DNA of 64,000 bases from Geothrix sp. 21YS21S-2 (lineage in GTDB: Bacteria; Acidobacteriota; Holophagae; Holophagales; Holophagaceae). Below, in pieces: positions 1 through 64,000 of the stretch. Both the position numbers and the translations under genes were made by a program. The stretch spans positions 4,281,001 through 4,345,000 of the forward strand of contig NZ_CP132910.1 in NCBI RefSeq assembly GCF_030846775.1, in the 5' to 3' direction. The notes beneath the pieces were generated by a model. That model was not told where the DNA came from and did no database searches. It saw only the letters and a program-made list of their open reading frames with translations. The stretch's first letter is position 1, and every line of letters begins with the position of its first letter.

Positions 1-1
1 C

Positions 2-178
2 TTCTTCACCACCAAGTCCGGCGGCAGCGGCATCGGCCTGGTGCTGAGCCGCCAGATCGCCGAGGCCCACGGCGGGAGCCTGGTGCTGGCCAACCGCGAG
101 GACGGACCCGGGGCCCGGGCCGTCCTGCGGCTGCCGCTGGACCCGGATGCCGACGCTTCTCCCGCCCCGGGAACCTGA
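2..178 (+). CDS. Sensor histidine kinase, C-terminal fragment (cut by window start)
   Basis: The frame entering at base 2 reads FFTTKSGGSGIGLVLSRQIA and ends at TGA 176-178. This is the end of a HATPase_c domain: the F-box (FFTTK) followed by the G2 box (GSGIGL), then the last beta strands (GGSLVLAN, ARAVLRLPL). Such a domain binds ATP and phosphorylates a conserved histidine in the same protein. Only about 58 residues are visible, so the sensor type, the partner and the upstream domains cannot be known. No receiver domain follows. The next gene on the same strand starts about 105 bp downstream. Confidence 0.85.
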   Translation, partial: FFTTKSGGSGIGLVLSRQIAEAHGGSLVLANREDGPGARAVLRLPLDPDADASPAPGT

Positions 179-284
179 TAGGGTTGAAGGATCCCAGCCT
201 TCCTGTCTTCGCCCGGATCCATCGGCCGGCCCCGGCCGGGTCATGCCGCGCGATCCCAGGGCCTTCCCAGGATCGGAGCGATCG

Positions 285-878
285 ATGAACGACAGAATGA
301 AAGCCTTCCTCCTCGCGGCGATGTGCGCCCCCCTCCTGCACGGCCAGGGCGCCGCCTCGCGCGTGGGCATCGCCGCCGGGTACGCCATCCCGACGGAGCT
401 CCACGCGGCCAATGCCCTCGTCGCGGGGCTCAACGTGTATTTCCGGTCCCAGGGGCGCCTGCGGCTGGAAGGCGTCACCTTCGGTCCGAACCGGACCTGG
501 GACACCTGGACGACCATGGAGAGCAAGGGCAGCGCCGTCACGCTCGGCTGCGACTGGATGCCCGGCAACGGGAAGGTGCGTGCGATCCTGGGGATCGGCG
601 CCATGGCGTGGTCCCAGACCCTGGGCCAGCAGGCCATCGGGCCCAATGGAGGCGCCTCGTTCCGGACCTACGGGGGGAAGCGGTCCGGAGCCTCCATCGT
701 GCCGGCCGCGGGGGTCCAGGTCAGGCTCACCCGGCAGCTCGCCCTGGAGGCCCGCTACGCCGCCGCGATCAATACGGGCCGGCACGACTACAACCTGAGC
801 TACCAGGTGGGGAACGAGGAGCGCCCGATGAGCTACTTCGCGGTCAGCCTCGAGTACCGTTTCCCCAGGTTCCACTGA
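285..878 (+). CDS. Outer-membrane beta-barrel protein, small porin-like
   Basis: A 197-aa protein opening with a signal peptide (MNDRMKAFLLAAMCAPLLHGQ) and continuing as alternating beta strands: SRVGIAAGYAIP, LVAGLNVYFRS, RLRLEGVTFG, AVTLGCDWMPG, VRAILGIGAMAW, GVQVRLTRQLALEARYAAAI. It ends with YFAVSLEYRFPRFH, the aromatic-terminated last strand expected of a protein assembled by the BAM complex. About eight strands fit the length. I chose ATG 285 because it places the signal peptide at the N-terminus and has GGAG upstream; ATG 297 is an alternative. Family resemblance is to OmpW/OmpA-barrel proteins by architecture only; the ligand is unknown. Confidence 0.6.
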   Translation: MNDRMKAFLLAAMCAPLLHGQGAASRVGIAAGYAIPTELHAANALVAGLNVYFRSQGRLRLEGVTFGPNRTWDTWTTMESKGSAVTLGCDWMPGNGKVRAILGIGAMAWSQTLGQQAIGPNGGASFRTYGGKRSGASIVPAAGVQVRLTRQLALEARYAAAINTGRHDYNLSYQVGNEERPMSYFAVSLEYRFPRFH

Positions 879-898
879 CCCCCCGGAGCGCCGGAAGG

Positions 899-1396
899 CT
901 ATTTCCGCCGGCTGGTACCTTCGACGTAGGTGGTGAACGCGTCCGGCTTCCCCGGAGGCGCGATGGCGAAGGCCACGGAGACCACCCCGTCCCCCCTGCT
1001 CCGGTAGGTCAGCCTGAAACCCGGCCCCGGTCCCGCCTCGCTCTGGAACGCCACCCCTTCGCCCTTGGCCAGCACCGCGGCGTCGTAGCGGATCACGTGG
1101 CCCTCGTTGTCCAGGTAGAAGGCCTTGAGCTTCCCGCCCTCGGCGTAGACGGTCATCAGGTCCTCATGGCGTGCGGCCGGGCGTCCGTTCCGGGCGGGAT
1201 AGTCCGCGAAGCTCCGGCGCACCAGCGCCTTGCCGTCCAATTCGAACCGGAAGGAGAACGCGCCGGACGCCTTGCCGGGTTCGCCTGAACCCTCTCCCTC
1301 CCAGTCGCCGGCGAGAAACCGCACGGGCGCGAAGGGGTCCGGCGCCTGGGCAACCAGGGCCGCGCAGGCGAGCGAGAAAAGGGCAGTGCGGAGCAT
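899..1396 (-). CDS. Secreted DUF1579/nitrobindin-like beta-barrel protein, copy 1
   Basis: A 165-aa protein with an N-terminal signal peptide (MLRTALFSLACAALVAQA) followed by PFAPVRFLAGDWEGEGSGEPG, the opening typical of DUF1579/THAP4-like lipocalin-type barrels (FLAGDWxGxG). It is homologous to the next gene upstream on the same strand, so the two form a tandem duplication. ATG 1396 has AAAGGA upstream and gives a clean signal peptide. A GTG at 1411 that overlaps the upstream stop is also possible and would add five residues. The ligand is not evident; related barrels bind haem or lipid, but no haem-coordinating residue can be assigned from sequence alone. Confidence 0.6.
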   Translation of the reverse strand: MLRTALFSLACAALVAQAPDPFAPVRFLAGDWEGEGSGEPGKASGAFSFRFELDGKALVRRSFADYPARNGRPAARHEDLMTVYAEGGKLKAFYLDNEGHVIRYDAAVLAKGEGVAFQSEAGPGPGFRLTYRSRGDGVVSVAFAIAPPGKPDAFTTYVEGTSRRK

Positions 1397-1407
1397 GGGA
1401 CGTCCTT

Positions 1408-1938
1408 TCACCTGGCGGGCACACGCTTGAACACGGTCGTGGCGTAGACGGCGTAATCCTTGCCCGGCGGGGCGATCTCGAAGGTCTCCCGGAATTCGTC
1501 CGGCGAGACCAGGTCGTAGGCTTCCCGGGCCCGCCAGCGGCTGTCCAGGTTCTCGAAGGCTTCCGACACGAAGACCAGGCGCTTCGGGGAGCTCAGGTCC
1601 TCGTCGAAGGCGTACTGGTTGACGAAGCTCTCCTGGTGGAACTGGCGCACCACGAGGCGCTTCCTCTTCTTGTCGTAGCTGAACATGCTCCAGTGCTCAT
1701 GCACCTCGCCCGGCTTGCCTGCGGCGGTGGGCAGGTAGGTGGAGACGTTGCGCTCGTGGAGGAACTTCGCCCCCATGACGAAACGGTAGGTCCTCTGGGC
1801 GGTGCCCGTGCCGGGTTCGCCCGAGGAGACCCCGGTCCACTCCCCCGACAGGAACCGCACCGGCGCCCAGGGATCCGGGGTGAGCGTCTGGGCCTGGGCG
1901 CACAGGGCGAAGGCGAAGGGAAGCAGGAATGCGCGCAT
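1408..1938 (-). CDS. Secreted DUF1579/nitrobindin-like beta-barrel protein, copy 2
   Basis: A 176-aa paralogue of the downstream gene. It has a signal peptide (MRAFLLPFAFALCAQAQ), then DPWAPVRFLSGEWTGVSSGEPG aligning with PFAPVRFLAGDWEGEGSGEPG in copy 1, and the same closing segment (FEIAPPGKDYAVYATTV against FAIAPPGKPDAFTTYVEG). Its stop lies directly before copy 1, so the pair is probably co-transcribed, this gene first. Sequence divergence is large apart from the first strand and the last strand, indicating an old duplication. Function unknown; periplasmic or secreted location is inferred from the signal peptide. Confidence 0.6.
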   Translation of the reverse strand: MRAFLLPFAFALCAQAQTLTPDPWAPVRFLSGEWTGVSSGEPGTGTAQRTYRFVMGAKFLHERNVSTYLPTAAGKPGEVHEHWSMFSYDKKRKRLVVRQFHQESFVNQYAFDEDLSSPKRLVFVSEAFENLDSRWRAREAYDLVSPDEFRETFEIAPPGKDYAVYATTVFKRVPAR

Positions 1939-1968
1939 GGGTTCCTCGGCGGGGAACCCGATTGTAGC

Positions 1969-3474
1969 TCATGCGGCCCGGCCGCGCCTGGGAGGTTCGC
2001 ACTCGCCCAGCGCCCGCGTCCCGCCCGCGGGCAGTTCCTCCTCCAGCCGCACAATGAAGCCCCACAGCGCGGCCACGTGGCCCAGCACCTTGGCCCAGTC
2101 CGGCGCCAGGTCCCGGCGGTTGCGGCTGAAGTAGCGCAGGGTGAGGCTGCGGTCCCCCCGCAGGTCCACGTTCCACACCTGGATGTCGGGCTCGCGGCTG
2201 CCGAGGTTGTACTGTTCGGCCAGGGCCTGCCGCAGGTGGCGGAAGCCGGGGTCGTCGTGGATGGGTCCGATGGCGAGTCTGGCATCGGCGTCGTCGTCCC
2301 TCACGGTGAAGAAGCGGAAGTCCCGCATGACCTTCGGGGAGAGGTACTGGGCGATGAAACTCTCGTCCTTGAAGTTCTGCATGGCGAAATGGAAGGTCTC
2401 GAGCCAGTTCCGGCCGGCCACCCCGGGGAACCAGGCCCGGTCCTCCTCCGTGGGGCTCTCGCACATGCGGCGGATGTCCTTCCACAGGGCGAAGCCCAGG
2501 GCGTAGGGGTTGATGCCCGAGTACCAGTCGCTGTTGTAGGGGGGCTGGTGGAGGACGTTGGCATGGGACTGGAGGCACTCCAGCATGAAGCCCTCGCCCA
2601 CCTGGCCCCGGTCGTAGAGGCTGTTGAGGAGGGTGTAGTGCCAGTAGGAGGCCCACCCCTCGTTCATCACCTGGGTCTGGCGCTGGGGATGGAAGTACTG
2701 GGCGATCTTGCGCACGATGCGCACGACCTCGCGCTCCCAGGGCTCCAAGAGGGGGGCGTTCTTCTCGATGAAGTAGAGGATGTTCTCCTCCGGTTCGGCG
2801 GGAAAGCGCGCCCGGGCGGGTTCCTCCTTCTCCTTCGGGGCCACCAGGGTGCGCCAGAGCTCGTTGAGCTGGGCCTGCTGGTAGTCCTGGCGCTCCTTCT
2901 GCCGCTGCTGCTCCTTGACGAGTGAGAGCTTCGGGGCGCGCTTGAAGCGGTCAACGCCCACGTTCATCAGCGCGTGGCACGCGTCCAGGAGCTGCTCCAC
3001 CGCGTCCTGGCCGTGCTTCTCCTCGCACTCGGCGATGAAGCGCCGGGCGAATACCAGGTAGTCGATGATGGAATGGGCGCAGGTCCACTGCCGGAACAGG
3101 TGATTGCCCTTGAAGAAGGAGTTGTGGCCGTAGGCCGCGTGGGCGATGACCAGGGCCTGCATGGGCAGGCTGTTCTCCTCCATGAGGTAGGCGATGCAGG
3201 GGTCGGAGTTGATGACGATCTCGTAGGCCAGGCCCATCTGGCCGCGCTTGTAGCGGCTCTCCGTGGCGAGGAAGTGCTTGCCGAAGGACCAGTGGTGGTA
3301 GTAGACGGGCATTCCGATTGAGGCGTAGGCGTCCATCATCTGCTCGGTGGTGATGATCTCCAGCTGGTGGGGGTAGCACTCCAGGCCGAAGCCGGCCGCG
3401 GCCCGGCCGATGGCGGCGTCGTAGGCCTCGATGGCCTCGAAGGTCCAGTCCGATCCGGTGGGGAGCAGGCTCAT
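1969..3474 (-). CDS. spoVR: SpoVR family protein
   Basis: A 501-aa SpoVR/YcgB family protein. Diagnostic segments include WTFEAIEAYD near the start, CYPHQLEIITTEQMMDAYAS, MPVYYHHWSFGKHF, MNEGWASYWHYTLLN and LRYFSRNRRDL near the end. The length fits the family (about 500). ATG 3474 overlaps the stop of yeaH (ATGA, 3471-3474), so translation is probably coupled. SpoVR family members accompany YeaH and PrkA in many non-sporulating bacteria, where the three are induced by starvation or stress; the biochemical role of SpoVR is not established. The third gene of the overlapping operon prkA-yeaH-spoVR. Confidence 0.95.
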   Translation of the reverse strand: MSLLPTGSDWTFEAIEAYDAAIGRAAAGFGLECYPHQLEIITTEQMMDAYASIGMPVYYHHWSFGKHFLATESRYKRGQMGLAYEIVINSDPCIAYLMEENSLPMQALVIAHAAYGHNSFFKGNHLFRQWTCAHSIIDYLVFARRFIAECEEKHGQDAVEQLLDACHALMNVGVDRFKRAPKLSLVKEQQRQKERQDYQQAQLNELWRTLVAPKEKEEPARARFPAEPEENILYFIEKNAPLLEPWEREVVRIVRKIAQYFHPQRQTQVMNEGWASYWHYTLLNSLYDRGQVGEGFMLECLQSHANVLHQPPYNSDWYSGINPYALGFALWKDIRRMCESPTEEDRAWFPGVAGRNWLETFHFAMQNFKDESFIAQYLSPKVMRDFRFFTVRDDDADARLAIGPIHDDPGFRHLRQALAEQYNLGSREPDIQVWNVDLRGDRSLTLRYFSRNRRDLAPDWAKVLGHVAALWGFIVRLEEELPAGGTRALGECEPPRRGRAA

Positions 3475-4709
3475 GACACCCTCTTCTTGAAGAGTTCGTG
3501 GAAGACCGGGTAGATCTCGCCGGCCGAGGCCACCCGGCGCATGGCGAAGGTTCCGGGGTGGGCCTTCTGCACCTGGGCGTATTCCTCCCAGAGGTTCTGG
3601 GGCCGCCCCTCGGAGATCTCGAGGTAGGCGAAGTGCTGCACCTTTGGGATGATCCGGCTGCCCATGAGATCCAGGCAGATGAGGGAGTCCTCCTGCCAGT
3701 TGTCGCCGTCCGAGGCCTGGGCCCCGTAGATGTTCCACAGGCCGCTGGCGTAGCGCTCCTCGATGACCTTGTGCATCATGCGCAGGGCCGTGGACACCAC
3801 GGTGCCGCCGGATTCCCGGGAGTGGAAGAACACGTCCTCGTCCACCTCCTCGGCCACGGTGTGGTGGCGGATGAAGACCACCTCGATGCGCTCGTAGTTG
3901 CGCTTGAGGAAGAGGTACAGCAGCGTGAAGAACCGCTTGGCCATGTTCTTCTTGGGCTCGTCCATGGAGCCGGAGACGTCCATCAGGCAGAACATCACCG
4001 CCTGGGTCGAGGGCTGGGTGACGAGGGTGCGGTTGTTGTAGCGCAGGTCGAAGGTGTCGATGAAGGGGACGCCGGCCATGCGCTGGCGGAGCCCGGCCAG
4101 CTCCAGGCGCATGTCCTCGTCGTCGCTTGTCTCCAGCAGCTCCTCCAGCTCGCGGATGCGGGAGCGGGCCGGGCCCGCCGCGGCGATGCGCCTGCCGGCG
4201 GCGCCGCGCATGGTGCGGATGAAGTTGATGTTGGCGGGAACCCCGGTCTGGGTGTAGCCGGCCCGGACCCACTTCCGGGTCTCCACCGCCGCCAGGTGGC
4301 GCTTGACGAGGTTGGGAAGGGCCAGCTCCTCGAAGAAGAGCTCCAGGAACTCCTCCCGGGTGAGGGTGAAGGTGAAGGCGTCCTGGCCCTCCCCGTCGGG
4401 GCTGGACTGGGAACCCCTGCCGCCGGCCCCGGAGGAAGGGCGGTCCACCCGGTCCCCGGTGGTGAAGGCGTCGTTGCCCGGGTGGACGCGCTCCTTGAGG
4501 CCGCCCCCGCCCAGGCCGAACTGCGGCTCCGTGAGGTCCCTGGCGGGGATGCCGATCCTCCGGCCCCCGTCCAGGTCGCGGATGCCGCCCTTGTCGATGA
4601 CGTCCGATACGGCCTTGCGGATCTCCTGGCGGAACCGCCGGAGGAAGCGGCTGCGGTTCACCGAGCTCTTGTTCCGGCTGTCGGAGCGCCGGTCGACGAT
4701 GCGGTTCAT
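3471..4709 (-). CDS. yeaH: YeaH/DUF444 family protein with VWA-like domain
   Basis: A 412-aa DUF444 protein. The N-terminal part (NRIVDRRSDSRNKSSVNRSR, then GGRRIGIPARDLTEP) is characteristic of YeaH/YhbH. The C-terminal half carries a von Willebrand A-like segment with a MIDAS motif DVSGS within VMFCLMDVSGSMDEP, followed by FIRHHTVAEEVDEDVFF and GGTVVSTAL. Start ATG 4709 overlaps the prkA stop by four bases (ATGA), and its own stop overlaps the spoVR start in the same way, so the three are one translationally coupled unit. The MIDAS suggests metal-dependent binding to a partner, plausibly PrkA or SpoVR; that is inference from co-occurrence. Confidence 0.93.
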   Translation of the reverse strand: MNRIVDRRSDSRNKSSVNRSRFLRRFRQEIRKAVSDVIDKGGIRDLDGGRRIGIPARDLTEPQFGLGGGGLKERVHPGNDAFTTGDRVDRPSSGAGGRGSQSSPDGEGQDAFTFTLTREEFLELFFEELALPNLVKRHLAAVETRKWVRAGYTQTGVPANINFIRTMRGAAGRRIAAAGPARSRIRELEELLETSDDEDMRLELAGLRQRMAGVPFIDTFDLRYNNRTLVTQPSTQAVMFCLMDVSGSMDEPKKNMAKRFFTLLYLFLKRNYERIEVVFIRHHTVAEEVDEDVFFHSRESGGTVVSTALRMMHKVIEERYASGLWNIYGAQASDGDNWQEDSLICLDLMGSRIIPKVQHFAYLEISEGRPQNLWEEYAQVQKAHPGTFAMRRVASAGEIYPVFHELFKKRVS

Positions 4710-6628
4710 GAGGCCTTCCGGACTCGCAGGTACCAGTCGCACAGCAGGCGAACCTGCTTTTCCGTATAGCCCTTGCTGGTCATGCGATCCACGAAGTCCT
4801 GGTGCTTCTTCTGCTCGTCGGCGCTGCCCTTGGCGTTGAAGGAGATCACCGGCAGCAGCTCCTCGGAGCTGGAGAACATCTTCTTCTCGATGACGGCCCG
4901 CAGCTTCTCGTACGAGGTCCAGGAGGGGTTCCTGCCCTCGTTGCGGGCACGCGCGCGCAGCACGAAGTTCACCACCTCGTTGCGGAAGTCCTTGGGGTTG
5001 GCGATGCCCGCGGGCTTCTCGATCTTCTCCAGCTCCTCGTTGAGGGCGGAGCGGTCCAGCATCTCGCCGGTGTTGGGGTCCCGGAACTCCTGGTCCTGGA
5101 TCCAGAAGTCGGCGTAGGTGATGTAGCGGTCGAAGATGTTCTGGCCGTATTCCGAGTAGCTCTCCAGGTAGGCGGTCTGGATCTCCTTGCCGATGAAGTC
5201 CGCGTAGCGGGGGGACAGGAACTCCTTGATGTAGCGCAGGTACTGCTCCTCCACCACCGCCGGGAACTGCTCCTGCTCGATCTGCTGCTCCAGCACGTAC
5301 ATGAGGTGGACCGGGTTGGCCGCCACCTCCCGGTGGTCGAAGTTGAAGACCTTGGAGAGGATCTTGAAGGCGAAGCGCGTCGAGAGGCCCGTCATGCCCT
5401 CGTCCACGCCGGCCATGTCCCGGTATTCCTGGTGGCTCTTGGCCTTGGGGTCGGTGTCCTTGAGGTTCTCCCCGTCGTAGACCCGCATCTTGGAATAGAC
5501 GTTGGAGTGCTCGGGGTCCTTGATGCGGCTGAGCACCGAGAACTGGCCCAGCATGCGCAGGGTGTCCGGGGCGCAGGGCGCCGCGGACAGCGAGGAATTG
5601 TCCAGGAGCTTGCGGTAGATGTGGACCTCGTCGGTGACCCGCAGGCAGTAGGGCACCTTCACGATGTAGATGCGGTCCAGGAAGGCCTCGTTGTTGCGGT
5701 TGTTCCTGAAGGTCTGCCACTCGGCCTCGTTGGAGTGGGCCAGTATCAGCCCGTCGAAGGGGATGGCCCCGAAGCCCTCGGTGCCCTTGTAGTTGCCCTC
5801 CTGGGTGGCGGTGAGCAGCGGATGCAGGACCTTGATGGGCGCCTTGAACATCTCCACGAACTCCAGCATCCCCCGGTTGGCCAGGCACAGGCCGCCGGAG
5901 TAGGAATAGGCGTCCGGGTCGTTCTGGCTGCAGGTCTCCAGCTTGCGGATGTCGATCTTGCCCACCAGGGCGGAGATGTCCTGGTTGTTCTCGTCCCCGG
6001 GCTCGGTCTTGGCCACGGCCACCTGGCCGAGCTGGGAGGGGAAGCGCTTGACCACGCGGAAGCGGGTGATGTCGCCGCCATGCTCGTGGAGTCGCTTGAC
6101 GGCCCAGGGACTCATGATGGACGTGAGGCAGCGCCGCGGGATGCCGAAGTCCTCCTCCAGGATCCGGCCGTCCTCCGCGGGGTTGAACAGGCCCAGGGGC
6201 GACTCGTTCACGGGCGAGCCCTTCACCGCGTAGAAGGGCACCTTCTCGATGAGGGCCTTGAGCTCCTCGGCCAGGGAGGACTTGCCGCCCCCCACGGGAC
6301 CCAGGAGGTAGAGGATCTGCTTGCGCTCCTCCAGGCCCTGGGCCGCGTGTCGGAAGTAGGCCACGATGGATTCGATGACCTCCTCCATTCCATAGAAGTC
6401 CCGGAAGGCCGGGTAGACCCGGATGACCTTGTTGGCGAAGATCCGGGAATGGCGTTCCTGGAGCCGCGTGTCGACGATCTCCGGCTCGCCGATGGCCTTG
6501 AGCATGCGCTCGGCCACGTTGGCGTAGGCGGAGGGGTCGCGCCGGCAGAGCTCCAGGTACTCCTGCAAGGACATCTCCTCTTCCCTGGCGGATTCGTAGC
6601 GGTCCTGGAAGCGGTCGAAAATGGACAT
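4706..6628 (-). CDS. prkA: PrkA serine protein kinase (AAA+ type)
   Basis: A 640-aa PrkA. The AAA+ domain shows a Walker A (LLGPVGGGKSSLAEEL) near residue 105-120, and the C-terminal PrkA kinase-like domain follows (SPRYADFIGKEIQTAYLESY, YITYADFWIQDQEFRDPNTG). Length matches E. coli YeaG (about 644). ATG 6628 (MSIFDRFQDRY) has a strong AAGGAGG ribosome site 4-5 bases upstream, so an ATG seven codons earlier is rejected. It is the first gene of prkA-yeaH-spoVR. Family members couple stress or starvation to gene expression; PrkA proteins have been described as kinase and as AAA+ protease. Confidence 0.95.
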   Translation of the reverse strand: MSIFDRFQDRYESAREEEMSLQEYLELCRRDPSAYANVAERMLKAIGEPEIVDTRLQERHSRIFANKVIRVYPAFRDFYGMEEVIESIVAYFRHAAQGLEERKQILYLLGPVGGGKSSLAEELKALIEKVPFYAVKGSPVNESPLGLFNPAEDGRILEEDFGIPRRCLTSIMSPWAVKRLHEHGGDITRFRVVKRFPSQLGQVAVAKTEPGDENNQDISALVGKIDIRKLETCSQNDPDAYSYSGGLCLANRGMLEFVEMFKAPIKVLHPLLTATQEGNYKGTEGFGAIPFDGLILAHSNEAEWQTFRNNRNNEAFLDRIYIVKVPYCLRVTDEVHIYRKLLDNSSLSAAPCAPDTLRMLGQFSVLSRIKDPEHSNVYSKMRVYDGENLKDTDPKAKSHQEYRDMAGVDEGMTGLSTRFAFKILSKVFNFDHREVAANPVHLMYVLEQQIEQEQFPAVVEEQYLRYIKEFLSPRYADFIGKEIQTAYLESYSEYGQNIFDRYITYADFWIQDQEFRDPNTGEMLDRSALNEELEKIEKPAGIANPKDFRNEVVNFVLRARARNEGRNPSWTSYEKLRAVIEKKMFSSSEELLPVISFNAKGSADEQKKHQDFVDRMTSKGYTEKQVRLLCDWYLRVRKAS

Positions 6629-6774
6629 GGGGCCTCCTTCGGGGCGCACCTCCGGTACCCTGGCGAAAGGGGGCCATCCCTGCGGGTCCGGATGAATTAA
6701 TAATATTCCAGTTTTCAGGATAACCCGCGGCCCCCAGCCGTCAAGCGGGTGTGGGGAAATTTATGAATAGATAA
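6629..6774. promoter_or_regulatory. AT-rich intergenic region upstream of prkA
   Basis: A 146-bp gap between prkA (starting 6628, minus) and the stop of the molybdopterin oxidoreductase gene. Its middle, around 6690-6720, is strikingly AT-rich for this genome (TTAATAATATTCC), which fits a promoter for prkA on the minus strand. I could not identify a convincing -24/-12 sigma-54 pair or a clear sigma-70 pair. A second AT-rich stretch at 6758-6780 (TTATGAATAGATAATTACAA) sits over the end of the oxidoreductase gene. Confidence 0.35.
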
Positions 6775-8775
6775 TTACAATCTGCGGATATCCACCTTGT
6801 TGTCATAGAAGGTGCTGCCGCCTCCGCGGTCCGTGAGCCGCTGGGACGTGAGGGCGTTCACGGAGCGGGTCCCCGGCGCGAACTCCAGCCACCAGACCCC
6901 CTCGGCCACCAGCACCCCGGAAGGCACCGCGGCCGAGAGCTCCAGGGCGAAGGCCACCTCGCCCAGGGTGTTGAAGGCGGCCACGGCCTCGCCGTCCCGC
7001 AGGCCGCGGGCGGCGGCGTCCCCGGGATTCATCAGGATGCGCATCCCCTTGCGCCGGGCCCGGAGCTCGTCCCGTTCGCAGAAGGAGGAGTTCAGGCCGA
7101 ACAGCGAAGGCGCCGTCATGAGGGAGAAGGGCGGCGCGTCGCCCTCCCCGTGGGGAGGCAGGAAGCGGGGCAGGGGGTGGGGTTCGCGGGGGTTGAGCAG
7201 TTCCACCTTGCCCGAGGGCGTGCGGAAGCGCGGCCCCGGGGGCGGCGTCACCTCCACCGCCCTCCCCGCGGCCAGCGCGGCTTCGTCGACGCCCTCCCGC
7301 CAGGGGCTGGGCAGCGCCAGCAGGTGGTCGATGAGGTCGTCGGCGCCCTGCCGGAAGAAGGGCTCGGGAAAGCCCATGGCCCCGGCCAGGAGCCCGAAGA
7401 CCTCCCAGTTGCTGCGGCTCTCCCCCACGGGCGGCAGCGCGGGCCGGGCCCGCTGGATGCAGTAGCTGCCGTAGGCCTTGTACAGGTCGCTGTGCTCCAG
7501 GGAGGAGGTGGCGGGCAGGACGATGTCGGCGTAGCGCGCGGTGTCCGTGAGGAACCGCTCGTGCACCACGGTGAAGAGGTCCTCCCGGGCCAGCCCCGCC
7601 AGCACCGCGTTCTGGTCCGGCGCCACCACGGCCGGGTTGGAGTGGTAGACGTAGAGGGACATCACCCGGGGCCCGTCCAGCTCGAGCAGGGCGTGGCCCA
7701 GGCGGTTCATGTTCACGGTGCGGACGGGACCCTGCAGCAGGTCCTCCCGGGTCACCTCGGCCATGGCGAAGGCCCCGCCGGTGGAGGTGGAGCCGAAGCA
7801 GCCGCCCCCGGGGCGGCCGTAGGCGCCGACCAGGGCCGGAAGGCACGCGATGGTGCGCACGGTCATGGCCCCGTTGCCGTACCGGGAGAGGCCGCCGCCG
7901 ATGACGATGCAGGGGTCCTGGGCCGCGCCGTAGGCGCGGGCCAGGGCCTCCACCTCGGCCGCGGGCACCCCTGTCAGGGCCTCCACCCGCTCCGGGGGGT
8001 AGTCCGGCAGGATGTCCCGGGCCAGTTCCGGGAAGCCCTGGGTGTGCTCTCCGAGAAAGGCCCGGTCCAGGAGCCCCTCCCGCACAAGCACGTGCATGAG
8101 TCCCAGGGCCAGGGCCCCGTCGCTGCCCGGGCGGACCAGACAGGTCATGTCCGCCTCCGCCGCCGTGGGCGTGCGGTAGGTCTCCACCAGCCACACCTTG
8201 CCTCCGCGCCGCCGCGCCTCGCGCACGTCCTTGAGCCCGTGGACGCTGGTGGCCACCGCGTTGATGCCCCAGAGGACCACCAGATCGCAGCCCCGCAGCG
8301 CAAAGGGATGGGGGCAGGGGGTCTGGCCCAGCACGGCCTCCAGGCCCGCGGCCTTGGCCGGCGTGCAGATGGTCCGGTCCAGGCGGCTCGCCCCCAGCCG
8401 GTGGAAGAAGGGGTGCCCGGCGTTGCGCTGGACCAGGCCCATGGTGCCCGCGTAGGAGTAGGGCAGGATGGCCTGGGCGCCGTGGGCGGCGATGATCCCC
8501 TTCCACGAGGCCGCGATGCGGTCGATGGCCTCGGGCCAGGAGACGGGCGCGAACTGGCCGCTTCCCTTGGGACCGGTGCGTAGCAAGGGAACGGTCAGGC
8601 GTCTTGGGCTGTGGACCGTGTCCTGGTAGCGGGTCATTTTCGGGCAGAGGCTGCCCCGGCTGTGGGGGTGCTCCGGGTCGCCCTTCACGGAAACCGCCAA
8701 GCCTCCCTCAACCTCCACAAGGAGCCCGCAGGCGTCAGGGCAATCGTAGGGACAAACCGACCTTCGCACGAGCAT
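6775..8775 (-). CDS. Molybdopterin-dependent oxidoreductase (DMSO reductase family, cytoplasmic)
   Basis: A 666-aa catalytic subunit. The N-terminus carries the [4Fe-4S] motif CPYDCPDACGLLV followed by GSLCPKM (C-x3-C-x3-C-xn-C). Central segments fit the bis-MGD enzymes (VSWPEAIDRIA, LPYSYAGTMGLVQRNAG, WGINAVATSVHG, RPGSDGALALGLMHVLV), and the C-terminal molydop-binding domain follows (MNPGDAAARGLRDGEAV). The cysteine in DRTICTPAKA lies where the protein ligand to Mo usually sits, so a Cys ligand is likely (inference). There is no Tat signal, so it should be cytoplasmic. ATG 8775 begins directly before the cluster; upstream in-frame sequence is non-homologous. No electron-transfer subunit is adjacent and the substrate is unknown. 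Confidence 0.88.
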   Translation of the reverse strand: MLVRRSVCPYDCPDACGLLVEVEGGLAVSVKGDPEHPHSRGSLCPKMTRYQDTVHSPRRLTVPLLRTGPKGSGQFAPVSWPEAIDRIAASWKGIIAAHGAQAILPYSYAGTMGLVQRNAGHPFFHRLGASRLDRTICTPAKAAGLEAVLGQTPCPHPFALRGCDLVVLWGINAVATSVHGLKDVREARRRGGKVWLVETYRTPTAAEADMTCLVRPGSDGALALGLMHVLVREGLLDRAFLGEHTQGFPELARDILPDYPPERVEALTGVPAAEVEALARAYGAAQDPCIVIGGGLSRYGNGAMTVRTIACLPALVGAYGRPGGGCFGSTSTGGAFAMAEVTREDLLQGPVRTVNMNRLGHALLELDGPRVMSLYVYHSNPAVVAPDQNAVLAGLAREDLFTVVHERFLTDTARYADIVLPATSSLEHSDLYKAYGSYCIQRARPALPPVGESRSNWEVFGLLAGAMGFPEPFFRQGADDLIDHLLALPSPWREGVDEAALAAGRAVEVTPPPGPRFRTPSGKVELLNPREPHPLPRFLPPHGEGDAPPFSLMTAPSLFGLNSSFCERDELRARRKGMRILMNPGDAAARGLRDGEAVAAFNTLGEVAFALELSAAVPSGVLVAEGVWWLEFAPGTRSVNALTSQRLTDRGGGSTFYDNKVDIRRL

Positions 8776-8857
8776 GGGGATCCCCGCAGGATGTGCCCCC
8801 GGGCCCCGGGGGGATGGATAGTATGGGGTTAAGGGGGAAGGGAGCGCATCCCCTCCC

Positions 8858-11056
8858 GTGTCTTCCGAACGAACGGTCCGCGGGGCCATGGACGGAGTCA
8901 TCTGCATGCCCTTCGGGACGAAATCCCTGGCCCTGGTGGCCGCCCTGGCGGCTTCGGCCCTGTTGACCCTCGGCGGCGGGCTGGCCGCGGCCTTCCACCT
9001 GTGGCGGTGGACGCCCTTCCTGGTGCTCGGGCTCCTCCTCAACGGGGCGGTGGCGGCGTTCCTGTGGAAGGCCATGGGCCTCCTGGCCGCCCGGTGTGCC
9101 GAGCTGGCCAAGGAGCGTGACGCCAGCCGGGACCAGGCCGCCCTCCTGCGCTTCGCGCTGGACGGCGGGGAGGACGGCATCCGCATCGTGGACGGAGCCG
9201 GCTCCGAGCGGGAGCGCAATCCCTCCTACGCCCGGATCTGGGGCCTCGACGGGGCGGATGGCAACGAGGAGGACATCATCCTGGCCCAGCTCCGGGACCC
9301 CGACGGCTACCTGGCCCGCGAGGCGGAACGGGTCAGCCTGGACGTCCTGGACCTCTGGGACGGGCGCGTGCTGGAGCGCCGCTCGCGGCCCTACCGCACC
9401 CCCGGCGGCGAGGAGCTCCGGGTCTGGCAGTACCGGGACATCACGTCCCGCGCCAACGCCGACCGGTTCGTCCACCGGCTCTCCCAGGCCGTGGAGCAGA
9501 GCCCGGTCTCCATCATCATCACCGACACCGCCGGGAGCATCGAGTTCGTGAACACGGAGTTCACCGCGCTCACCGGCTTCGCCCTGGACGAGGTCCTGGG
9601 GAAGACGCCGCGGATCCTCAAGTCCGGCCTGACTGGCGCCCAGACCTACCAGGAGCTGTGGAGCGCCATCACCCGGGGCGAGGTGTGGGCGGGCGAGTTC
9701 CAGAACCGCAAGAAGGACGGCGAGCTCTTCTGGGAGCGGGCCACCATCTCCCCCATGCGGGACGCCGACGGGGTGATCACCCACTTCCTGGGCATGAAGC
9801 AGGACATCTCCCGGCAGAAGACCCTCGAGCAGCAGCTGCGCCATTCCCAGAAGCTGGAGGCCGTGGGGCTCCTGGCGGGGGGCGTGGCCCACGACTTCAA
9901 CAACGTGCTGCAGGTGATCAACGGGTACGGCACCCTCATGCAGCTCGGGCAGGCCCCCGACGATCCCAACCGGGCCGCCCTCTCCGAGATCCTCAAGGCC
10001 GCTGAGCGGGCCGCGCAGCTCACCCACAGCCTGCTGGCCTTCAGCCGCAAGCAGGTGATGAACCCGAAGACCCTGGACCTCAACACCATCGTGGCCAACG
10101 TGGAGAAGCTCCTGCGCCGGATCATCGGCGCCGACGTGCGCCTGGAGGTCGCCAGGCACCCGGAGGCCCTCCCGGTCCACGTGGACCTGGGCCAGCTCGA
10201 GCAGGTGCTCCTGAACCTGGCCACCAACGCCCGGGACGCCATGCCCGCCGGCGGCACCCTGACCCTGGCCACCCGGCCCTTCCACCTGGACGAGGCCTTC
10301 CGCGCCGGCCGCGGCTTCGGCCGCGTGGGCGACTACGCGGAGCTGGAAGTGAGGGACTCCGGGGAGGGCATGGACGAGGACACCCTGAAGCGGATCTTCG
10401 ACCCCTTCTTCACGACCCGGGAGCTGGGCCGCGGCACCGGCCTGGGGCTGGCCACGGTGTTCGGCATCGTCAAGCAGCACAAGGGGTACATCCTCGTGGA
10501 AAGCGGCGCGGGGAAGGGCTCGGCCTTCCGGGTCCTGGTGCCCCTGGCCCCCGCGGCCCCGGCGGAACGGGAGGATCCGGAGGCCGGCGAAACCGGCGTC
10601 CGCGGCACGGAGACGATCCTCGTCGTCGAGGACGAGCCCCCGGTGCGCGCCATGGCCGAGCTCGTGCTGAGGAAGTACGGCTACGAGGTCCTGCTGGCCT
10701 GCGATGGCCAGGAGGCGGTGGACGTCTTCCGCGCGAACCCCGACGCCGTCGACTTCATCCTCATGGACATCATCATGCCCCGCAAGAGCGGCCGCCAGGC
10801 CTTCGAGGAGATCCGCCGGGAGCGCCCCGGCGTGAAGGTCCTCTTCATAAGCGGCTACACCGCCGACTTCATCCAGGGCCGCGGCGAGCTCGAGCCGGGC
10901 ATGGAGCTGATCATGAAGCCGGTGCAGCCCCTGGCTCTGCTGCGGAGGATCCGGGAGATCCTGGACCGGCCCCCATCGCCTCCAGCGTGCGCAGATCCGC
11001 GGGACCTCCCCGCTTCTCCAGCAGCGCCCGCACCGACTCCCGCTTCGCGGGGCTGA
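8858..11056 (+). CDS. Hybrid histidine kinase: TM - PAS - PAS - HisKA - HATPase - receiver
   Basis: A 732-aa membrane sensor. Two hydrophobic helices (LALVAALAASALLTLGGGLAA; TPFLVLGLLLNGAVAAFL) precede a first PAS-like region (FALDGGEDGIRIVDGAG) and a clear second PAS (SPVSIIITDTAGSIEFVNTE, ending in FLGMKQDISRQK). The HisKA phospho-acceptor lies in VGLLAGGVAHDFNNVLQVI. HATPase boxes are NLATNARDAM, DSGEGMD, DPFFTTRELGRGTGLGL. The receiver has EDE, LMDIIMP (phospho-Asp) and MKPVQP. GTG 8858 follows a GGGAAGGGAG stretch at long spacing; ATG 8888 is an alternative start. Its last 146 bases overlap the 3' end of a convergent gene. Target unknown. Confidence 0.88.
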   Translation: MSSERTVRGAMDGVICMPFGTKSLALVAALAASALLTLGGGLAAAFHLWRWTPFLVLGLLLNGAVAAFLWKAMGLLAARCAELAKERDASRDQAALLRFALDGGEDGIRIVDGAGSERERNPSYARIWGLDGADGNEEDIILAQLRDPDGYLAREAERVSLDVLDLWDGRVLERRSRPYRTPGGEELRVWQYRDITSRANADRFVHRLSQAVEQSPVSIIITDTAGSIEFVNTEFTALTGFALDEVLGKTPRILKSGLTGAQTYQELWSAITRGEVWAGEFQNRKKDGELFWERATISPMRDADGVITHFLGMKQDISRQKTLEQQLRHSQKLEAVGLLAGGVAHDFNNVLQVINGYGTLMQLGQAPDDPNRAALSEILKAAERAAQLTHSLLAFSRKQVMNPKTLDLNTIVANVEKLLRRIIGADVRLEVARHPEALPVHVDLGQLEQVLLNLATNARDAMPAGGTLTLATRPFHLDEAFRAGRGFGRVGDYAELEVRDSGEGMDEDTLKRIFDPFFTTRELGRGTGLGLATVFGIVKQHKGYILVESGAGKGSAFRVLVPLAPAAPAEREDPEAGETGVRGTETILVVEDEPPVRAMAELVLRKYGYEVLLACDGQEAVDVFRANPDAVDFILMDIIMPRKSGRQAFEEIRRERPGVKVLFISGYTADFIQGRGELEPGMELIMKPVQPLALLRRIREILDRPPSPPACADPRDLPASPAAPAPTPASRG

Positions 11057-11561
11057 GCCGCTGGCCCACCTCGCACTTGGCCGAGCTGCGCTCCACGGCC
11101 AGCTCCAGGACGGCCACGGCGCCCACGCTGCCCGCGTACATCGGGTCCTCCGCGGTGATGGGGCGGTAGCCGCCCTCGGGCTGGAGTTTCCGCATGAGGG
11201 CGTCCAGCACCGCGGCCTTGCGGGCGGGAGCCTCCACCTCCTTGAGGGTTCCGTGGAGGAGGACGGACGTGAAGTACTGGCTGGCGGGGCAGGCCCGCTC
11301 GGGATCGAAGGCGTAGGAGGGGATCTGGGAATACGCGTCCACCACCAGGAAGGTGGCCCTGCCCTGGTGGCGCAGGGCCTCCATCTTCTCGCCGGCGCGG
11401 GCGCCGTGGAAATAGACGTTGTCCCCCAGGCGCACGAAGTTCAGGGGCACCAGGAGAGGCGCGCCCTCGGCCGAAACCAGGCCCAGCACGCCCCACTCCG
11501 CCGCGTCCAGCACCTGGGCGACGGCTTCCGGATCCTTGAGTTCCTTCTCCTGACGGCGCAA
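10911..11561 (-). CDS. Pyridoxamine 5'-phosphate oxidase family (FMN-binding split barrel) protein
   Basis: A 216-aa protein of the PNPOx-like split-barrel family. Diagnostic parts are AEWGVLGLVSAEGAPLLVPLNFV, DNVYFHGARAGEKMEALR, ATFLVVDAYSQIPSYAF and YFTSVLLHGTLKEVE, as in nitroimidazole-resistance/flavin-reductase-like members. I place the start at TTG 11561 because AGGAAGGGAGG lies seven bases upstream; no ATG or GTG fits. The C-terminal about 48 residues, low-complexity after RTLEAMGAG, overlap the convergent hybrid kinase gene, which is unusual. FMN is the expected cofactor. The ferritin gene starts 137 bp away on the opposite strand, so the two are divergently transcribed. Confidence 0.8.
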   Translation of the reverse strand: MRRQEKELKDPEAVAQVLDAAEWGVLGLVSAEGAPLLVPLNFVRLGDNVYFHGARAGEKMEALRHQGRATFLVVDAYSQIPSYAFDPERACPASQYFTSVLLHGTLKEVEAPARKAAVLDALMRKLQPEGGYRPITAEDPMYAGSVGAVAVLELAVERSSAKCEVGQRLSPAKRESVRALLEKRGGPADLRTLEAMGAGPGSPGSSAAEPGAAPAS

Positions 11562-11697
11562 GCGGGCACCTCCCTTCCTGCGAGAATAATTGAATTTCCA
11601 CGGACCCAGATCACGGCACCTTTTCTCTGAATGGTTCATATATCGGTTTGGAGCGCGACGCCGCACCGGCGCCGCCCCTCCAACACCGGAGATCCCC

Positions 11698-12183
11698 ATG
11701 ATCAGCACCGCCACCCAGACCGCGTTGAACGCCCAGATCAACGCCGAGCAGTACACCTCGCAACTCTACCTCGCCATGAGCGCCCATCTCTCCGAGAAGA
11801 GCTTCAAGGGCTTCGCCCACTGGCTCCGGGTCCAGTCGGCCGAAGAGGCCACGCACGCGCTGAAGCTGGTGGATTTCATCCTGGACCGGTACGGCCGACT
11901 GGAACTGCGCACCATCAACCCGCCGCCCACCGGCTTCAACGGTCCCACCTCCATCTTCGAGATGGTGCTCGCCCACGAGAAGGACAACACCGCCAGCATC
12001 AGCAAGTGCTACGAGCTGGCCAAGGCCGAGGGCGACCACGCCACCGAGATCGCCCTGCAGTGGTTCGTCACCGAGCAGGTCAAGGAGGAGCTGGCCGTCA
12101 GCGAGCTGGTGGACCAGCTCCGCGCCATCGGGGAGCAGGGCGGGGCCATCTGGTACCTGGACCACAACCTCGCCAAGCGGTAG
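11698..12183 (+). CDS. ftnA: Bacterial non-haem ferritin
   Basis: A 161-aa four-helix ferritin that stores iron as ferric mineral in a 24-mer shell. Ferroxidase-site features are visible: EQYTSQLYLAMSAHLSEKSFKGFAHWL in helix A, SAEEATHALKLVDFILDRYGRLEL in helix B (E-x2-H), and FVTEQVKEELAVSELVDQL in helix D (EQ-x2-E). Length is as usual for FtnA (about 165). ATG 11698 follows GGAG; an upstream in-frame extension is not ferritin-like. A strong GC hairpin ends the transcript eight bases after the stop. The upstream gap holds AT-rich sequence (GGTTCATATATCGG) that may be its promoter; no clear Fur box was seen. Confidence 0.95.
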   Translation: MISTATQTALNAQINAEQYTSQLYLAMSAHLSEKSFKGFAHWLRVQSAEEATHALKLVDFILDRYGRLELRTINPPPTGFNGPTSIFEMVLAHEKDNTASISKCYELAKAEGDHATEIALQWFVTEQVKEELAVSELVDQLRAIGEQGGAIWYLDHNLAKR

Positions 12184-12190
12184 GAATCCT

Positions 12191-12216
12191 GGGGCCCGGG
12201 CGCGTGCCCGGGCCCC
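12191..12216 (+). terminator. Strong GC hairpin after ferritin gene
   Basis: Perfect 11-bp inverted repeat, arms GGGGCCCGGGC and GCCCGGGCCCC around GCGT, beginning eight bases after the ferritin stop. No T-run follows, so intrinsic termination is inferred from position and stem strength. Confidence 0.6.
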
Positions 12217-12255
12217 GGATCTGGTACAAAGGAACCACGTCCCCGCGAGGTTCCG

Positions 12256-13659
12256 ATGTTCCGCCACGAATCCTTTGACAGGAGCCTTTTCAACGCCGCC
12301 CCGGCCCGGCCCCTGGCCCTGGATCCCGGCTTCCGGCCCCTGGCCCTGGGGGTTCGCGCCTACCGGAGGGCCCTGGCGGCCCACGGCTCCCGGGAACGGG
12401 TGGTGCTGGGCCTGGAGCAGAACGCGGGATGGGCGGCGCGGCTGGAACTGGACGTCTTCCCCGGGGGCGCGGACGAGGACAGCCTGCGCTACGTGTCCTG
12501 GATGCTCAATGGCCTCCTGTGGGCCTGCGGGGGCTCCCGGGCGGCCGTGTCCGGGCCCCGGGCGCTGTGCGAGGCCATCGCGGAGGAATACGGGCCCCGG
12601 GGCCCCTGGGCCTTCGAGCGCGAGATCATGGGGCTGGCCTACAGCCAGCCCTTTTCCGTGGAGGTGATGGACGAGGTGCCCGTCCCCGCCCCCAGGCCCC
12701 TGGCGCTGGGCGGAAACCTGGAGGGCTGCCGCATCGGCTTCGACCTGGGCGCCAGTGACTACAAGGTGGCCGCGGTGCGGGACGGCGAGGTGGTCTTCAG
12801 CGCCGAGCTCCCCTGGAACCCCAAGGCCGAGGCCGACCCCGCCTACCACTACGCCCGCATCAACGAGGGCTTCCGCCTCGCCGCGAGCCACCTGCCGCGC
12901 CTGGACGCCATCGGGGGCTCCAGCGCGGGGATCCTGGTTGACAACCAGGTGAAGGTGGCCTCCCTCTTCCGCGCCGTGCCCCCGGGCCCCTTCGAGGCCC
13001 AGGTGCGGCCCCTCTTCCTGCGCCTGCGCGAGGAATGGGGCGTGCCCCTGGAGGTCATCAACGACGGCGACGTCACGGCCCTGGCCGGGGGGCTGTCCCT
13101 GGAGCGCAACGGCATCCTGGGCATCGCCCTGGGCTCCAGCGAGGCCGTGGGCTTCCTGGACAGGGCCGGCAGGATCACCGGCTGGCTCAACGAGCTGGCC
13201 TTCGGCTGCGTCGACGCCAATCCCAGGGCCGGCACCGACGACTGGTCCGGCGAACCCGGAGTGGGCGCGGCCTACTTCTCCCAGCAGGCCCTGGACCGCC
13301 TCGCGGGCCCCGCGGGCTTCGCGTTTCCGCCGGGGATGGCCCTGCCCGAGCGGCTCCGGGACGTGCAGGAGCGCCTGGCCCGGGGCGATTCCGCGGCCCG
13401 GGAGTTCTTCCTGACCATCGGCGCCTACCTGGGCTACACGCTGCCCTGGTACGCGGAGTTCTACGACCTGGAGCACGCCATGATCCTGGGCCGCGTCACC
13501 TCCGGCGAGGGCGGGGAGCTGATCCTGGCCCGGGCGCGGGAGGTGCTGGAGGCCGAGTTCCCGGACTTCGCCGCCCGGGTCCAGGTTTTCCTTCCCGACG
13601 AGAAGAGCCGGCGCGTGGGCCAGGCCGTGGCCGCCGCAAGCCTTCCCGCCCTTTCCTGA
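12256..13659 (+). CDS. ROK-like / glucokinase-type sugar kinase homologue
   Basis: A 467-aa protein. After about 155 residues of N-terminal extension it shows an actin-fold kinase core: IGFDLGASDYKVAAVRDGEVV (phosphate 1 loop, GxDxGxxxxK), VINDGDVTALAGG (catalytic-type Asp loop), and NGILGIALGSSEAVGFLDRAG (phosphate 2-like). ROK enzymes usually carry a Cys-rich zinc motif, which I do not see here, so assignment is to the wider ROK/hexokinase group. It sits seven bases before nagB, which suggests a role in amino-sugar phosphorylation, by inference. ATG 12256 is preceded by GAGG. It might also act as a binding protein if the divergent active-site residues are inactive. Confidence 0.65.
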   Translation: MFRHESFDRSLFNAAPARPLALDPGFRPLALGVRAYRRALAAHGSRERVVLGLEQNAGWAARLELDVFPGGADEDSLRYVSWMLNGLLWACGGSRAAVSGPRALCEAIAEEYGPRGPWAFEREIMGLAYSQPFSVEVMDEVPVPAPRPLALGGNLEGCRIGFDLGASDYKVAAVRDGEVVFSAELPWNPKAEADPAYHYARINEGFRLAASHLPRLDAIGGSSAGILVDNQVKVASLFRAVPPGPFEAQVRPLFLRLREEWGVPLEVINDGDVTALAGGLSLERNGILGIALGSSEAVGFLDRAGRITGWLNELAFGCVDANPRAGTDDWSGEPGVGAAYFSQQALDRLAGPAGFAFPPGMALPERLRDVQERLARGDSAAREFFLTIGAYLGYTLPWYAEFYDLEHAMILGRVTSGEGGELILARAREVLEAEFPDFAARVQVFLPDEKSRRVGQAVAAASLPALS

Positions 13660-13666
13660 GGTACCC

Positions 13667-14461
13667 ATGGAAGTCATCATCGCCCCCGACCGCCAGAAGG
13701 CCGCGCTCCTCGTGGCCCGCATCGTCGCCAAGGAACTCCGGGCCGACCCCCGCCTCGTCCTGGGCCTGGCCACGGGCCGCACCATGGAGCGGGCCTACGC
13801 CTGCCTCGTGGACCTCCACCGCAAGGAAGGCCTGGACTTCTCCGCCTGCTCCACCTTCAACCTCGACGAGTACATCGGCATCCCCGCGGACCATCCCTGC
13901 TCCTACCGCCGCTACATGGACGAGCACCTCTTCAACCAGGTGAACATCGCCCCGGACCGCACCCACCTCCCCGACGGCATGGCCCCCGACCTGGGCGCCG
14001 AGTGCCGGAACTACGAGGCGCGGATCAAGGCCGCCGGCGGCATCGCCCTCCAGCTCCTGGGCATCGGCAGCGACGGCCACATCGGCTTCAACGAGCCCCT
14101 CTCCGCCCTCCTCAGCCGCACCCGCGAGAAGGCCCTCACCCCCTCCACCCTGGAGCAGAACGCCCCCATGTTCGGCGGCGACCCCGCCGCCGTCCCCCGC
14201 CGCGCCATCACCATGGGCGTGGGCACCATCCTGGACTCCCGCCGCTGCCTGATGCTGGTGACGGGCGAATCCAAGGCCGCCATCCTCGCCCAGGCCGTGG
14301 AGGGCCCCATCACCTCCATGGTCACCGCATCCGCCCTGCAGCTCCACCCCCGCTGCCAGGTGGTGGTGGACGAGGAGGCCGCCGCCGAGCTCAAGGGCAT
14401 CGAATACTACCGCTGGATCTTCGAGAACGAGCCCGAGTGGGCGGAGTTCCGGGACGTGTAG
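13667..14461 (+). CDS. nagB: Glucosamine-6-phosphate deaminase
   Basis: A 264-aa NagB. It converts glucosamine-6-phosphate to fructose-6-phosphate and ammonia in the cytoplasm. Family markers: LGLATGRTMERAY (phosphate loop), TFNLDEYIGIPADHPCSYR, and the signature LLGIGSDGHIGFNEP containing the catalytic His; AITMGVGTILDSRR and ILAQAVEGPITSMVTASALQ follow. Length matches the E. coli enzyme (266). ATG 13667 has GAGGT upstream and lies seven bases after the kinase-like gene, making an amino-sugar operon likely. It is the last native gene before the tRNA-Arg integration site. Confidence 0.95.
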   Translation: MEVIIAPDRQKAALLVARIVAKELRADPRLVLGLATGRTMERAYACLVDLHRKEGLDFSACSTFNLDEYIGIPADHPCSYRRYMDEHLFNQVNIAPDRTHLPDGMAPDLGAECRNYEARIKAAGGIALQLLGIGSDGHIGFNEPLSALLSRTREKALTPSTLEQNAPMFGGDPAAVPRRAITMGVGTILDSRRCLMLVTGESKAAILAQAVEGPITSMVTASALQLHPRCQVVVDEEAAAELKGIEYYRWIFENEPEWAEFRDV

Positions 14462-14492
14462 CCCCAGGGTCGCCCGGGGGCGGGAATCAGGC

Positions 14493-14498
14493 TACAAT
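14493..14498 (+). promoter_or_regulatory. -10 box of tRNA-Arg (left copy)
   Basis: TACAAT lies 18 bases before the tRNA 5' end, within GGCTACAATGG. No convincing -35 is visible in the G-rich sequence upstream. This native-looking promoter exists only at the left copy; the right copy has no comparable box. Confidence 0.55.
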
Positions 14499-14515
14499 GG
14501 CCATCGGCTGTGAAA

Positions 14516-14595
14516 AGGTCCCGTAGCTCAGGGGATAGAGCGACCGCCTCCTAAGCGGTAGGTCGGCAGTTCAATTCTGCCCGGGACCACCAGCC
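14516..14595 (+). repeat. attL: left 80-bp direct repeat
   Basis: Identical to 36206-36285, covering the entire tRNA plus one base before and three after. The two flanks diverge at once (AAAA/GCGC before, ACGC/GCGT after). Because the repeat spans the whole tRNA, integration leaves two intact genes rather than one gene plus a 3' fragment. Confidence 0.93.
14517..14592 (+). tRNA. tRNA-Arg (anticodon CCT), left copy
   Basis: Cloverleaf: acceptor arms GGTCCCG and CGGGACC, D arm GCTC/GAGC, anticodon stem ACCGC/GCGGT with loop CTCCTAA (anticodon CCT), T arm GGCAG with loop TTCAATTC, then discriminator A and an encoded CCA. All stems pair. It is preceded by a TACAAT box and followed by a hairpin terminator inside the island. 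Confidence 0.97.
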
Positions 14596-14606
14596 ACGCA
14601 ACCGAG

Positions 14607-14639
14607 AAGCGCCCTAAAGCTCAATGATGGCGGGCGTTT
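14607..14639 (+). terminator. Hairpin terminator after left tRNA-Arg
   Basis: Arms AAGCGCCC and GGGCGTTT pair at seven of eight positions around a 17-base loop and end in T-rich sequence. It lies on the island side of attL, so the element appears to bring its own terminator for the tRNA. Confidence 0.5.
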
Positions 14640-14719
14640 CCGTTGCTATTCCCATTCTCTAAGATCGGACCACCCCGCAGGGTTGTTGGTGAGATTCCTC
14701 GCCGAAATCGTAGTGCGAG

Positions 14720-14748
14720 GTGCAATAGAGGTGCAATAGAGGTGCAAC
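14720..14748 (+). repeat. Three tandem GTGCAATAGAG repeats near attL
   Basis: The 11-bp unit GTGCAATAGAG occurs at 14720 and 14731 and begins a third time at 14742 (GTGCAAC). The same unit recurs inverted at 15022-15040 and again beside the right end at 36159-36176. Placement near both att sites and the short spacing suggest arm-type binding sites for the integrase or its directionality factor. The rest of 14596-15218 shows no supportable gene. Confidence 0.6.
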
Positions 14749-15021
14749 AGTATTATCGGATAAAACCACCGCCAGCATTAGCTTTCATTCGTCTTCGGTG
14801 TCAAAAAACTTTGCCTCGTGTAGAGCAGAGTATTCTCCTTTGATTCCTCATATGGAGATCTGGGAATGGAGGCGCCCGGTCGAGGTCAAATTCAGAGAAT
14901 CCGCCGCTTTCTCTCAATTTCTCAGTTTATGTGGACGGCGTTTCACTCGTGGCGGACCCTGTTGATAGTGGTCCAATGCCCGGGTAGTCGGCGCGCAATT
15001 TGGTTCTGCTGGGATTCTGGC

Positions 15022-15040
15022 TTGCACCTCTATTGCACCT
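15022..15040 (-). repeat. Inverted GTGCAATAGAG repeat pair
   Basis: Reverse complement reads AGGTGCAATAGAGGTGCAA, that is one full and one partial unit of the 11-bp repeat found at both island ends, here in opposite orientation. It is about 430 bp inside attL. Confidence 0.55.
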
Positions 15041-15218
15041 GCCGGTCCCTAGCCGTCCTGCCAAGGCGACATGGGAGAGGTTTACGTGACTCCAGGGTTG
15101 GTCGCCTGAATATCGCGGGGTGGTCCGTTTACGGAGTGGTTTTTTGCAGGAGCGACTCCCCTGGTTTGGCAGCACCCCCGGGCAAGATGCGTAGAATGGG
15201 GAGGAGCCGGAGAAACTC

Positions 15219-15491
15219 ATGCACTTGACCCTCGATGACTTTTCTCGCAACCCGCTCAAGTTTCTTCCTGCCGCCCTGAAGGGGGAAGAGGTCATCCTGG
15301 TTGTGGACGGTGAGGCGGTGGCACGACTGGAGCCCATTGAGAAGGCTCCTTCGGTCGAAGACCATCGTGAACGGCTTGCCACAATCCCAGATGACCGCCT
15401 TGGCAAGGGTAAGCCGCCCCTGCCCACTCTCATCAAGATGTCCGGCGAGGGTCCCTCCGCATCCGACATGATCCTGGAGGACCGACGCTAG
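15219..15491 (+). CDS. Phd/VapB-like antitoxin, apparently solitary
   Basis: A 90-aa protein. The first 45 residues follow the Phd/YefM pattern: FSRNPLKFLPAALKGEEVILVVDGEAVARLEPI, a short DNA-binding domain ending in the typical hydrophobic strand and AxLxP-like turn. The C-terminus (SASDMILEDRR) resembles the tails by which VapB-type antitoxins end. Such proteins bind operator DNA through the N-terminus and neutralise a toxin through the C-terminus. No toxin gene follows; the next 1.1 kb lacks a convincing gene. GGAG about 13 bases upstream (GGAGCCGGAGAAACTC) supports ATG 15219. It may stabilise the island or be a remnant. Confidence 0.6.
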   Translation: MHLTLDDFSRNPLKFLPAALKGEEVILVVDGEAVARLEPIEKAPSVEDHRERLATIPDDRLGKGKPPLPTLIKMSGEGPSASDMILEDRR

Positions 15492-15525
15492 CAGCCCCTC
15501 CCCGAAAGGGCGCCCCGGAGCTTTC

Positions 15526-15573
15526 AGGTAGAACACGTCCGTGCTTCATTAGGCGGAGCCGCAAGGCTGCGCC
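15526..15573 (+). repeat. Dispersed 29-bp repeat + hairpin, copy 1
   Basis: Conserved block 15526-15554 (AGGTAGAACACGTCC then GTGCTTCATTAGGC), 34 bases after the antitoxin stop. Its last GGC opens a hairpin: arms GGCGGAGCC and GGCTGCGCC around a GCAA tetraloop, one mismatch (15552-15573). Confidence 0.75.
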
Positions 15574-15770
15574 GCGCCCTGGTTCTGGGCAGCACCACCA
15601 AAGCCGATGGCTCGACCTCGGTTCAACTATGCATGCCGGTCCTGGCTGTTCAGGGAGAAGCCTGCACAGCATTCCGCTTCCCAGGTTGGGAACGAGAGCA
15701 CCAACCGGAATGCCTTGCTGGACAGAGCCATTCGCGCCTGTGCGTTTGAATGAACGAAAGCAAGGAATCT

Positions 15771-15846
15771 TGCACAGAATCATGCAATTTCGCGTGCACA
15801 AAATCTTGCAATTCTTCGTGCACGAAATCTGGCACGGAAATTTCCG
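15771..15846 (+). repeat. Three imperfect 24-bp tandem repeats (iteron-like)
   Basis: Units begin at 15771, 15795 and 15819, each starting TGCAC followed by (A/G)(A/G)AATC and TGCA or GGCA; copies 1 and 2 continue with ATT. The exact 24-bp spacing, close to two helical turns plus, resembles iterons or a multi-site operator. No gene clearly uses this region as coding sequence. Confidence 0.55.
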
Positions 15847-16631
15847 AAGAATTATGCCGCAACGGGGATGGTCTTAAATCCAGGAACGGACTGGACCCAT
15901 GAAGTTGGAACTCCATCAAGGAAAGGTGCAAGGAGTGGTGGGGTGGTCTTGCCGATTTGTCGCTAAATCCCTACAATTATCTATTCGCACCGCAACGAGG
16001 GATTCCTCCGTGCGCGGCACATTGCCTTCAACCGATTGAACTGCCATTAGCAAACGGGTTGAAGCACGCACCTAGGCGGGCGCTAGTTGGCGCCACCTAG
16101 GGCACAAATTTGCGAAACAAGCCCCAGCGCTGCGGTGCGGGGTCCTGACCGACCAGCAGCATGCTGGATTTTCGGCAGCCACGTCTGAGACGGCGCGGGG
16201 CGGTCCAGGTGACGCTGATGATGCCCACCTACCCGGAGTTGGTCCCTCTTCGCAGAGAGGCAACGGCACAGGCGGGAACCCCTCGGACGAGGAACTAGCT
16301 GAGTATCGACCAGGAGCAACGGTGAGCAACCGACCTTCCTAGTGTGGAGGGGCGAGAGTAGCCGAGGCGGTGGGGCGTGAAAGGAAAGTTGACCACCCGT
16401 GGACAGAGTCTGAATCGCTGGCTTGACTGGTGTGCCGGAGGTTTACATATTCCTATGTCAACTGAATTTCCCAATTTCCGTGACCTTCGAGTAGCTCGGA
16501 ATTTCGGCAAAGTTGGTGACCACTGGATGCGGTAACCCACCAGGGCGCGCATCCTCCAGAAATCCACGGCAGCATCGAACTGGTGGAGGGGTGTGGGAAG
16601 GGTGGTAGTCCTCAACCTTGGAGACCCCACT

Positions 16632-17096
16632 ATGCAAACACTTGCCGAACTTGAGACCCATGACATGCGTAAATCCGCAATCCATGAGTCCGGACACGCC
16701 CTCGTTGCGAGGCATTACGGCATCCCCGCTGAGCCACTCATCTTCCGAAACGCCGAGGTATCCGATCCGCTAGAGTTCAAGACCTGGCTCGGGACGACCA
16801 GGCTGAATGACACAAATATCTCGCCCTTGCGGAAACGCCGAGTGGGTCTTGCCGGTGTGGCGGCAGAATTTCTTGCAGGAACGCATACGGGCGAGTTGGA
16901 CCTTATGAGCTTCATCCAGGATTCCTATGGGGACAGCGTTGAAACCTCGGACGGATGGTCACGGACGGATTGGGAATCGGCTGAAGGGTGGACTGAAACC
17001 GACCTTCACGCCGTATTTATGATTCTTACCCGCAGGTGGGAGTGGCTCCTTTTAGAAGTGAACTCGCTCATCGCCTACCCTGACAGCGATGGTTGA
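16632..17096 (+). CDS. Small HExxH metalloprotease-like protein (M41-like)
   Basis: A 154-aa protein with AIHESGHALVARHYG (residues 17-31), the HExxH zinc-protease helix in the form seen in FtsH-type M41 peptidases (HEAGHA). A second helix, VGLAGVAAEFLAGTHTGELD, matches the M41 segment that follows the active site and supplies the third ligand (E or D). No AAA+ domain or membrane helix is present, so it is a stand-alone peptidase-like domain. ATG 16632 has TTGGAGA upstream, chosen over an earlier in-frame start. Function in the island is unknown; it may cleave a regulator. Copy 2 of the 29-bp repeat lies 102 bases after the stop. Confidence 0.6.
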   Translation: MQTLAELETHDMRKSAIHESGHALVARHYGIPAEPLIFRNAEVSDPLEFKTWLGTTRLNDTNISPLRKRRVGLAGVAAEFLAGTHTGELDLMSFIQDSYGDSVETSDGWSRTDWESAEGWTETDLHAVFMILTRRWEWLLLEVNSLIAYPDSDG

Positions 17097-17198
17097 ATGC
17101 TGGTGAAACTGGCATTCGTCAGGAAGGACAGGCGCCCGCCAACGCACGAAGAGCGGTGTCTGCGCCCCACGCCTTGATCCATACCCCGGCGACCTTCC

Positions 17199-17242
17199 AG
17201 GTAGAACACGTCCTTGCTTCATTAGGCACCGGGACCGGAGCC
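17199..17242 (+). repeat. Dispersed 29-bp repeat + hairpin, copy 2
   Basis: Conserved block 17199-17227, differing from copy 1 at one base (T for G before TGCTTCATTAGGC). Hairpin 17225-17242: arms GGCACC and GGAGCC around GGGACC, one A-A mismatch. Confidence 0.75.
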
Positions 17243-17718
17243 GCTCTTGAAGACAAACCTCGCGGACGTGCAGATTGATCAACTTGCCATGATGAGAGAC
17301 CAAATCTTGTGGCTGCTCAAGACGGTGGCGGTGCCGCCGGATGAGGGTTGACCCCCAGGAACGACCGTAGCCGGTCCGCATCATCCTCCAGGGATTCCCA
17401 ACCTGGCATCCTCGAAGCGCAACTGAGCTGGTGGATCAGGTGGAAAACGAAGTCTTCGGGGATCATGACCATGGCACGCTCCACGCGGGTGCTTAGGATA
17501 GCGCAGGGCGAGCCAGAGGGACCTGACTGAGAACACTATGCTCCTGTGCTCCGCAAACTGCTCGGCGCCCACGCAGGAGGCGTTGTTGCTGCTCGACGTT
17601 CCCCCTCCAGGCTCGACCGCCGCTGTGGGGCGCCTTTGCGGGTGCTACAGGACCCACTAGGGCTTCCCAGGCTTGTGAGCACTTCCAAGCCCTGGGCGTG
17701 AGGTCTCAGGGGCTTCCT

Positions 17719-17765
17719 AGGTAGAACACCTTCATGCTTCATTAGGCACCGGCGGTGGCGGTGCC
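17719..17765 (+). repeat. Dispersed 29-bp repeat + hairpin, copy 3
   Basis: Conserved block 17719-17747 (AGGTAGAACACCTTC then ATGCTTCATTAGGC). Hairpin 17745-17765: perfect 7-bp arms GGCACCG and CGGTGCC around a 7-base loop. Confidence 0.75.
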
Positions 17766-18127
17766 GCAAACCTGTGTGAAGACCATCATCATGTGTCCGG
17801 CGAGAGGGATGCTCGCCGCCGCAACCTTTATTGTGGGACTCGCACCTGGACGCCTCTGAAGCTTTTCTCAGAGGGTCGGCTTCATAGGCATCTGCTTGCG
17901 ACCCCGGAAGCGCATCGCCGCGAATTTCGTCCTTCCATATAAGAAATTCGCCCATTTCTGCCACCCACGACCACTTCTGGCTGAAATTCCTCTGAATTTG
18001 CGATTACAGAGGAACGCGCCACTCTAGGCGATGTGGTGGGATTTGGGCGGTGGTAGCTCCAAACAACGGCAATGGGGAAACGGACGAGCGCAGGGCTCCC
18101 CGACCTATGCCTTACATGGAGAAATGT

Positions 18128-18355
18128 ATGAACACCACCCTTCAAACCCTACTGGACGCCATGGCGGTTGCGCCGAAGCCGCGCTACCCACTGGAAGAGG
18201 TTGCGTATCTCCTGGATGCCCGCCTCCAGGCAGTCAAGAACCTGATCAAGAACGGCAAGTTGAAAGGGGTGAAGACGGGTCCCAGGAAATGGGGCTACGT
18301 TCTTCACAGCGATCTCGAAGCCTTCGTTACGAACTTGAACGGTGGTGCCCTGTGA
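18128..18355 (+). CDS. Excisionase/AlpA-like helix-turn-helix protein
   Basis: A 75-aa protein whose core, YPLEEVAYLLDARLQAVKNLIKNGKLKGVKTG followed by WGYVLHSDLEAFV, is the winged-helix fold of the HTH_17/excisionase family (helix, turn, recognition helix, then a wing, and a final helix). Proteins of this type act as recombination directionality factors or as regulators of integrase genes. ATG 18128 has GGAGA seven bases upstream. The stop overlaps the GTG start of the next gene (GTGA), so the two are coupled. In this island it is the best candidate for the partner of the integrase, though the genes are 17 kb apart within the integrated form and adjacent across the circular junction only at larger scale. 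Confidence 0.6.
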   Translation: MNTTLQTLLDAMAVAPKPRYPLEEVAYLLDARLQAVKNLIKNGKLKGVKTGPRKWGYVLHSDLEAFVTNLNGGAL

Positions 18356-18711
18356 GCCGCCGCGAGAATCCATTCCATGTGCCTGTTCGTCCAATCCCCT
18401 ACGACCCATACGAGCAGTTCGAGCATGATGATTTCCCCGCTGGTGAGGCGCCCTGGCTTGACTACAACCTCTTCACGACCGCTGTGGTCACCAGGGTGAT
18501 CGATGGGAACCTTCTATGGATTTCGGATCGTCCTAGGAATGCCAACGAAATCCGAGAGGTGCTCTTCCCGACCTATGAGGAGGGAACTATGAACACCGAC
18601 GAAATCCTTTCGGTCCTCTGCAATGTCCTCTTCGATGCAGGGTTTGAGCCATACGGTCAGGACGTGGAAGCCTTTTGGACTTCCCCGGTGCCATCCCTCT
18701 CTCGGCAGTAA
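18352..18711 (+). CDS. Small protein of unknown function, coupled to the excisionase-like gene
   Basis: A 119-aa acidic protein starting at GTG 18352, four bases overlapping the previous stop. The N-terminus is rich in Pro, Tyr and Asp (VRPIPYDPYEQFEHDDFP); the C-terminus has VLFDAGFEPYGQDVEAFW. The latter resembles segments in two other small genes of this island (GFDSHGGSLDKTWFC near 20975 and GYTPIGEDGETANG near 22320), hinting at a shared short module. No known domain recognised. Confidence 0.55.
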   Translation: MSRRENPFHVPVRPIPYDPYEQFEHDDFPAGEAPWLDYNLFTTAVVTRVIDGNLLWISDRPRNANEIREVLFPTYEEGTMNTDEILSVLCNVLFDAGFEPYGQDVEAFWTSPVPSLSRQ

Positions 18712-18796
18712 CGAATTGGAACACTCTCAACCTAACGCCGGTCTGGATGCTGAATTGGCGTCGCCCCCGGGGGTAGGTAATTCTTTCGGTGAATAT

Positions 18797-20050
18797 ATGG
18801 GTTCAAACAAGCCCAATGTCTTTGAATTCCTTGAAGGGCTCGCAAGGTTCAAGGTCGTCTTCGTCAAATTGGCTCCAGGTCAAAAACACACCATCGGTGG
18901 TTGGGAACCATACATCAACGCCCATGAACAGCATGGTGCGTCCCGACTGGATCATGCTCTCCAGTGGCTCGACAAGGGCTTCGGTCTGGGTTTCCTGCCC
19001 CGCAACAGGCTGTGGGCGGTCGATCTTGACCGGTCCATAACAGCGCCAGGGCTGCCAATGTTAGAGCGCCTGGAGGACTTCCAAGTGGAAACGATGCGCT
19101 TTGGACCGCGTGTCACGACGCCCTCGGGCGGGCAGCATGTTTACTTTCGTCTTCCCGAGGAAATCGACATGGGCTTGCTCAAGAACCATGTATGCCACCC
19201 AAAGGACGAATATGACATTCCGCAGGAGTGGGACTTCAAGCTGGGTCCAAGGACGCTCATGGTCGCGCCAGGCACCTCGCGGACATTGTCGGATGGCTCG
19301 ACGACCTCATACCGCCCGGCGACGCTTTGGATTGAACCACCAGTCTGCGACCCCAGGTGGATCGTGCCTGGTTTGCCGATTTTGAATTCGCCACCAGAGC
19401 CGTTCACTTTCTCTCAGCGGAGCCTGGAGGATCGCATCGTCAGAGCAGTCGCCTTTCTTCGTAAACGCGCACAGCGATCAGTGCGTCACTCAGGAGGAGG
19501 TGGACACTATGCACTATGGCAGGTCGCCGTTCACCTGGTTGCATACCTGCGGCTAGATCCTGGGCTTGCAGTTAATCTCCTGACTCACCCCGAAGGGCAG
19601 AGTTGGAATGACCGCTCGGTGGACATGGAAGGCAGGCGTGCGCCGTGGTCTGTAAGGGAACTCTATGCGGCATGCTCGGACGCCGTCGATGATGCCCCGC
19701 CATTTGGGATTAAGGAATACAAGGAACTCCAAGCGAGGGGGATCGTGCAGGCTCGTTTGGACGATTTCACCGATCTTCTCAACTACTTGCCGTTTTCGGA
19801 CGAGAGGATGTTTTCCCTGGACCTCTACCGTATCTTCCTTGAATTGGCGGACCTGGAGGAGGATGAGTGCAGCAGTGACCGCTTTGGCAAGGCTGTGGGG
19901 ACCGCCATACGCCAAGGCGTAACCTCCGTGACTTCGTGCCAGATGCTCAAGTCCAGAACGAGGGCATACAGGGGCGTCAGCGAGTCCATGATTCTTCGGG
20001 CGCTCCATGACCGGGAAGAGCTTCGCCTCTACTTCGATCGCGTCGCATAG
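18797..20050 (+). CDS. Prim-pol (bifunctional DNA primase/polymerase) domain protein
   Basis: A 417-aa protein whose N-terminal half carries the archaeo-eukaryotic primase (prim-pol) signature: LWAVDLDRS (two catalytic Asp, about residues 76 and 78) and TTPSGGQHVYFRLPEE (about 108-122, with the catalytic His). LGPRTLMVAPGTSR fits the following strand. Such proteins start and extend DNA synthesis in plasmids, satellites and integrated elements. The C-terminal half lacks a recognisable helicase P-loop, so a separate host helicase would be needed. ATG 18797 is preceded by GGTGA; the frame is open earlier but non-homologous. Its stop codon overlaps copy 4 of the dispersed repeat. Confidence 0.75.
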   Translation: MGSNKPNVFEFLEGLARFKVVFVKLAPGQKHTIGGWEPYINAHEQHGASRLDHALQWLDKGFGLGFLPRNRLWAVDLDRSITAPGLPMLERLEDFQVETMRFGPRVTTPSGGQHVYFRLPEEIDMGLLKNHVCHPKDEYDIPQEWDFKLGPRTLMVAPGTSRTLSDGSTTSYRPATLWIEPPVCDPRWIVPGLPILNSPPEPFTFSQRSLEDRIVRAVAFLRKRAQRSVRHSGGGGHYALWQVAVHLVAYLRLDPGLAVNLLTHPEGQSWNDRSVDMEGRRAPWSVRELYAACSDAVDDAPPFGIKEYKELQARGIVQARLDDFTDLLNYLPFSDERMFSLDLYRIFLELADLEEDECSSDRFGKAVGTAIRQGVTSVTSCQMLKSRTRAYRGVSESMILRALHDREELRLYFDRVA

Positions 20051-20093
20051 GTAGAACAGCTTCTTGCTTCATTAGGCGCACCGCCGGGGCGCC
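20049..20093 (+). repeat. Dispersed 29-bp repeat + hairpin, copy 4
   Basis: Conserved block 20049-20077 (AGGTAGAACAGCTTC then TTGCTTCATTAGGC) begins inside the prim-pol stop codon. Hairpin 20075-20093: arms GGCGC and GCGCC around a 9-base loop. Confidence 0.75.
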
Positions 20094-20267
20094 GTCCACT
20101 CCCATACCAGCAGACGACTTTGGTCTCCTCTGAAGAACGGGGTGGTGAATTGCCGCCTCCCGGCAACCCCAAGGGATGTGGGCGGCATTGAACCGACATT
20201 GCCTCACCAACCCTACGCCGATTCCTTCGGCGGAAGCCTCCACGATCAACTTCAAAAGGACACAGAC

Positions 20268-20678
20268 GTGAAACACCTCTCTCCCGATCAACTCCTCCAG
20301 AAACGAGAACTCGCACAAAGCCTCCAGGTAGCGTTTGAAGCCCTCAAAGCAGAAGTCGCCATTGGGAACGCCCAGCTCGAACAGATCCGTGAAGCCGTAG
20401 ATGGCGCCTTGGAGCGAGTAAACGACCTCATCGCCGAAGGGAACGCTCTCCGGGAGGAGGTCCTTCTTGGGCAGGAGGAATTCTCAGTCGAGCAACCTGA
20501 AGGGTGGCATTCCGGTAACCCGGGAATCGCCTACGGGGAATGGATGCAAATGTGGGAGGAGCCTATCGAGGCTCTGGAGGTGGCTCTCCCCGAGAGTATG
20601 GACGACCCAGAATTGAACCCTGCCGAACTCCTTGTTGACCTTCCAGAGCGCCCGGAAATGCCTGGAGGTGCGAGATGA
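20268..20678 (+). CDS. Acidic coiled-coil protein of unknown function
   Basis: A 136-aa protein from GTG 20268, chosen because AAAAGGA lies seven bases upstream. The first about 75 residues form a long amphipathic helix (LSPDQLLQKRELAQSLQVAF, then LKAEVAIGNAQLEQIREAVD), predicted coiled coil. The C-terminal part is strongly acidic and Pro-containing (EWMQMWEEPIEALEVALPES). Its stop overlaps the next ATG (ATGA). No family recognised; it may be an oligomeric scaffold or a regulator in the replication block of the island. Confidence 0.55.
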   Translation: MKHLSPDQLLQKRELAQSLQVAFEALKAEVAIGNAQLEQIREAVDGALERVNDLIAEGNALREEVLLGQEEFSVEQPEGWHSGNPGIAYGEWMQMWEEPIEALEVALPESMDDPELNPAELLVDLPERPEMPGGAR

Positions 20679-21004
20679 AGCCTCCTCGTCCCGCATACCA
20701 AATGGATTGCTGCCATGTCCTGGGGTGGAGGACCTTTCCTGTCCCCGCTGATGCCTGCGAAGGGGACTTGGTCGAATTCATGAAGGACTGCTTACCCGAC
20801 GTTATTGCCAAGAACCATGAGTGGCTCCATGCGCGGCAGCGTTCAACACGAGAAATTCGCAAAGACCTTTTCGGAATACACAAGCGTGATGCCTTCCGAG
20901 GACGGGCATCCATGAGAGCCGTCAATGAAGCAATGTATTCCATGGGGTTTGATTCTCATGGGGGAAGCCTCGATAAGACTTGGTTCTGCCGAAACGATTA
21001 CTGA
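20675..21004 (+). CDS. Small protein of unknown function
   Basis: A 109-aa protein starting at ATG 20675, overlapping the previous stop by four bases, so translated together with it. Basic and aromatic-rich: MDCCHVLGWRTFPVPADACE near the start, HEWLHARQRSTREIRKDLFG in the middle, and AMYSMGFDSHGGSLDKTWFC at the end, which resembles the tail of the gene at 18352. No known domain. Confidence 0.55.
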   Translation: MKPPRPAYQMDCCHVLGWRTFPVPADACEGDLVEFMKDCLPDVIAKNHEWLHARQRSTREIRKDLFGIHKRDAFRGRASMRAVNEAMYSMGFDSHGGSLDKTWFCRNDY

Positions 21005-21102
21005 TTCACGGCGAAGATGGCGGTGCTCTGGGTGCGAAAGCACAGCGCCTGTTCGCTAGACCGAATGGTCAGAAACCTCAATACTCACCTCGTCAAACTC
21101 GC

Positions 21103-21687
21103 CTAACCGATTGCAAGTTTAGATTTTATCTTGGGATCCTTCAGCAAAGTTATGAGCTGATCAGGGTCCTGATGCTTCAATGCGTATATCATCATGGAAA
21201 AATCGTTGAATCCCCACATCGCGATACTTAGGGGAGCAGGAAGAGCTTGTTCTTTGTCTCTGCCGCCAGGGATACAGTTTGCCCAGGCTTCGGTGGCACT
21301 CAGTTCAATGACCTTGGCATATTGGTAATTCGCTCTCCAGTTGCCTGGCGTCTTTAGATCGCGTGCATTCTGCTCATAGGTAGGGTCATAGTAGCGACCT
21401 TGCCATCCAATCCAAGCATGGGATTGAATACCCGTATCAGTGCGGACGAATCCCTCAACATAGGTGACCCCATACCGCTCTAGAAACAAGGCGAGAAGTG
21501 AAGCATTATCATAACACTTGTTGGGGAGGGCTATAAACTCATTCAAGGTGAACTCAAAATGGCTTTTAAGCATCGGGTTTTGGCGAATTGTAAATATTTT
21601 AACCGGCTCGGCAAGATCCGCAACTCGCTTGAAGTAAGGGTCCCCAGTCTCGGCAATTCGTTTCAAGTCTGCGACTAAGCTATCCAA
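21103..21687 (-). CDS. Transglutaminase/papain-like Cys-His-Asp protein, paralogue A
   Basis: A 194-aa protein with the three expected active-site blocks of transglutaminase-like folds in order: NKCYDNASLLALFLERYG (Cys58), IQSHAWIGWQG (His90) and RYYDPTYEQ (Asp101). It is homologous to the gene at 26036-26617 (shared CYDN, HAW and YDPT blocks and a GDPYF/GYPYF N-terminal segment). The start is placed at TTG 21687, which has GGAAGGG upstream; no better start is visible. No signal peptide. A conserved non-coding block lies upstream of both paralogues. Whether it acts as a protease, transglutaminase or acetyltransferase cannot be told. Confidence 0.6.
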   Translation of the reverse strand: MDSLVADLKRIAETGDPYFKRVADLAEPVKIFTIRQNPMLKSHFEFTLNEFIALPNKCYDNASLLALFLERYGVTYVEGFVRTDTGIQSHAWIGWQGRYYDPTYEQNARDLKTPGNWRANYQYAKVIELSATEAWANCIPGGRDKEQALPAPLSIAMWGFNDFSMMIYALKHQDPDQLITLLKDPKIKSKLAIG

Positions 21688-21876
21688 CGGTAAGCCCTTC
21701 CATGGAAGTGCATGGTAATAACGAATTATTTATCCATCCCGGCACCAAAGCCAATCAGAATTCTACCATTTTATAGTTTGAATTTGGAGCTTGATTTCGA
21801 TCCAAAGCCCTTGGGGTCGTCTGATGCTTGTCTAGCCGTATGATAGGGCATATATCCGAACAACCCTCGTTCCAGC

Positions 21877-22062
21877 CACCATTGGTCCCCACGAACCGAA
21901 AAGCTCAAAAACCAAAGGCGATCTCATGCAAATTCAAGACTCCAATTCGTGATCGACGACGTGAAGTCGGCACTCTATATATTCCAGAATGGTTATAAAG
22001 AATAGTCTTTGGGCTCGGGGCGCAGAACTGTTGAAAGGGTGTCGGAGACTGCCTTGTTATGT
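21877..22062. repeat. Conserved upstream block A (shared with 26778-26960)
   Basis: About 185 bp that align without large gaps to the block upstream of paralogue B, with shared runs such as CCAAAGGCGAT, GACTCCAATTCGTG/GGCTCCAATTCGTG, TTGGGCTCGGGG/TTGGGTTCGGGG and TGAAAGGG. The gap 21688-22176 holds this block and an AT-rich stretch next to the gene; no gene was found in it. Confidence 0.65.
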
Positions 22063-22176
22063 GCCGGAGACCTGCACCGAACGCCCGGGTTCATGGAACT
22101 GCTCGATCACCATGCACAATTTGAAAACGTGTTAACGGCGAATAGACCGCCCGAAATCTGAAGGGTCATCAACCTC

Positions 22177-22710
22177 ATGGTCATGCTGAATGCCCGCTGG
22201 CTCCGTGAGAATTACAGAGAAACTCCTGCCATTGTGCGAGGACTCTTTCCTGCCGCCTGCCAAGAGGCACGCGCATCCTGGCTCCTCTCGATGGTTGAAG
22301 ACGCCCTCTGGGACGTGGGCTACACGCCTATCGGCGAAGACGGTGAAACCGCCAACGGAGCGCATCACGACCTTGCTTGGTTCTGTGATGGGGATGTTCG
22401 CGACATGCTGTCCTATGCCCACCTTTGGTCCAAGAAGGGTGAAGGCGATTCCTCATGGGGACAATGTTTGACGCCTTGCGCGAGATTTCTGGACGGAGCA
22501 CGCTTTCTCATCGGAGGTGACCAATGCCGTCTATTAGGGCAAAACCGAAGAGGACGGGACCTCAGTGATTCCGGCGACCATTATGAAGTCGCTGAATTGG
22601 GCGGATGGGGACTCTGTGATGGTGGAGCTTCAAGGGGATGGTCTTCGGATTTGGACCATTGGAAGCGCCATCGCCGAGGTGCGGGAGTGGGGCAAACAAG
22701 CGATCAGTAG
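22177..22710 (+). CDS. Doubtful small gene, possibly decayed
   Basis: The frame reads VEDALWDVGYTPIGEDGE then LAWFCDGDV near residues 40-75, resembling the tails of two other small island genes (at 18352 and 20675). After about residue 80 the sequence turns Gly/Arg/Cys-rich without pattern, and a different frame from 22565 encodes an AbrB-like protein. So the real gene probably ends near 22420-22470 or is frameshifted. No clear ribosome site. Function unknown. Confidence 0.3.
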   Translation: MVMLNARWLRENYRETPAIVRGLFPAACQEARASWLLSMVEDALWDVGYTPIGEDGETANGAHHDLAWFCDGDVRDMLSYAHLWSKKGEGDSSWGQCLTPCARFLDGARFLIGGDQCRLLGQNRRGRDLSDSGDHYEVAELGGWGLCDGGASRGWSSDLDHWKRHRRGAGVGQTSDQ

Positions 22711-22786
22711 TGGGAGCCTTGCAAATGCAATACCCAGCCAAGTAAACCAAATGCTGTTCGCAATCCGTTTCTGTCCCGAACTGTGA
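22565..22786 (+). CDS. MazE/AbrB-like small DNA-binding protein (putative antitoxin)
   Basis: A 73-aa protein from GTG 22565: IPATIMKSLNWADGDSVMVE followed by GDGLRI, the swapped-hairpin AbrB/MazE pattern (IPxxIxxxLxxxxGDxVxxE). An in-frame TAG lies 11 codons upstream, so the usual N-terminal strand of MazE is short or missing. No toxin gene follows; the next gene is convergent. It may be a solitary antitoxin or a remnant. Confidence 0.45.
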   Translation: MIPATIMKSLNWADGDSVMVELQGDGLRIWTIGSAIAEVREWGKQAISSGSLANAIPSQVNQMLFAIRFCPEL

Positions 22787-22790
22787 AGCA

Positions 22791-23600
22791 TCACCTAATC
22801 ATTGATATTCCGCGAAGATTCTCGACAACATTCTTCCTTACATTTGAAACAACCTCTCGCTGTTCGTCCGGCAAAAGCGACTCCATTCTTGTTAAGTGCT
22901 TTGCCAAACCATCCACGTCTGGATAGATATTGGCGGGATGGATGCCAATAATTTCTAACTGTTTCCGAATTTTGGGGAATGATGCAGCGGGAATAATGAG
23001 TTTTGTCAATTTGGATGAATATTCGGGATCTTCTTCGAGCGGAACAAAACACCCTTGCTCTTCATTTAGATAATGCACGGTAAAACACCCGGCTTGATTG
23101 ACGATACGGCTGGTGACACATCGCGGGAAATATATCTTTGTTGACTTGATAACAAAAGGACTCGTCTCAGGCACGGGGCTGACGCTCTGGCGGTCTGAAT
23201 ATTCTAAAATCCAAACAACCCCATGCTGTTCGCTTTCGGGTTCCTCCGGGAGGGGTTGATATGGGTTCTCAACGGCGAAAAAAAGTGCAATCAGAGGATT
23301 TAGAGACCAGTCGAGTAGTCTTGTTGCCATCCAGTGATGTTGGGCTAGGGCGAGCCATTCCCAGTCAATTTCTCCTTGCACTTGCGATCCGTTTAGCAAG
23401 AGGGGGGCGCGCCTTTTGAACTCGTTGAACATCCTTGATTCTTTGTCAAGAATGCTTCCAAATTGGAACTCTTTCCTTGCCAATTTGGGAGCGAGGCTCC
23501 AATTTCTGCCTTGCCCTCGGAAAAGGGTTTTGTCGGGTTTTGAAACCGAAAATACCGATTTAATATAGTGATTAATTGTAGGAATGCTCTTGATTCTCAT
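22791..23600 (-). CDS. FRG domain-containing protein
   Basis: A 269-aa protein with a full FRG domain (named for its Phe-Arg-Gly motif): TLFRGQGRNWSLAPKLARKE near residues 25-44, then LALAQHHWMATRLLDWSLNP followed by LIALFFAVEN near 83-112, the two most conserved blocks. FRG proteins occur often in phages and defence islands, and their biochemical activity is not established. ATG 23600 overlaps the stop of the 153-aa gene by four bases, and that gene lies 15 bases after the XRE-ImmA gene, so the three form an operon read leftwards. The C-terminal 80 residues (ASFPKIRKQLEIIGIHPANI) are typical of the family. Confidence 0.85.
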   Translation of the reverse strand: MRIKSIPTINHYIKSVFSVSKPDKTLFRGQGRNWSLAPKLARKEFQFGSILDKESRMFNEFKRRAPLLLNGSQVQGEIDWEWLALAQHHWMATRLLDWSLNPLIALFFAVENPYQPLPEEPESEQHGVVWILEYSDRQSVSPVPETSPFVIKSTKIYFPRCVTSRIVNQAGCFTVHYLNEEQGCFVPLEEDPEYSSKLTKLIIPAASFPKIRKQLEIIGIHPANIYPDVDGLAKHLTRMESLLPDEQREVVSNVRKNVVENLRGISMIR

Positions 23601-24058
23601 GGGTGCTCTTTTAGATCTTCAAGCGTCTTCGGCTGGATATGAAATTGATTGATGCAGTCCTGAAATGCTCTTGGGAGCAACTTGGAGCGCAAGTGCCGCC
23701 TGCTGAATAAGGGGGAGTGCCCAGAGTCAGCGGCATCGGCGATCACGAAAAGGTCTGATTGAGGGCTGGAGTCGTCTGGGTCTACAAGTTCAGGAAAGGC
23801 AGATAAGATTTCAACTAGTTTTGCCTGAACTGATTCGGATGGAATTCCGAAACCATCAGGGAAACTATCCTTGATGGCTTTGGCGGCTTCGTCGTCTATT
23901 TTCTCTAGCTCGTCTAGGACTGGGCGGACTGCAGTCCATGCCCCATGGTTAAGAGTCCCAAGGCGTGCTATGGCTTTAGTGGAATTGCCATCAGCCTCAT
24001 GCCAAACCTGAACGAGCGCTGAAGCGGAGAGGGTTAAGTGTTTTGGTGTTCTTGTCAT
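23597..24058 (-). CDS. Unknown protein between XRE-ImmA and FRG genes
   Basis: A 153-aa protein starting at ATG 24058. Mostly helical; LSASALVQVWHEADGNSTKAIARLGTL near the start looks like a small helical bundle, possibly a helix-turn-helix. The C-terminus has DLFVIADAADSGHSPLFSRR. No family recognised. Position in a three-gene overlapping operon (ImmA-like, this gene, FRG) suggests a joint role, possibly toxin-antitoxin or anti-phage. Confidence 0.6.
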   Translation of the reverse strand: MTRTPKHLTLSASALVQVWHEADGNSTKAIARLGTLNHGAWTAVRPVLDELEKIDDEAAKAIKDSFPDGFGIPSESVQAKLVEILSAFPELVDPDDSSPQSDLFVIADAADSGHSPLFSRRHLRSKLLPRAFQDCINQFHIQPKTLEDLKEHP

Positions 24059-24073
24059 GATTCAGCCCCGTGC

Positions 24074-25267
24074 TTAACTGTTTTGAGCCAGTAAATAGGT
24101 CCCGATTTTTGCAATGTGCTTGGATCTAATCCCAAGGCAATTGGATGCGTCAACAAAGTCAATGGAGCCTCGCCCGAGGGCTTTGATTACAAGAGTGCTC
24201 AACGCTTTCCCATTACGGTTTACGGCAAGAATGTGATATGGAATAATTACGGGTCCGCGTTCTTTATTTGCTTCTTCTGAAAGAACTTTGATTCTCGCAA
24301 GATGCTGCTTTTGGCATGATTCGGTGATGTAACCCAGGGATTGTAATCTGATTAAGAGCATTTCAGCGCTAACCGAAAAATGTGCGGTCATTTCTTTCAA
24401 TTGGGCTGTCGTAACAGTCTTTCCCTGGCTAGGAGTTGCAATATCATCCCAACAGTTACCCAAATCATCTTCTGGGCATAAAAATTCGGCAGCAACACGA
24501 TTGCAGATGGTCTCAAGGAATTCTCTTGTCCGGTATCGTTTTGCTGTCGCGCCCTTCCCGATAGAAATAATGTGAGCAAGGTGACACAATTCGTGTATCA
24601 GGGTGAAAATCTTGCCATTTTGAGCATCTGAACAGTTCAGCACTATTACAGGAAACGGCAGGGCAGGAAGAACGAAACCTCGAAAAATATCAACTGGAAC
24701 CTTCTCTGAGTTCGGTTCATTTTGAATTACAAAAATCCCCAGAGCCTCAATTGCTTCCTTCCAATGTCGAAGTGCCTTGTCTGGCTTTTTCCAGGAAAAT
24801 TGTTCCGACAAAGAGATTCCGACCAGGGCTCTGAGTTCTTTGGCTATTCGGCGATGGTTGTCGTCAAAGACAATGGCGCATTTATCAATTTTGTTAATAA
24901 CCGTGTCTAAATTTTCAAAGCATGACCGCAATACCTTCTTCTTTTGACTTTCGACTCTTCTCCTAAGGGCACTAATTTGATCAGCGACTTCCTGCTCAAA
25001 TGCACTCAGTGATCTGAACTCAATTTCAACGTCTTCATGGTCTGGTGGCAGCGGAAGGAAAAAAAGGGGCAATGCTCGCTTAAGGGTTTTTGCAAGTAGC
25101 TGAAGTTGCGGGAACGAGGGGATGATGCTCCCTGATTCGTATCCCTCCAGTCTTTCTATCGGGATTTTTGTCCGCCGAGAGACTTCTTCCATGGTCAAGT
25201 GGGCAGAACACCGGGACCATTTGATCAAGGCTGGGTTACATTTTGCAAGAATCGCTCGTGCCGCCAT
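24074..25267 (-). CDS. XRE-type regulator fused to ImmA/IrrE metallopeptidase
   Basis: A 397-aa protein. Residues about 20-75 form an XRE helix-turn-helix (LTMEEVSRRTKIPIERLEGYE then GSIIPSFPQLQLLAKTLKRAL). The zinc peptidase motif HELCHLAH lies at about residues 225-232, followed by RVAAEFLCPEDDL, which supplies the third ligand region. This ImmA/IrrE (M78) layout is found in regulators that cleave repressors on damage or infection and in toxin-antitoxin-like loci. ATG 25267 is chosen because AGGAG lies upstream; ATG 25288 has none. It is the first gene of the operon with the 153-aa and FRG genes. The region is AT-rich relative to the chromosome. Confidence 0.85.
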   Translation of the reverse strand: MAARAILAKCNPALIKWSRCSAHLTMEEVSRRTKIPIERLEGYESGSIIPSFPQLQLLAKTLKRALPLFFLPLPPDHEDVEIEFRSLSAFEQEVADQISALRRRVESQKKKVLRSCFENLDTVINKIDKCAIVFDDNHRRIAKELRALVGISLSEQFSWKKPDKALRHWKEAIEALGIFVIQNEPNSEKVPVDIFRGFVLPALPFPVIVLNCSDAQNGKIFTLIHELCHLAHIISIGKGATAKRYRTREFLETICNRVAAEFLCPEDDLGNCWDDIATPSQGKTVTTAQLKEMTAHFSVSAEMLLIRLQSLGYITESCQKQHLARIKVLSEEANKERGPVIIPYHILAVNRNGKALSTLVIKALGRGSIDFVDASNCLGIRSKHIAKIGTYLLAQNS

Positions 25268-25393
25268 GCTTCGCTCACTCCTGGACATGCTTGAGGACGT
25301 ATGCGCATGATTTTACATTAAGCAAAGAGCTGGAGTTTGAAAATATCGTAGTCATTCCGCCAGACGGGAATGGGCTAGCAAAACCAGGAGACC

Positions 25394-26030
25394 CCCCGGC
25401 TCTGCCGGGGTGGCAGTAGAAGTTTGACATTTCAGGGAGTCCATCCTGGAATCTCCGATTGTGAGCCGCCAAGCACACGAAAGGAGGTCCAAGATGGACT
25501 CGTCGGAAAGTCTAAGCCACTCCCGGTGGGAGTGTAAGTACCACGTGGTGTTTATCCCAAAATGTCGAAGAAAGACGCTCTACGAGAAGTTACGACCACA
25601 TCTGGGTGAGGTGTTCCGGCAACTGGCCGCGCAGAAGGAATGCCGGATCGAGGAGGGGCACCTCATGGCCGATCACGTCCATATTCTGATTTAGATTCCG
25701 CCAAAGTATGCCGTGGCGCAGGTGATCGGGTTCATCAAGGGTAAGAGCGCGATTCACCTCGCCCGCGTGTATGGGGAGAGGAAGCGCAACTTTGTAGGCC
25801 AGAACTTCTGGGCGCGCGGCTACTTCGTATCGACAGTGGGCCGAGATGAGACGGTCGTGCGCGAATACATCCGAAAACAGGAAAAGGAGGACGAGCGATT
25901 TGAGCAACTGTCCCTGTTTCGCTGACCAGGCACCTCCAAGGTGCCCATCCTATGATTCGGGGCCGCGTTAGCGACCCCGACCAGCCGCTTTGAGCGGCTC
26001 ACGTTTTAAACCCCCCGGCTCTGCCGGGGG
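25394..26030 (+). mobile_element. IS200/IS605-family element, decayed
   Basis: Bounded by two nearly identical subterminal hairpins: CCCCGGC/GCCGGGG with TCT loop at 25394-25410, and CCCCCGGC/GCCGGGGG with TCT loop at 26012-26030. It holds one Y1-transposase gene with an internal stop. Exact ends cannot be fixed, since this family makes no target duplication. The right end abuts the stop codon of the Cys-His-Asp gene at 26036. A further hairpin (AGCCGC/GCGGCT) lies at 25983-26000. Confidence 0.8.
25494..25925 (+). pseudogene. tnpA: IS200-type Y1 transposase (tnpA) with in-frame stop
   Basis: The reading frame encodes a full TnpA: WECKYHVVFIPKCRRKTLYE, the HUH motif in HLMADHVHILI, then IPPKYAVAQVIGFIKGKSAI and the catalytic Tyr in VREYIRKQEKEDE. 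TAG at 25692-25694 replaces the residue after HILI (usually Ser), and the same frame resumes at once. A single-base change (for example TCG to TAG) would explain it. ATG 25494 has AAAGGAGG six bases upstream. Unless the stop is suppressed the enzyme is inactive. Confidence 0.9.
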
Positions 26031-26035
26031 ATGTC

Positions 26036-26617
26036 TTAGTCCTGTTCGGGTCGCTTTTCCCTAAGGTAGCCCCAGATCATTTTCAGGTCTTCTGGGCGAA
26101 TCATTGGAAATTCAAACTCACGCTTGATCCCAAGTTGGTCAAAATGGGCAGGCAATTCAGGGTTGGACTCTGGACCGAAGAAACAACTATAAATTCCTAC
26201 ATACTGCCGCTCGTTACTGTCGCCATACATGGCATCCGATAGCTCCAGGGTCGGGTCATAAGAAATTCCATTTATCTTTACCCAAGCATGCAAGAAAATG
26301 CGTTTGGTGTTCTCCGAATATACAATGCCTTCAACATACTCAATGTCTTCCTTTGTAGTTCGGTCCTTTAGTATTTTTCCTCCAGGATCGCTCGTGGCAG
26401 ACCCCTGAGATAGGCGAAAACAATTGTCATAACAATGCCCGATCCGGATTGGATGTCGCTTGGCTTGTAGCTCTACAATACGCTTTTGAAGGAAGGCGTT
26501 TTCTCGACATTTTGCAGGAATGCATGGTTGTGCAAATTCGGTAATGCTTGAAAAATATGGGTAACCATCCTGACCCATGCTGCCAATAAATTGTATGAGT
26601 TCCAATTTATTCTCCAT
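26036..26617 (-). CDS. Transglutaminase/papain-like Cys-His-Asp protein, paralogue B
   Basis: A 193-aa protein with GHCYDNCFRLSQG (Cys62), IFLHAWVKINGISYDPTLEL (His110 and Asp121), the same triad order as paralogue A at 21103-21687. The start is uncertain: ATG 26617 aligns with the N-terminus of paralogue A, while the frame stays open to 26815. The stop codon lies at the right edge of the IS200 element, so the original C-terminus may have been altered by the insertion. The conserved block upstream (26778-26960) matches that of paralogue A. Enzymatic activity unknown. Confidence 0.55.
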   Translation of the reverse strand: MENKLELIQFIGSMGQDGYPYFSSITEFAQPCIPAKCRENAFLQKRIVELQAKRHPIRIGHCYDNCFRLSQGSATSDPGGKILKDRTTKEDIEYVEGIVYSENTKRIFLHAWVKINGISYDPTLELSDAMYGDSNERQYVGIYSCFFGPESNPELPAHFDQLGIKREFEFPMIRPEDLKMIWGYLREKRPEQD

Positions 26618-26777
26618 AATAATTGCCATTTGTTGCGGTGCTGGAACAGTTCTAACGGGTGCAATCGCAAAGTGATGCATGAGCATTTCGACAGCCAAAG
26701 ACCAAACGGTCATTGAGCTAAATCCTGTCATCCCGTGCTGTTGCATGCAACAGGTTGAAATGACCGGTGGCTGTTCC

Positions 26778-26960
26778 AACACTGGTTCCCACAAACCGAA
26801 GAGCCTCAAAGCCAAAGGCGATTTCTTGCAAATCTAAGGCTCCAATTCGTGGTCGGTGGCGTGAAATTGGCACTCGTTGTATTCCTTATTGGTCATACAT
26901 GATTTCCCTTGGGTTCGGGGTGTAGAACTTGTGAAAGGGCGCCGGGGGCTACTTGGTGCC
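26778..26960. repeat. Conserved upstream block B (shared with 21877-22062)
   Basis: Aligns with block A over its whole length (see shared runs CCAAAGGCGAT, CTCCAATTCGTG, GTATTCC/ATATTCC, TGAAAGGG). Both lie upstream of a Cys-His-Asp gene on the minus strand. The gap 26618-27244 also contains G-rich sequence near 27000-27060 and no supportable gene. Confidence 0.65.
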
Positions 26961-27244
26961 GGGGTGCAGGTTAGGATGCCTCAGGACAGGTCCCAGCGGG
27001 GGCGAGGGATAAATAGGCATCGAGCAGAGGGGGGGGCGCCTCCCGGGGCTTCATGGGGCTGCATTTATGGACCTCAATCGGTGGATTCAAGCCGGGCGGC
27101 GCCCTAAAGGACATTTGCTGACGAGCCACGCTTAAACTTGAGGTGGAAATTGCTCAATCTGCGAATCTTGAGAAAATCGCGAGAAGCCGCCCACGATGCG
27201 GAGCAAATCACCGATAATTATTCCATCACACCAGAGGGATTTGC

Positions 27245-29776
27245 ATGGATCAGGACATCAAGAGGACTCTCTGGGCTGCCGCTGACAAACTGCGGTCCAA
27301 TATGGATGCCGCCGAATACAAGCACTTGGTCCTTGGGTTGGTGTTCCTGAAATATATCTCCGACGCCTTCGATGAGCGCCGGAACGACCTCAAGAAAGCC
27401 GTTTCCGATCCCAAAAGCGACTTCTACCTTCCCGCCGCATCGGACAGTGACTTCCTCTGTGAAGACCGGGACTCATACGCAATGGTTCACGTATTCTGGG
27501 TCCCGCCTGTTGCGCGGTGGGAGAACATCCGGAACCAGGCAAAGCAACCAGACATTGGCAAACGGATCGATGATGCCCTCATTGCAATTGAATTGGACAA
27601 CCCACCCCTCAAAGGCATCCTGGATAAGCGTTTCGCCAGAACTCAGCTTGATCCCGGCAAGTTGGGCGAACTCATCGATCTGATTTCCTCCATCGGCTTC
27701 GGCGTGAAGGACAAGGCGGAAGACACGCTGGGCGAGGTCTACGAATACTTTCTCGGGCAGTTCGCTAACGCTGAGGGTAAGAATGGCGGACAGTTCTATA
27801 CACCGGCGTCGGTTGTGCGGCTGCTCGTTGAGGTTCTCTCGCCGAATAAGGGGAGCATCTATGATCCCTGCTGTGGTTCTGGCGGCATGTTCGTGCAGAG
27901 CGAGAAATTCGTCGAGACCCATGGCGGCAACCGGGATGACATCTCAATCTTCGGACAGGAGGTCAACCCCACCACATGGCGCCTGGTCGCCATGAATCTA
28001 GCCATCAGAGGCATAGTCGCAAACCTCGGTAAAGAGCCCGGGGATACTCTCGGTCGGGATGCCCATCCGGACCTTCGTGCCGACTACGTGCTTGCGAATC
28101 CACCCTTCAATGTCTCCGACTGGGGCGGGGAGAAACTTGAATTCGATCCCCGATGGGTCTATGGCATCCCACCAGCAGGCAATGCCAACTTCGCATGGCT
28201 TCAGCACATTCTGTGGCACCTGAATCCCTCTGGCAGCGCTGGCGTGGTGCTTGCCAATGGGTCCATGTCCTCGAACCAGAGCAATGAGAGCAACATCCGT
28301 CGCGCCATGGTCGAGGGTGATGTGGTTGAGGTGATGGTGGCTCTGCCGCCCCAGTTGTTCTTCAACACGCAGATCCCCGCCTGCCTGTGGTTCCTTGCAA
28401 AGGATAAGACTAGGAATGGGCGAAGGCGCAAGGGGGAGTTTCTTTTCATAGATGCCAGCAAGATGGGACGGCAGGAGACCCGCGTAAACCGGGTCCTCGA
28501 CGATGTAGAAATTGCAAAGATCACAAACACCGTCCATTCCTGGCGGCAGGATGGTGAGATTAAAGATCCCTACATCGATGTCCCCGGCTTTTGCTGCGCT
28601 GTGGATCTGGAAAAGATAGTGGAGCAAGCCTACGTGCTTACGCCGGGGCGGTATGTAGGTGGCGAGGGGAGGACCTGTGAAATTAATGGGGATTTTGCTA
28701 GGAGGTTGTCTCAGGTTCGAGATCAACTTGATGCGGGAGAGAAACCCAACAGCATTTCAGTGCGTGAGCTAATTGGGTGGTTTGGAGCTAAGCGTCGTAG
28801 AGCCGCTGTCGTTTGGGAAATACGACAATTGATGAACCAGTTCAAAATAACTACAGTTCCAGATTTTGAGTCAGCATATGTTGATGATTTTATAGAATTT
28901 TTTCTTCAGGATGGAATAATAACTGATGCAGTGAAGGTTGCCTCATCTTCGGTCGGAAATATTCTTGCAGGGGAAGAAAAAGAAGACGCACCAAGTGATG
29001 CCCATGTCACTGGACTATCGTTGGCTAATACCTATGTTGATCCAAGTCATCGTTTGAGTAAGCTGGACGCATCAAAAAAACCTCCCAAAACTGTCAATCC
29101 CCAGGATGATATAATTGATGCAGTCACGATCATGATGGCTTATGATTTTTCACAAGTGCCAGTGATGCAAACGCAAAGAAATCTTAAGGGTATTGTGACT
29201 TGGGACTCAATTGTAAAAAAAATAGCAATGGGGTCAAAAATGCAAGGTCCCTGTTCCGACTTTTTAGTCCCAGCCGAAGAAATTAGTATTAACGCTTCCA
29301 TTTATGATGCAATTCCTCGAATTTCTCAGCACCAATATGTTCTTGTTCGGGATGCAACCAATTGCATTAGTGGCATAGTGACCTCAAGTGATATGATGGA
29401 GCAGTTTAAGGGGCTGGCTGAGCCTTTTTTGCTGATAGGTGAAATAGAAAACTATCTCAGGCACATAATTGACTCGAAGTTTAACCTTGCTGATATTGTT
29501 TCTGCCAAAGATGCATCGGATGTTGGTAGAATAGTGACTTCAGTGGCTGATCTGACTTTTGGCGAATACGCAAGACTACTGCAGGATCCAAACAATTGGA
29601 TTCGGACAGGGATCCGTATTAGTAGGACGATTATTTGCGAATTGCTTGAAAAAGTTAGAGAAATTCGCAATAGCGTTATGCATTTCGACCCAGAACGTTT
29701 GGACGATGAAGATCTTTCAACTTTAAGGTCTGCCCGTGCACTTCTGTATAATATCTATTTATCATGTGTTGGGTAA
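27245..29776 (+). CDS. HsdM-type adenine methyltransferase fused to CBS pair and HEPN domain
   Basis: An 843-aa protein. Residues 1-475 are a type I methyltransferase subunit: N-terminal HsdM helical domain, GGQFYTPASVVRLLVEVL, SAM motif DPCCGSGGMF (207-216), catalytic NPPF (285-288), and the closing YVLTPGRYVGG. HsdM normally ends soon after this. Here the frame continues into SVRELIGWFGAKRRRAAVVW (about 505-524), a CBS pair (about 618-720), and a C-terminal HEPN-like domain with RNSVMH (Arg808-x4-His813), the metal-independent RNase motif. The DNA turns AT-rich near 28,680, exactly where HsdM ends. No hsdS is present; the next gene is a broken hsdR. GAGGG precedes ATG 27245. Confidence 0.85.
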   Translation: MDQDIKRTLWAAADKLRSNMDAAEYKHLVLGLVFLKYISDAFDERRNDLKKAVSDPKSDFYLPAASDSDFLCEDRDSYAMVHVFWVPPVARWENIRNQAKQPDIGKRIDDALIAIELDNPPLKGILDKRFARTQLDPGKLGELIDLISSIGFGVKDKAEDTLGEVYEYFLGQFANAEGKNGGQFYTPASVVRLLVEVLSPNKGSIYDPCCGSGGMFVQSEKFVETHGGNRDDISIFGQEVNPTTWRLVAMNLAIRGIVANLGKEPGDTLGRDAHPDLRADYVLANPPFNVSDWGGEKLEFDPRWVYGIPPAGNANFAWLQHILWHLNPSGSAGVVLANGSMSSNQSNESNIRRAMVEGDVVEVMVALPPQLFFNTQIPACLWFLAKDKTRNGRRRKGEFLFIDASKMGRQETRVNRVLDDVEIAKITNTVHSWRQDGEIKDPYIDVPGFCCAVDLEKIVEQAYVLTPGRYVGGEGRTCEINGDFARRLSQVRDQLDAGEKPNSISVRELIGWFGAKRRRAAVVWEIRQLMNQFKITTVPDFESAYVDDFIEFFLQDGIITDAVKVASSSVGNILAGEEKEDAPSDAHVTGLSLANTYVDPSHRLSKLDASKKPPKTVNPQDDIIDAVTIMMAYDFSQVPVMQTQRNLKGIVTWDSIVKKIAMGSKMQGPCSDFLVPAEEISINASIYDAIPRISQHQYVLVRDATNCISGIVTSSDMMEQFKGLAEPFLLIGEIENYLRHIIDSKFNLADIVSAKDASDVGRIVTSVADLTFGEYARLLQDPNNWIRTGIRISRTIICELLEKVREIRNSVMHFDPERLDDEDLSTLRSARALLYNIYLSCVG

Positions 29777-30369
29777 GGGCATTTGGTTTTGGGGACAGAG
29801 CTTTAGAAATTCCTTTCGGCTTCCCTTCTGCTGAGATCTTGGATAAAGTGCAGAACATGAAGCACCGGAATCTCACCGTAGAACTTCTTGAGCGATTGTT
29901 GAAAGACGACATCAAGGCGCGGTTCTCCACAAATGTGGTGCAGAGCGCTAGGTTCTCGGACATCTTGAAAGCCAGTCTCACGCGCTATCGCAACCGTGCC
30001 ATTGAGACCGCACAAGTCGTCGAAGAATTGATCCAAATGGCAAAGGCGTTCAACGATGCTTTCCAGCGCGGCATCGATCTAGGGCTGGCACCGGAGGAGA
30101 TGGCGTTATATGACGCTCTGGAGGATAACGAAGCCTTGGTTCGGGAACTAGGAGGCTCTGAGCTGAAGGCGATTGGACGGGAACTCCCTGACGACCGGAG
30201 GAATAACCCGAAGACTGATTCGTCCGTTCGAGAATCAGTTCGTGCCACAATGAAGGTGCGTATTAAGCGGATTTTGAAGCGGCATCGGTATCTACCGGAA
30301 ATGGAGCTTCGAGCGGTGGGGCATGTGCTGAAGCAGGCGGAAGTGCAGTCTGGGGCTTGGGTGGCATAG
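29764..30369 (+). pseudogene. hsdR: HsdR C-terminal remnant
   Basis: The frame encodes only the end of a type I restriction subunit: MKHRNLTVELLERLLKDDIK (from 29857), SARFSDILKASLTRYRNRAI, LGLAPEEMALYDALEDNEAL, and VRESVRATMKVRIKRILKRH. A complete HsdR is about 1000 aa with helicase and nuclease domains, all missing here. G+C rises again at its start. So a normal hsdM-hsdS-hsdR cluster seems to have lost hsdS and most of hsdR when the CBS-HEPN sequence came in. The open frame starts 13 bases before the upstream stop; translation from ATG 29857 is possible. Confidence 0.8.
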
Positions 30370-30381
30370 GAGTCAATCACC

Positions 30382-31164
30382 ATGCAGGAAAGTGTCGAGC
30401 AACTCCGACGATCCTTAATTGAAAAACACGCCGCCTTCCGGCAGGTTTTTGTCGAGTTATTTCATGACCTAGTCTCGTCCTCAGAACAGAATAAGGAACA
30501 ACGGATTCTCCAGACTAGAGAATCCGTTGCCCTGATATGGTCATTATTGGCTGACCGGGATCGCCCTCAATGGCTGAAATCGCTGATGGATCTTCTCTCT
30601 CGACCGCGTAGTGCTTTTCCGTATGGGAATCTTATCGATGCAATCATGCCATTGCGGGAAACCGCAATGAATCACCAGTGGGTCTTCTCTGAAGGAGTTG
30701 AGGACTCCATTGATTTTGATGAAGTATTTGAGCGCCATCGGAAAGAAAGTAAACTTGGAGAACTTTTTGATGAGGTCGTTAACATTATGACCCGAATCAT
30801 TGAAGCCCAAGGGATGGATAGCAGAGTTATTGAGGCTGTTTTAAGGCGCTTGATCCTTTTGATACAAAAGAACCGAAATGGATCTTTCTCGGCGCTTCCA
30901 ACATGGTTGAAATTTATCATTGGAGTTCTTAAGAATTTTGTTATTGAAGAGCTCCGTTCGATTCCCGTTTTAGGACCTCTCGTGACTGCTCTTGAAAAAA
31001 CGTTCGAAGAAATCCAGGATGAAGTTTCTATTGTAATGACCAAGTCCTATCACGAGTTAGAAACAAGCGTTATATCTATCGTTCCGGATATTCTCTACAC
31101 AAGATCGGGGTCAACTCTGTCCGTCCTGCAATCGACTCAACCAACCTTGAATCAGATGGGATGA
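30382..31164 (+). CDS. Helical protein of unknown function
   Basis: A 260-aa protein starting at ATG 30382, 12 bases after the HsdR remnant. Mostly alpha-helical, with a short hydrophobic stretch (LKFIIGVLKNFVIEEL then IPVLGPLVTALEKTF) that might be amphipathic or membrane-associated. No motif recognised. It lies between the HsdM-HEPN fusion and the reverse transcriptase and may belong with the former, as accessory genes are common in such loci. Confidence 0.55.
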   Translation: MQESVEQLRRSLIEKHAAFRQVFVELFHDLVSSSEQNKEQRILQTRESVALIWSLLADRDRPQWLKSLMDLLSRPRSAFPYGNLIDAIMPLRETAMNHQWVFSEGVEDSIDFDEVFERHRKESKLGELFDEVVNIMTRIIEAQGMDSRVIEAVLRRLILLIQKNRNGSFSALPTWLKFIIGVLKNFVIEELRSIPVLGPLVTALEKTFEEIQDEVSIVMTKSYHELETSVISIVPDILYTRSGSTLSVLQSTQPTLNQMG

Positions 31165-31284
31165 CGTGACCCGAGGGGGTCCGAAGAAGCATGCGCTGGC
31201 GGAAATGAGATTTGCTCCGTCTAAGGCTGGTGGAATTTGGTAAATTGCCTTGCGGAAATTGAAAGCTTGGTCTACGATCTGTCT

Positions 31285-31561
31285 GCCTTGCTAGTTGGAG
31301 ACAAGGGAAACAGTTGCAAAGTCAACCCTCAAGGTGCCCTGCACCAGGAGGCTGACCGCGACCATCAGGACGCTGAGCGCTTGGACTTCACGGTTCATGT
31401 TGTTCTCCTCCACGATGAAAGAATACTGCATCAGGCTTAAACACGCGGCGCCGCAGCAATGCGGTAACGGCTTCCTTCGGGGAGTCGGCAAACTGGGGGG
31501 AGGCAAGTGGAGTGCCGCTACCATCTTCCCCCAGTTCAGCCCTTGCCAGAGCGGCAGGGGG
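31285..31561 (+). ncRNA. Putative structured ncRNA upstream of reverse transcriptase
   Basis: The region before the RT gene contains consecutive hairpins typical of stable RNA: CCTTG/CAAGG at 31287-31307; CCGCA-GCAA-TGCGG (31451-31464, GNRA tetraloop); CTTCC-TTCG-GGGAG (31471-31484, UUCG tetraloop). Then three blocks (AACTGGGGG 31491, GGCAAG 31502, TGCCGCT 31513) find complements in the same order at 31528-31536, 31542-31547 and 31550-31556, as in interleaved pseudoknots. AAACA occurs at 31308 and 31439. RTs of the DRT2 type are preceded by a template ncRNA. The boundaries and function here are inferred. Confidence 0.5.
31291..31398 (-). CDS. Antisense small hydrophobic peptide in the putative ncRNA region
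   Basis: On the strand opposite the RT, GGAGGAG lies six bases before ATG 31398, opening a 35-aa frame: MNREVQALSVLMVAVSLLVQ then GTLRVDFATVSLVSN. It has a hydrophobic central helix. It overlaps the region proposed as RT template. It may be an independent small membrane peptide, or the reading frame of a protein made from cDNA copies as known for DRT2 (Neo), or chance. Confidence 0.3.
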   Translation of the reverse strand: MNREVQALSVLMVAVSLLVQGTLRVDFATVSLVSN

Positions 31562-32838
31562 TGGCTAGTGCTTTTTGCATTAAGCCAAGGGGTTATCTCC
31601 ATTTTGACGAGCCGTTTTTTGGACCAGGTGCACTGCGCCTGGCTTCCAATGATGGCAGGGTGACAACCTGGTCATTCATGCCGTTTATCCATACAACCAT
31701 TGAGGCACGTAAGGTAAAGAAGAAGAACGGGGCACTTACTCCTAAAGTTAAAACCCGTGATATTTATTACGCCGCCCACCGGGATGCGGCTATCTACTCC
31801 TACTATGCATACATTCTTAATGAAGCATACAACCGGTTAATTCCATCTCTTGGGCTGGATGATGTGGTCACTGCTTTTAGAAGTAATCTGCATAAGTGCA
31901 ACATCCATTTCGCGGCTGAAGCCTTTGAATTCATCAAAAACAACCCGGATTGTATGGTTTATACCTATGATGTCTCTTCGTTTTTTGACAACCTTGACCA
32001 CCGGATTTTGAAATCGCAATGGGCAAGAATCCTTGGGGTAACTCGTTTACCGTCGAACCATTATGCCGTATTCAAGTCCATAACCAAATTTTCATTCGTT
32101 GATCTTCAAGATTTATATAATACTTTTGGGATTAGCAAACATGCGCCAAAAGCAAATGGGAGAAGGCGAATCTGCACAATCCCGGAGTTTAAGTCTAAAA
32201 TCAGAGGGCAAGGACTAGTCAAGCCTAATCCGGGAGGATTTAAGGGAATTCCCCAAGGTAGCCCTATAAGTGCTGTTCTCTCGAATATCTATATGCTGCA
32301 ATTTGATACGAAGATTGCTGCTGAAGTTATTAGCCTGAACGGATTGTATCGGAGATATTGTGATGACATTATATGCATAATTCCAAAAGGGAAAAATGAA
32401 GTAGTAGCAGCCTCAATTCAGCGAGAAATAGGCATCCTTCATCTTGAAATTCATCCGGATAAATCATCTACATTTTCCTTTTCTCAAGGACTAATTGATA
32501 AGGATTCCCCTCCGTTTGTCCAGTATCTTGGATTTACATTCGACGGTAAGCGTATCGCATTAAGAGCTGGCAGTATGAGTCGTTACTATTCCAAACTTCG
32601 TGCTGCCGTTTCACTTGCCCATCAAACGAGACTGAAACACGATAGGCTTAATGGGACAGAAACACTCATCCGGAGAAAGCGAATTAATTTGAAATATTCA
32701 TATCTGGGTCGCCACAATTTTATTGCCTACGCACTAAAAGCGTCTAGGCTTACCCAAAGCGTCGCCATTAAGAGACAGATCAAAGGTCACTGGAAAAAAC
32801 TTCAGAAGGAAATTGCGAAGATTGAGTTGGTGCCTTAG
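31561..32838 (+). CDS. Reverse transcriptase of the unknown-group/DRT type (DRT2-like)
   Basis: A 425-aa RT. Catalytic blocks: motif A VYTYDVSSFFDNLDH (about residues 133-147), motif B GIPQGSPISAVLSNIYM (about 229-245), motif C RRYCDDII (YCDD about 266-269), and QYLGFTFDGKRIALRAG downstream. The N-terminal KPRGYLHFD and KTRDIYYAAHRDAAIYSYYA blocks and the lack of maturase or endonuclease domains argue against a group II intron and for an anti-phage DRT, best guess DRT2. The start is uncertain: GTG 31561 precedes the conserved KPRGY block; GTG 31507 and ATG 31678 are alternatives. Strongly AT-rich. It is single, with a structured upstream region. Confidence 0.8.
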   Translation: MASAFCIKPRGYLHFDEPFFGPGALRLASNDGRVTTWSFMPFIHTTIEARKVKKKNGALTPKVKTRDIYYAAHRDAAIYSYYAYILNEAYNRLIPSLGLDDVVTAFRSNLHKCNIHFAAEAFEFIKNNPDCMVYTYDVSSFFDNLDHRILKSQWARILGVTRLPSNHYAVFKSITKFSFVDLQDLYNTFGISKHAPKANGRRRICTIPEFKSKIRGQGLVKPNPGGFKGIPQGSPISAVLSNIYMLQFDTKIAAEVISLNGLYRRYCDDIICIIPKGKNEVVAASIQREIGILHLEIHPDKSSTFSFSQGLIDKDSPPFVQYLGFTFDGKRIALRAGSMSRYYSKLRAAVSLAHQTRLKHDRLNGTETLIRRKRINLKYSYLGRHNFIAYALKASRLTQSVAIKRQIKGHWKKLQKEIAKIELVP

Positions 32839-32974
32839 CTTGTTCTCCCTGTGCATGACCTCTGCACGGAAGAGGATCAGGTTGATTCTCGGGTTGCACG
32901 GCTTTCTAGTCCTTTCCCGACCAACATCCTGAACGCAGGGTTTGAGGATTGCTGAAGCCATTCCTCAGTCACGG

Positions 32975-33006
32975 AAAGGGGAACAGTCCCTTCTCCCCCT
33001 TTTTTG
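32975..33006 (+). terminator. Terminator after reverse transcriptase
   Basis: AAGGG/CCCTT hairpin with a seven-base loop, then a C-rich stretch and six T, about 135 bases after the RT stop. Confidence 0.5.
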
Positions 33007-33043
33007 CGGACAATCTCCGCGACTCCCTAGCACTTCTCTTGGG

Positions 33044-33286
33044 CTAAAATAACTCGGATCTTCCTGTTGTGAGCATTATAAGGTGATTAAACGCCTTCTC
33101 TAGCTTCCGCATCTTAACGGGGCTCGCCCCTGCGCCGAAGATGTTCACATAGGGGAGCTTTGTGGTGGTTCGGTCTGGGGTGTAGCACTTCAGCGGAAGC
33201 GCCCCCTCTCTGGCTTTGGCGCGAAGGTGGGTTCCGTAGGAGTCCTCAACAATGAAGACGTCGATGTCCGAGATTGGGAAAGCCAT
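33044..33286 (-). CDS. Small unknown protein, possibly frame-disrupted partner of the upstream frame
   Basis: An 80-aa frame (MAFPISDIDVFIVEDSYGTH near the start, PLKCYTPDRTTTKLPYVNIFG in the middle) starting at ATG 33286 with AAGG seven bases upstream. It overlaps the next minus-strand frame by 97 bp in another phase. Either two overlapping genes or one gene split by a frameshift: the upstream frame loses protein-like character just where this one begins. Confidence 0.4.
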   Translation of the reverse strand: MAFPISDIDVFIVEDSYGTHLRAKAREGALPLKCYTPDRTTTKLPYVNIFGAGASPVKMRKLEKAFNHLIMLTTGRSELF

Positions 33287-33507
33287 GTTCTGACCTTGCC
33301 GTCTAGCGGGGAGGTTTGGCGCGTAACGAAGTGGATTCGTCCCGGCGCACTTTCCCGGAAACCCACGACAACAACCTGCTCTTGAGGGTTCATCGCTTGT
33401 GGCGTTTCCCTCAGGATGTAGGCTTTCGTGTCCTCAAGCGATTGCACTGAAATTGACGCACACGCAAACAGACCGATCGCTGGGGTGAGTAGGCACTTAT
33501 ATTTCAT
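33190..33507 (-). CDS. Small exported protein, 3' part doubtful
   Basis: Begins MKYKCLLTPAIGLFACASIS, a signal peptide with a Cys in a near-lipobox context (LFAC), then TKAYILRETPQAMNPQEQVV and VGFRESAPGRIHFVTRQTS. After about residue 72 the sequence becomes Ser/Thr/Pro/Arg-rich, as an out-of-frame reading would, and the frame at 33044-33286 takes over. So the true protein may be a fusion of both through a -1/+1 frameshift. Function unknown. Confidence 0.4.
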   Translation of the reverse strand: MKYKCLLTPAIGLFACASISVQSLEDTKAYILRETPQAMNPQEQVVVVGFRESAPGRIHFVTRQTSPLDGKVRTWLSQSRTSTSSLLRTPTEPTFAPKPERGRFR

Positions 33508-33637
33508 GGTTGCTTCCTTTTACCTATAAACTCCCTCTGGCAGGGAAACCTCGCTGCAAAGGGGAATGAAATGGGCTCAGGTAACAAAGGAGCGGGGCAG
33601 GGCTTGGCATAGGGGTCTGCTGCCTCGCCTTTTAGGC

Positions 33638-34399
33638 TCATCTGAACTCAGGTCCAATAAGTTTTCTTTCTTCGGCGAGCAGCATCACGCAACCGCCGAC
33701 AACCTTGCTGGTGGTGATTCTTGCGACCTTTCCCCTGAAGGACTCCACCAGGGCATCAACTCGATCTGCAGCATCCGGGGTAACCCTGCCGGTAATCGTC
33801 GGCTTGCATGCCGAATCACTACGTCGTTCTGCGAGGCGTGCCGCTGCGGCGAATACTGCCTCGGGGTCTATTAGGAACTTCTCCAAGGCATCGGCGATGA
33901 AGGTGCTAATGCCTCCGCGCTGCCGCCGGATTTGAATGAAGAGGTCCTCATCGACGCTGGTGGCGACCTGAACACGAAGAGGGGTCTGAGATTCTAGGGC
34001 GGCGCGGATGCTCGCCAAAATCGCCGGGTCGTTATGATCCCACTCCTCGTGCCCAGGAAGCCCCTGGAAGCAAGGGTCTTCCTTCTCCCCAGTGAAGGCA
34101 GGCGGCTGCGTGGTGGTGGCGGCGGATGTATCCGGCACGGGCGCCACCGGGGGGAACATGCTGTCTGCGAGCACTGTCATCCCTGCTGGTCCCCATATCG
34201 GAGCGATCGTAGTCGCCATGGTCCGGCTCGTTCCCAGCGACTTGAGCCACTGAAGGTATGCCCGAGGGTTGCCCTGGAGCGGTGTGTCCGGGTTCACCAC
34301 GAAGTGCCGCAAGCCCACAAGCATGCTTCGTGCCTGCCCAAGGGTTTCCATGAGCCGGGCTTCGGCGCTGGGAGTTGGCGGATAGATGCATGTGCTCAA
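33638..34399 (-). CDS. Unknown protein with C-terminal ribbon-helix-helix-like segments
   Basis: A 253-aa protein from TTG 34399, overlapping the previous stop (TTGA), with AAGGA nine bases upstream. The N-terminal 100 residues are Pro/Thr-rich. Two later segments, RVQVATSVDEDLFIQIRRQR and TITGRVTPDAADRVDALVES followed by FRGKVARITTSKVVGGCVML, look like ribbon-helix-helix units or short DNA-binding modules. Coupled to the gene at 34396, it may serve plasmid-like maintenance or regulation near the integrase. No confident family. Confidence 0.5.
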   Translation of the reverse strand: MSTCIYPPTPSAEARLMETLGQARSMLVGLRHFVVNPDTPLQGNPRAYLQWLKSLGTSRTMATTIAPIWGPAGMTVLADSMFPPVAPVPDTSAATTTQPPAFTGEKEDPCFQGLPGHEEWDHNDPAILASIRAALESQTPLRVQVATSVDEDLFIQIRRQRGGISTFIADALEKFLIDPEAVFAAAARLAERRSDSACKPTITGRVTPDAADRVDALVESFRGKVARITTSKVVGGCVMLLAEERKLIGPEFR

Positions 34400-34956
34400 T
34401 GCTTTTCATCCTTCCTGGGTTGAGTTTGCTCTGATCGTAGCCTCAATTCCACCAATCCACAAAGGACCCTGGACCGGGTGACCCCTGCGACCTCTCTGTT
34501 GACGAGGGCACCAACAATCGCCTCCAAACGCTCAAAGGCGGTCCAGGAAATACGGGCGGTGGCATTCTCGATGGAATCTTCCGGTGCATGCAATCGGCGA
34601 CATTCGCAGAAGTGCACGGCAGCGGTCCAAAGGGCAGGCAGGTTGCCATCGAAGGAGAGGATGGCGCCTTCGAGGAAACCGCTGAGTCCCCGCTGTTCCA
34701 GGGCGACCTTTGCCTTGATTGACCGCGCCATTCCAAGGGTCACTGACTTTCTGGGGCGTGACTTGAATAGATTCTTCACTTCAGACAGATCGCCGAAAAG
34801 GCAGGGTTCGCCCTTCTGATCAGAAATGGTCAGTTCTGTATCCTTCTTCGCTGGGCGGCGCCTGGGGGTCGAGGAGGGCATCTGAGCTGTTCCCGAAATG
34901 CGTTGGGTGGTCCATGTCGGATCATCTTTCAGCATCACGAGACACTCAATCGACAT
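34396..34956 (-). CDS. Unknown basic protein upstream-coupled to 33638 gene
   Basis: A 186-aa protein if started at ATG 34956 (MSIECLVMLKDD); ATG 34935 is equally possible and the frame is open to 35136. Basic N-terminal region (STPRRRPAKKDTEL), then SRPRKSVTLGMARSIKAKVAL and a C-terminal helical part ending in LRSEQTQPRKDEKH. The closing segment (LVNREVAGVTRSRVLCGLVE) is similar in spirit to ribbon-helix-helix proteins and to the C-terminus of its neighbour. Upstream lie three short direct repeats that could be its operator. Confidence 0.5.
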   Translation of the reverse strand: MSIECLVMLKDDPTWTTQRISGTAQMPSSTPRRRPAKKDTELTISDQKGEPCLFGDLSEVKNLFKSRPRKSVTLGMARSIKAKVALEQRGLSGFLEGAILSFDGNLPALWTAAVHFCECRRLHAPEDSIENATARISWTAFERLEAIVGALVNREVAGVTRSRVLCGLVELRLRSEQTQPRKDEKH

Positions 34957-34970
34957 TGCATGACGCAAAA

Positions 34971-35034
34971 CCGATGCACAATAAATGGCATAGACCGATA
35001 CACAGGCAGAGGCACTATCTGAAACTGATGCATG
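34971..35034. promoter_or_regulatory. Three short direct repeats upstream of 34396 gene
   Basis: CCGATGCACA (34971), CCGATACACA (34995) and CTGATGCATG (35025) are spaced 24 and 30 bp in an AT-rich gap between the integrase stop and the next gene. Likely operator or partition-like sites; no binding protein is proven. Confidence 0.4.
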
Positions 35035-35065
35035 CGAGCGCTCATTTGACGGGGAGGAAGCGCGC

Positions 35066-36106
35066 TCATGCCAACCCCAGCTTCTTGCCAAGCTCGTCCT
35101 GAGCCTTTCGCTTAGCACCAAGGCTAGTTTCCACATAGATCATCGTGGTCGTTACATTTTTGTGCCCAAGCATTCCTTGAACCTCGGATATGGGCGTTCC
35201 CGCCTCCGTGTGGAGGGTGGCGAAGGTGGCGCGCAGGCGGTGCTGGGTTACATTTCCGAGTTCAAGCTTCTGGCAGACTCGGTGAAGCGCTTTTTTGCAG
35301 AACTGTTGGCGATGCGGTTTGCCGTCCTCGGCTGGGAATACCCACGGACTTATGATTTTCGGCATCGCATGGATGGAGGACCAGAGCCACGAAGGGACCG
35401 GGAGGACCCGCGCTTCCTTGCCCTTTGCCTTGCCGACAATGTAGGTTTGATTGATCTGATCGAACCATTCCCATCGCATGCCTAATACTTCGCTCTCCCT
35501 CAAACCGAGCCCGATCATGACTCGCAGCATTACGGGGACATGCGGGTTCCGGGCTTCATGGTCGATTGCAAAGAGAAATTCCGAAACCTTCGCGGCATTG
35601 ATCACTGGTCGGGGCTTCTTCTGGGTTTTCAGGAACGCCACTTTGAAGGGTAGTGATTTTAGGTAACCCTGTCTGATCGCAAAATTAATCAAGAGTTTGA
35701 GTATTTTCAGCATGTCGTTCACCGTGACTGGGGATCGACCTGCTTCCAACATCTTGGAGCGAACCTGATAGACGTCCGCGTTGGTGATGCGGTCCACACG
35801 GCGATTTTCAAGGTTCGGAAGGAGCCAGATGCGCGAGACCATCTCGACGTCATACCAATGCTTGGCACTGTGCACGGGCTTATGGACCTGAAGCCAATTG
35901 TCCCGAACCGATTTCAAGGTGGGAATTTGCCTGGTCCCGCATTCCTCGTTGAGGACCTGGCGACGAAGCTCTTCGAGCACCTTCCGTGCCGTAGCGAGAT
36001 CTGTCGCCCGGGTGCTTCCTTTGAACTGCCTGCCATTGATCCGGACGCAGTAGTGGTAGTGTCCACTTGGATGCTTGGCGAGTCCGTTTTTGAATTTGGT
36101 TGTCAT
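35066..36106 (-). CDS. int: Tyrosine-family site-specific integrase
   Basis: A 346-aa integrase. The N-terminal region is an arm/core-binding domain (SGHYHYCVRINGRQFKGSTR, then a SAM-like helical segment). The catalytic domain has Arg I in GLGLRESEVLGMRW, HRLR in VTQHRLRATFATLHTEAGTP, GH in GMLGHKNVTTTMIYVETS with the nucleophile Tyr after TTTMI. These are the R-K-HxxR-H-Y residues of tyrosine recombinases. ATG 36106 has GGAG seven bases upstream and is preferred to the open frame back to 36175, which crosses the GTGCAA repeats. It lies 101 bp from attR and points into the island, as integrases of tRNA islands usually do. Confidence 0.92.
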   Translation of the reverse strand: MTTKFKNGLAKHPSGHYHYCVRINGRQFKGSTRATDLATARKVLEELRRQVLNEECGTRQIPTLKSVRDNWLQVHKPVHSAKHWYDVEMVSRIWLLPNLENRRVDRITNADVYQVRSKMLEAGRSPVTVNDMLKILKLLINFAIRQGYLKSLPFKVAFLKTQKKPRPVINAAKVSEFLFAIDHEARNPHVPVMLRVMIGLGLRESEVLGMRWEWFDQINQTYIVGKAKGKEARVLPVPSWLWSSIHAMPKIISPWVFPAEDGKPHRQQFCKKALHRVCQKLELGNVTQHRLRATFATLHTEAGTPISEVQGMLGHKNVTTTMIYVETSLGAKRKAQDELGKKLGLA

Positions 36107-36158
36107 TTCCGCTCCGGAAAGGAGCGGGGGGATCAGGGCTAAGGAATGGGAGGGGAAA

Positions 36159-36176
36159 GTGCAATAGAGGTGCAAC
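36159..36176 (+). repeat. GTGCAATAGAG repeat beside attR
   Basis: One full and one partial unit (GTGCAATAGAG then GTGCAAC) between the integrase start and the right tRNA, matching those near attL. Candidate integrase arm site; it also overlaps the probable int promoter. Confidence 0.6.
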
Positions 36177-36205
36177 GGGGAGGGGCAATCCCAGCAAACC
36201 CGCGC

Positions 36206-36285
36206 AGGTCCCGTAGCTCAGGGGATAGAGCGACCGCCTCCTAAGCGGTAGGTCGGCAGTTCAATTCTGCCCGGGACCACCAGCC
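36206..36285 (+). repeat. attR: right 80-bp direct repeat
   Basis: Exact copy of 14516-14595. Sequence diverges immediately on both sides. Confidence 0.93.
36207..36282 (+). tRNA. tRNA-Arg (anticodon CCT), right copy
   Basis: Base-for-base identical to the left tRNA-Arg, with all stems and CCA intact. Upstream sequence (CCCAGCAAACCCGCGC) has no clear -10 box, so its expression may depend on read-through or be lost. Confidence 0.95.
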
Positions 36286-36387
36286 GCGTGAGTGCCAGCC
36301 CGTGCAGCCAGCGGGTTTCGTCCCCGACACCGGATCCCGTTGACCCGTGACGCACCTGCGAAGGTGCCGGAGGGTCATTCTTGAACC

Positions 36388-36666
36388 TTATTTCCTGCCA
36401 TAGGTCTTGTCGTGATCCTGGTCAAGGTCAAGAAAGACCATGGTCTCCCCGTCCAGCAGGACCTTTGCCCTGGGGCCCTGGTCCAGCCGGATGGAATGGT
36501 AGGGCGGGTTTGCCTTGATGGGTTCGAGGTGGATGCCCTTGGTTTCACGTAATTGTTGTTCCGTCCTGATTTCGACCTTTTCTATCAGGCGGCGGAACGC
36601 ATTGATCAAGCTGCTTTCCTGTCTGAGCAGTTTCAGCACAAAGGCATCCGGGAAGGACGGCTTCAC
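36388..36666 (-). CDS. RelE/HigB-like toxin
   Basis: A 92-aa protein. The C-terminal part follows the RelE/ParE superfamily pattern: PYHSIRLDQGPRAKVLLDGE then TMVFLDLDQDHDKTYGRK, with the late basic and HDxxY-like residues typical of mRNA-interferase members. ATG 36666 overlaps the antitoxin stop by four bases, so antitoxin is made first, as in many relBE-like pairs with reversed folds. It lies just outside the island in the host chromosome. Confidence 0.65.
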   Translation of the reverse strand: MKPSFPDAFVLKLLRQESSLINAFRRLIEKVEIRTEQQLRETKGIHLEPIKANPPYHSIRLDQGPRAKVLLDGETMVFLDLDQDHDKTYGRK

Positions 36667-36938
36667 TTGCGCCCTCGGTTTGAGCTCCCCGCTGCGATCT
36701 TGGCATCAAGGGCCTTGACTGAAAGGGTGCGCCCAGCCTTGTAGTCCTTCATGGCAGCTTCCGTCTGGGCGGTGCTTTCAGGGGTCAGGGCCCACAATTC
36801 GTGAACAGGAATCACCCTGACTGGAGAGATGATGACTCTCCCATCAGGCAGAAGTTCCACCTCGGCAGGGTCATTGGGGCCGATGAGTGCTTCCTTGGGC
36901 ATCACGAACCGCCTTCGGCTGTCGGCCATCTGCAGCAT
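36663..36938 (-). CDS. AbrB-like antitoxin
   Basis: A 91-aa protein starting MLQMADSRRRFVMPKEALIG with DPAEVELLPDGRVIISPVRV, a SpoVT/AbrB-type swapped-hairpin DNA-binding domain, followed by an extended tail (ALTPESTAQTEAAMKDYKAG) suited to covering the toxin. ATG 36938 has GGGAGG five bases upstream. A near-palindrome TGTAACAAAGGTACA at 36968-36982 upstream is a likely operator for autoregulation. Partner of the RelE-like gene at 36388. Confidence 0.65.
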   Translation of the reverse strand: MLQMADSRRRFVMPKEALIGPNDPAEVELLPDGRVIISPVRVIPVHELWALTPESTAQTEAAMKDYKAGRTLSVKALDAKIAAGSSNRGRK

Positions 36939-37108
36939 GGCACCCTCCCATTGGATCGTTGGACCCATGTAACAAAGGTACATCGGTTCAAGGGTCCGTC
37001 AAGTTCTGGTGGGAACGGTCGCTTCATGCTCGATGGGCTGGCGGTTAAATGAAGCCCAGGACCGGAAGCCTTCCAGGGACAGGGCGACCCCTCCCTCAAA
37101 ATCCCATC

Positions 37109-37136
37109 TTGACTGATCGGTCCAAAACCCTAAACT
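37109..37136 (+). promoter_or_regulatory. Promoter of tetR-like gene (leaderless mRNA likely)
   Basis: TTGACT (37109-37114), 16-bp spacer, TAAACT (37131-37136). The start codon at 37143 is only seven bases after the -10 box, so the transcript would begin at or near the ATG; no ribosome site exists. Confidence 0.6.
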
Positions 37137-37142
37137 CTCCCC

Positions 37143-37721
37143 ATGGCACGCTGCAAGGCATTCGACGAGGACGCGACCCTGCAAAGGGCCATGGACCTCT
37201 TCCAGGCCAAGGGGTTCGAAGCCACCTCCATCCAGGATCTGGTGGACCACCTGGGCATCAGCCGCCAGAGCCTCTACGACACCTTCGGCGACAAGCAGGC
37301 CCTCTACATGGCCAGTCTGGAACGCTACCGCCGGGCCGTGAGCCGGCCCTTCGCCGAGCTCCTGGAAGGGCCCTTGCCCCTCCGCAAGGCCCTGGCCGCC
37401 CTCTTCGGCATGACGGTGGACCGGCTGCTCTCGCCGGAAGGGCAGGTCTGCCTCATGGCCCATGCCGCGCTGGAGCGGGCCGCCGAGGATCCCGAAACCC
37501 GCGCCTGCGTGCGCGACAACCTCAGGCATGTGTTCGGTCTCTTCGAAGCGCGTCTGCGCAGGGCCCAGGCCGAAGGCGAACTGGGTCCGGCGCACGACCC
37601 GGCCGCCCTGGCCCACTACCTCCAGAGCAGCATCCACGGTCTCCAGGTCACCGCCCGTTCCGGCGCCAGCCGGGATGACCTGGAGGGCATCGTCCGCGTG
37701 ACCCTCTCGGTCCTCGGATGA
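37143..37721 (+). CDS. TetR/AcrR family repressor
   Basis: A 192-aa regulator. The N-terminal helix-turn-helix is clear: FQAKGFEATSIQDLVDHLGI then SRQSLYDTFGDKQALYMASL (residues about 20-58), as in the AcrR group. The C-terminal ligand domain (RKALAALFGMTVDRLLSPEG) resembles regulators of aldo-keto/SDR genes. It lies 49 bp before the SDR gene on the same strand, and a palindromic operator sits between them, so it probably represses that gene and responds to an unknown small molecule. Confidence 0.9.
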   Translation: MARCKAFDEDATLQRAMDLFQAKGFEATSIQDLVDHLGISRQSLYDTFGDKQALYMASLERYRRAVSRPFAELLEGPLPLRKALAALFGMTVDRLLSPEGQVCLMAHAALERAAEDPETRACVRDNLRHVFGLFEARLRRAQAEGELGPAHDPAALAHYLQSSIHGLQVTARSGASRDDLEGIVRVTLSVLG

Positions 37722-37727
37722 TTTTTT

Positions 37728-37754
37728 TTGACAATTCATGGAACGTTCGTTCCA
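37728..37754 (+). promoter_or_regulatory. TTGACA box and TetR operator before SDR gene
   Basis: TTGACA at 37728-37733 is followed by TGGAACGTTCGTTCCA (37739-37754), a 6-4-6 inverted repeat placed in the -35/-10 spacer. A repressor bound here would block RNA polymerase. The -10 is not clear. Confidence 0.65.
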
Positions 37755-37770
37755 GAAAGGAAATCCCATC

Positions 37771-38520
37771 ATGGGCAAGCTCGACGGCAAGATCGCACTC
37801 ATCACCGGGGGCACCACGGGCATCGGCCTGGCCTCCGCCCGGCTGTTCCACCAGGAAGGCGCCCGGGTCTACGTGACTGGACGCAATCCCGAAACCCTGG
37901 CCCAGGCCCGGAAGCTGCTGCCCCCGGAGGTCGTCGTCCTCGAGGCGGACAGCGCCAGCCTCGGGGACCTGGACCGCATTGCCGGGCGGCTCCAGGCCGA
38001 AGCCGGACGGCTGGACGTCCTTTTCGTCAACGCGGGCATCGGCGAGTTCCGGTCGCTGGAGGAGGCCAGCGAGGCCCACTGGGACCGGATCCTGGACGTG
38101 AACCTCAAGGGCCCCTTCTTCCTCGTGCAGAAGGCGCTTCCCCTGATGGGCAAGGGGGCGTCCGTGGTGTTCACCACCAGCGTGGTGGACCGCAAGGGTT
38201 TTCCCGGTGCCGGCGCCTATTCCGCGTCCAAGGCGGGACTGGCCGGCCTGGCGCGGTCCCTGGCCGTGGAACTGGCGCCCCGGGGCATCCGGGTCAACAG
38301 CCTGGCGCCAGGTCCCATCGAAACGCCCATCCACGCCAAGCTGGGCCTGAACGAGGAGGCGCTGCGCGGATTCCAGGACAGTGTTTCCCAAATGGTCCCC
38401 ATGAAGCGCATGGGAACCGACGGGGAGGTGGCCGGGGCCGCCCTGTTCCTGGCATCCGGGGACAGTTCCTTCATGACTGGCGAGGAACTCGTCGTGGACG
38501 GGGGGGCAGCGGTGGCCTGA
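37771..38520 (+). CDS. Short-chain dehydrogenase/reductase (SDR)
   Basis: A 249-aa classical SDR. Cofactor motif GGTTGIG (residues 12-18), NAG in VLFVNAGIGEF, catalytic Ser in FTTSVVDRKG and YxxxK in AYSASKAGLAGLAR, then the PG motif (NSLAPGPIETPIH) and a C-terminal MTGEELVVDGG typical of FabG-like enzymes. NAD(P)-dependent; the substrate is unknown. ATG 37771 has AAAGGA upstream; an ATG at 37738 would lie inside the operator. Likely induced when the adjacent TetR protein releases the operator. Confidence 0.92.
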   Translation: MGKLDGKIALITGGTTGIGLASARLFHQEGARVYVTGRNPETLAQARKLLPPEVVVLEADSASLGDLDRIAGRLQAEAGRLDVLFVNAGIGEFRSLEEASEAHWDRILDVNLKGPFFLVQKALPLMGKGASVVFTTSVVDRKGFPGAGAYSASKAGLAGLARSLAVELAPRGIRVNSLAPGPIETPIHAKLGLNEEALRGFQDSVSQMVPMKRMGTDGEVAGAALFLASGDSSFMTGEELVVDGGAAVA

Positions 38521-38788
38521 GGGATCCCTGGTTCCAAGGCCAACGGCAGATTCCGGCGGGCGGCTCCAGGGCCACCTGGCGCCGCCGCCGGATGCCGCCT
38601 TGGCCTGGTGAGCCGGGTCGTGAAGCTGGGTCGGCCTCGGCGGGTCTTCACATCGCATTGCTCGATCACCTCGCCCGCCTTCACCGTTCCTGCCCTGATG
38701 GTTGCCGACAGTACGGCTTCCTCCGCGGAGGTCACCAACTGGCGCTGGCGGGCATGGACCAGGGCGGGCAGGAGCACCCGCGCCTGGA

Positions 38789-38938
38789 GACCTGCTTGAG
38801 CTGAAGAAAAACGGGCCATGGGGTCGTACTTCGCAGTTCCAGGCGGCGCAGGTATTCCAGATCCGTGAGCACATCCGGAAGCGGCGAAGAAAAGGCCGGG
38901 TTCAGCAGGCGAAGTTCGTGGTGAACGAATCGAGCCAT
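38789..38938 (-). pseudogene. Fic-family N-terminal remnant
   Basis: The minus-strand frame from 38938 reads [20 protein letters not shown] then [20 protein letters not shown] and FLQLKQV, resembling the start of DUF4172/Fic-type proteins. It loses similarity after LKQV and the Fic core (HPFxxGNGR) is absent. So only a fragment remains. Identification is from memory of the family pattern. Confidence 0.4.
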
Positions 38939-39181
38939 GGGTGAGGCGATCCCCAAGGGTAAAAATTCCGATCTGGAATATACGCTCGATAACTGTTGGA
39001 AAACAATGGCTTGCTTATTGAATGTTTCAGCCGGGATCTGGAAATTTCGCAGCTCCGATCTGGAAAAGACAGTACCGCTTCGTTCAGCGGCATCCTCGGC
39101 GGGCTGGATGCGGTCCTGCTGCGCCTTGGTCCCCAGGGCCGCGGAATTCCCAGAATTCGCAGGAAAGTCACAAATATTGGT

Positions 39182-39209
39182 TTGTCATTTTGAAAAGGCT
39201 TCCTAGAAT
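39182..39209 (+). promoter_or_regulatory. Promoter of receiver gene
   Basis: TTGTCA (39182-39187), 16-bp spacer, TAGAAT (39204-39209), in AT-rich sequence; about 118 bases before the start codon. Confidence 0.5.
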
Positions 39210-39326
39210 CCACTCAATCGGTCCTGCGAGCTAGCGTGGCGGAGAGACGGATTGACCAAGTGGCCTTCAGCGGCCCGGGGCGCCTCGGCACCCCTGGGCT
39301 TGCCGGAGAAAGGCGGGAGCCGATCC

Positions 39327-39695
39327 ATGCCCAAGACCATCATGATCGTCGATGACGCCTCGACCTTGAGGGCTCTCCTGCGCCTGGTCCTGACCCGGGC
39401 CGGGTTCGACGTGGTGGAGGCCCGGGACGGCAGGGAGGCCCTGGATTGCCTCCACGATCGCCAAGTCGATCTCCTGCTGTGCGACATCAACATGCCGAAC
39501 ATGGACGGCTTCTCCTTGCTCAAGGCGCTCCGCGGGAACGCCCGCCACGCGCGCACGCCGGTCGTCATGCTCACCTCCGAATCCGGTGCGGACATGAAGC
39601 GCCTGGGAAGGGCCCTGGGCGCGCAGGCATGGGTCGTCAAGCCTTTCCATCCGGACCAGGTGCTGAGCCTCGTGGCCAGGCTGCTGCCTCCGTGA
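39327..39695 (+). CDS. Single-domain response regulator (CheY-like)
   Basis: A 122-aa receiver domain with no output domain: acidic pair in IMIVDDASTLRALL, phospho-acceptor Asp in LLLCDINMPNMDG (about residue 52), conserved Thr/Ser in VVMLTSESGAD and Lys in AWVVKPFHPDQV. It ends directly after the last helix. ATG 39327 has GGGAG upstream. Such stand-alone receivers pass phosphate to other proteins or bind the flagellar motor; no kinase is adjacent, so the partner is unknown. Confidence 0.9.
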   Translation: MPKTIMIVDDASTLRALLRLVLTRAGFDVVEARDGREALDCLHDRQVDLLLCDINMPNMDGFSLLKALRGNARHARTPVVMLTSESGADMKRLGRALGAQAWVVKPFHPDQVLSLVARLLPP

Positions 39696-39769
39696 GGCGA
39701 CCCGGTTCAGGCCGGTTCCCGGCTGCCGGTGGTTCGGTCGCCAGGGAGGGGGCTGGAGCCCGGGGACCC

Positions 39770-40519
39770 CTACTCCAGCCTCGGCAGCGCCGCCACAAGA
39801 GCCCTCGTGAAGGAATGCTCGGGGTGTTCGAACAGGACCTGGGACGGGCCCTCCTCGACGATCAGGCCGTCCCGCAGCACCAGGGTGCGCTCGGCCATGT
39901 GGCGGACCACGTCGATGTTGTGGGAGACGATCACCATGGCCATGCGGCGCTCCCGCCGGATCTCCAGAAGCAGGTTGAGGATCTGGGCCTGCACCGAGGT
40001 GTCCAGGGCCGACACCGGCTCGTCGGCGAAGAGGAGGTCGGGTTCCAGGGAAAGGGCCCGGGCGATGACCACCCGCTGCTTCTGGCCGCCGCTCAGCTCC
40101 GCGGGAAGGCGCGGGGCCACGGCGGCGGGGAGGCCCACCTGGTCCAGGAGGGCGGGGATCCTGGCGCGGCGCTCGGCGCGGGGCATGCCGTGGACGCGGA
40201 AGGGCTCCTCCAGGACCTCCTGGATGGTCCACCAGGGGTTGAGCACGGCGGAGGGGTCCTGGTGGACGGCCTGGATCTTCCGGCGCAGGGCGCGCCAGGC
40301 CGGGGATCGCTGCGGGGGCATGGGCTCGCCGCGGTAGAGGACCTCGCCCGCGTCGGGGCGCTCCAAGCCCATGAGGATGCGGCCGAAGGTGGTCTTGCCC
40401 GAGCCGCTCTCACCCACCAGGCCCAGGGTGCGGCCCTCCTCCAGGGCCAGGGCGACGCCGGCCAGGACCGGGCGGCCCTGGTAGGCCTTGCGGACGGCCC
40501 GGGCTTCCAGGAGGATCAT
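39770..40519 (-). CDS. Oligopeptide-type ABC transporter, ATP-binding subunit (OppF/DppF-like)
   Basis: A 249-aa ATPase: Walker A GESGSGKTT, Q-loop VHQDPSAVLNP, signature LSGGQKQR, Walker B LLFADEPVSALD, H-loop IVSHN. The C-terminal extension is short. Last gene of the five-gene operon; ATG 40519 overlaps the preceding stop by four bases. It energises peptide or nickel uptake together with the other ATPase. Confidence 0.9.
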   Translation of the reverse strand: MILLEARAVRKAYQGRPVLAGVALALEEGRTLGLVGESGSGKTTFGRILMGLERPDAGEVLYRGEPMPPQRSPAWRALRRKIQAVHQDPSAVLNPWWTIQEVLEEPFRVHGMPRAERRARIPALLDQVGLPAAVAPRLPAELSGGQKQRVVIARALSLEPDLLFADEPVSALDTSVQAQILNLLLEIRRERRMAMVIVSHNIDVVRHMAERTLVLRDGLIVEEGPSQVLFEHPEHSFTRALVAALPRLE

Positions 40520-41451
40520 GGGTCCTCCCCGCAGGGGTGGAAGCAGGCGTGGCCTTCGGGGTACCAGGTGTAGGAGCGGTTCAGGCAGTCCTCCCGCGCG
40601 GCGCGGCAGCGGTCGGCGAAGACGCAGGGGGGGATCGACTGCGGCGTGACCAGGGGGACCTGCCCGGGGATGGCGGCCAGGGGCGTGCCGGCTTCGGCCG
40701 GGAACCGGGCGCAGGCGAGGAGTGCCTCGGTGTAGCGGTGCAGGGGGCGGCGCAGGACGCGCTCGGTGGGGCCGCTCTCCATGGGGCGGCCGGCGTAAAG
40801 CACCAGAAGGTCGTCGCAGCGCTGGGCGGCCAGGGGCAGGTCGTGGGTGATGAGGAGCACCGCCAGGCCCAATTCCCGCTGCAGGTCGCCCACCAGGTCC
40901 AGCACCTGGGCCTGGACGGTGGTGTCCAGGGCCGTGGTGGGCTCGTCGGCCACGAGGATCCGGGGGCCCGCGGCCAGGGCCATGGCGATGCAGATGCGCT
41001 GGAGCATGCCGCCGGAGAAGGTCGCGGGGACATCCCGGGCGCGGGCGGGGGCGATGCCGACCCGGTCCAGCCAGCGCGCCGCCTCGCGGCCGGCCCCGGC
41101 CCGGGAGAGGCCCTGGTGGAGCTCGAGGACCTCGGCGATCTGGCGGCCCACCTCCATGCGCGGGTTCAGGGCCAGGCGCGGCTCCTGGAAGACCATGGCG
41201 ATGACCTTGCCGCGCAGGCGCTTCCAGTCCCCGGGTTCCTCCCCCAGGATCCGCAGGCTCCCGGTCACCTCGAAGCGCTCCTCGGGCAGCAGGCCCAGCA
41301 GTGCCTGGGCCGTGAGGCTCTTGCCCGAGCCGCTCTCGCCCACCAGGCCCAGGGTGCGCCCCGCGGCCAGGTCGAAGGAGAGGCGCTCCACCAGCAGGTT
41401 CCCGCCCCGCAGCGCGATGCCCAGGTTCCGGGCCTCCAGGTGCGCGCTCAC
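40516..41451 (-). CDS. Oligopeptide-type ABC transporter, ATP-binding subunit (OppD/DppD-like)
   Basis: A 311-aa ATPase: GESGSGKSLTA (Walker A), FQEPRLALNP (Q-loop), FSGGMLQR (signature), LVADEPTTALD (Walker B), ITHDLPLAA (H-loop). The C-terminal oligopeptide extension contains Cys residues (IPPCVFADRCRAAREDCLNR) that in OppD/DppD bind an Fe-S cluster or metal. GTG 41451 overlaps the permease stop (GTGA). Confidence 0.9.
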   Translation of the reverse strand: MSAHLEARNLGIALRGGNLLVERLSFDLAAGRTLGLVGESGSGKSLTAQALLGLLPEERFEVTGSLRILGEEPGDWKRLRGKVIAMVFQEPRLALNPRMEVGRQIAEVLELHQGLSRAGAGREAARWLDRVGIAPARARDVPATFSGGMLQRICIAMALAAGPRILVADEPTTALDTTVQAQVLDLVGDLQRELGLAVLLITHDLPLAAQRCDDLLVLYAGRPMESGPTERVLRRPLHRYTEALLACARFPAEAGTPLAAIPGQVPLVTPQSIPPCVFADRCRAAREDCLNRSYTWYPEGHACFHPCGEDP

Positions 41452-42230
41452 GCGTCCTCCCCGGCCAGCAGGGCCTTGCCCACCAGGGAGAACCCGATGG
41501 AGATGAGCAGGAGCAGGGCCCACACGGGCAGGACGATGCGCCACTCGCCCAGGATGAGGTTCCGGTAGTTGCCGCCCACGTAGGTGCCCAGGCTGGGCGT
41601 GGTGGGGGGCAGGCCGAAGCCCAGGAAGCTGATGGTGGATTCCATGAAGATCACCGCCGGCACCCGCAGCAGGAAGACCGCCAGCATGAAGCCCTTCATC
41701 TGGGGCAGCAGGTGGCGCGCCAGGATCCAGGCCTCGCCGGCGCCCAGGGCGCGGCTGGCGGACACGAACTCAGCCTCGCCCAGGGCCTTGAGCCGGGCCC
41801 GGAACATCAGGGCGGGCACGGCCCAGCCGATCACCGACAGGGAGGCGCCCACGGCCAGGGTGGGGTCCAGGTCCAGGAAGCCCAGGTCCCGGGCGGTCTT
41901 CAGGAGGAAGGCCATGGTGATGAGCACCAGGATGTCGGGCAGGGCGAAGAAGAATTCCGAGACCTTGGTGATGGAGAAGTCCACGGCGCCCTTGGCCTGG
42001 GCGGCGGCCAGCGCCAGCAGGATGCCAAGGGCGGTGGTGAGGCCCGCGACGCCCGCGGCCAGGGCCATGGACCGTCCCAGGCCGCCCAGGGCGCGCTCGC
42101 AGACGGTCTGCGTGGGGAACTCCAGGTCCATGCCGAAGGGGCAGGCGTGGATCCAGCGCGGCAGGACCGACAGCGCCAGCAGGAGCAGGAGGAGGGAGAG
42201 GCCCGCGAGGCCCTTGGCACGCGGTGTCAT
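41448..42230 (-). CDS. Oligopeptide-type ABC transporter, permease (OppC/DppC-like)
   Basis: A 260-aa inner-membrane protein with about six hydrophobic helices. The EAA loop, which contacts the ATPases, reads EFVSASRALGAGEAWILARH then LLPQMKG. STISFLGFGLPPTTPSLGTY is typical of DppC. ATG 42230 overlaps the other permease's stop by four bases (ATGA). Confidence 0.9.
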   Translation of the reverse strand: MTPRAKGLAGLSLLLLLLALSVLPRWIHACPFGMDLEFPTQTVCERALGGLGRSMALAAGVAGLTTALGILLALAAAQAKGAVDFSITKVSEFFFALPDILVLITMAFLLKTARDLGFLDLDPTLAVGASLSVIGWAVPALMFRARLKALGEAEFVSASRALGAGEAWILARHLLPQMKGFMLAVFLLRVPAVIFMESTISFLGFGLPPTTPSLGTYVGGNYRNLILGEWRIVLPVWALLLLISIGFSLVGKALLAGEDA

Positions 42231-43096
42231 GGCGCGGGCTCCAGCCAGGAGCGCACGCATTGGGCGGCCATGGACACCAGCACCAGGAGGGCCGCGAACA
42301 CCGTGGTGCCCACCACCACCAGGGCCGCCTGGCGCTGCTCGGCGGCGTAGACGTAGAGGTAGCCGAAGCCGTGGATGTTGAAGACCCGCTCGGCGATGAA
42401 GCTGCCGGTGAGGAGCAGGGTCACCTTGGGCACGGCGCCGTCCAGGAGGACCAGGGTGGCGTTGGGCATGGCGTGGCGCCAGATGACGCGGTCGTCGGAG
42501 AGGCCCTTGGCGCGTGCGGTGAGGACGTAGGGCCGCCCCATCTCCCGGGCCAGGGCGCCATAGAGCACCTGCCCGAAGAAGGCCGCCGCCGGCAGCGCCG
42601 TGGCGAGGGCGGCGGCGGCCTCGAAGGGCAGGCGCGAGCCGGCCAGGTGCGTGCCCAGGGGGATGGCCAGCGCCAGCGCGAAGAAGAAGGGCGGGGTGGC
42701 GTAGATGAGGTCGGGCAGGACCTCCAGGGTGCGCCGGTCGAGGCGGTTGCGGGTGCGCACCCGGAACCACGCGTACAGGTAGGCCCAGCCCAGGGAGAGG
42801 ACCAGCCCCATGAGCCCGATGCGCAGGCTGCTGCCCAGCGCCGCGGCCAGGTCGCCGATGTCGAAGCCCTGCTGGTCGTTGCCCAGGGGCTCCCCCTTCG
42901 CGAGCTTGACCCAGGGCCGCAGGAACCCCAGGGCCTGCCCCTTGCCCAGGTCGCGCTCCATCTGCGCCTGGAGGGAGACCACCTGGGGGCGCTTGGCGTC
43001 CTCGTTGACGGGCACGGGAAGGCGCACCACCAGGGCCTGCACCAGGAACGCGACGATGGGGATGATCGCCAGGTCCCGCAGGAACCGGAGCCTCAC
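42227..43096 (-). CDS. Oligopeptide-type ABC transporter, permease (OppB/DppB-like)
   Basis: A 289-aa membrane protein. The EAA loop reads PYVLTARAKGLSDDRVIWRH then AMPNATL; GSFIAERVFNIHGFGYLYVY follows as in OppB. The N-terminal helix is followed by a long periplasmic segment. GTG 43096 overlaps the stop of the binding-protein gene (GTGA), so translation is coupled. Confidence 0.88.
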   Translation of the reverse strand: MRLRFLRDLAIIPIVAFLVQALVVRLPVPVNEDAKRPQVVSLQAQMERDLGKGQALGFLRPWVKLAKGEPLGNDQQGFDIGDLAAALGSSLRIGLMGLVLSLGWAYLYAWFRVRTRNRLDRRTLEVLPDLIYATPPFFFALALAIPLGTHLAGSRLPFEAAAALATALPAAAFFGQVLYGALAREMGRPYVLTARAKGLSDDRVIWRHAMPNATLVLLDGAVPKVTLLLTGSFIAERVFNIHGFGYLYVYAAEQRQAALVVVGTTVFAALLVLVSMAAQCVRSWLEPAP

Positions 43097-44781
43097 GGCT
43101 TCACCGGCAGGCTGCAGGTGAGCCGGGTGAAGTCGATGAAGTTGAAGGGGTCGATGGTCAGCTCCCGCAGCCAGGGCCGGGTGCGGAAGTAGCGGTCCGG
43201 GTAGAAGAGGGGCACCACGACCACCTCCTCGGCCAGGAGGATCCGCTGGGCCTCCCAGGCGCGGTCCGCCATGGCCGCGGGTGCCACTTCCGCGGTGGCC
43301 TGGGCCTCGCGCTCGAAGCGCCGGTAGGCCGGGCCCGCGCCTCCGGCCTCGAAGCCGGTGTAGCTGCCGTTGTCCTGGGCGGGGTCGCCGCTGTAGGTGA
43401 AGGGCAGGAGGAACTCCTGGGGGTGGGGGAAGTCGGCGCCGGTGCGCCGGAAGTGCAGCTCGTGCCGGGCGCGGCGGTCCTGGGTGAGCATCTCCTCGGT
43501 CATGGTCCGGGTTCCCAGGAGCCGCACCCGCAGGCCCACCTCCGCGAGCTGGACGCGCACGCCCTCGGCCAGGGCCGCCTCGGGCAGGAAGGTGCCGTTC
43601 TCGTGGTAGACCAGGGTGAGCTCGCGGCCCGTCCAGCCGGCGCGCTCCACGAGGCGCCGGGCCTCGGCGCGGTCGAAGGGGGGCAGGGCCCTGAGACGGG
43701 GGTCCCCGTCCCCCAGGCGCCCGGGAAAGCCCTCCGGCAGGAGCTGGGAGGCCGCGCGGAAGCGGGGCAGCACGTGCTCGCCCAGGGCCCGCCGGTCCAG
43801 GGCCATGGCGATGGCCCGGCGCACGTCCAGCGGCAGGAGCCGGGTGCTCAGGCCCATCCAGAAGGTGCTCCAGAGCGCGGCCTGGCGGCGGTCCGCGGGG
43901 TGGCGGAAGGTGGAGGGGCCGTCGTCCAGGAAGTTGAAGTCCACGCGGCCCTGGTCGTAGAGCATGGTGGCCAGGTCCGAGGGGAACAGGACCACCCGGG
44001 GCACCCGCCCGGGCAGGGCGGGGTAGTGGGGGTTGGCCACCAGGTCGATGCTCTCGTCCAGGCGGTTCCATTCCCGGATGCGGTAGGGCCCCAGGGCCAG
44101 CGGGTCGCCGCCTCCGGTGCGCCGGTAGTAGGCGCGGATCTGGTCCTCGGACAGGCCCCGCAGCCGGTGGGAGGGGGCGGGGTAGAAGGCGTAGACGCCG
44201 GCCAGGTACCCGGGGAAATAGCTCCTGGGCGCCGCGAGGCGCACCTGGAAGGTGCGGGCGTCCAGGGCCCGGAAGCCCACGCGGGCCAGGGCCGCGGCGC
44301 GCCCCGGCCCCGGCGGGAGGGCCAGGTAGTCCCGCACGCCCACGATGTCGCTGAAGTACTTGCTCTCCTTGCCGTCCAGGGCCCGGCGCCAGCCCAGGAC
44401 GAAGTCCGCGGCGCAAAGGGGGGCGCCGTCGGACCAGAAGACGTCGTCCCGCAGGCGGAAGGTGTACTCCACAGGGTGCGACGGGTCGTCCACGGCGCAG
44501 GCGCCGGCCACGTCCAGCACCAGGTCCTGGGTGGCGGTCCAGGTGTAGAGCCCGCGCATGGTGGCCCGGGCGACGGTGTAGTTGGGCGGGCTGAAGTCGC
44601 TGCTGAGGTTCCAGTCGAGGGTGTTGGGGGTGAGGTTGATGGCGATGCGCAGGACGGCGTCCTCCACCCGGGTGGGCGGCGCGTAGCGGGGCCGCGCGAT
44701 GTGCCGGGCCGCGGCCACGCCCAGGGCGAGGAGGCCGCAGAGGCCCAGCGTGAACCAGGGTGTGCGCGGAGGACGGATCAT
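43093..44781 (-). CDS. Family 5 extracellular solute-binding protein (OppA/DppA-like)
   Basis: A 562-aa protein. An N-terminal hydrophobic anchor (FTLGLCGLLALGVAAARHIA) without a lipobox keeps it at the membrane or is cleaved. SBP_bac_5 features: LRIAINLTPNTLDWNLSSDF, MRGLYTWTATQDLVLDVAGA, YTFRLRDDVFWSDGAPLCAA (family signature around FRLRxDVxWSDGxP), LDVRRAIAMALDR, and LTLVYHENGTFLPEAALAEG. First gene of the operon; each following gene overlaps by four bases. Start ATG 44781 is 35 bp from the divergent M23 gene. Ligand likely peptide. Confidence 0.9.
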   Translation of the reverse strand: MIRPPRTPWFTLGLCGLLALGVAAARHIARPRYAPPTRVEDAVLRIAINLTPNTLDWNLSSDFSPPNYTVARATMRGLYTWTATQDLVLDVAGACAVDDPSHPVEYTFRLRDDVFWSDGAPLCAADFVLGWRRALDGKESKYFSDIVGVRDYLALPPGPGRAAALARVGFRALDARTFQVRLAAPRSYFPGYLAGVYAFYPAPSHRLRGLSEDQIRAYYRRTGGGDPLALGPYRIREWNRLDESIDLVANPHYPALPGRVPRVVLFPSDLATMLYDQGRVDFNFLDDGPSTFRHPADRRQAALWSTFWMGLSTRLLPLDVRRAIAMALDRRALGEHVLPRFRAASQLLPEGFPGRLGDGDPRLRALPPFDRAEARRLVERAGWTGRELTLVYHENGTFLPEAALAEGVRVQLAEVGLRVRLLGTRTMTEEMLTQDRRARHELHFRRTGADFPHPQEFLLPFTYSGDPAQDNGSYTGFEAGGAGPAYRRFEREAQATAEVAPAAMADRAWEAQRILLAEEVVVVPLFYPDRYFRTRPWLRELTIDPFNFIDFTRLTCSLPVKP

Positions 44782-44799
44782 TCTGGGTACAGACTAACC

Positions 44800-44805
44800 T
44801 ATGCT
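44800..44805 (+). promoter_or_regulatory. -10 box for M23 peptidase gene
   Basis: TATGCT lies 11 bases before ATG 44817, so the mRNA leader is about 5 bases or none. The 35-bp divergent gap must also serve the transporter operon on the other strand. Same hexamer as before the hybrid kinase at 60485. Confidence 0.4.
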
Positions 44806-44816
44806 ACGGTTCTGGG

Positions 44817-45611
44817 ATGTTCCCGGCCCTGCTCCTCCCCGCCCTTCTCGCCGCGCTGCCCTTCAAGGCGTCGCCCGTGCCCGGGGGCGTGGCGGTGGTT
44901 CCGGTGCCGGGGCCCCGCGCCGCCTACCACGGGGAGCGCGTGCTGGTGCGCAAGGGCGCCCGGGGGTGGGAGGCGGTGGTGGGCATCCCGCTCTCCGCAA
45001 AGCCCGGCCCCGACAGCCTGGACGCCGGAGGCGCCGCCGTGCCCTTCACCATCCGGGCCAAGCACTACCCCGAGCAGCACGTCACCCTCAAGAACAGGCG
45101 CCAGGTGAACCCCTCGCCCGAGGACGAGGCCCGCATCGCCCAGGAGGGCGCCCTGACGAAGCCGGCGTGGGTGGTCTGGCCCGAGGGCTTCGAGCCCACC
45201 CTGAAGTTCCTCCACCCCACCTCCGGCGCCCTCACGGCCTCCTTCGGCATGCGCCGGGTCTTCAACGGCGAGCCGAGGTCGCCCCACTCGGGCCTGGACA
45301 TCAAGGCCGGCGCGGGCCAGGTGGTGCGGGCCCCGGCGGCGGGCGTGGTGGTGCTCACGGGGGACTTCTTCTTCAGCGGCAACGCCGTGTTCCTCGCCCA
45401 CGGGGAGGGCGTGGTGAGCCTGTTCGCGCACCTGTCGAAGGTGCTGGTGAAGGACGGGCAGGTGCTCAAGGCCGGGGAGCCGCTGGGGCGGGTGGGCATG
45501 ACGGGGCGGGCCACGGGGCCGCACCTGCACTGGTCGCTGAGCCTGAACAACGCGCGGGTGGATCCGAGGATCTTCCTGCAGGGGACCCGGGGGGCGGAGG
45601 GTTCAAAGTAA
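44817..45611 (+). CDS. M23 (LytM-type) zinc endopeptidase
   Basis: A 264-aa exported protein. Signal peptide MFPALLLPALLAALPFKA; then a beta-rich N-domain (VAVVPVPGPRAAYHGERVLV); and a C-terminal LytM domain: ASFGMRRVFNGEPRSPHSGL then DIKAGAG (HxxxD zinc ligands), FFFSGNAVFLAHGEGVVSLF, AHLSKVLV and TGPHLHWSLSLNN (HxH). This is the layout of enzymes that cut peptidoglycan cross-bridges. ATG 44817 has no strong ribosome site and may be read from a near-leaderless transcript. It is divergent from the peptide transporter operon. Confidence 0.92.
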   Translation: MFPALLLPALLAALPFKASPVPGGVAVVPVPGPRAAYHGERVLVRKGARGWEAVVGIPLSAKPGPDSLDAGGAAVPFTIRAKHYPEQHVTLKNRRQVNPSPEDEARIAQEGALTKPAWVVWPEGFEPTLKFLHPTSGALTASFGMRRVFNGEPRSPHSGLDIKAGAGQVVRAPAAGVVVLTGDFFFSGNAVFLAHGEGVVSLFAHLSKVLVKDGQVLKAGEPLGRVGMTGRATGPHLHWSLSLNNARVDPRIFLQGTRGAEGSK

Positions 45612-45764
45612 GCCTAATAAAATTGATGACTTATGGGTATCGCTCGCAAGATCTATACACGTCATTACCGAGGCCCCGTGAAATGCCCTTCATTCGCCCC
45701 CTCTCCAGTCTGAATACGACATCAACATCGCGTTGAACCAGGTCCTCACGAGGCCGAGGATCCT

Positions 45765-46556
45765 CTAGTCCGCCTTGCCCTCGGTCCCCTTGGCGTATTC
45801 CTTCAGGAGCTCCTGCTTCTGCTTCGCGTATTCGGCTTCCGTGATCAGGTCCTGCTCCCGGAAGCGCTTCAGGCCGCGCAGGCGCTCCTCGATGCTGGCG
45901 GGGACCGCGGCGGGCGCCTTGGCCACGGGCTCGGCGGCCCTGGGGGCCGGAGCGGGGGCGGCCGCGGGGGTCGCGGCCACGGGAACCGGCTTTTCCGCCG
46001 GGGCGGCCAGGGGAAGCACGAGCCAGTCCGCCCTGCGCGCCTCGGCCCCGGGGGCCTTCAGGACGGCGGCGCCCGCCTTGTCCCGGTAACCGTAGTCGAA
46101 GGGGGGCAGCTTGTTGTCCAGGTTGTAGGCGTAGACGAAGTCCAGGCGCGTGTCGTGGACGATGAGGTTGAGTCGGCCGCCGGTGGCGAAGACCCGCGCC
46201 GTCACCCCGAGGGACTCGGCGAAGAAGCCGCTCTCGCGCTTGAAGGTGCTCAGGACCACCAGGTCCTCCCCGGGGCCGGCGGCGGCGAAGGCTTCCGCCA
46301 TGGCCTTGGACATGGCGTCGGCCTCGGCGGGGGTGAACAGGGGGGCGTCCTTGGGGCCGTTGGCGAAGCGCACGGAGGCCAGGGCCTGGGCGAGCACCGC
46401 GGGTTCGACCGCCAGGGGATGGGTGTTGGCCTGGGCCCCCTTCTCGGCCGGGGTCCGCCTCACGTAGCTGAGGTTTCCGAAGTCCCAGGTGCGGCGGGGC
46501 GCGGCGTGGGCGGCGGGAATCATCATCAGGGCCAGGGCGGCGGGGAGAAGTCTCAT
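45765..46556 (-). CDS. Exported protein with C-terminal SHOCT domain
   Basis: A 263-aa protein. Signal peptide MRLLPAALALMMIPAAHAA; a central beta-alpha region (GEDLVVLSTFKRESGFFAES then RLNLIVHDTRLDFVYAYNLD); an Ala/Pro-rich linker; and at the end SIEERLRGLKRFREQDLITE then AEYAKQKQELLKEY, the SHOCT pattern of short amphipathic helices with E-x-L-T-E-E-E-F-like spacing. It lies 27 bases after the WD40-caspase lipoprotein gene and so likely works with it. SHOCT is thought to mediate oligomerisation or membrane contacts. Confidence 0.75.
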   Translation of the reverse strand: MRLLPAALALMMIPAAHAAPRRTWDFGNLSYVRRTPAEKGAQANTHPLAVEPAVLAQALASVRFANGPKDAPLFTPAEADAMSKAMAEAFAAAGPGEDLVVLSTFKRESGFFAESLGVTARVFATGGRLNLIVHDTRLDFVYAYNLDNKLPPFDYGYRDKAGAAVLKAPGAEARRADWLVLPLAAPAEKPVPVAATPAAAPAPAPRAAEPVAKAPAAVPASIEERLRGLKRFREQDLITEAEYAKQKQELLKEYAKGTEGKAD

Positions 46557-46583
46557 GGCGAGCTACCTCGGGATTTTTCGATC

Positions 46584-48965
46584 CTACCGCACTTTGCCGA
46601 TGGGGAACCCCATGCCGCTGGGGGAAACCGTGGGGAACTGGGCGCGCTTGAAGATCTTCTCGGCGAGCCGGGGCACCTCGTCGTCCACGTAGTTGGCCAG
46701 CTCGGTGGTCTTGACGAAGCCGTCCCCGTCGCTGTCGGCCCTTCCCTTCATGCCCTCGGTGAGGACGTGGGTGAACAGGCCGTGGCCCTGGTAGCCTTCC
46801 AGGGCCTCCTGGACCGAGGTGGAGGCGGCCAGGACCGTCGAACCCACGGCGCGGCTCAGCACCTTGATCGCGGTGTCCTCGCTCATGCCCCGGGTCATCA
46901 TGGCCACCTGGATGGCGTCGCCCAGCTTGCCGGCGCCGCAGGTGTCGATGACGACCAGCTTCTTCGTGGCGGGGATGTTGGCGATGAGCTCCTTGACCAG
47001 GTTCTGGCTGAGGGCGTCGGTCTTCAGCTTCGCGGTGGACGTGGAGCCCACCTCCGAGGTGATGAGGAAGTACTCGCCGTCGTCCACGGTGCCGTGGCTG
47101 GCCACGTAGAAGACGAAAAGGTCGTCCGGGTTCAGGTTCTGCATGGCCCGGAGCTCGCGGATGATGCTCTCGCGGGTGGTATCGCCGGGCGTGGTGAGCC
47201 GCTTGACATGGACCTCCCCGAACAGGGGGCCCGCGGTGGCGGCGAGGGTCTCGGCGAACAGGTCCGCGTCGGCCACCGCGAAATCGAGCTTGAGCTTGGG
47301 GTTCCTGTATTCGTTGATGCCGATCACCAGGGCGTGCAGGGAGGGCCTGGCGGCGGGCAGGAAGGACGCGGTGACGGTCTGCACGGCGTCGGCGCTCTGC
47401 ATGGAGTTGTCGTCGTTGAAGGCGATGGCGCGGATGGTGTTGAGCCCGGCGGTGAGCCTCACGGGATACTTCCGCACCGTGTCCCCGGTCCCCACCACGG
47501 CCAGCCCCCGGCCGCGGTCGAGCACGACGGCGGACCCGTTCAGGTAGAGCCGCACGTCCCCGATGCCGCCGCCGGAGTCGGCGATGCGCAGGGTCACCGT
47601 GGCCTCCCCCGCCGCCACCGCGGAAGGGGTGTCGACGATGGACACCACGGGCGGGGGGCGCACGTCGGCCACCTTGCGGTACCCCGCGAGCGAGCCTCCC
47701 GAGAGGGCGAGCTTGACCAGGTCGGGGCGGAAGAAGGACTCCCGCAGCTGGGCGATGGTATAGGGCTGCCCCTTCACCGCCACGCCGAGGTTCTGGTCGC
47801 CCTTCTCGGAAGCGTTGTAGTAGCCGCTGGGCGTCATGAAGAGCCACTCCCCGTCCTCGAAGGCGATCATGGAGGCCAGCTCCGCCCCGGTGGCCGCGTC
47901 GAAGTACCGGGCCGCGCCCAGGGTGGAGGCCACGAGGGTCCGGCCGTCAGGCGCGAAGGCCATGGAGGGGACGTTGTTGAGCATGTTGCCGGTGAGCTCG
48001 TCGGCGGCCTTCATCTGGCACACCATGCGGTCGGCCTCGATGTCCCAGAGCTTGTAGCTGGCCTTCAGGTCTCCGCTGAGCAGGAACCTGCCGTCGGGCG
48101 AAACGGCCAGCGCGCTGATCTGGGCGAGGATCTTGTTCATGGAGATGAGGCCGCCGGGCATCTGGTGGTGGCCGAAGGCCTTAAGCTGCTGGCCGGTCCT
48201 GGCGTCCAGGAGGAAGAAGGTGGTGTCCACGGCCGACATCGGACCTCCGGTGGACTGGTCCATGGCCACGATGCGGGTGCCGTCCGGGGAGAAGGCGGCC
48301 AGGGCCCAGGAGAGGGACTTGCGGCCGCCCAGGGCCGTCTGCCAGAGGACCCTGCCCGAGCCCCGGTCCACGAGGGACACCTGCCGGTCCAGGATCAGGA
48401 CGGTCTTCGCGTCCGGCGAAAGCGCGCCGAACTTCCCCGGGAACCGCTGCGTGATGGTCCCGGACCGGAGGTCGTGCAGGTTGCGCGTCCAGGACTCGGA
48501 GAACATGGAGGAGGTGATGCCCAGGGCGAACCGCCCGTCGGGGGTCACCGGCACGCCCACGGACATGCCGAGGAGGCCGTCCAGGAATTTCGGGACGCTG
48601 CGGGTCTCGGAGCCGGTGGCCAGGTCCCAGAACTTCAGGGTGCCGTCGTTGCTGGTGGAGGTGACGGTGCGGCCGTCGGCCAGGAAGCCCACGCCCTTGA
48701 TGAACCCCGTGTGGCCTTTGAACCGGCGGATCTCCTTCATCGCCGTCATGTCCCACACGTGCACCACCTGGTCCGAGCCGCCGGATGCCACCAGGCGGCC
48801 GTCCGGCGAATAGCTCACCGCCCCGACCAGCGGCACCTTCTTCTTGACCTCCATGGCCGTGTCCCGGGCCTCCACCTGGAGCTTGGGCTGGATGTGGCAA
48901 CCCAGCGCCGCGCCCAGGAGCAGGGCCAGGGCCAGGGGGTTGAGAAAGGAACGGGAAAGGAGCAT
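46584..48965 (-). CDS. Lipoprotein with WD40 propeller and caspase-like peptidase domain
   Basis: A 793-aa protein. A lipoprotein signal (LALALLLGAALGC, Cys about 22) anchors it in the envelope. WD40 repeats fill about residues 35-400: VGAVSYSPDGRLVASGGSDQ, VVHVWDM, FKGHTGFIKGVGF, TLKFWDL, KLWDIEA. A beta-rich part follows, then a caspase-fold (C14) domain: LHALVIGINEYRNPKLKLDF, catalytic His624 in VFYVASHGTVDDGEYF and Cys676 in LVVIDTCGAGKLGD. An EF-hand-like loop DSDGDGFVKTTEL occurs near the end. ATG 48965 has GAGGGGG five bases upstream. It is operonic with the SHOCT gene. Confidence 0.9.
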   Translation of the reverse strand: MLLSRSFLNPLALALLLGAALGCHIQPKLQVEARDTAMEVKKKVPLVGAVSYSPDGRLVASGGSDQVVHVWDMTAMKEIRRFKGHTGFIKGVGFLADGRTVTSTSNDGTLKFWDLATGSETRSVPKFLDGLLGMSVGVPVTPDGRFALGITSSMFSESWTRNLHDLRSGTITQRFPGKFGALSPDAKTVLILDRQVSLVDRGSGRVLWQTALGGRKSLSWALAAFSPDGTRIVAMDQSTGGPMSAVDTTFFLLDARTGQQLKAFGHHQMPGGLISMNKILAQISALAVSPDGRFLLSGDLKASYKLWDIEADRMVCQMKAADELTGNMLNNVPSMAFAPDGRTLVASTLGAARYFDAATGAELASMIAFEDGEWLFMTPSGYYNASEKGDQNLGVAVKGQPYTIAQLRESFFRPDLVKLALSGGSLAGYRKVADVRPPPVVSIVDTPSAVAAGEATVTLRIADSGGGIGDVRLYLNGSAVVLDRGRGLAVVGTGDTVRKYPVRLTAGLNTIRAIAFNDDNSMQSADAVQTVTASFLPAARPSLHALVIGINEYRNPKLKLDFAVADADLFAETLAATAGPLFGEVHVKRLTTPGDTTRESIIRELRAMQNLNPDDLFVFYVASHGTVDDGEYFLITSEVGSTSTAKLKTDALSQNLVKELIANIPATKKLVVIDTCGAGKLGDAIQVAMMTRGMSEDTAIKVLSRAVGSTVLAASTSVQEALEGYQGHGLFTHVLTEGMKGRADSDGDGFVKTTELANYVDDEVPRLAEKIFKRAQFPTVSPSGMGFPIGKVR

Positions 48966-49090
48966 GGGGACCCCCTCGCTGGGCGCAGGTACGCTTTCGC
49001 TTGAATTGTTTGATTTGATGGGCCAACTATCCCCCCGGCGGAGGACTCCTGTCAAGCGGGGGCGAGAAAGGCTGGATCCTTCGCCGTCAA

Positions 49091-50080
49091 ATGCCATCTA
49101 ATGGGGTCAGGCGGTACCCAACGCCTCGACCCCAACCGTCCCCTTCCTTCGGGGGTGCCCTTCTGAACCTGCCTTTCCTTCCCTACGCTCTCGCCCCCAT
49201 CGCGGCGGCCGCCGCGGGCGAAGGCCATGGTTTGTCTGCGTGGTGGTTCACCTGGTTCCTGCTCCTGGCGGGCCTAGCCGCCCTGGGGCTCTCGGTCTTC
49301 TGGCTGCAGTGGCGGATCCGACGCCTGTTCGACCGGAACAACGACCTGGAGCGCCAGATCGATGAGAACGCCAAGGCCCTGGAGGCGACCAACCGGGCCC
49401 TCCAGGAGGCCAGCCTCGTGGATCCCCTCACGGGTCTCCACAACCGGCGGTTCCTGGACCATTCCCTTGCCACGGACGCCCAGCAGGCCCGGCGCGCCTA
49501 CCAGGAAATGCGGGCCGCAGGCCGGGACCCCGCCGAGGGCAAGGAGGACATCCTCCTGTACCTGATGGATCTGGATTACTTCAAACAGGTCAACGACACC
49601 TGGGGCCAGGCGGCGGGGGACGCGGTGCTCTGCCAGCTGGGCCAGGCCCTCAAGGGGATCACCCGCAAGACCGATTTCCGGGTGCGGTGGGGCGGGGGGA
49701 CCTTCCTGGTGGTGGCCCGCCGGGCGCGACGCTCCGGCGCCCCCACCGTGGCCCGGAACCTCCTGGCGGCCGTGCGGGACCTGACCTTCCAGCTGCCCGG
49801 CGGGGACCAGATCCGCAAGCGCATCTCCATCGGGTTCACGGCGCTTCCCCTGCTGCCCCTGGGGCCGGAGCTGGGCACCTGGGAGCAGGGGGTGGCGATC
49901 GCGGAACAGTGCCTTGCGGCGGCCAAGCGAAGCGGCCGGGACCGCTACGTGGGGGCCATCTTCAAGGCCGACGCCACCCCGGAGCCGGTGCGGGACATGG
50001 AGACCTGGGATCTGGCCTGGGCCCGGGCCCATGGGCTCGTGGACGTGGTCTGTTCGGAGCCCGGATTCGTCTGGCCCTAG
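49091..50080 (+). CDS. Membrane GGDEF-domain protein with degenerate active site
   Basis: A 329-aa protein. One or two hydrophobic helices (FTWFLLLAGLAALGLSVFWL) precede a coiled coil (NNDLERQIDENAKALEATNR) and a GGDEF domain: VDPLTGLHNRRFLDHSL, LMDLDYFKQVNDTWGQAAGD. The active-site loop is GGGTF (residues 201-205) instead of GG(D/E)EF, so the catalytic acids are lost. An intact I-site RKTD lies five residues before it. It is therefore probably a c-di-GMP- or GTP-binding receptor rather than a cyclase. ATG 49091 gives a long non-membrane start; another start nearer the helix is possible. Its stop shares CTAG with a convergent gene. Confidence 0.8.
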   Translation: MPSNGVRRYPTPRPQPSPSFGGALLNLPFLPYALAPIAAAAAGEGHGLSAWWFTWFLLLAGLAALGLSVFWLQWRIRRLFDRNNDLERQIDENAKALEATNRALQEASLVDPLTGLHNRRFLDHSLATDAQQARRAYQEMRAAGRDPAEGKEDILLYLMDLDYFKQVNDTWGQAAGDAVLCQLGQALKGITRKTDFRVRWGGGTFLVVARRARRSGAPTVARNLLAAVRDLTFQLPGGDQIRKRISIGFTALPLLPLGPELGTWEQGVAIAEQCLAAAKRSGRDRYVGAIFKADATPEPVRDMETWDLAWARAHGLVDVVCSEPGFVWP

Positions 50081-52221
50081 GCCTCGGGTACCAGCGTCCG
50101 GATCCACCCGGCCAGCTCCGCCACCCGGAAAGGTTTTTTCAGCAGGCCCTTCGCCCCCAGGCGCAGGAGGTCCTGGACTTCCTCGTTGTCGCCGTAGCCG
50201 GTGCAGATGAGCACGGGCACGCCGGGGTCCACGGCCTGCATCCGGCGGAAGCAGCCGGTGCCGCCCAGCCTGGGCATCTTGAGGTCCAGGATCACGGCGC
50301 TGAGGTCGGCGTGGGTCCGCGCGAAGAGGTCGGCGCCCTCCTCCCCGTCCCAGGCCGACAGGGTCGTGTAGCCCAGGCGCTGCAGGGCCTCGACCATGAG
50401 GGTCATGATCACCGGCTCGTCGTCCACGATAAGGATGGTGCCCTTGCCGCGGGGAAGGGGGGCCTGCGGGGCGGAGCCCTCCGGGGCGGGCAGGGCGCCC
50501 TCGGGGAAGCGCACCGTGAAGGTGGAGCCCCGGCCCGGGGCGGATTCCACCTGGACGCCGCCCTGGTGGGACTGGAGGATCCCGTACACGGTGGAGAGCC
50601 CCAGGCCGCTGCCCAGGACGTTCCCGTCGGCCTTGGTGGTGAAGAAGGGCTCGAAGAGCCGGGCCCGGGTGGGTTCGTCCATGCCCACGCCGGCGTCCTT
50701 GACGCTCAGGGCGGCATAGCGGCCCGGGGCGAGGCCCAGCGCGGCCGCGGCGCTCCCCTCCAGCCGCTCGTCCCAGGTGCGCACGACGATGGCGCCGGGG
50801 CCCCGCATGGCTTCGGCGGCGTTCACCAGGAGGTTCAGGAGCACCTGGTTCACCAGGGACGGATCCGCGTCCACCCGGGGCGGGGCGCCCGGGCGCAGGT
50901 CCACGGTCACCCCCTGCGGCAGGGAGGCCGCCGCGAACCCGCAGGCCTCCTGCGCCAGGGCGTCCAGGTCCACCGACTCCAGGATGTTCTTGCCCCGGCG
51001 GCCGAAGGCCAGGAGCTTGGCGGTCATGCCGCTGGAATGCTCCGCGGCCTTGAGGATCGCCTGGAGGTGCTTCCTGCGCTCCGGGTCCTCCTCCCGGGCC
51101 AGGAGCAGGTCCGCGAAGCCGATGATCCCGCCGAGCATGTTGTTGAAGTCGTGGGCCACGCCGCCCGCGAGGCTGCCCAGGCTTTCCATCTTCTGGGACT
51201 GCCAGAGCTGGGCCTCCACCTTCCGGCGCTCCTCCTCGGAACGGCGCAGCTCGGCCTCGGCCTGGACGCGCTCGGTGATCTCCCGGGAATTGGTGACGAT
51301 GCCCCGCACGGTGGGGTCGTCCAGGTAGTTGACCCCCACGGCCTCCATGTCCACCCAGTGCCCGTCCTTGCAGGCGTAGCGGTAACGCACCACGCCCCGG
51401 GCCCCGGGGGCGGCCAGGATCGCCTGGAACGTCTTCTGCACGGCCTCGCGGTCATCGGGGTGGATGAATTCCAGGGTGTTGCGGCCCACCATCTCCTCGG
51501 GGCTGAAGCCATGGATGCGCTGGGCCGCCGGGGAGTTGTAGGTGAGGTTCCCCTGGGCGTCCAGGATGGAGAGGATGTCCCAGGAGTTGGCCAGGAGGGC
51601 CCGGCGCAGCTCCTCGGACTTGGCCAGCGCGTCCGCGGCGGCCTGGAGGCGGCCCCGCTCCCGGCGGTAGCCGGACATGACCACCCAGATCATGAGGGCC
51701 GCCAGGCAGTTGGAGATGACGAAGCTGGAGAAGACGTTCTGGATCCGCTGCGCCTGGGACCGGTAGGGCGCCGCGAGGCCCGGCCAGAGCAGGTCCGCCG
51801 CGAAGATCAGCACGCCGTTCAGGAGCAGGAGTCCAAGCAGGATTCCCAGCTTGCGGCCCCGGAAGAAGATCACGGCGAACGTGGTGGGCAGCACGAAGAA
51901 GAGGGGGATGGCCCCGCTGCTGGCCCCCTTGAAGAACCAGACGAAGTCCAGGGTGGCCAGCATGACGGCCAGGGAGAGCACGCCGGGATAGCGCCCGCCG
52001 CGGCAGGCCAGGTAGAGGGCGAAGGAGGCCGCGCCGAACCCGCCCATGACCAGGTGCACCCGGAGCGGGAAGTGGTGCACCAGGTTCATGGGAATGACCA
52101 CCAGGAACGACACCAGGGCCGCCACGAGGCAGAGGATCGTCAGGAGGCGGTGCTCCAGGTCGCGCGGGTCCTCGGGGAGGACCCTGGCGTTGAATCGGCT
52201 GGACCCGCTGAAGGGGAACAT
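50077..52221 (-). CDS. Hybrid histidine kinase: multi-TM - PAS - HisKA - HATPase - receiver
   Basis: A 714-aa sensor. About six hydrophobic helices in residues 25-190 (LLTILCLVAALVSFLVVIPM; IPLFFVLPTTFAVIFF) form a membrane domain. A PAS follows (LLANSWDILSILDAQGNLTY to VRGIVTNSREITERV). HisKA: SLGSLAGGVAHDFNNMLGGI. HATPase: VLLNLLVNAAEAM, DAGVGMD, EPFFTTKADGNVLGSGLGL. Receiver: ILIVDDEPVIMTL, VILDLKMPRLGG (phospho-Asp), KKPFRVAEL. ATG 52221. It closely resembles the other two hybrid kinases in this window. Signal and partner unknown. Confidence 0.9.
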   Translation of the reverse strand: MFPFSGSSRFNARVLPEDPRDLEHRLLTILCLVAALVSFLVVIPMNLVHHFPLRVHLVMGGFGAASFALYLACRGGRYPGVLSLAVMLATLDFVWFFKGASSGAIPLFFVLPTTFAVIFFRGRKLGILLGLLLLNGVLIFAADLLWPGLAAPYRSQAQRIQNVFSSFVISNCLAALMIWVVMSGYRRERGRLQAAADALAKSEELRRALLANSWDILSILDAQGNLTYNSPAAQRIHGFSPEEMVGRNTLEFIHPDDREAVQKTFQAILAAPGARGVVRYRYACKDGHWVDMEAVGVNYLDDPTVRGIVTNSREITERVQAEAELRRSEEERRKVEAQLWQSQKMESLGSLAGGVAHDFNNMLGGIIGFADLLLAREEDPERRKHLQAILKAAEHSSGMTAKLLAFGRRGKNILESVDLDALAQEACGFAAASLPQGVTVDLRPGAPPRVDADPSLVNQVLLNLLVNAAEAMRGPGAIVVRTWDERLEGSAAAALGLAPGRYAALSVKDAGVGMDEPTRARLFEPFFTTKADGNVLGSGLGLSTVYGILQSHQGGVQVESAPGRGSTFTVRFPEGALPAPEGSAPQAPLPRGKGTILIVDDEPVIMTLMVEALQRLGYTTLSAWDGEEGADLFARTHADLSAVILDLKMPRLGGTGCFRRMQAVDPGVPVLICTGYGDNEEVQDLLRLGAKGLLKKPFRVAELAGWIRTLVPEA

Positions 52222-52285
52222 GGACCGGCTCCTGGCTGGGATGATCCCTGCAGTATGCCCCCGATTTCTCCGGGCGGAAGCCGGA

Positions 52286-53275
52286 TCAGCGGTCCAGGCG
52301 CTTGAGCGCGATGGTCAGGAATTCGGGCGGCGCGGGCAGGATCCCCACGTCGGCCACGGCGCCCTGGCCCTCCTGGCTCAGCATGAAGCGCAGGAACTCG
52401 TCCACGGCCGGATCCAGGGGCTTGCCCGGGGCCCGGTTCACGTAGGCGTAGTACATGCGCGGCATGGGATAGCGGCTCGTGGTGACGTTCTCCTGGTTCG
52501 GGAACCGCGCGTCGGTGGCCTTGTAGGGGACGATGGACAGGACCTTCACGCCCGCGTACCAGGAGGAGAGGGAGCCGAAGGCGATGCCGGCCTCGTCGGT
52601 GACCACGGCCTCGGCCAGGGAGGCGGAATCGTCCTTCTGGATCAGGCCTGCGCGGAAGGCGCCCTTGAGGAGCACGGCGGCCTGGAAGGCGTCGCGGATC
52701 GCCGTGCCTTCGCCGCGGGCGTAGGCGCGGATCTCGCGCTTTCCGAGGTCGCCCCGCACGCGGAGATCGCCCCATTCCTTGAGGGCCTCCTTGGCGCCGC
52801 CCAGGCGGTCCTTGGAGAAGATGGCGTCCAGCTGCTCCATGGTGATGCTGGAGAGGGAGTTGTTCTTGTGCACGAAGACGATGAGGGCGTCCATGCATAC
52901 CGGGATGCGCATGGGCATGTACCCGAACTTGGTCTGGAAGGTCTTGTTCTCCTCGGTGGTGAGTTCCCGGGCGGTGATGATGAGCGGCCTGGCGCCTTCG
53001 GCCAGGTCCTTGACCGCGTCCTTCGTGACCTTGGGCAGGTAGGTGATGCCGCCCTGCTGGTGGTACTGCCTGAAAAGGCGGTTCCATTCGTCCCCCAGGT
53101 CCGACAGGGCGTCGGTGCCGGGGATCTCCAGGCGGGTGGCCACCTGCCGCGTGGGGGCATAGGTGGGCAGGGAGGTCGAAACCTTGGCCCGGACCTGGGT
53201 GGTCTGGGCCCTGAGGGCGGGGGCTCCCGCTGCCAGGCATAGGGCGAGGGCGGCGTGGAAACAGGACATGCCCAT
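52286..53275 (-). CDS. PstS-like periplasmic substrate-binding protein
   Basis: A 329-aa exported protein (signal peptide MGMSCFHAALALCLAAGAPA then LRAQ). PBP-like domain: GTDALSDLGDEWNRLFRQYH, VCMDALIVFVHKNNSLSSIT, MEQLDAIFSKDRLGGA, ARGEGTAIRDAFQAAVLL and EAGIAFGSLSSWYAGVKVLS. This is the layout of PstS and related anion binders. No pstCAB genes are nearby, so it may serve sensing or another anion. GGGAGA lies five bases before ATG 53275. Divergent from the tetraheme cytochrome gene. Confidence 0.8.
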   Translation of the reverse strand: MGMSCFHAALALCLAAGAPALRAQTTQVRAKVSTSLPTYAPTRQVATRLEIPGTDALSDLGDEWNRLFRQYHQQGGITYLPKVTKDAVKDLAEGARPLIITARELTTEENKTFQTKFGYMPMRIPVCMDALIVFVHKNNSLSSITMEQLDAIFSKDRLGGAKEALKEWGDLRVRGDLGKREIRAYARGEGTAIRDAFQAAVLLKGAFRAGLIQKDDSASLAEAVVTDEAGIAFGSLSSWYAGVKVLSIVPYKATDARFPNQENVTTSRYPMPRMYYAYVNRAPGKPLDPAVDEFLRFMLSQEGQGAVADVGILPAPPEFLTIALKRLDR

Positions 53276-53423
53276 GAAGTTCTCCCGAACGTGAATGGAC
53301 GAGGAATGGCCTTCCCGGCCGGGCCGCCCGGAAGTACCAGGCGACCTGTGGGTCGTTGTTTAGTAGACTAACGCCTTGCCGCTCACTGTTGGAAGAGATC
53401 GTGCGATGCCCGGAGGACTCTCG

Positions 53424-53780
53424 ATGACCCTGCGCCGTTTCCTGGCTCCCGTGCTGGCCTGTTTTTTCCTTGGCCTCCCCGCGCGGGCCGCGGACGAGAA
53501 GACCACCCCCAGGCATGCCAAGGCGGGTGTGACCTGCTTCGACTGCCACAAGGAGGAAAAGCCCTCCAAGGCGGCGGTGGCCGATGATTCCTGCATGGCC
53601 TGCCACGGGGACCTGCCCGCCATGGCCGCGTACACCAAGGCCCTGCCCGTGAACCCCCATGCCACCCCCAAGGGGGACCACCCCGGGCCCTTCCTGTGCA
53701 CCCAGTGCCACTGCCAGCACAAGCCGCCGGTGGTGAAGTGCCTGGAATGCCATCCCAAGTTCAAGCTGACCCCGAAGTAG
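53424..53780 (+). CDS. Small tetraheme c-type cytochrome
   Basis: A 118-aa periplasmic protein. Signal peptide MTLRRFLAPVLACFFLGLPA then RA; four CxxCH haem sites (CFDCH, CMACH, CTQCH, CLECH) and spare His residues (HAK, HKEEK, HATPKGDHPG) able to serve as second ligands. It fits small tetraheme cytochromes or the haem domain of flavocytochrome c. ATG 53424 is chosen because GGAGGA lies six bases upstream; earlier in-frame ATGs lack a site and would spoil the signal. It may move electrons across the periplasm; no partner enzyme is adjacent. Confidence 0.9.
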   Translation: MTLRRFLAPVLACFFLGLPARAADEKTTPRHAKAGVTCFDCHKEEKPSKAAVADDSCMACHGDLPAMAAYTKALPVNPHATPKGDHPGPFLCTQCHCQHKPPVVKCLECHPKFKLTPK

Positions 53781-53806
53781 GGGAAGGTTCCACAAAGGGG
53801 GTCTGC

Positions 53807-55534
53807 ATGCGAATCACCATCCTCGGACTCGGCCGGATGGGCGCCCCCATGGCCCGGAACCTCATCGAGCTCGGCCACGAGGTCACCCTCTGGAATCGCA
53901 CTCCCGAACGGGCCGACGTCATGGCCGCCCCCGGGGTGCACATCAGCCCCACGGTGTCCGATGCCGTGGCCAAGGCCCAGGTGGCCTTGACGATGGTCTC
54001 CGACGACGCCGCGGAGGAGGCCCTGACCTACGGTCCCGGCGGGCTTCTCGAAGAGCTGGGCCACGGCGCCATCCACCTCTGCATGAGCACCATCGGCGTG
54101 GACACGTCCCGGCGCCTGGCCGAGGCCCACGCGAAGGCGGGCCAGGGCTACGTGGCCGCGCCCGTCCTGGGCAAGCCCAGCGACGCCGCCTCCCGCCGCC
54201 TGTGGGTGCTGGCCGCGGGACCGGAGACCCAGGTCAACCGCTGCCTTGTGGCCCTGGAGGCCCTCGGCCGGGGCATCACCCGGGTGGGGACCCGGGCCGA
54301 GGTGGCCCACGCCCTCAAGCTGGGAGCCAATCTCCTCACCGTGGCCATGGTCGAGACGCTGGGCGAGGTGCTGGCCTTCGGGGAGAAGGCGGGCTTCGCG
54401 CCCGCCGACTACCTGCGCCTGCTCAACCTCGGCCTGCTCAAGTCGCCCCCCATGGATGCCTTCGGGGGCCTGATGGTGCGCCAGGACTACGAACCTTCGG
54501 ACCAGACCCTGGACCTGGCCGCCAAGGACCTGGAACTGGTCATACGCTCCTCCCGGGACCTGGGGGTGGCCATGCCCATGGCCGCCCCGCTCCTCCTGCA
54601 GGTGGAGAACGCCGCGGGACGCGGCCTGGGAGGCAGGGACCTCACGGCCCTGGCCCTCGTCCACCGCCAGGACGCCAAGCTGGACGAGCCCGCCCCGGTG
54701 CCCCCGGCCGAGCCCGCCAGGCCCCTGACCAAGTCCGAGCGCCGGAAGAACGCGGCCGCCCGCAAGGCCGGGGAGCCCGAACGGCGCGTGGGGACCGAAT
54801 CCCGCAGGCCCGCCAAGGAAGCGCCGCCTGAAGTCCACGCGGCCGCGGTGCCCAGGCCCCACGTGCCGGCTGAGCCCAGGCCCCACCTGGCCGCGCCGCC
54901 CAGGCCCCACGCGCCGGCCGAGCACAAGGCCCACCTGACCGTGCCGCCCAAGCCACCGCCGCCCAGGCCGCATGTGGAGGAAAGGCCCCACCTGGAGCCG
55001 GAACCCGCCGCCCTGGCCGCGCCTGAACCCGTTCCGGCGCCGGAACCGAAACCGATCCCCGCGCCGGAACCGGAACCGATCCCCGCGCCTGAACCGAAAC
55101 CGATCCCCGCGCCGGAACCCGTCCCGGCCCCTTCCCCAGGGACCGTTCCGGAACCCGTCCCCGGACCGGTCCCGGAACCGGGCGCCGTGAAGGCCCTGGT
55201 GGACGAGCCCAGCTTCGCTGCGATCGGTCCCGAAGGGGCCCTGCTGGTGGACCTGGATTCCACCACCCACTTCGAGGCGATCGACGGCGCCGTGCACGCC
55301 TGGGTGGAAGGCAGGCGCCACGCCACGCCCTGGCGATCCTTCGAGGAGGTGGAGCTGGCCTTCAACCAGGTGCTCTTCGTGAGGATCCAGCGCACGATCC
55401 TCCTGAACCCCCAGGCCGTGCTCGATATCCGGTCCCTCTTCGGAGGCCGGGCCAAGGTCCGGGTGGCGGGCGGGATCGAACTGCCGGCGACCCGCGAGGC
55501 CGCGAAACGACTCCGGTTCCTGCTGGGGGAGTGA
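53807..55534 (+). CDS. 3-hydroxyisobutyrate dehydrogenase-like protein fused to LytTR DNA-binding domain
   Basis: A 575-aa protein. Residues 1-290 are a beta-hydroxyacid dehydrogenase: GLGRMGAPMARNL (NAD(P) motif), STIGVDTSRRLAEAHAKAGQ followed by GYVAAPVLGKP, and ALKLGANLLTVAMVETLGEV (catalytic Lys region). Residues about 305-465 are a Pro/Ala/Glu-rich linker with tandem PxPIPAPEPE-type and PRPHxPAE-type repeats. The last about 100 residues (LLVDLDSTTHFEAIDGAVHA, then QVLFVRIQRTILLNPQAVLD and KVRVAGGIELPATREAAKRL) follow the LytTR DNA-binding pattern. AAAGGGGG lies six bases before ATG 53807. I know of no standard protein with this combination. Confidence 0.8.
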   Translation: MRITILGLGRMGAPMARNLIELGHEVTLWNRTPERADVMAAPGVHISPTVSDAVAKAQVALTMVSDDAAEEALTYGPGGLLEELGHGAIHLCMSTIGVDTSRRLAEAHAKAGQGYVAAPVLGKPSDAASRRLWVLAAGPETQVNRCLVALEALGRGITRVGTRAEVAHALKLGANLLTVAMVETLGEVLAFGEKAGFAPADYLRLLNLGLLKSPPMDAFGGLMVRQDYEPSDQTLDLAAKDLELVIRSSRDLGVAMPMAAPLLLQVENAAGRGLGGRDLTALALVHRQDAKLDEPAPVPPAEPARPLTKSERRKNAAARKAGEPERRVGTESRRPAKEAPPEVHAAAVPRPHVPAEPRPHLAAPPRPHAPAEHKAHLTVPPKPPPPRPHVEERPHLEPEPAALAAPEPVPAPEPKPIPAPEPEPIPAPEPKPIPAPEPVPAPSPGTVPEPVPGPVPEPGAVKALVDEPSFAAIGPEGALLVDLDSTTHFEAIDGAVHAWVEGRRHATPWRSFEEVELAFNQVLFVRIQRTILLNPQAVLDIRSLFGGRAKVRVAGGIELPATREAAKRLRFLLGE

Positions 55535-55562
55535 TCCTCTCCTTGACCGGGAAGGGTTTTTC

Positions 55563-55706
55563 ATGGATCGTAGGCAGATGATGTCCCCGCTCAAAGGCTC
55601 ACGCCCCTCTCCCGGCCGCAACGCCGGCAGCGGCGCCCTGAACGCGGGCTCCTCCATTATGACCACCACCACGACCGGTACCCATCCCGGCGCGGGGACG
55701 GCTTAG
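55563..55706 (+). CDS. thrL: Threonine-rich leader peptide (thr attenuator)
   Basis: A 47-aa open frame from ATG 55563 (GGGAAGGG six bases upstream) that ends [15 protein letters not shown], with seven Thr codons, five consecutive (55662-55676). An inner ATG at 55659 would give 15 residues but has no ribosome site. It precedes thrA and a terminator hairpin. Ribosome stalling at the Thr run when threonyl-tRNA is low would favour the antiterminator. Confidence 0.8.
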
Positions 55707-55758
55707 TCGGATCATCACTTCCACTTTCCGCCCCGCGCCACCAGGACGCGGGGCTTTC
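55690..55758 (+). promoter_or_regulatory. thr operon attenuator (antiterminator/terminator)
   Basis: Terminator: GCCCCGCG (55730-55737) pairs with CGCGGGGC (55747-55754), nine-base loop, then TTTCT. The competing segment GCGCGGGG (55690-55697), within the end of the leader frame, is complementary to CCCCGCGC (55731-55738). Classic mutually exclusive pairs 23 bases before thrA. Confidence 0.8.
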
Positions 55759-55777
55759 TGCATTTGCCGAGGTCCCC

Positions 55778-58210
55778 ATGCACAGCCGGCCCCCATCCGT
55801 TCCCCTCAGAGTCATGAAATTCGGCGGCACCAGCGTCAAGGACGCCGCCCGCATGCGCGACGTGGCCGCCCTGGTGACCGCGGCCCTGGAGACGGACCGG
55901 GTCTGCCTGGTGGCCTCGGCCCTGGCCGGCGTGACGGACCTCCTGGTGTCGGCCCCCGGCGCCGCGACCGGCGTGCCCGAGGCCTTCCTGGCCCGCCACC
56001 GGCAGGTGGTGGCCGACCTCCGACCGGACCTGGGCCACGGCGCGGACGCCCTCGGGGCGGAACTGGAACTCCTGGCCGCCGAGTGCGCGCGCATCCTCCA
56101 GGGCGTGGGCCTGGTGGGCGAGTGCTCCCCTTCCGTGCTGGCGGCCCTCTCCAGCCTGGGCGAGCGCGCCTCCTGCGCCATCCTCACCGCCCTCCTGAAG
56201 GGCAAGGGCCTCGAGCCCCGGTATCTGGACCCCCGCCAGTACCTCGTCCTCGAGGGCGAGCCCATGGAGGGCCGGCCCCTTCCCGACGAGATCCGCGCCC
56301 GCTTCCGGCCCGAGCGGGACGGAGACGCAGCGCTCTGGGTGCTGCCGGGGTTCTTCGGGGGCGACGTCCAGGGCAAGATCCTCTCCCTTGGCCGGGGCGG
56401 CTCCGACTACACCGCGGCCCTGGCCGCGGCGGCGCTGGACGCGGACCTGGTCGAGATCTGGACCGACGTGGAGGGCGTGTTCAGCGCGGACCCCCGCATC
56501 GTGCCGGAGGCCTTCTCCCTGCCCGAGGTGAGCTTCGAGGAGGCCATGGAACTGGCCTTTTTCGGCTCGAAGGTCCTGCACCCCAAGACCATCGCCCCGG
56601 TGCGCTCGCGAGCCATCCCCATCCGGGTGGCCAGCACCTTCAAGCCGGAGCACCCCGGCACCCTGGTCCGGGACGGGGTGGCGGCGCCGCCCCTGGGCGT
56701 GCGGGGCATCTCCTTCCTGCCGGCCCTGGTGATGCTGAACATCTCGGGCCCGGGCATGGCCGGCGTGCCCGGCATGGCGGCCCGGGCCTTCAGCGCCCTG
56801 GCCAGGCGCGACCTGTCCGTGGTGTTCATCAGCCAGTGCTCCTCCGAGCTGGCCATCTGCCTCTGCCTGCGCCGGGAGGACGGCGAGCGGGGCGTGGCGG
56901 TCCTGGACGAGGCCTTCCGGATGGAACGGGCCGCGGGGCTCGTGGACGCGGTGGAGGCCCAGGAGGGCGTGTCCATCCTCAGCATCGTGGGCGACGGCAT
57001 GCACCTGCGGCCGGGCATCGCGGGCACCTTCTTCGACGCGCTGGCGGACGTGGACTGCAACGTCGTCGCCATCGCCCAGGGCTCCTCCGAGCGGATCATC
57101 TCCGCGGTGGTGCGCGAGGAGGACGGGCGCCGGGCCATGCCCCACGTGCACCGGCGCTTCTTCCGCACCGCGGGGACCCTGGACCTGGTGCTGTTCGGCG
57201 CGGGCAACGTCGGAGGGTGCCTGCTGGAACAGATCCTGGGCCAGGAGCCCAGGTTCCGCGAGCAGGGCCTCGACATCAGGATCCGCACCCTGGCCACCAG
57301 CCGGTCCATGGTCAACGGCATCAAGGATCTCGCCAGGTGGAGGGAGGAGTTCAAGGCCGGCGCCATCCCCACCGACCTGGACCAGGTGCTGGCCTCGGTG
57401 CGCCTGGACCGGCCGGCGATGCCCGTCTTCGTGGACTGCACCAGCTCCGCCGAGCTCGCCGCGCGCTACCCCGAGATCCTGGAGGCGGGCTTCCACCTGG
57501 TGGCCGCCAACAAGAAGGCCAACAGCTCCTCCACCGCCTTCCACAAGGGCCTGCGGGAGCGCTGCCGGCGCCTGCACCGGCAGTTCCTCTACGAAACCAA
57601 CGTGGGCGCCGGGCTCCCCGTGGTCGACACCCTGCAGAACCTGGTGAAGACCGGGGACGTGGTGCAGCGGTTCGAGGGCATTCTCTCGGGCTCCCTGTCC
57701 TACATCCTGGGCGCGGTGGGCGAGGGGGTGCCCCTGTCCCGGGCGGTGGCCCAGGCCAAGGCCCAGGGCTTCACGGAGCCCGACCCCAGGGACGACCTGA
57801 GCGGCATGGACGTGGCCCGCAAGCTCATCATCCTGGCCCGGGAGATCGGCATGGAACTGGAACTGGAGGACGTGGCCGTCGAGGGCCTGCTGCCCCCGGA
57901 CTTCGACGCCTCGGGCGACGTGGATTCCTTCATGGCGCGCCTGCCCCTCCTGGACGAGGCCTTCGCCCGGCGCGCGGCCCAGGGCGGCTTCCTGCGCTAC
58001 ATCGGGGGCTTCACCCGGGAGGGCTGCAGCGTCGGCCTGCGGGTGGTGGACGCCTACCACCCGCTGGCCCAGGTCAAGGGCGGGGAGAACGCCTTCGCCT
58101 TCTTCACGGAGCGCTACAGCCCCTATCCCATGGTCGTGCGCGGCTACGGGGCCGGCGCCCAGGTCACGGCCGCTGGGGTGCTCTCGGACGTGCTGAGGCT
58201 GGTCCATTGA
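55778..58210 (+). CDS. thrA: Bifunctional aspartate kinase/homoserine dehydrogenase
   Basis: An 810-aa fusion. It catalyses the first and third steps of the aspartate-to-threonine pathway. Kinase: [20 protein letters not shown] near residue 12, [55 protein letters not shown]-type regulatory part about residues 310-460 ([40 protein letters not shown]). Dehydrogenase: [69 protein letters not shown]. Length equals E. coli ThrA (820). GAGG precedes ATG 55778. Preceded by the attenuator, so it is likely controlled by threonine. Confidence 0.96.
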
Positions 58211-59148
58211 GCCCGGCGGTCAGGTTCTTCGCGCCGGCCAGCATCGGCAACGTCGCCGCGGGCTTCGACCTGCTGGGGGCCGCCCTGGCCCCCCTGGACG
58301 GGACGCTGCTGGGGGACTTCGTCACGGTGGAGCCGGCCGGGACCGACCGGTTCGTCCTGGAGGGGGCCTTCGCGGGCATGCTCAGCGGGGATTCCCGGCC
58401 CAACCTGGTGACCCGCGCCCTGGGCCTGTTCCGGGAGCGCACCGGGATCTCCACCCCCTGGGCCGTGACCCTGGACAAGCGCCTGCCCGTCAACAGCGGG
58501 CTGGGCTCCAGCGCCAGCTCCGTGGTGGCGGCCCTGGCCGCCTTCCAGGAGGCCGCGGGCTCGCCCCTGGAAGGGCCCGAGCTCCTGGCCCTGGCGGGCC
58601 GGGCCGAGGGCGCCTACAGCGGCGCCGGCCACCTGGACAACGTGGCGCCCTCCCTCCTGGGCGGGCTGCGCATGGTGGTGCCCGGCCGGGACGGGCGCCC
58701 CACGGCCCGCGAGCTGCCCTGGCCCCGGGACCTGGTCTTCGTGGTGGTGCACCCGGAATGGCAGCTGCCCACCGCCGCCAGCCGCGCCGCGCTCCCCGGG
58801 GAGGTGTCCCTGGCCGGTGCGGTGGGCTTCGCCGGCAACCTCGCGGGCTTCGTGCACGCCCTGCACACCGGGGACCGGGGCCTCCTGGCCCGCTGCCTCC
58901 GGGACCCCCTGGCCGAGCCCTACCGGGCGCCCCTGGTGCCGGGGTTCCCCGCGGCCAAGGCCGCGGCGCTGGCCGCCGGGGCCCTGGGCTTCAGCCTGTC
59001 GGGCTCGGGCCCCTCCGTCTTCGGCGTGGCCCCCGAAGGGTGCGCCCCGGTCGTGGCCGCGGCCATCCGCAACGCGTTCGACGAAGCGACGCTGCCCAGC
59101 ACGTCCTGGCTTTGCGGGCTGGACCTGCGCGGCGCGAGGGAGGTCTAG
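58207..59148 (+). CDS. thrB: Homoserine kinase
   Basis: A 313-aa GHMP kinase that phosphorylates homoserine. [20 protein letters not shown] at the start, the ATP loop [20 protein letters not shown] at about residues 96-115, and [20 protein letters not shown] near the end are the three GHMP motifs. The start is TTG 58207, which overlaps the thrA stop (TTGA), the only start that keeps the N-terminal motif. Second gene of thrABC. Confidence 0.93.
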
Positions 59149-59149
59149 C

Positions 59150-60418
59150 ATGCGGCTCGTCAACACCCGCGACCCGAAAGGCCGCACCACCTTCGCCGGG
59201 GCCATCCAGTCCGGCATGGCTCCGGGCGGCGGCCTCTGGGTTCCCGAGCCCGTGCCCTGCTTCCGGGACATGGAGGCGCTCCTGGGCATGGATTTCCGGG
59301 CCCGCTCCGCGGAGCTCCTCCACCGCTTCCTGGGGGACGAGTTCAGCCGGGCCGAAGTGGAGGAGGCGGTCTTCTCCGCCCTGGACTTCCCCGTGCCGGT
59401 GGTGCGGGTGCGGGAGCGGATGTTCGCCCTGGAGTTGTTCCACGGGCCGACGCTGGCCTTCAAGGACTTCGGCGCGCGGTTCCTGGCGCGCATGCTGGCC
59501 CTCGTGGCCCGAAGGGACGGGCGCCGGCACACCGTGCTCACCGCCACCTCCGGGGACACGGGCGCCGCGGTTGCCAGCGCCTTCCTGGGCCTGCCGGGCT
59601 TCCAGGCGGTGGTCCTCTACCCCGCCGGGCGCGTCTCGCCCCTCCAGGAGCGGCAGTTCGCCACCCTGGGGGACAACGTCCGCACCTTCGCGGTGGAGGG
59701 CTCCTTCGACGACTGCCAGGCCCTGGTCAAGGCCAGCTTCGAGGACGCCGGGCTGGTTGCGCGCCTCGGCCTCACCTCCGCCAACAGCATCAACATCGCG
59801 CGGCTCCTGGCCCAGCTGACGTACTACTTCGAGGCCGTGGCCCGGGTGGGGGAGGCCCCCGTCATCGCCGTGCCTTCGGGCAACTTCGGGAACCTCTACG
59901 CGGGCCTCCTGGCGAGGCGCACGGGCCTGCCCGTGAAGGCCTTCGTGGTGGCCACCAACGCCAACACCACCGTCCCCGACTTCCTGGAGACCGGCGTGTA
60001 CCGCCCCCGGCCCTCGGTGGCCACCCTCTCCAACGCCATGGACGTGGGCGCGCCCAGCAACTGGGAGCGCATCCACGCGCTGTTCCAGGGCGACGTGGAG
60101 GCCATGCGGGGCGCCCTGCGCCGGGGCAGCCTCACGGACGGGGAGACCCTGGCCTCCATGCGCGGGCTCCACGCCGGCGGCTACCTCCCGGAACCCCACG
60201 CGGCCGTGGCCCACGGCGTCCTGGCCCGCAACCTGGGACCGGGCGAGACGGGCGTGTTCCTGGCCACGGCCCACCCGGCCAAGTTCCGGGAGACCCTGGA
60301 GACCGGCCTGGGGCTGCGGGTGCCCCTGCCGCCGGCCCTGGCCGAGGTGCAGGACCGGCCCGTGCTGTCCCGGAGCCTGCCGGCGGAAATCGCGGCGCTG
60401 CGGGAGGAGCTCGGTTGA
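59150..60418 (+). CDS. thrC: Threonine synthase
   Basis: A 422-aa PLP enzyme converting O-phosphohomoserine to threonine. Markers: LVNTRDPKGRTTFAGAIQSG near the N-terminus, PTLAFKDFGARFLARML (PLP Lys in AFKDFG), TATSGDTGAAVASAFLG, SANSINIARLLAQLTYYFEA, VIAVPSGNFGNLYAGLLARR and AHPAKFRETLE. Length as in E. coli ThrC (428). ATG 59150 has GGGAGG seven bases upstream and lies one base after the thrB stop. Last gene of the thr operon. Confidence 0.95.
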   Translation: MRLVNTRDPKGRTTFAGAIQSGMAPGGGLWVPEPVPCFRDMEALLGMDFRARSAELLHRFLGDEFSRAEVEEAVFSALDFPVPVVRVRERMFALELFHGPTLAFKDFGARFLARMLALVARRDGRRHTVLTATSGDTGAAVASAFLGLPGFQAVVLYPAGRVSPLQERQFATLGDNVRTFAVEGSFDDCQALVKASFEDAGLVARLGLTSANSINIARLLAQLTYYFEAVARVGEAPVIAVPSGNFGNLYAGLLARRTGLPVKAFVVATNANTTVPDFLETGVYRPRPSVATLSNAMDVGAPSNWERIHALFQGDVEAMRGALRRGSLTDGETLASMRGLHAGGYLPEPHAAVAHGVLARNLGPGETGVFLATAHPAKFRETLETGLGLRVPLPPALAEVQDRPVLSRSLPAEIAALREELG

Positions 60419-60484
60419 GTACATGAAAATTTCAAGCTTCATGATTCAATTGGTTATGCTTTAGGTCAGAAAGCCCCTTACGAG

Positions 60485-63400
60485 ATGAATCCCGAATCAA
60501 GCCCTTCCAGAGGTTCCACAGCCATCCTCCGGGTGGTGCTCTACTATGCCGGCTTCTCGGCCCTGTGGATCCTCCTCTCGGACCGGCTGGTGATGCTGGT
60601 GGCCCGGGGGGCCGACCAGATCGCCATGCTGAGCACCCTGAAGGGATGGTTCTACGTGGGGGTGACCTCCCTGCTGCTCTACCGGGCGATGAAGCGGCAC
60701 CTGATTCCCGCGCTGACCGGCGAACGGCGGGCCCGGGCCCGGCTCATCGTGCCGCCGGTCGCGATCCTGGGCGTGGTGATCCTGGCCCTGGTGTGGGGCG
60801 GCATCCACCAGGCGTACCGCCAGCTGGAGGCGACCGAGGCCGCCCGGCTCCAGGCCATCGCCGACAACAAGGCCCTGCAGGTGTCGGAATGGGTCCAGGA
60901 ACGGCGCGGGGACGTCACCTTCGCCTCCTCCTCCCGGTTCTGGTCCAGGGCCTACTACGCGTGGCGGAAAAGCGGCGATCCCGATGAACGGGAGCGCCTC
61001 TTCGGGAACCTGGAGGCCTACCGGGACCTCAAGGGCTTCCAGGGCCTCATGGTCATCGACGACCAGCTCACCGTGCATTCCTTCCCGGCGGTGCGGGCCC
61101 CTTCACCGGACCTGATGGAGGCCGTGAAGGCCACATTGGCCGACCGGGCCAGCCGGGTGGTCGGCCCGTACCGGGACGCCGCCGGCGCCCTGCACCTGGA
61201 CTTCCTGGCGCCCATGGCGCCCGCCGGGGACCGGCCGGGGCCGCTGCTGGTCCTCACGGTGGACCCCGTCGTCCAGCTCTTCCCGAGGCTCCATGCGTGG
61301 CCGGTGCCGACCACCACGGGCGAGGCGGTGCTGTTCCGGCGCAAGGGCGACCAGGTGGAGTATCTCAGCGGCTCCCCGCAGAACCCCGACCGCCAGATCC
61401 AGATGACCCGGCCGATGGCCGCCAGCGAGCTGGTCACCGCCCAGGTCCTCCGGGGCGCCGCGCCCCAGGGGGCCTTCGTCAAGGGCAAGGACTACAACGG
61501 GGAGCCGGTGGCGGGCGTGATCCACGCGGTGAAGGGAACGGACTGGTTCCTCGTCGCCAAGATCGACCAGTCCGAGCTCTATGCCGCGGCCCGCAATCAG
61601 GTGGCGGTCATCGGCCTCGCGGGGCTCCTGGCGATGTTCCTGGCGGTGCTGGTGGACCGCATGTTCCGCCAGCACCGGATCCTGGCGCAGGCCGAGCGGG
61701 ACCGGAGCCTCCAGGCGGAGCGCCTCCGGGCCCTGCGGCTCCTGGACGGCATCGCCACCGCGTCCAGCGACGCCATCTACGCCAAGGACCGGGGGGGGCG
61801 CTACCTGCTCTTCAACCCCGAGGCCGAGCGGGCCTTCGGGATGAAGGCCGCCGACGTCCTGGGGAAGGAACCCTACCGGCCCGGGGCTTCGGACGAGGAT
61901 TCCGCGATCCTGCAGCGGGGCAGCGCCCGCACCCTGGAGGAGGTGCTGGACACGCCCCAGGGGCCCCGGACCTTCCTGGTCACCAAGGGGCCGCTGCGGG
62001 ACACGCAGGGCGGCATCATGGGCCACTACGGCATCGCCAAGGACATCACCGAGCGCAAGCTGGCCGAGCAGAGCCTGGCCGCCCAGAACCGCCTCCTGGA
62101 GCGGGTCGCCTCGGGCGAGCCCATCCAGGAGCTGCTGGACGCCATCACCGGCACCCTGGAGCAGCTGGCCCCGGGCGCCATGGCCTCGATCCTCCTCACG
62201 GGCGGCGCCGACGGCCGGCTCCGGTTCGGGTCCCACGCCGGCCTGCCGGAGGCCTTCTGCAAGGTCCTGGAGGGCGTTCCCGTGGCCGAGGGGCTCGGGC
62301 CGTGTCCCACGGCGGCCTTCCGCAGGGAACCCGTCATCGTGGAGGACATCCGGACCGATGACCGCTTCCAGGGACACTTCCGCTCCTGGATGGAGGAGGC
62401 GGGCCTGCGCTCCGTGTGGTCCACGCCCATCCTGGACTCCTCCGGCAACGTGCTGGGTTCCCTGGGGCTCTACCACCGCGAGCCCGGCGCGCCCGGGCCC
62501 TTCGATCAGAGCATCATGGCCATGGCCACCCACGTGGCCGCCATCGCGCTGGAGGGCCACCTCGAGGAGCGGGCCCTCCAGGAGAGCTGGCTCCGCTTCC
62601 GCCAGCTCTTCGAGGCCGCGCCCGTGCCCATGTGCATCCTGGGGGAGGGCGGCCTCATGGTGGCCCTCAACGGGCAGTTCAACCGGACCTTCGGGTACAG
62701 CCTGGACGAGATCGGATCCCTGTCCCGGTGGCTGGAGCGCGCCTACCCCGACCCGGTGCGCCGGGAGGAGGCCCGGGCCTGGTGGGAGATCCGGTCCGCC
62801 CCGGGCGGCGGGGCGCCGCCCGTGGAGACCACCCTGGCCTGCCTGGACGGGCAGGAGCGGACGGTGCTCCTTTCGGCCACCGCCATCGGCGGGGAGTTCC
62901 TCCTCACGCTGTCCGACATCACGGAGCGGGTGAAGGCGGAGCGGGACCGCCAGGCGCTTCAGGCCGAGATGCAGCATTCCCAAAAGATGGAATCCATCGG
63001 GCGCCTCGCCGGGGGTGTGGCCCACGACTTCAACAACATGCTCGGCGTGATCGTGGCGAACGCGGAGGTGGGCCTCCTGCACACGCCGCCCGGCAAGAGC
63101 CAGGACCGCTTCGAGGAGATCAAGAAGGCAGCCATGAGGTCGGCGGACCTCACCCGCCAGCTCCTGGCCTTCGCCCGCAAGCAGGCCGTGTCGCCGTCGG
63201 TCATCGACCTCAACGAGGCCATCCCCGGCATGCTCCAGATGCTCTCGCGCCTGATCGGGGAGAACATCACCCTGGACTACACCCAGCGCGACGGCCTCTG
63301 GGCGATCCGCATGGACCCCACCCAGGTGGACCAGATCCTTGCGAACCTGGCCGTGAACGCCCGGGACGCCATCGCGGGGGTGGGCTGCATGGCCATCCGC

Positions 63401-64000
63401 ACGGAAAACCGCGTGCTGCGGGAGGGCGATCCAATGCCCGGCCACAACGCCCGCCCCGGCGAGTACGTGGTCCTGGAGGTGAGCGACACCGGCTGCGGCA
63501 TGGACGCGGAGGTCCTGGGCCACATCTTCGAGCCCTTCTTCACCACCAAGGCCATCGGGAAGGGCACGGGCCTCGGACTGGCGACGGTGTACGGGATCGT
63601 GAAGCAGAACGACGGCTTCATCGAGGTGCGCAGCGCCCCCGGCCAGGGGACCACCTTCCGGGTGCACCTGCCGCGCCACGCGGGCGCCGCGGAGAAGGCC
63701 GCCGCCCCGGGGGCGGACCGCCTGTCCGCTGGCGGCCGCGAGTGCGTCCTGGTGGTGGAGGACGAGCCCATGCATCTGGATGTCACCGTCATGCTCCTGG
63801 GCAGCCTGGGGTACCGGACCCTGGCCGCGGCCTCGCCCAGCGAGGCCCTGGCCTTCCTTCGAAATCCCAGCCTCGACATCGGCCTCCTGCTCACCGACGT
63901 GATCATGCCGGAGATGAACGGCCGGGAGCTGGCGGAGCGCGCGCGGAGGCTGCGTCCGGAACTGAAGTGCCTGCTCATGTCCGGCTACACCGCCGACGTC
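60485..64000 (+). CDS. Hybrid histidine kinase with cache-like, PAS, GAF and PAS domains (cut by window end)
   Basis: At least 1172 residues, open at the end. Three hydrophobic helices (VVLYYAGFSALWILLSDRLV; FYVGVTSLLLYRAMKRHL; LIVPPVAILGVVILALVWGG) and a periplasmic sensor of cache type end at VAVIGLAGLLAMFLAVLV. Then PAS (ASSDAIYAKDRGGRYLLFNP), GAF (LLTGGADGRLRFGSHAGLPE to LGSLGLYHREP), a second PAS (LFEAAPVPMCILGEGG), HisKA (SIGRLAGGVAHDFNNMLGVI), HATPase (NLAVNARDAI, DTGCGMD, EPFFTTKAIGKGTGLGL) and most of a receiver (VLVVEDEPMHLDVT, LLLTDVIMPEMNG). ATG 60485 follows TTACGAG; TATGCT at 60455-60460 may be the -10. Confidence 0.9.
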   Translation, partial: MNPESSPSRGSTAILRVVLYYAGFSALWILLSDRLVMLVARGADQIAMLSTLKGWFYVGVTSLLLYRAMKRHLIPALTGERRARARLIVPPVAILGVVILALVWGGIHQAYRQLEATEAARLQAIADNKALQVSEWVQERRGDVTFASSSRFWSRAYYAWRKSGDPDERERLFGNLEAYRDLKGFQGLMVIDDQLTVHSFPAVRAPSPDLMEAVKATLADRASRVVGPYRDAAGALHLDFLAPMAPAGDRPGPLLVLTVDPVVQLFPRLHAWPVPTTTGEAVLFRRKGDQVEYLSGSPQNPDRQIQMTRPMAASELVTAQVLRGAAPQGAFVKGKDYNGEPVAGVIHAVKGTDWFLVAKIDQSELYAAARNQVAVIGLAGLLAMFLAVLVDRMFRQHRILAQAERDRSLQAERLRALRLLDGIATASSDAIYAKDRGGRYLLFNPEAERAFGMKAADVLGKEPYRPGASDEDSAILQRGSARTLEEVLDTPQGPRTFLVTKGPLRDTQGGIMGHYGIAKDITERKLAEQSLAAQNRLLERVASGEPIQELLDAITGTLEQLAPGAMASILLTGGADGRLRFGSHAGLPEAFCKVLEGVPVAEGLGPCPTAAFRREPVIVEDIRTDDRFQGHFRSWMEEAGLRSVWSTPILDSSGNVLGSLGLYHREPGAPGPFDQSIMAMATHVAAIALEGHLEERALQESWLRFRQLFEAAPVPMCILGEGGLMVALNGQFNRTFGYSLDEIGSLSRWLERAYPDPVRREEARAWWEIRSAPGGGAPPVETTLACLDGQERTVLLSATAIGGEFLLTLSDITERVKAERDRQALQAEMQHSQKMESIGRLAGGVAHDFNNMLGVIVANAEVGLLHTPPGKSQDRFEEIKKAAMRSADLTRQLLAFARKQAVSPSVIDLNEAIPGMLQMLSRLIGENITLDYTQRDGLWAIRMDPTQVDQILANLAVNARDAIAGVGCMAIRTENRVLREGDPMPGHNARPGEYVVLEVSDTGCGMDAEVLGHIFEPFFTTKAIGKGTGLGLATVYGIVKQNDGFIEVRSAPGQGTTFRVHLPRHAGAAEKAAAPGADRLSAGGRECVLVVEDEPMHLDVTVMLLGSLGYRTLAAASPSEALAFLRNPSLDIGLLLTDVIMPEMNGRELAERARRLRPELKCLLMSGYTADV

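Follow-up and report, generated by a model that had tools for sequence, protein, structure and literature searches.

Four copies of a two-part, hairpin-associated site in a tRNA-integrated PrimPol element of Geothrix: candidate replication sites

Four copies of a two-part, 29-nt site, AGGTAGAACA-N6-TGCTTCATTAGGC, are present in a 64,000-nucleotide stretch of the genome of Geothrix sp. 21YS21S-2 (hereafter the window), within a mobile element that is integrated at tRNA-Arg and carries genes for an integrase, an excisionase-like protein and a PrimPol. Judging from sequence comparison, the best reading of these copies, though short of probable, is that they are cis-acting replication sites of an element encoding its own PrimPol. 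A scan of the window places them at 15526, 17199, 17719 and 20049, all on the + strand, exactly as an earlier note had given their coordinates, strand and sequence, and the expected count in 100 shuffles is 0 versus the four observed. The central six bases vary from copy to copy. Copy 1 (15526-15554, spacer CGTCCG) starts 34 nt past the stop of an ORF on the + strand (15219-15491) with weak similarity to Phd/YefM antitoxins (E 0.028, which misses the cut-off), and copy 2 (17199-17227, CGTCCT) starts 102 nt past the stop of an ORF (16593-17096, +) that weakly resembles peptidase M50 in a similarity search. Copy 3 (17719-17747, CCTTCA) lies in non-coding DNA, while copy 4 (20049-20077, GCTTCT) starts at the second base of the TAG stop of the PrimPol gene; these gene relations, too, are as the note had them. 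All four copies are oriented in the sense of the surrounding genes, they span 4.6 kb of one element, and the likeness among them stops within about 46 nt.

The site appears to be restricted to this element. In the rest of the 5.25 Mb genome there are no matches to the 29-mer at up to 3 mismatches and none on the - strand, and the 13-base second block alone has one extra place, with 1 mismatch. Neither exact nor near-exact copies turn up in 77 genomes of the family, the exact 29-mer is absent from 84,980 species genomes covered by one exact scan, and a DNA search yields no true exact or near-exact copy in IMG/VR or in plasmids. Two matches in IMG/VR, located inside ORFs of AT-rich contigs that we take to be T4-like, were set aside as chance. 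The earlier note had made its reading depend on further copies: exact ones are missing from the collections searched, but other PrimPol genes do carry diverged forms of the site at their ends.

The borders of the element are formed by two copies of tRNA-Arg(cct), both on the + strand and identical over 80 bp, the left att at 14516-14595 and the right att at 36206-36285. Similarity searches identify a tyrosine integrase at 35066-36175 on the - strand. An iteron-like tandem array (15771-15834; period 24, 2.7 copies), detected by repeat finding, sits 0.2 kb from copy 1. Further on, all on the + strand, follow a gene for an excisionase-like HTH protein of 75 aa (18128-18355), for which all matches are weak, an ORF of 119 aa with no assigned function that overlaps it by 4 nt (18352-18711), and the gene for the PrimPol-type primase (18797-20050), which comprises 417 aa from the ATG at 18797 and contains a Prim-Pol domain (PF09250). 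Domain and similarity searches recognise no helicase domain in this protein. A C-terminal winged helix is possible, with matches of E 0.02 or worse on a poor structure model (overall pLDDT 61, confident only over about the last 100 residues); its quality does not allow a nearest fold to be assigned. Relatives of the PrimPol are found in 8 of the 77 family genomes and in 5 of 396 genomes of the phylum, all 5 within the family, and none in the genome-contig collection, IMG/VR, phages or plasmids.

The final GGC of every copy opens a hairpin of 18-22 nt on the + strand, as the earlier note had pointed out, so that the constant 5' flank precedes a hairpin in all four cases. In copy 1 (15552-15573) this hairpin reads GGCGGAGCC-GCAA-GGCTGCGCC, with one G.G mismatch; that of copy 2 (17225-17242) is weak and has an A.A mismatch; copy 3 (17745-17765) has a perfect 7-bp stem and copy 4 (20075-20093) pairs GGCGC with GCGCC, with an inner CC/GG. 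The RNA folding energies from the final GGC are -16.0, -7.4, -13.6 and -12.1 kcal/mol for copies 1 to 4, and 0.3%, 13.8%, 0.6% and 1.7%, respectively, of the GGC sites of the island fold equally well (n=770, whole island, both strands, the four copies counted in). Three of the four thus fall within the top 2%, and hairpins are enriched at the copies compared with the other GGC sites of the island (Fisher p 3.9e-5). The base of the stem is always GGC/GCC, pairs 1-3 being invariant in all copies, while two-sided changes of the compensatory type occur at pair positions 4, 6 and 7, and mismatches at position 4 in copy 2 and position 5 in copy 1. The earlier note had taken such changes as a sign that the structure is selected. 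The changes are real, but selection does not follow from them: a formal covariation count does not stand out from shuffles (243 of 500), on four copies, which are too few to test, and with an alignment (MAFFT) in which copies 2 and 4 have their 3' arms misplaced. Folded as RNA over its whole length, the site is not unusually stable (z -0.5, 0.8, -2.0 and 0.2 for copies 1 to 4).

A weight matrix built from the four window copies alone was applied to related loci, 1.39 million positions in all. Its highest-ranking match is a site in the G009 element (locus L016; 22.5 bits), and its fourth a site in the G063 element (L028; 16.9 bits). Both are at most 90 nt from the stop of a PrimPol gene and keep the block and spacer lengths of the window copies, and a weaker match (11.8) is found at the PrimPol end in G071. 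The scan of PrimPol ends took in six of the eight related PrimPol loci, leaving out L029 and L030, which have weak partial PrimPol matches and, scanned whole, give best scores of 10.9 and 10.7. Round the six stops, two matches of at least 16 bits are observed versus about 0.01 expected (some 3,900 positions), a figure of simple arithmetic whose background includes the elements themselves and some overlapping loci; nor is the test blind, the G009 site having been met and the G063 site spotted by eye beforehand. Three of the six relatives scanned thus have the site at the PrimPol 3' end or close to it, and the matrix finds none at the PrimPol end of the G066, G021 and G011 elements. In G063 it forms an inverted pair that folds as a long DNA stem-loop (z -2.8), and the PrimPol end of G009, where the site lies inside the ORF and antisense to it, also folds as a long stem-loop (z -2.2); among the elements, only these two have such structures there. 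Unlike the window copies, the sites of the relatives do not lead into a GGC hairpin of that kind, the one after the G071 site being weak and within background.

Other repeats occur in these loci. The G066 element has a dyad-repeat pair of its own, one member at the stop of the excisionase-like gene and one at the PrimPol stop, and L071 carries a repeat pair. As for the second block plus hairpin as a broader signature, the G021 element has CTTCATTA and GGGGCGAAGCCCC 88 nt upstream of its PrimPol, but host DNA holds a comparable combination by chance (L103), and the case counts as a hint only. AGGTAGA was dropped as a mark common to these elements, since several of its occurrences are coding sequence, where it spells Val-Glu-Arg codons, and it is also present in background loci. 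A match in L069, inside an ORF of 1273 aa, was dropped too. A refined matrix and a model (R2) are circular for the eight sites used in building them; they show that the 77 genomes contain no further site of similar score, the next best having E 0.055.

Iterons are a feature of RSF1010, and the iteron-like array of the window recalls this plasmid. Its ssiA and ssiB sites also share with the window sites a short constant 5' flank that runs up to a hairpin some 20 nt long, and both replicons encode a primase of the archaeo-eukaryotic type, although the primase families may differ. RepB' is described as contacting the 5' tail and the first GC pair of ssiA (PMC4434180), and this contacted part corresponds to the part that is constant in the window sites. 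In contrast, RSF1010 has one ssi per strand, whereas the window has four on the + strand and none on the - strand, and the constant flank in the window is far longer and two-part. A second parallel is offered by pRN1, which, in the account given in PMC4234260, requires a stem-loop behind its primase gene, poorly conserved in sequence and conserved in structure. That stem-loop follows the Prim-Pol gene orf904, and four elements here likewise have a structured site, of variable sequence between relatives, at the end of the PrimPol gene or close to it. However, the pRN1 origin is a single stem-loop of about 100 nt, as opposed to four hairpins of 18-22 nt, and the pRN1 protein combines Prim-Pol and winged-helix domains with a helicase domain, of which none was recognised in the window PrimPol. 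Both systems use a GTG start motif, and in the window GTG follows the hairpin in copy 3 only. By element context, the bacterial mobile elements with AEP/PrimPol genes surveyed in PMC5862659 (the PrimPol-PV1 survey), integrated at tRNA genes and combining a primase with varied cargo, are also alike; in the available portion of that survey, proteins and borders are described and dispersed hairpin sites are not mentioned.

On these models, the PrimPol, possibly via a C-terminal winged helix, or a partner protein would bind the two-part site. After unwinding of the strand, primer synthesis would take place where the 5' flank meets the first GC pairs of the hairpin, which together would mark the spot, as for RepB' on ssiA of RSF1010. 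The copy that adjoins the PrimPol stop may be part of an origin, like the stem-loop proposed behind orf904 of pRN1, and for the four copies on one strand the simplest guess would be a repeated priming of one template strand. In favour of this reading are the element context with its iteron-like array, the return of the two-part site at PrimPol ends of related elements, the dyad pair of G066 and the constant hairpin base; against it are the three relatives that lack the site there, the different surroundings of the relatives' sites, the GTG confined to copy 3 and the PrimPol's want of a recognised helicase domain. The single-strand idea of the earlier note fits this replication role; the recombination function that it had attached to it is not supported.

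The main rival, which we consider rather unlikely, is that the 29-mer is an asymmetric operator or stoperator, through which a regulator of the element would govern or stop transcription in the region of the excisionase-like and PrimPol genes, the hairpins being secondary. Directional, dispersed, genome-specific sites that occupy gene ends and short gaps between genes, pointing with transcription as they do in the window element, are known from Cluster A mycobacteriophages (PMC6550527); several HTH proteins are encoded in the island, one of them at 24074-25288, and the inverted pair of G063 would suit a dimer. Those stoperators, however, are 13-14 bp long, occur in 20-30 copies and have a known repressor, and the source, as far as available, mentions no hairpin (PMC6550527), whereas here four copies of 29 nt have a constant hairpin base and enriched hairpins. 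Moreover, the recurrent place is the end of the PrimPol gene, even in reverse orientation, and no cognate repressor was found.

Nut sites of the lambda type consist of a linear box with a hairpin behind it, and an RNA-level signal for antitermination (nut- or put-like) or RNA processing just past gene stops would accommodate copy 4, which begins at the stop codon, and the sense, untranslated placement of the window copies. This appears improbable: the strong G009 site differs from such placement, the rrn spacer of the relative G021 has no TGCTTCATTAG-like box beyond chance, whole-site folding is no better than shuffles in three of the four copies, the covariation test lacks numbers and Rfam gives no match. 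As the two strong sites, in G009 and G063, are oppositely oriented relative to PrimPol, RNA sense does not seem to be required, and since orientation thus differs between elements, a DNA-level site is favoured over a nut-like RNA, a terminator or a small RNA. The small RNA proposed by the earlier note finds no backing in Rfam either (no match above gathering score in the window), and there is no promoter excess.

That the hairpins are plain intrinsic terminators, or GC-rich stems arisen by chance downstream of a conserved protein site, is quite improbable. GC-rich hairpins after genes are common, and that of copy 2 is equalled by 14% of the GGC sites; yet the other three rank too high for this, all four lack a T-run behind them and are absent from the terminator-like sites predicted, which also tells against the terminators of the earlier note. 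Finally, recombination sites flanking modules (which would include the excisionase-like and PrimPol genes), or REP- or MITE-like remnants of a small mobile repeat, are very doubtful, for although the copies occupy non-coding DNA and gene ends and two conserved blocks round a variable 6-base centre resemble a tyrosine-recombinase core, the centres differ, no swapped module is seen, no copy exists outside 15526-20077 in this genome and the exact sequence in no other genome searched, the similarity ends too soon, and in the relatives the site keeps to the end of the PrimPol gene.

Returning to replication sites, it is conceivable, but unlikely, that AGGTAGA..C.-N6-TGCTT.AT.AG represents a new class of them in one group of PrimPol elements, which one element would have multiplied into a one-strand series of four hairpin-marked priming stations, its relatives retaining a single copy or an inverted pair where the primase gene ends. 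Bacterial integrated elements often carry PrimPol genes, and to our knowledge the places where the primase starts are known for very few of them. If the copies are priming or origin sites, a bacterial PrimPol element would gain a recognition sequence that is short and testable, and it would be seen how such sites can diverge in sequence while their spacing and place are kept. If they are operators, they would be the first regulatory code for this group of elements.

The 29-nt site, in which two conserved blocks enclose a six-base spacer, occurs in four copies on the same strand at 15526, 17199, 17719 and 20049, exactly as the earlier note had claimed, while none would be expected from shuffled sequences. 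The central six bases differ from copy to copy (CGTCCG, CGTCCT, CCTTCA and GCTTCT) within a common pattern S-S-T-Y-C-N. Similarity between the copies stops within about 46 nt; therefore, they are not remnants of one longer mobile repeat, an outcome that would have spoken against the note. No further copy was found in the host's own 5.25 Mb genome at up to three mismatches or among 76 further family genomes, and an exact match is absent from 84,980 species genomes and from IMG/VR. An incomplete library of open-access papers, judged by titles, abstracts and passages, yielded no description of this repeat.

The island carrying the copies is bounded on each side by a tRNA-Arg(cct) gene, the two sharing an identical stretch of 80 bp, and its right end encodes a tyrosine integrase. 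Its left part contains genes for an excisionase-like protein and a PrimPol (18797-20050, +; Prim-Pol PF09250, 27.0 bits vs a cut-off of 22.8), a 119-aa ORF, weak Phd-like and M50-like ORFs, and an iteron-like tandem array of period 24 (2.7 copies, 15771-15834) in non-coding DNA 0.2 kb after copy 1. Copy 4 overlaps the PrimPol stop codon, starting with its second base. Close to the left tRNA lie direct repeats GAGGTGCAATA (14717-14747); GGTGCAATAGAGGTGCAA is also found near a tRNA in three loci from related genomes (L017, L069 and L071), and these repeats are probably integrase arm sites. The right part is filled with defence cargo, including a type I methyltransferase and a DRT2 reverse transcriptase (31507-32838, +; PADLOC Drt2, E 1.8e-151). 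DRT2-type systems are described as keeping a template RNA in the region before the reverse transcriptase; here a gap of about 340 nt separates this gene from the preceding ORF. The defence cluster also includes a candidate defence protein of the PDC-S15 type and a second protein that matches RmrA less strongly and that we read as an XRE-type HTH plus metallopeptidase (22791-23600 and 24074-25288, -).

Relatives of the PrimPol are present in eight of the 77 family genomes, the host being one of them and another having no more than a weak and partial match. Of 396 genomes sampled across the phylum, five have a relative, and each belongs to the family; phages, plasmids and IMG/VR contained none. 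The first four loci retrieved, from the related genomes G066, G021, G009 and G011, are elements adjoining tRNA genes. A weight matrix made from the four window copies only was scanned over 1.39 million positions. Its best match, AGGTAGAGCG-GGTTCG-TGCTTATTTAG (22.5 bits, opposite strand), lies at the 3' end of the PrimPol gene in G009 (L016), and its fourth-best, AGGTGGACCG-GGTTCT-TGCTTTATG (16.9 bits, same strand), 37 nt past the PrimPol stop of G063 (L028). A second, facing copy in G063 (9.5 bits) forms with the first a long DNA stem-loop (z -2.8). The PrimPol end of G071 (L027) has a weaker match (11.8 bits, opposite strand). DNA folding gave z -2.2 for the G009 end, and that of G071 does not fold in this way (z 1.2). 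The PrimPol ends in G066, G021 and G011 have no matrix site, and refining the model with all eight sites, which is circular for these members, turned up no additional one with a similar score across the 77 genomes.

These elements also have repeats of their own. That of G066 has a 37-nt two-copy dyad repeat, GTGACCANNCACAGGTGTGCANNTGCACATC (L014 11070-11106 and 9598-9634, -), whose copies begin at the stop codons of the excisionase-like and PrimPol genes; the tRNA-Met 3' end recurs there in several direct copies (L014 near 1815, 3611, 5125 and 11792), a pattern that probably marks integrated elements arrayed in tandem. Another common site, GAGGCGGGTTnnGGGTTAACCA or a near variant, occurs twice in three loci (L017 8721, 15291; L029 8625, 10201; L030 10193, 10260) and once in a fourth (L016 8957, -), and is absent from the window element. 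In the G052 element a 29-nt repeat occurs twice (L071 7322, 11049); it includes CGGCTTATAGGTAGAGMGGCANGMACA and has AGGTAGA in common with the window motif.

The final GGC of every window copy starts an 18-22-nt hairpin. Of the island's 770 GGC sites, 0.3%, 13.8%, 0.6% and 1.7% equal or better copies 1-4, a combined p of 3.9e-5 under a 'starts at GGC' rule picked post hoc, with the data already seen. With a short flank, DNA folding gives z -1.7, -1.1, -2.7 and -1.6 for copies 1-4. Stem pairs 1-3 are invariant, two-sided changes fall at positions 4, 6 and 7, and two cells are unpaired (copy 2 position 4, copy 1 position 5). The hairpins are real, as the earlier note held, but its step from compensation to a selected RNA is not established, since covariation among only four copies is indistinguishable from shuffling. 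Folded as RNA, the whole site has no unusual stability in three of the four copies. A putative 34-codon ORF without a Pfam match (17247-17351, +) begins 5 nt past the copy 2 hairpin, and its upstream GGAG sits within the 3' arm.

Tentatively, the site is best explained as an element-specific DNA replication site, because a two-part site is kept at the primase gene end in several elements, with fixed spacing and in either orientation. Binding, priming and origin function would then reside at these sites. The last ~100 residues of PrimPol, confidently predicted in structure, weakly resemble winged helices, which suggests that PrimPol itself might bind the site through this C-terminal region. The RSF1010 primase RepB' recognizes ssiA by the first GC pair of its hairpin together with the single-stranded tail on the 5' side (PMC4434180); similarly, tail and hairpin base are constant in the window sites and the remainder is free. 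According to PMC4234260, pRN1 requires a stem-loop behind its Prim-Pol gene, kept between relatives in structure and not in sequence. By analogy, the 29-nt sites may work like either system. They are assigned to neither class, since the GTG motif of RSF1010 ssi occurs in only one of four copies and the one-site-per-strand rule fails, while, unlike pRN1, the window PrimPol has no detected helicase domain and the sites no long stem-loop.

The main alternative is that the sites are operators or stoperators, which would equally be directional, element-specific and at gene ends (cf. PMC6550527), but this leaves the hairpins unexplained. A nut-like signal acting as RNA becomes less likely, given the antisense orientation of the G009 site and an rrn spacer in one relative with no matching box. 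The small RNA and terminator readings proposed earlier lack support. The recombination sites also suggested in the note are not supported; against that reading and against a mobile repeat alike stands the confinement of all copies to 4.6 kb. For those studying PrimPol elements the finding is of interest; otherwise its significance is modest.

Follow-up and report, generated by a model that had tools for sequence, protein, structure and literature searches.

A distant DRT2 reverse transcriptase locus on a genomic island, with a predicted 123-nt copied unit and hidden neo frame

In published DRT2 systems, the neo gene lies antisense in a stop-free unit whose length is divisible by three and which carries a ribosome-binding site (RBS) and an ATG, and its -35 and -10 elements are brought to a spacing of 17 nt across the repeat junction (PMC11100668; PMC12039810). 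Published work on DRT2 has also described the jump motif ACA as conserved among relatives of KpnDRT2, and Neo as harder to annotate in divergent clades. In the freely accessible main texts of the literature, no report of replaced DRT2 jump motifs was found. The window analyzed here, a stretch of 64,000 nucleotides, contains a distant DRT2 from a bacterial family that has been little sampled. By analogy with the described systems, its reverse transcriptase (RT) would, very probably, use part of the RNA encoded just upstream as a template for endless DNA repeats carrying a hidden toxic gene, and an island-borne DRT2 anti-phage system making 123-nt concatemers with a hidden neo gene is the best explanation of the locus and a likely one.

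The locus is localized in an integrated island of 21.7 kb (14516-36285), bounded by identical 80-bp copies of tRNA-Arg sequence (14516-14595 and 36206-36285), with an integrase gene at 35066-36175 and a GC content of 52% compared with about 70% on both sides. A tRNA-His was also called by ARAGORN at 35176-35267, antisense within the integrase gene; this call has no Rfam tRNA support and is probably false. The frame at 27245-29776 joins an HsdM methyltransferase to a CBS anti-phage domain of the DS11 type (residues 507-833; NF053863, 328 bits, cut-off 260), and it is followed directly by a free-standing type I restriction enzyme C-terminal domain (T1RH-like_C, E 1.5e-57; 29764-30369), with the remainder of HsdR not seen adjoining. 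With this HsdM-CBS fusion and HsdR-like piece upstream of DRT2, the region resembles a defence island. The frame at 30382-31164, which separates the HsdR-like piece from the DRT2 non-coding RNA (ncRNA), encodes a 260-aa protein without a match above cut-off in Pfam, NCBIfam or PADLOC. Farther upstream, a helix-turn-helix and ImmA/IrrE-type (Peptidase_M78) protein, RmrA-like in PADLOC (24074-25288), lies beside a 153-aa frame on the same strand (23597-24058), and the two may be a toxin-antitoxin-like pair. A frame at 25461-25925 appears by eye to be IS200-type transposase-like and is split by an in-frame stop near 25692.

The RT itself (31561-32838, plus strand) is a single intact frame running from a GTG at 31507 or 31561 to the stop at 32838, and it contains the motifs TYDVSSFFD, KGIPQGSPIS and RYCDD. 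Its start is uncertain: no ATG and no well-spaced RBS are present, and the GTG at 31561 is likely by alignment, yet its RBS sits too close. RVT_1 is the only Pfam domain, with no intron-type or other domain. The protein scores 497 bits against the NCBIfam Drt2 equivalog (cut-off 390) and 504 bits against PADLOC Drt2, and solved KpnDRT2 chains (9c0i, 9lje and others) match its residues 8-420 with an E-value of about 1e-95. A phylogeny of 33 DRT2-type RTs, with four further RTs as outgroup, groups it first with L010 (support 99), a locus of the same family, and then with L050 (support 91); these three are sister to the KpnDRT2-like (ACA) clade (14 rows, support 97). On these sequence comparisons, the RT is established as a genuine member of DRT2 (UG2), distant from the known ones, and we infer that this copy is active. 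The first-pass annotation had proposed a divergent, island-borne DRT2 member with the catalytic motifs YDVSSFFD, GIPQGSP and YCDD and without intron-type domains. All of this agrees with the present data: the motifs stand in an intact frame, the equivalog cut-off is passed, the tRNA-Arg repeat bounds the island that holds the locus, and in the phylogeny that it had called for, the RT is nested inside DRT2 rather than among group II introns or retrons. A whole-genome search found the RT once in the source genome, and such an RT was found in 2 of 77 genomes of the family. Seven equal-scoring RT copies (L013 and L023-L028), 454-aa frames with weak similarity to the query, were seen in a genome of the same genus (G002).

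The 276 nt preceding the RT have the layout of a DRT2-type ncRNA, consisting of a 5' handle hairpin, a template, a GCGGC/GCCGC pseudoknot and a 13-bp tower. A candidate promoter of the ncRNA-RT transcript, identified by consensus match (TTGCGG, 17 nt, TACGAT; 31250-31278, plus strand), would start transcription near 31284, and its position relative to the handle hairpin is similar in relatives; the ncRNA is expected to reach from there to about 31545-31560. The handle hairpin (CCTTG ... CAAGG; 31285-31306, plus strand) has a counterpart in the relatives compared, where it immediately precedes the jump site. Downstream of the template, the scaffold (31437-31543, plus strand) is a divergent RT-12 RNA (RF03016), matched over the full length of the model (1-117) from jump site 2 onward. 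The score of 26.8 bits (E 0.015 over 501 bases) is under the gathering score of 44.2 and is backed by position, full-length coverage and comparison with relatives. The same model scores about 80 bits in E. coli and viral DRT2 loci, just before the RT and at the known scaffold position, which indicates that RT-12 is the DRT2 scaffold. It outperformed on the window a covariance model of our own, R1, which was built from KpnDRT2-like scaffolds and gave no match in the window or in L010. A comparison of the upstream region with plasmid DNA gave similarity no better than chance.

Conservation of the scaffold is observed directly in its order of elements, which in relatives runs from jump site 2 to pseudoknot strand 1, hairpins and a tower that carries pseudoknot strand 2 in its loop. 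In the window, all on the plus strand, strand 1 (GCGGC, 31445-31449) is followed by a GNRA-loop hairpin (CCGCA-GCAA-TGCGG, 31451-31464) and a UUCG-loop hairpin (CTTCC-TTCG-GGGAG, 31471-31484), both evident from sequence and folding, and by the tower (31491-31536; stem 31491-31503/31524-31536) with strand 2 in its loop (GCCGC, 31514-31518). The tower stems of the window (AACTGGGGGGAGG/TCTTCCCCCAGTT) and L010 (AACTGAGGAGGGT/ACCCTCCTCAGTT) differ by compensatory changes. The pseudoknot pair varies on both strands by clade (GCGGC/GCCGC, TGCGGT/ACCGCA, GACCC/GGGTC, AAGTGC/GCACTT, AGGATT/AATCCT). Single pairs may be due to chance because they came from a complementarity search; the exact GCGGC/GCCGC pair shared at a common position by the window, L010, L002, L051 and L072 is stronger evidence for the pseudoknot. 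The upstream 286 nt fold at -117.9 kcal/mol; 200 shuffled sequences average -103.7 (z -2.6), and one of them folds as low. The structured, probably template-bearing upstream RNA of the first-pass annotation is supported by the RT-12 match, its GNRA and UUCG hairpins are present, and its structure is conserved in homologues; of its three parallel block pairs, which came without coordinates, the GCGGC/GCCGC pair common to relatives is the one that could be traced.

The register of the copied unit was set by alignment with L002 and L010. Jump site 1, TTG (31314-31316, plus strand), is the equivalent of ACA-1 by positional alignment with L010 (TTGCA) and L002 (ACA), and jump site 2, TTA (31437-31439, plus strand), is the equivalent of ACA-2, lying 11 nt from the complement of the -10, a distance shared with L002, L010 and the ACA clade. 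The predicted copied unit (31316-31438, minus strand) has 123 nt, or 3 x 41, and in the register that the promoter spacing dictates, its neo frame is stop-free over 41 codons per repeat: SLMQYSFIVEENNMNREVQALSVLMVAVSLLVQGTLRVDFA. On the same strand, the -35 TTGACT (31320-31325) meets the -10 TATTCT (31420-31425) only across the repeat junction, for which the predicted sequence is TTGACTTTGCAAGCCTGATGCAGTATTCT and the spacer 17 nt; the promoter is imperfect, with 5 of 6 matching positions in the -35 and 4 of 6 in the -10. An RBS, GGAGGAG, and the start ATG follow (31396-31411, minus strand; ATG at 31398-31396), with the ATG 21 nt after the -10, matching L010 and the CGTT clade. A 123-nt unit fits the published DRT2 requirements as far as sequence can tell. 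It was the top candidate both with jump homology scored and with it left out, and a scan that ignored frame and RBS did not single it out. A strict geometric filter applied to both strands of the 64-kb window returned one other such site, so that the unit pattern alone is not unique and its position just before a DRT2 RT lends it credibility. The weakest feature of the unit is its jump homology, which is not ACA and has only TT exact (TTG compared with TTA), not significant taken alone (p 0.62).

By analogy with KpnDRT2, from which we infer copying, phage trigger, transcription and toxicity, a single upstream promoter would drive both ncRNA and RT, and the RT would bind the scaffold formed by pseudoknot and tower. 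Template copying by the RT would then begin just 5' of jump site 2 (31437) and run to jump site 1, close to the handle hairpin, after which the cDNA end would re-anneal at jump site 2 and repeated copying would yield concatemers of the 123-nt unit. During phage infection, the concatemer is expected to become double-stranded, each junction setting the -35 and -10 at the 17-nt spacing, and transcription would give a stop-free mRNA in which each repeat has an RBS and an ATG. Translation of Neo, at 41 aa per repeat, would lead to cell arrest.

Other readings of the locus differ from this one in the junction, in the unit or in the class of the RT. With TTG at site 1 and TTA at site 2, the match between the jump sites could have decayed and repeats could form poorly, leaving a weak or dead system with intact RT and scaffold. 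The 2 nt of homology in the window compared with TTGCA twice in L010, together with published mutants in which breaking the homology of ACA-1 and ACA-2 abolished defence (PMC11100668), point in this direction. However, the RT frame keeps all its catalytic motifs, the neo frame is open across its 41 codons, and in another locus, L007, a perfect promoter and neo frame go together with jump homology of likewise only 2 nt, and such decay is considered unlikely. The AAACA copies at 31308 and 31439, 131 nt apart, to which attention had first been drawn, are indeed present, and they offer a longer exact match (5 nt) that contains ACA as in KpnDRT2. The repeat DNA made from a 131-nt unit between them would not be read as an endless open frame: 131 is not a multiple of three, TAA arises at the junction and the promoter spacer would be 25 nt. 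The upstream region contains 34 exact 5-mer repeat pairs, which puts the AAACA pair at chance level, and the pair is absent from the nearest relative, L010. A role as template borders is thus not upheld, and a 131-nt unit appears very improbable. A unit one base longer (132 nt) has an open frame; it was rejected on account of the 26-nt promoter spacer that it would give.

Weak matches to group II intron, retron and other RT models are given by the common RT core, and an RT of one of these kinds, or of another unknown group, might be imagined beside an unrelated upstream RNA. The scores in bits, however, are 69 for group II RT/maturase (cut-off 300), 44 for the retron St85 (cut-off 235), and 87 for the runner-up class UG17 compared with the 504 for Drt2 in PADLOC, and the tree places the RT inside DRT2; this reading is hardly credible. 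A DRT2 system with a 123-nt unit that is not delimited by AAACA is the preferred reading.

How far the ends of the unit may depart from ACA can be seen from a survey of 33 DRT2 loci, in which junctions were picked by promoter and end homology with no frame rule. A confident junction was found in 24 of 33, and the unit was divisible by three and stop-free in 20 of these 24. Shuffled upstream regions passed in 71 of 330 cases, 19 of the 71 being divisible by three, and 5 of the 71 both divisible by three and stop-free. Since loci are related within clades, the effective independent cases are fewer than 20. The jump motif differs by clade: ACA in KpnDRT2-like loci, ACAG in L128, AGAT in L051 (Photobacterium) and TTGCA in L010. 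Three members of one clade, L059 and two loci on Rhizobiaceae plasmids, have CGTT, and loci from Bacillota and phages have GTAT, TAT or ATT. Among seven loci added later, L135 (Azospirillum) has GAAG and a 132-nt unit and L134 (Paracoccus), weakly, AA and a 141-nt unit; both units are stop-free and divisible by three, and the remaining five loci had no clear outcome. No clear unit was seen in L136, L137, L140, L053, L067, L008 and L065, which come from Lactobacillales, cyanobacteria and Bacteroidota, and scans of viral contigs with single proteins added no new DRT2 loci. An exception is L050 (Nitratidesulfovibrio, 1150-1300), which has a perfect junction promoter, ACTG at both ends and a unit of 145 nt, not divisible by three, so that the reading frame would shift from one repeat to the next until a stop is reached. 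On balance, we lean toward the view that DRT2 jumping depends on matched template ends rather than on ACA, with matched pairs replaced by clade and the unit kept divisible by three; the window, with two matched nucleotides, would be an edge case. Pairwise replacement of the ends in units divisible by three would make hidden neo genes readable in divergent DRT2 clades, by the rule of a promoter spacing of 17, matched ends and a unit divisible by three. It also gives the template-jumping model a testable prediction, namely that repeat synthesis should survive when both ends are exchanged for another matched pair and should cease when a single end is exchanged.

Compared with KpnDRT2, the window has an RT of the same family and length, an ncRNA of about 280 nt preceding the RT and the same order of handle, template, pseudoknot and tower (PMC11100668; PMC12039810), as well as a cross-junction promoter with a 17-nt spacer and an antisense neo with RBS and ATG in a unit that is a multiple of three. 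It differs in its RT, about 40-44% identical to members of the KpnDRT2 clade, in a jump site of TT(G/A) instead of ACA, in a 123-nt unit encoding an unrelated Neo sequence, in the absence, by eye, of a basal stem involving jump site 2, and in a scaffold under the RT-12 gathering score. The Rfam RT-12 family itself is matched over its full length at 31437-31543, as in the E. coli and viral DRT2 loci, but at a far lower score than theirs. Closest is L010 (same family, genome G048), whose RT is 48% identical and the nearest relative of the window RT, and which shares the blocks TTGCAAAGnCAACCCTC and TACnGCATCAGGCTT at the two template ends, the same pseudoknot and the distance from -10 to ATG, whereas it keeps TTGCA intact at both ends and has a 114-nt unit and a tower stem with compensatory changes.
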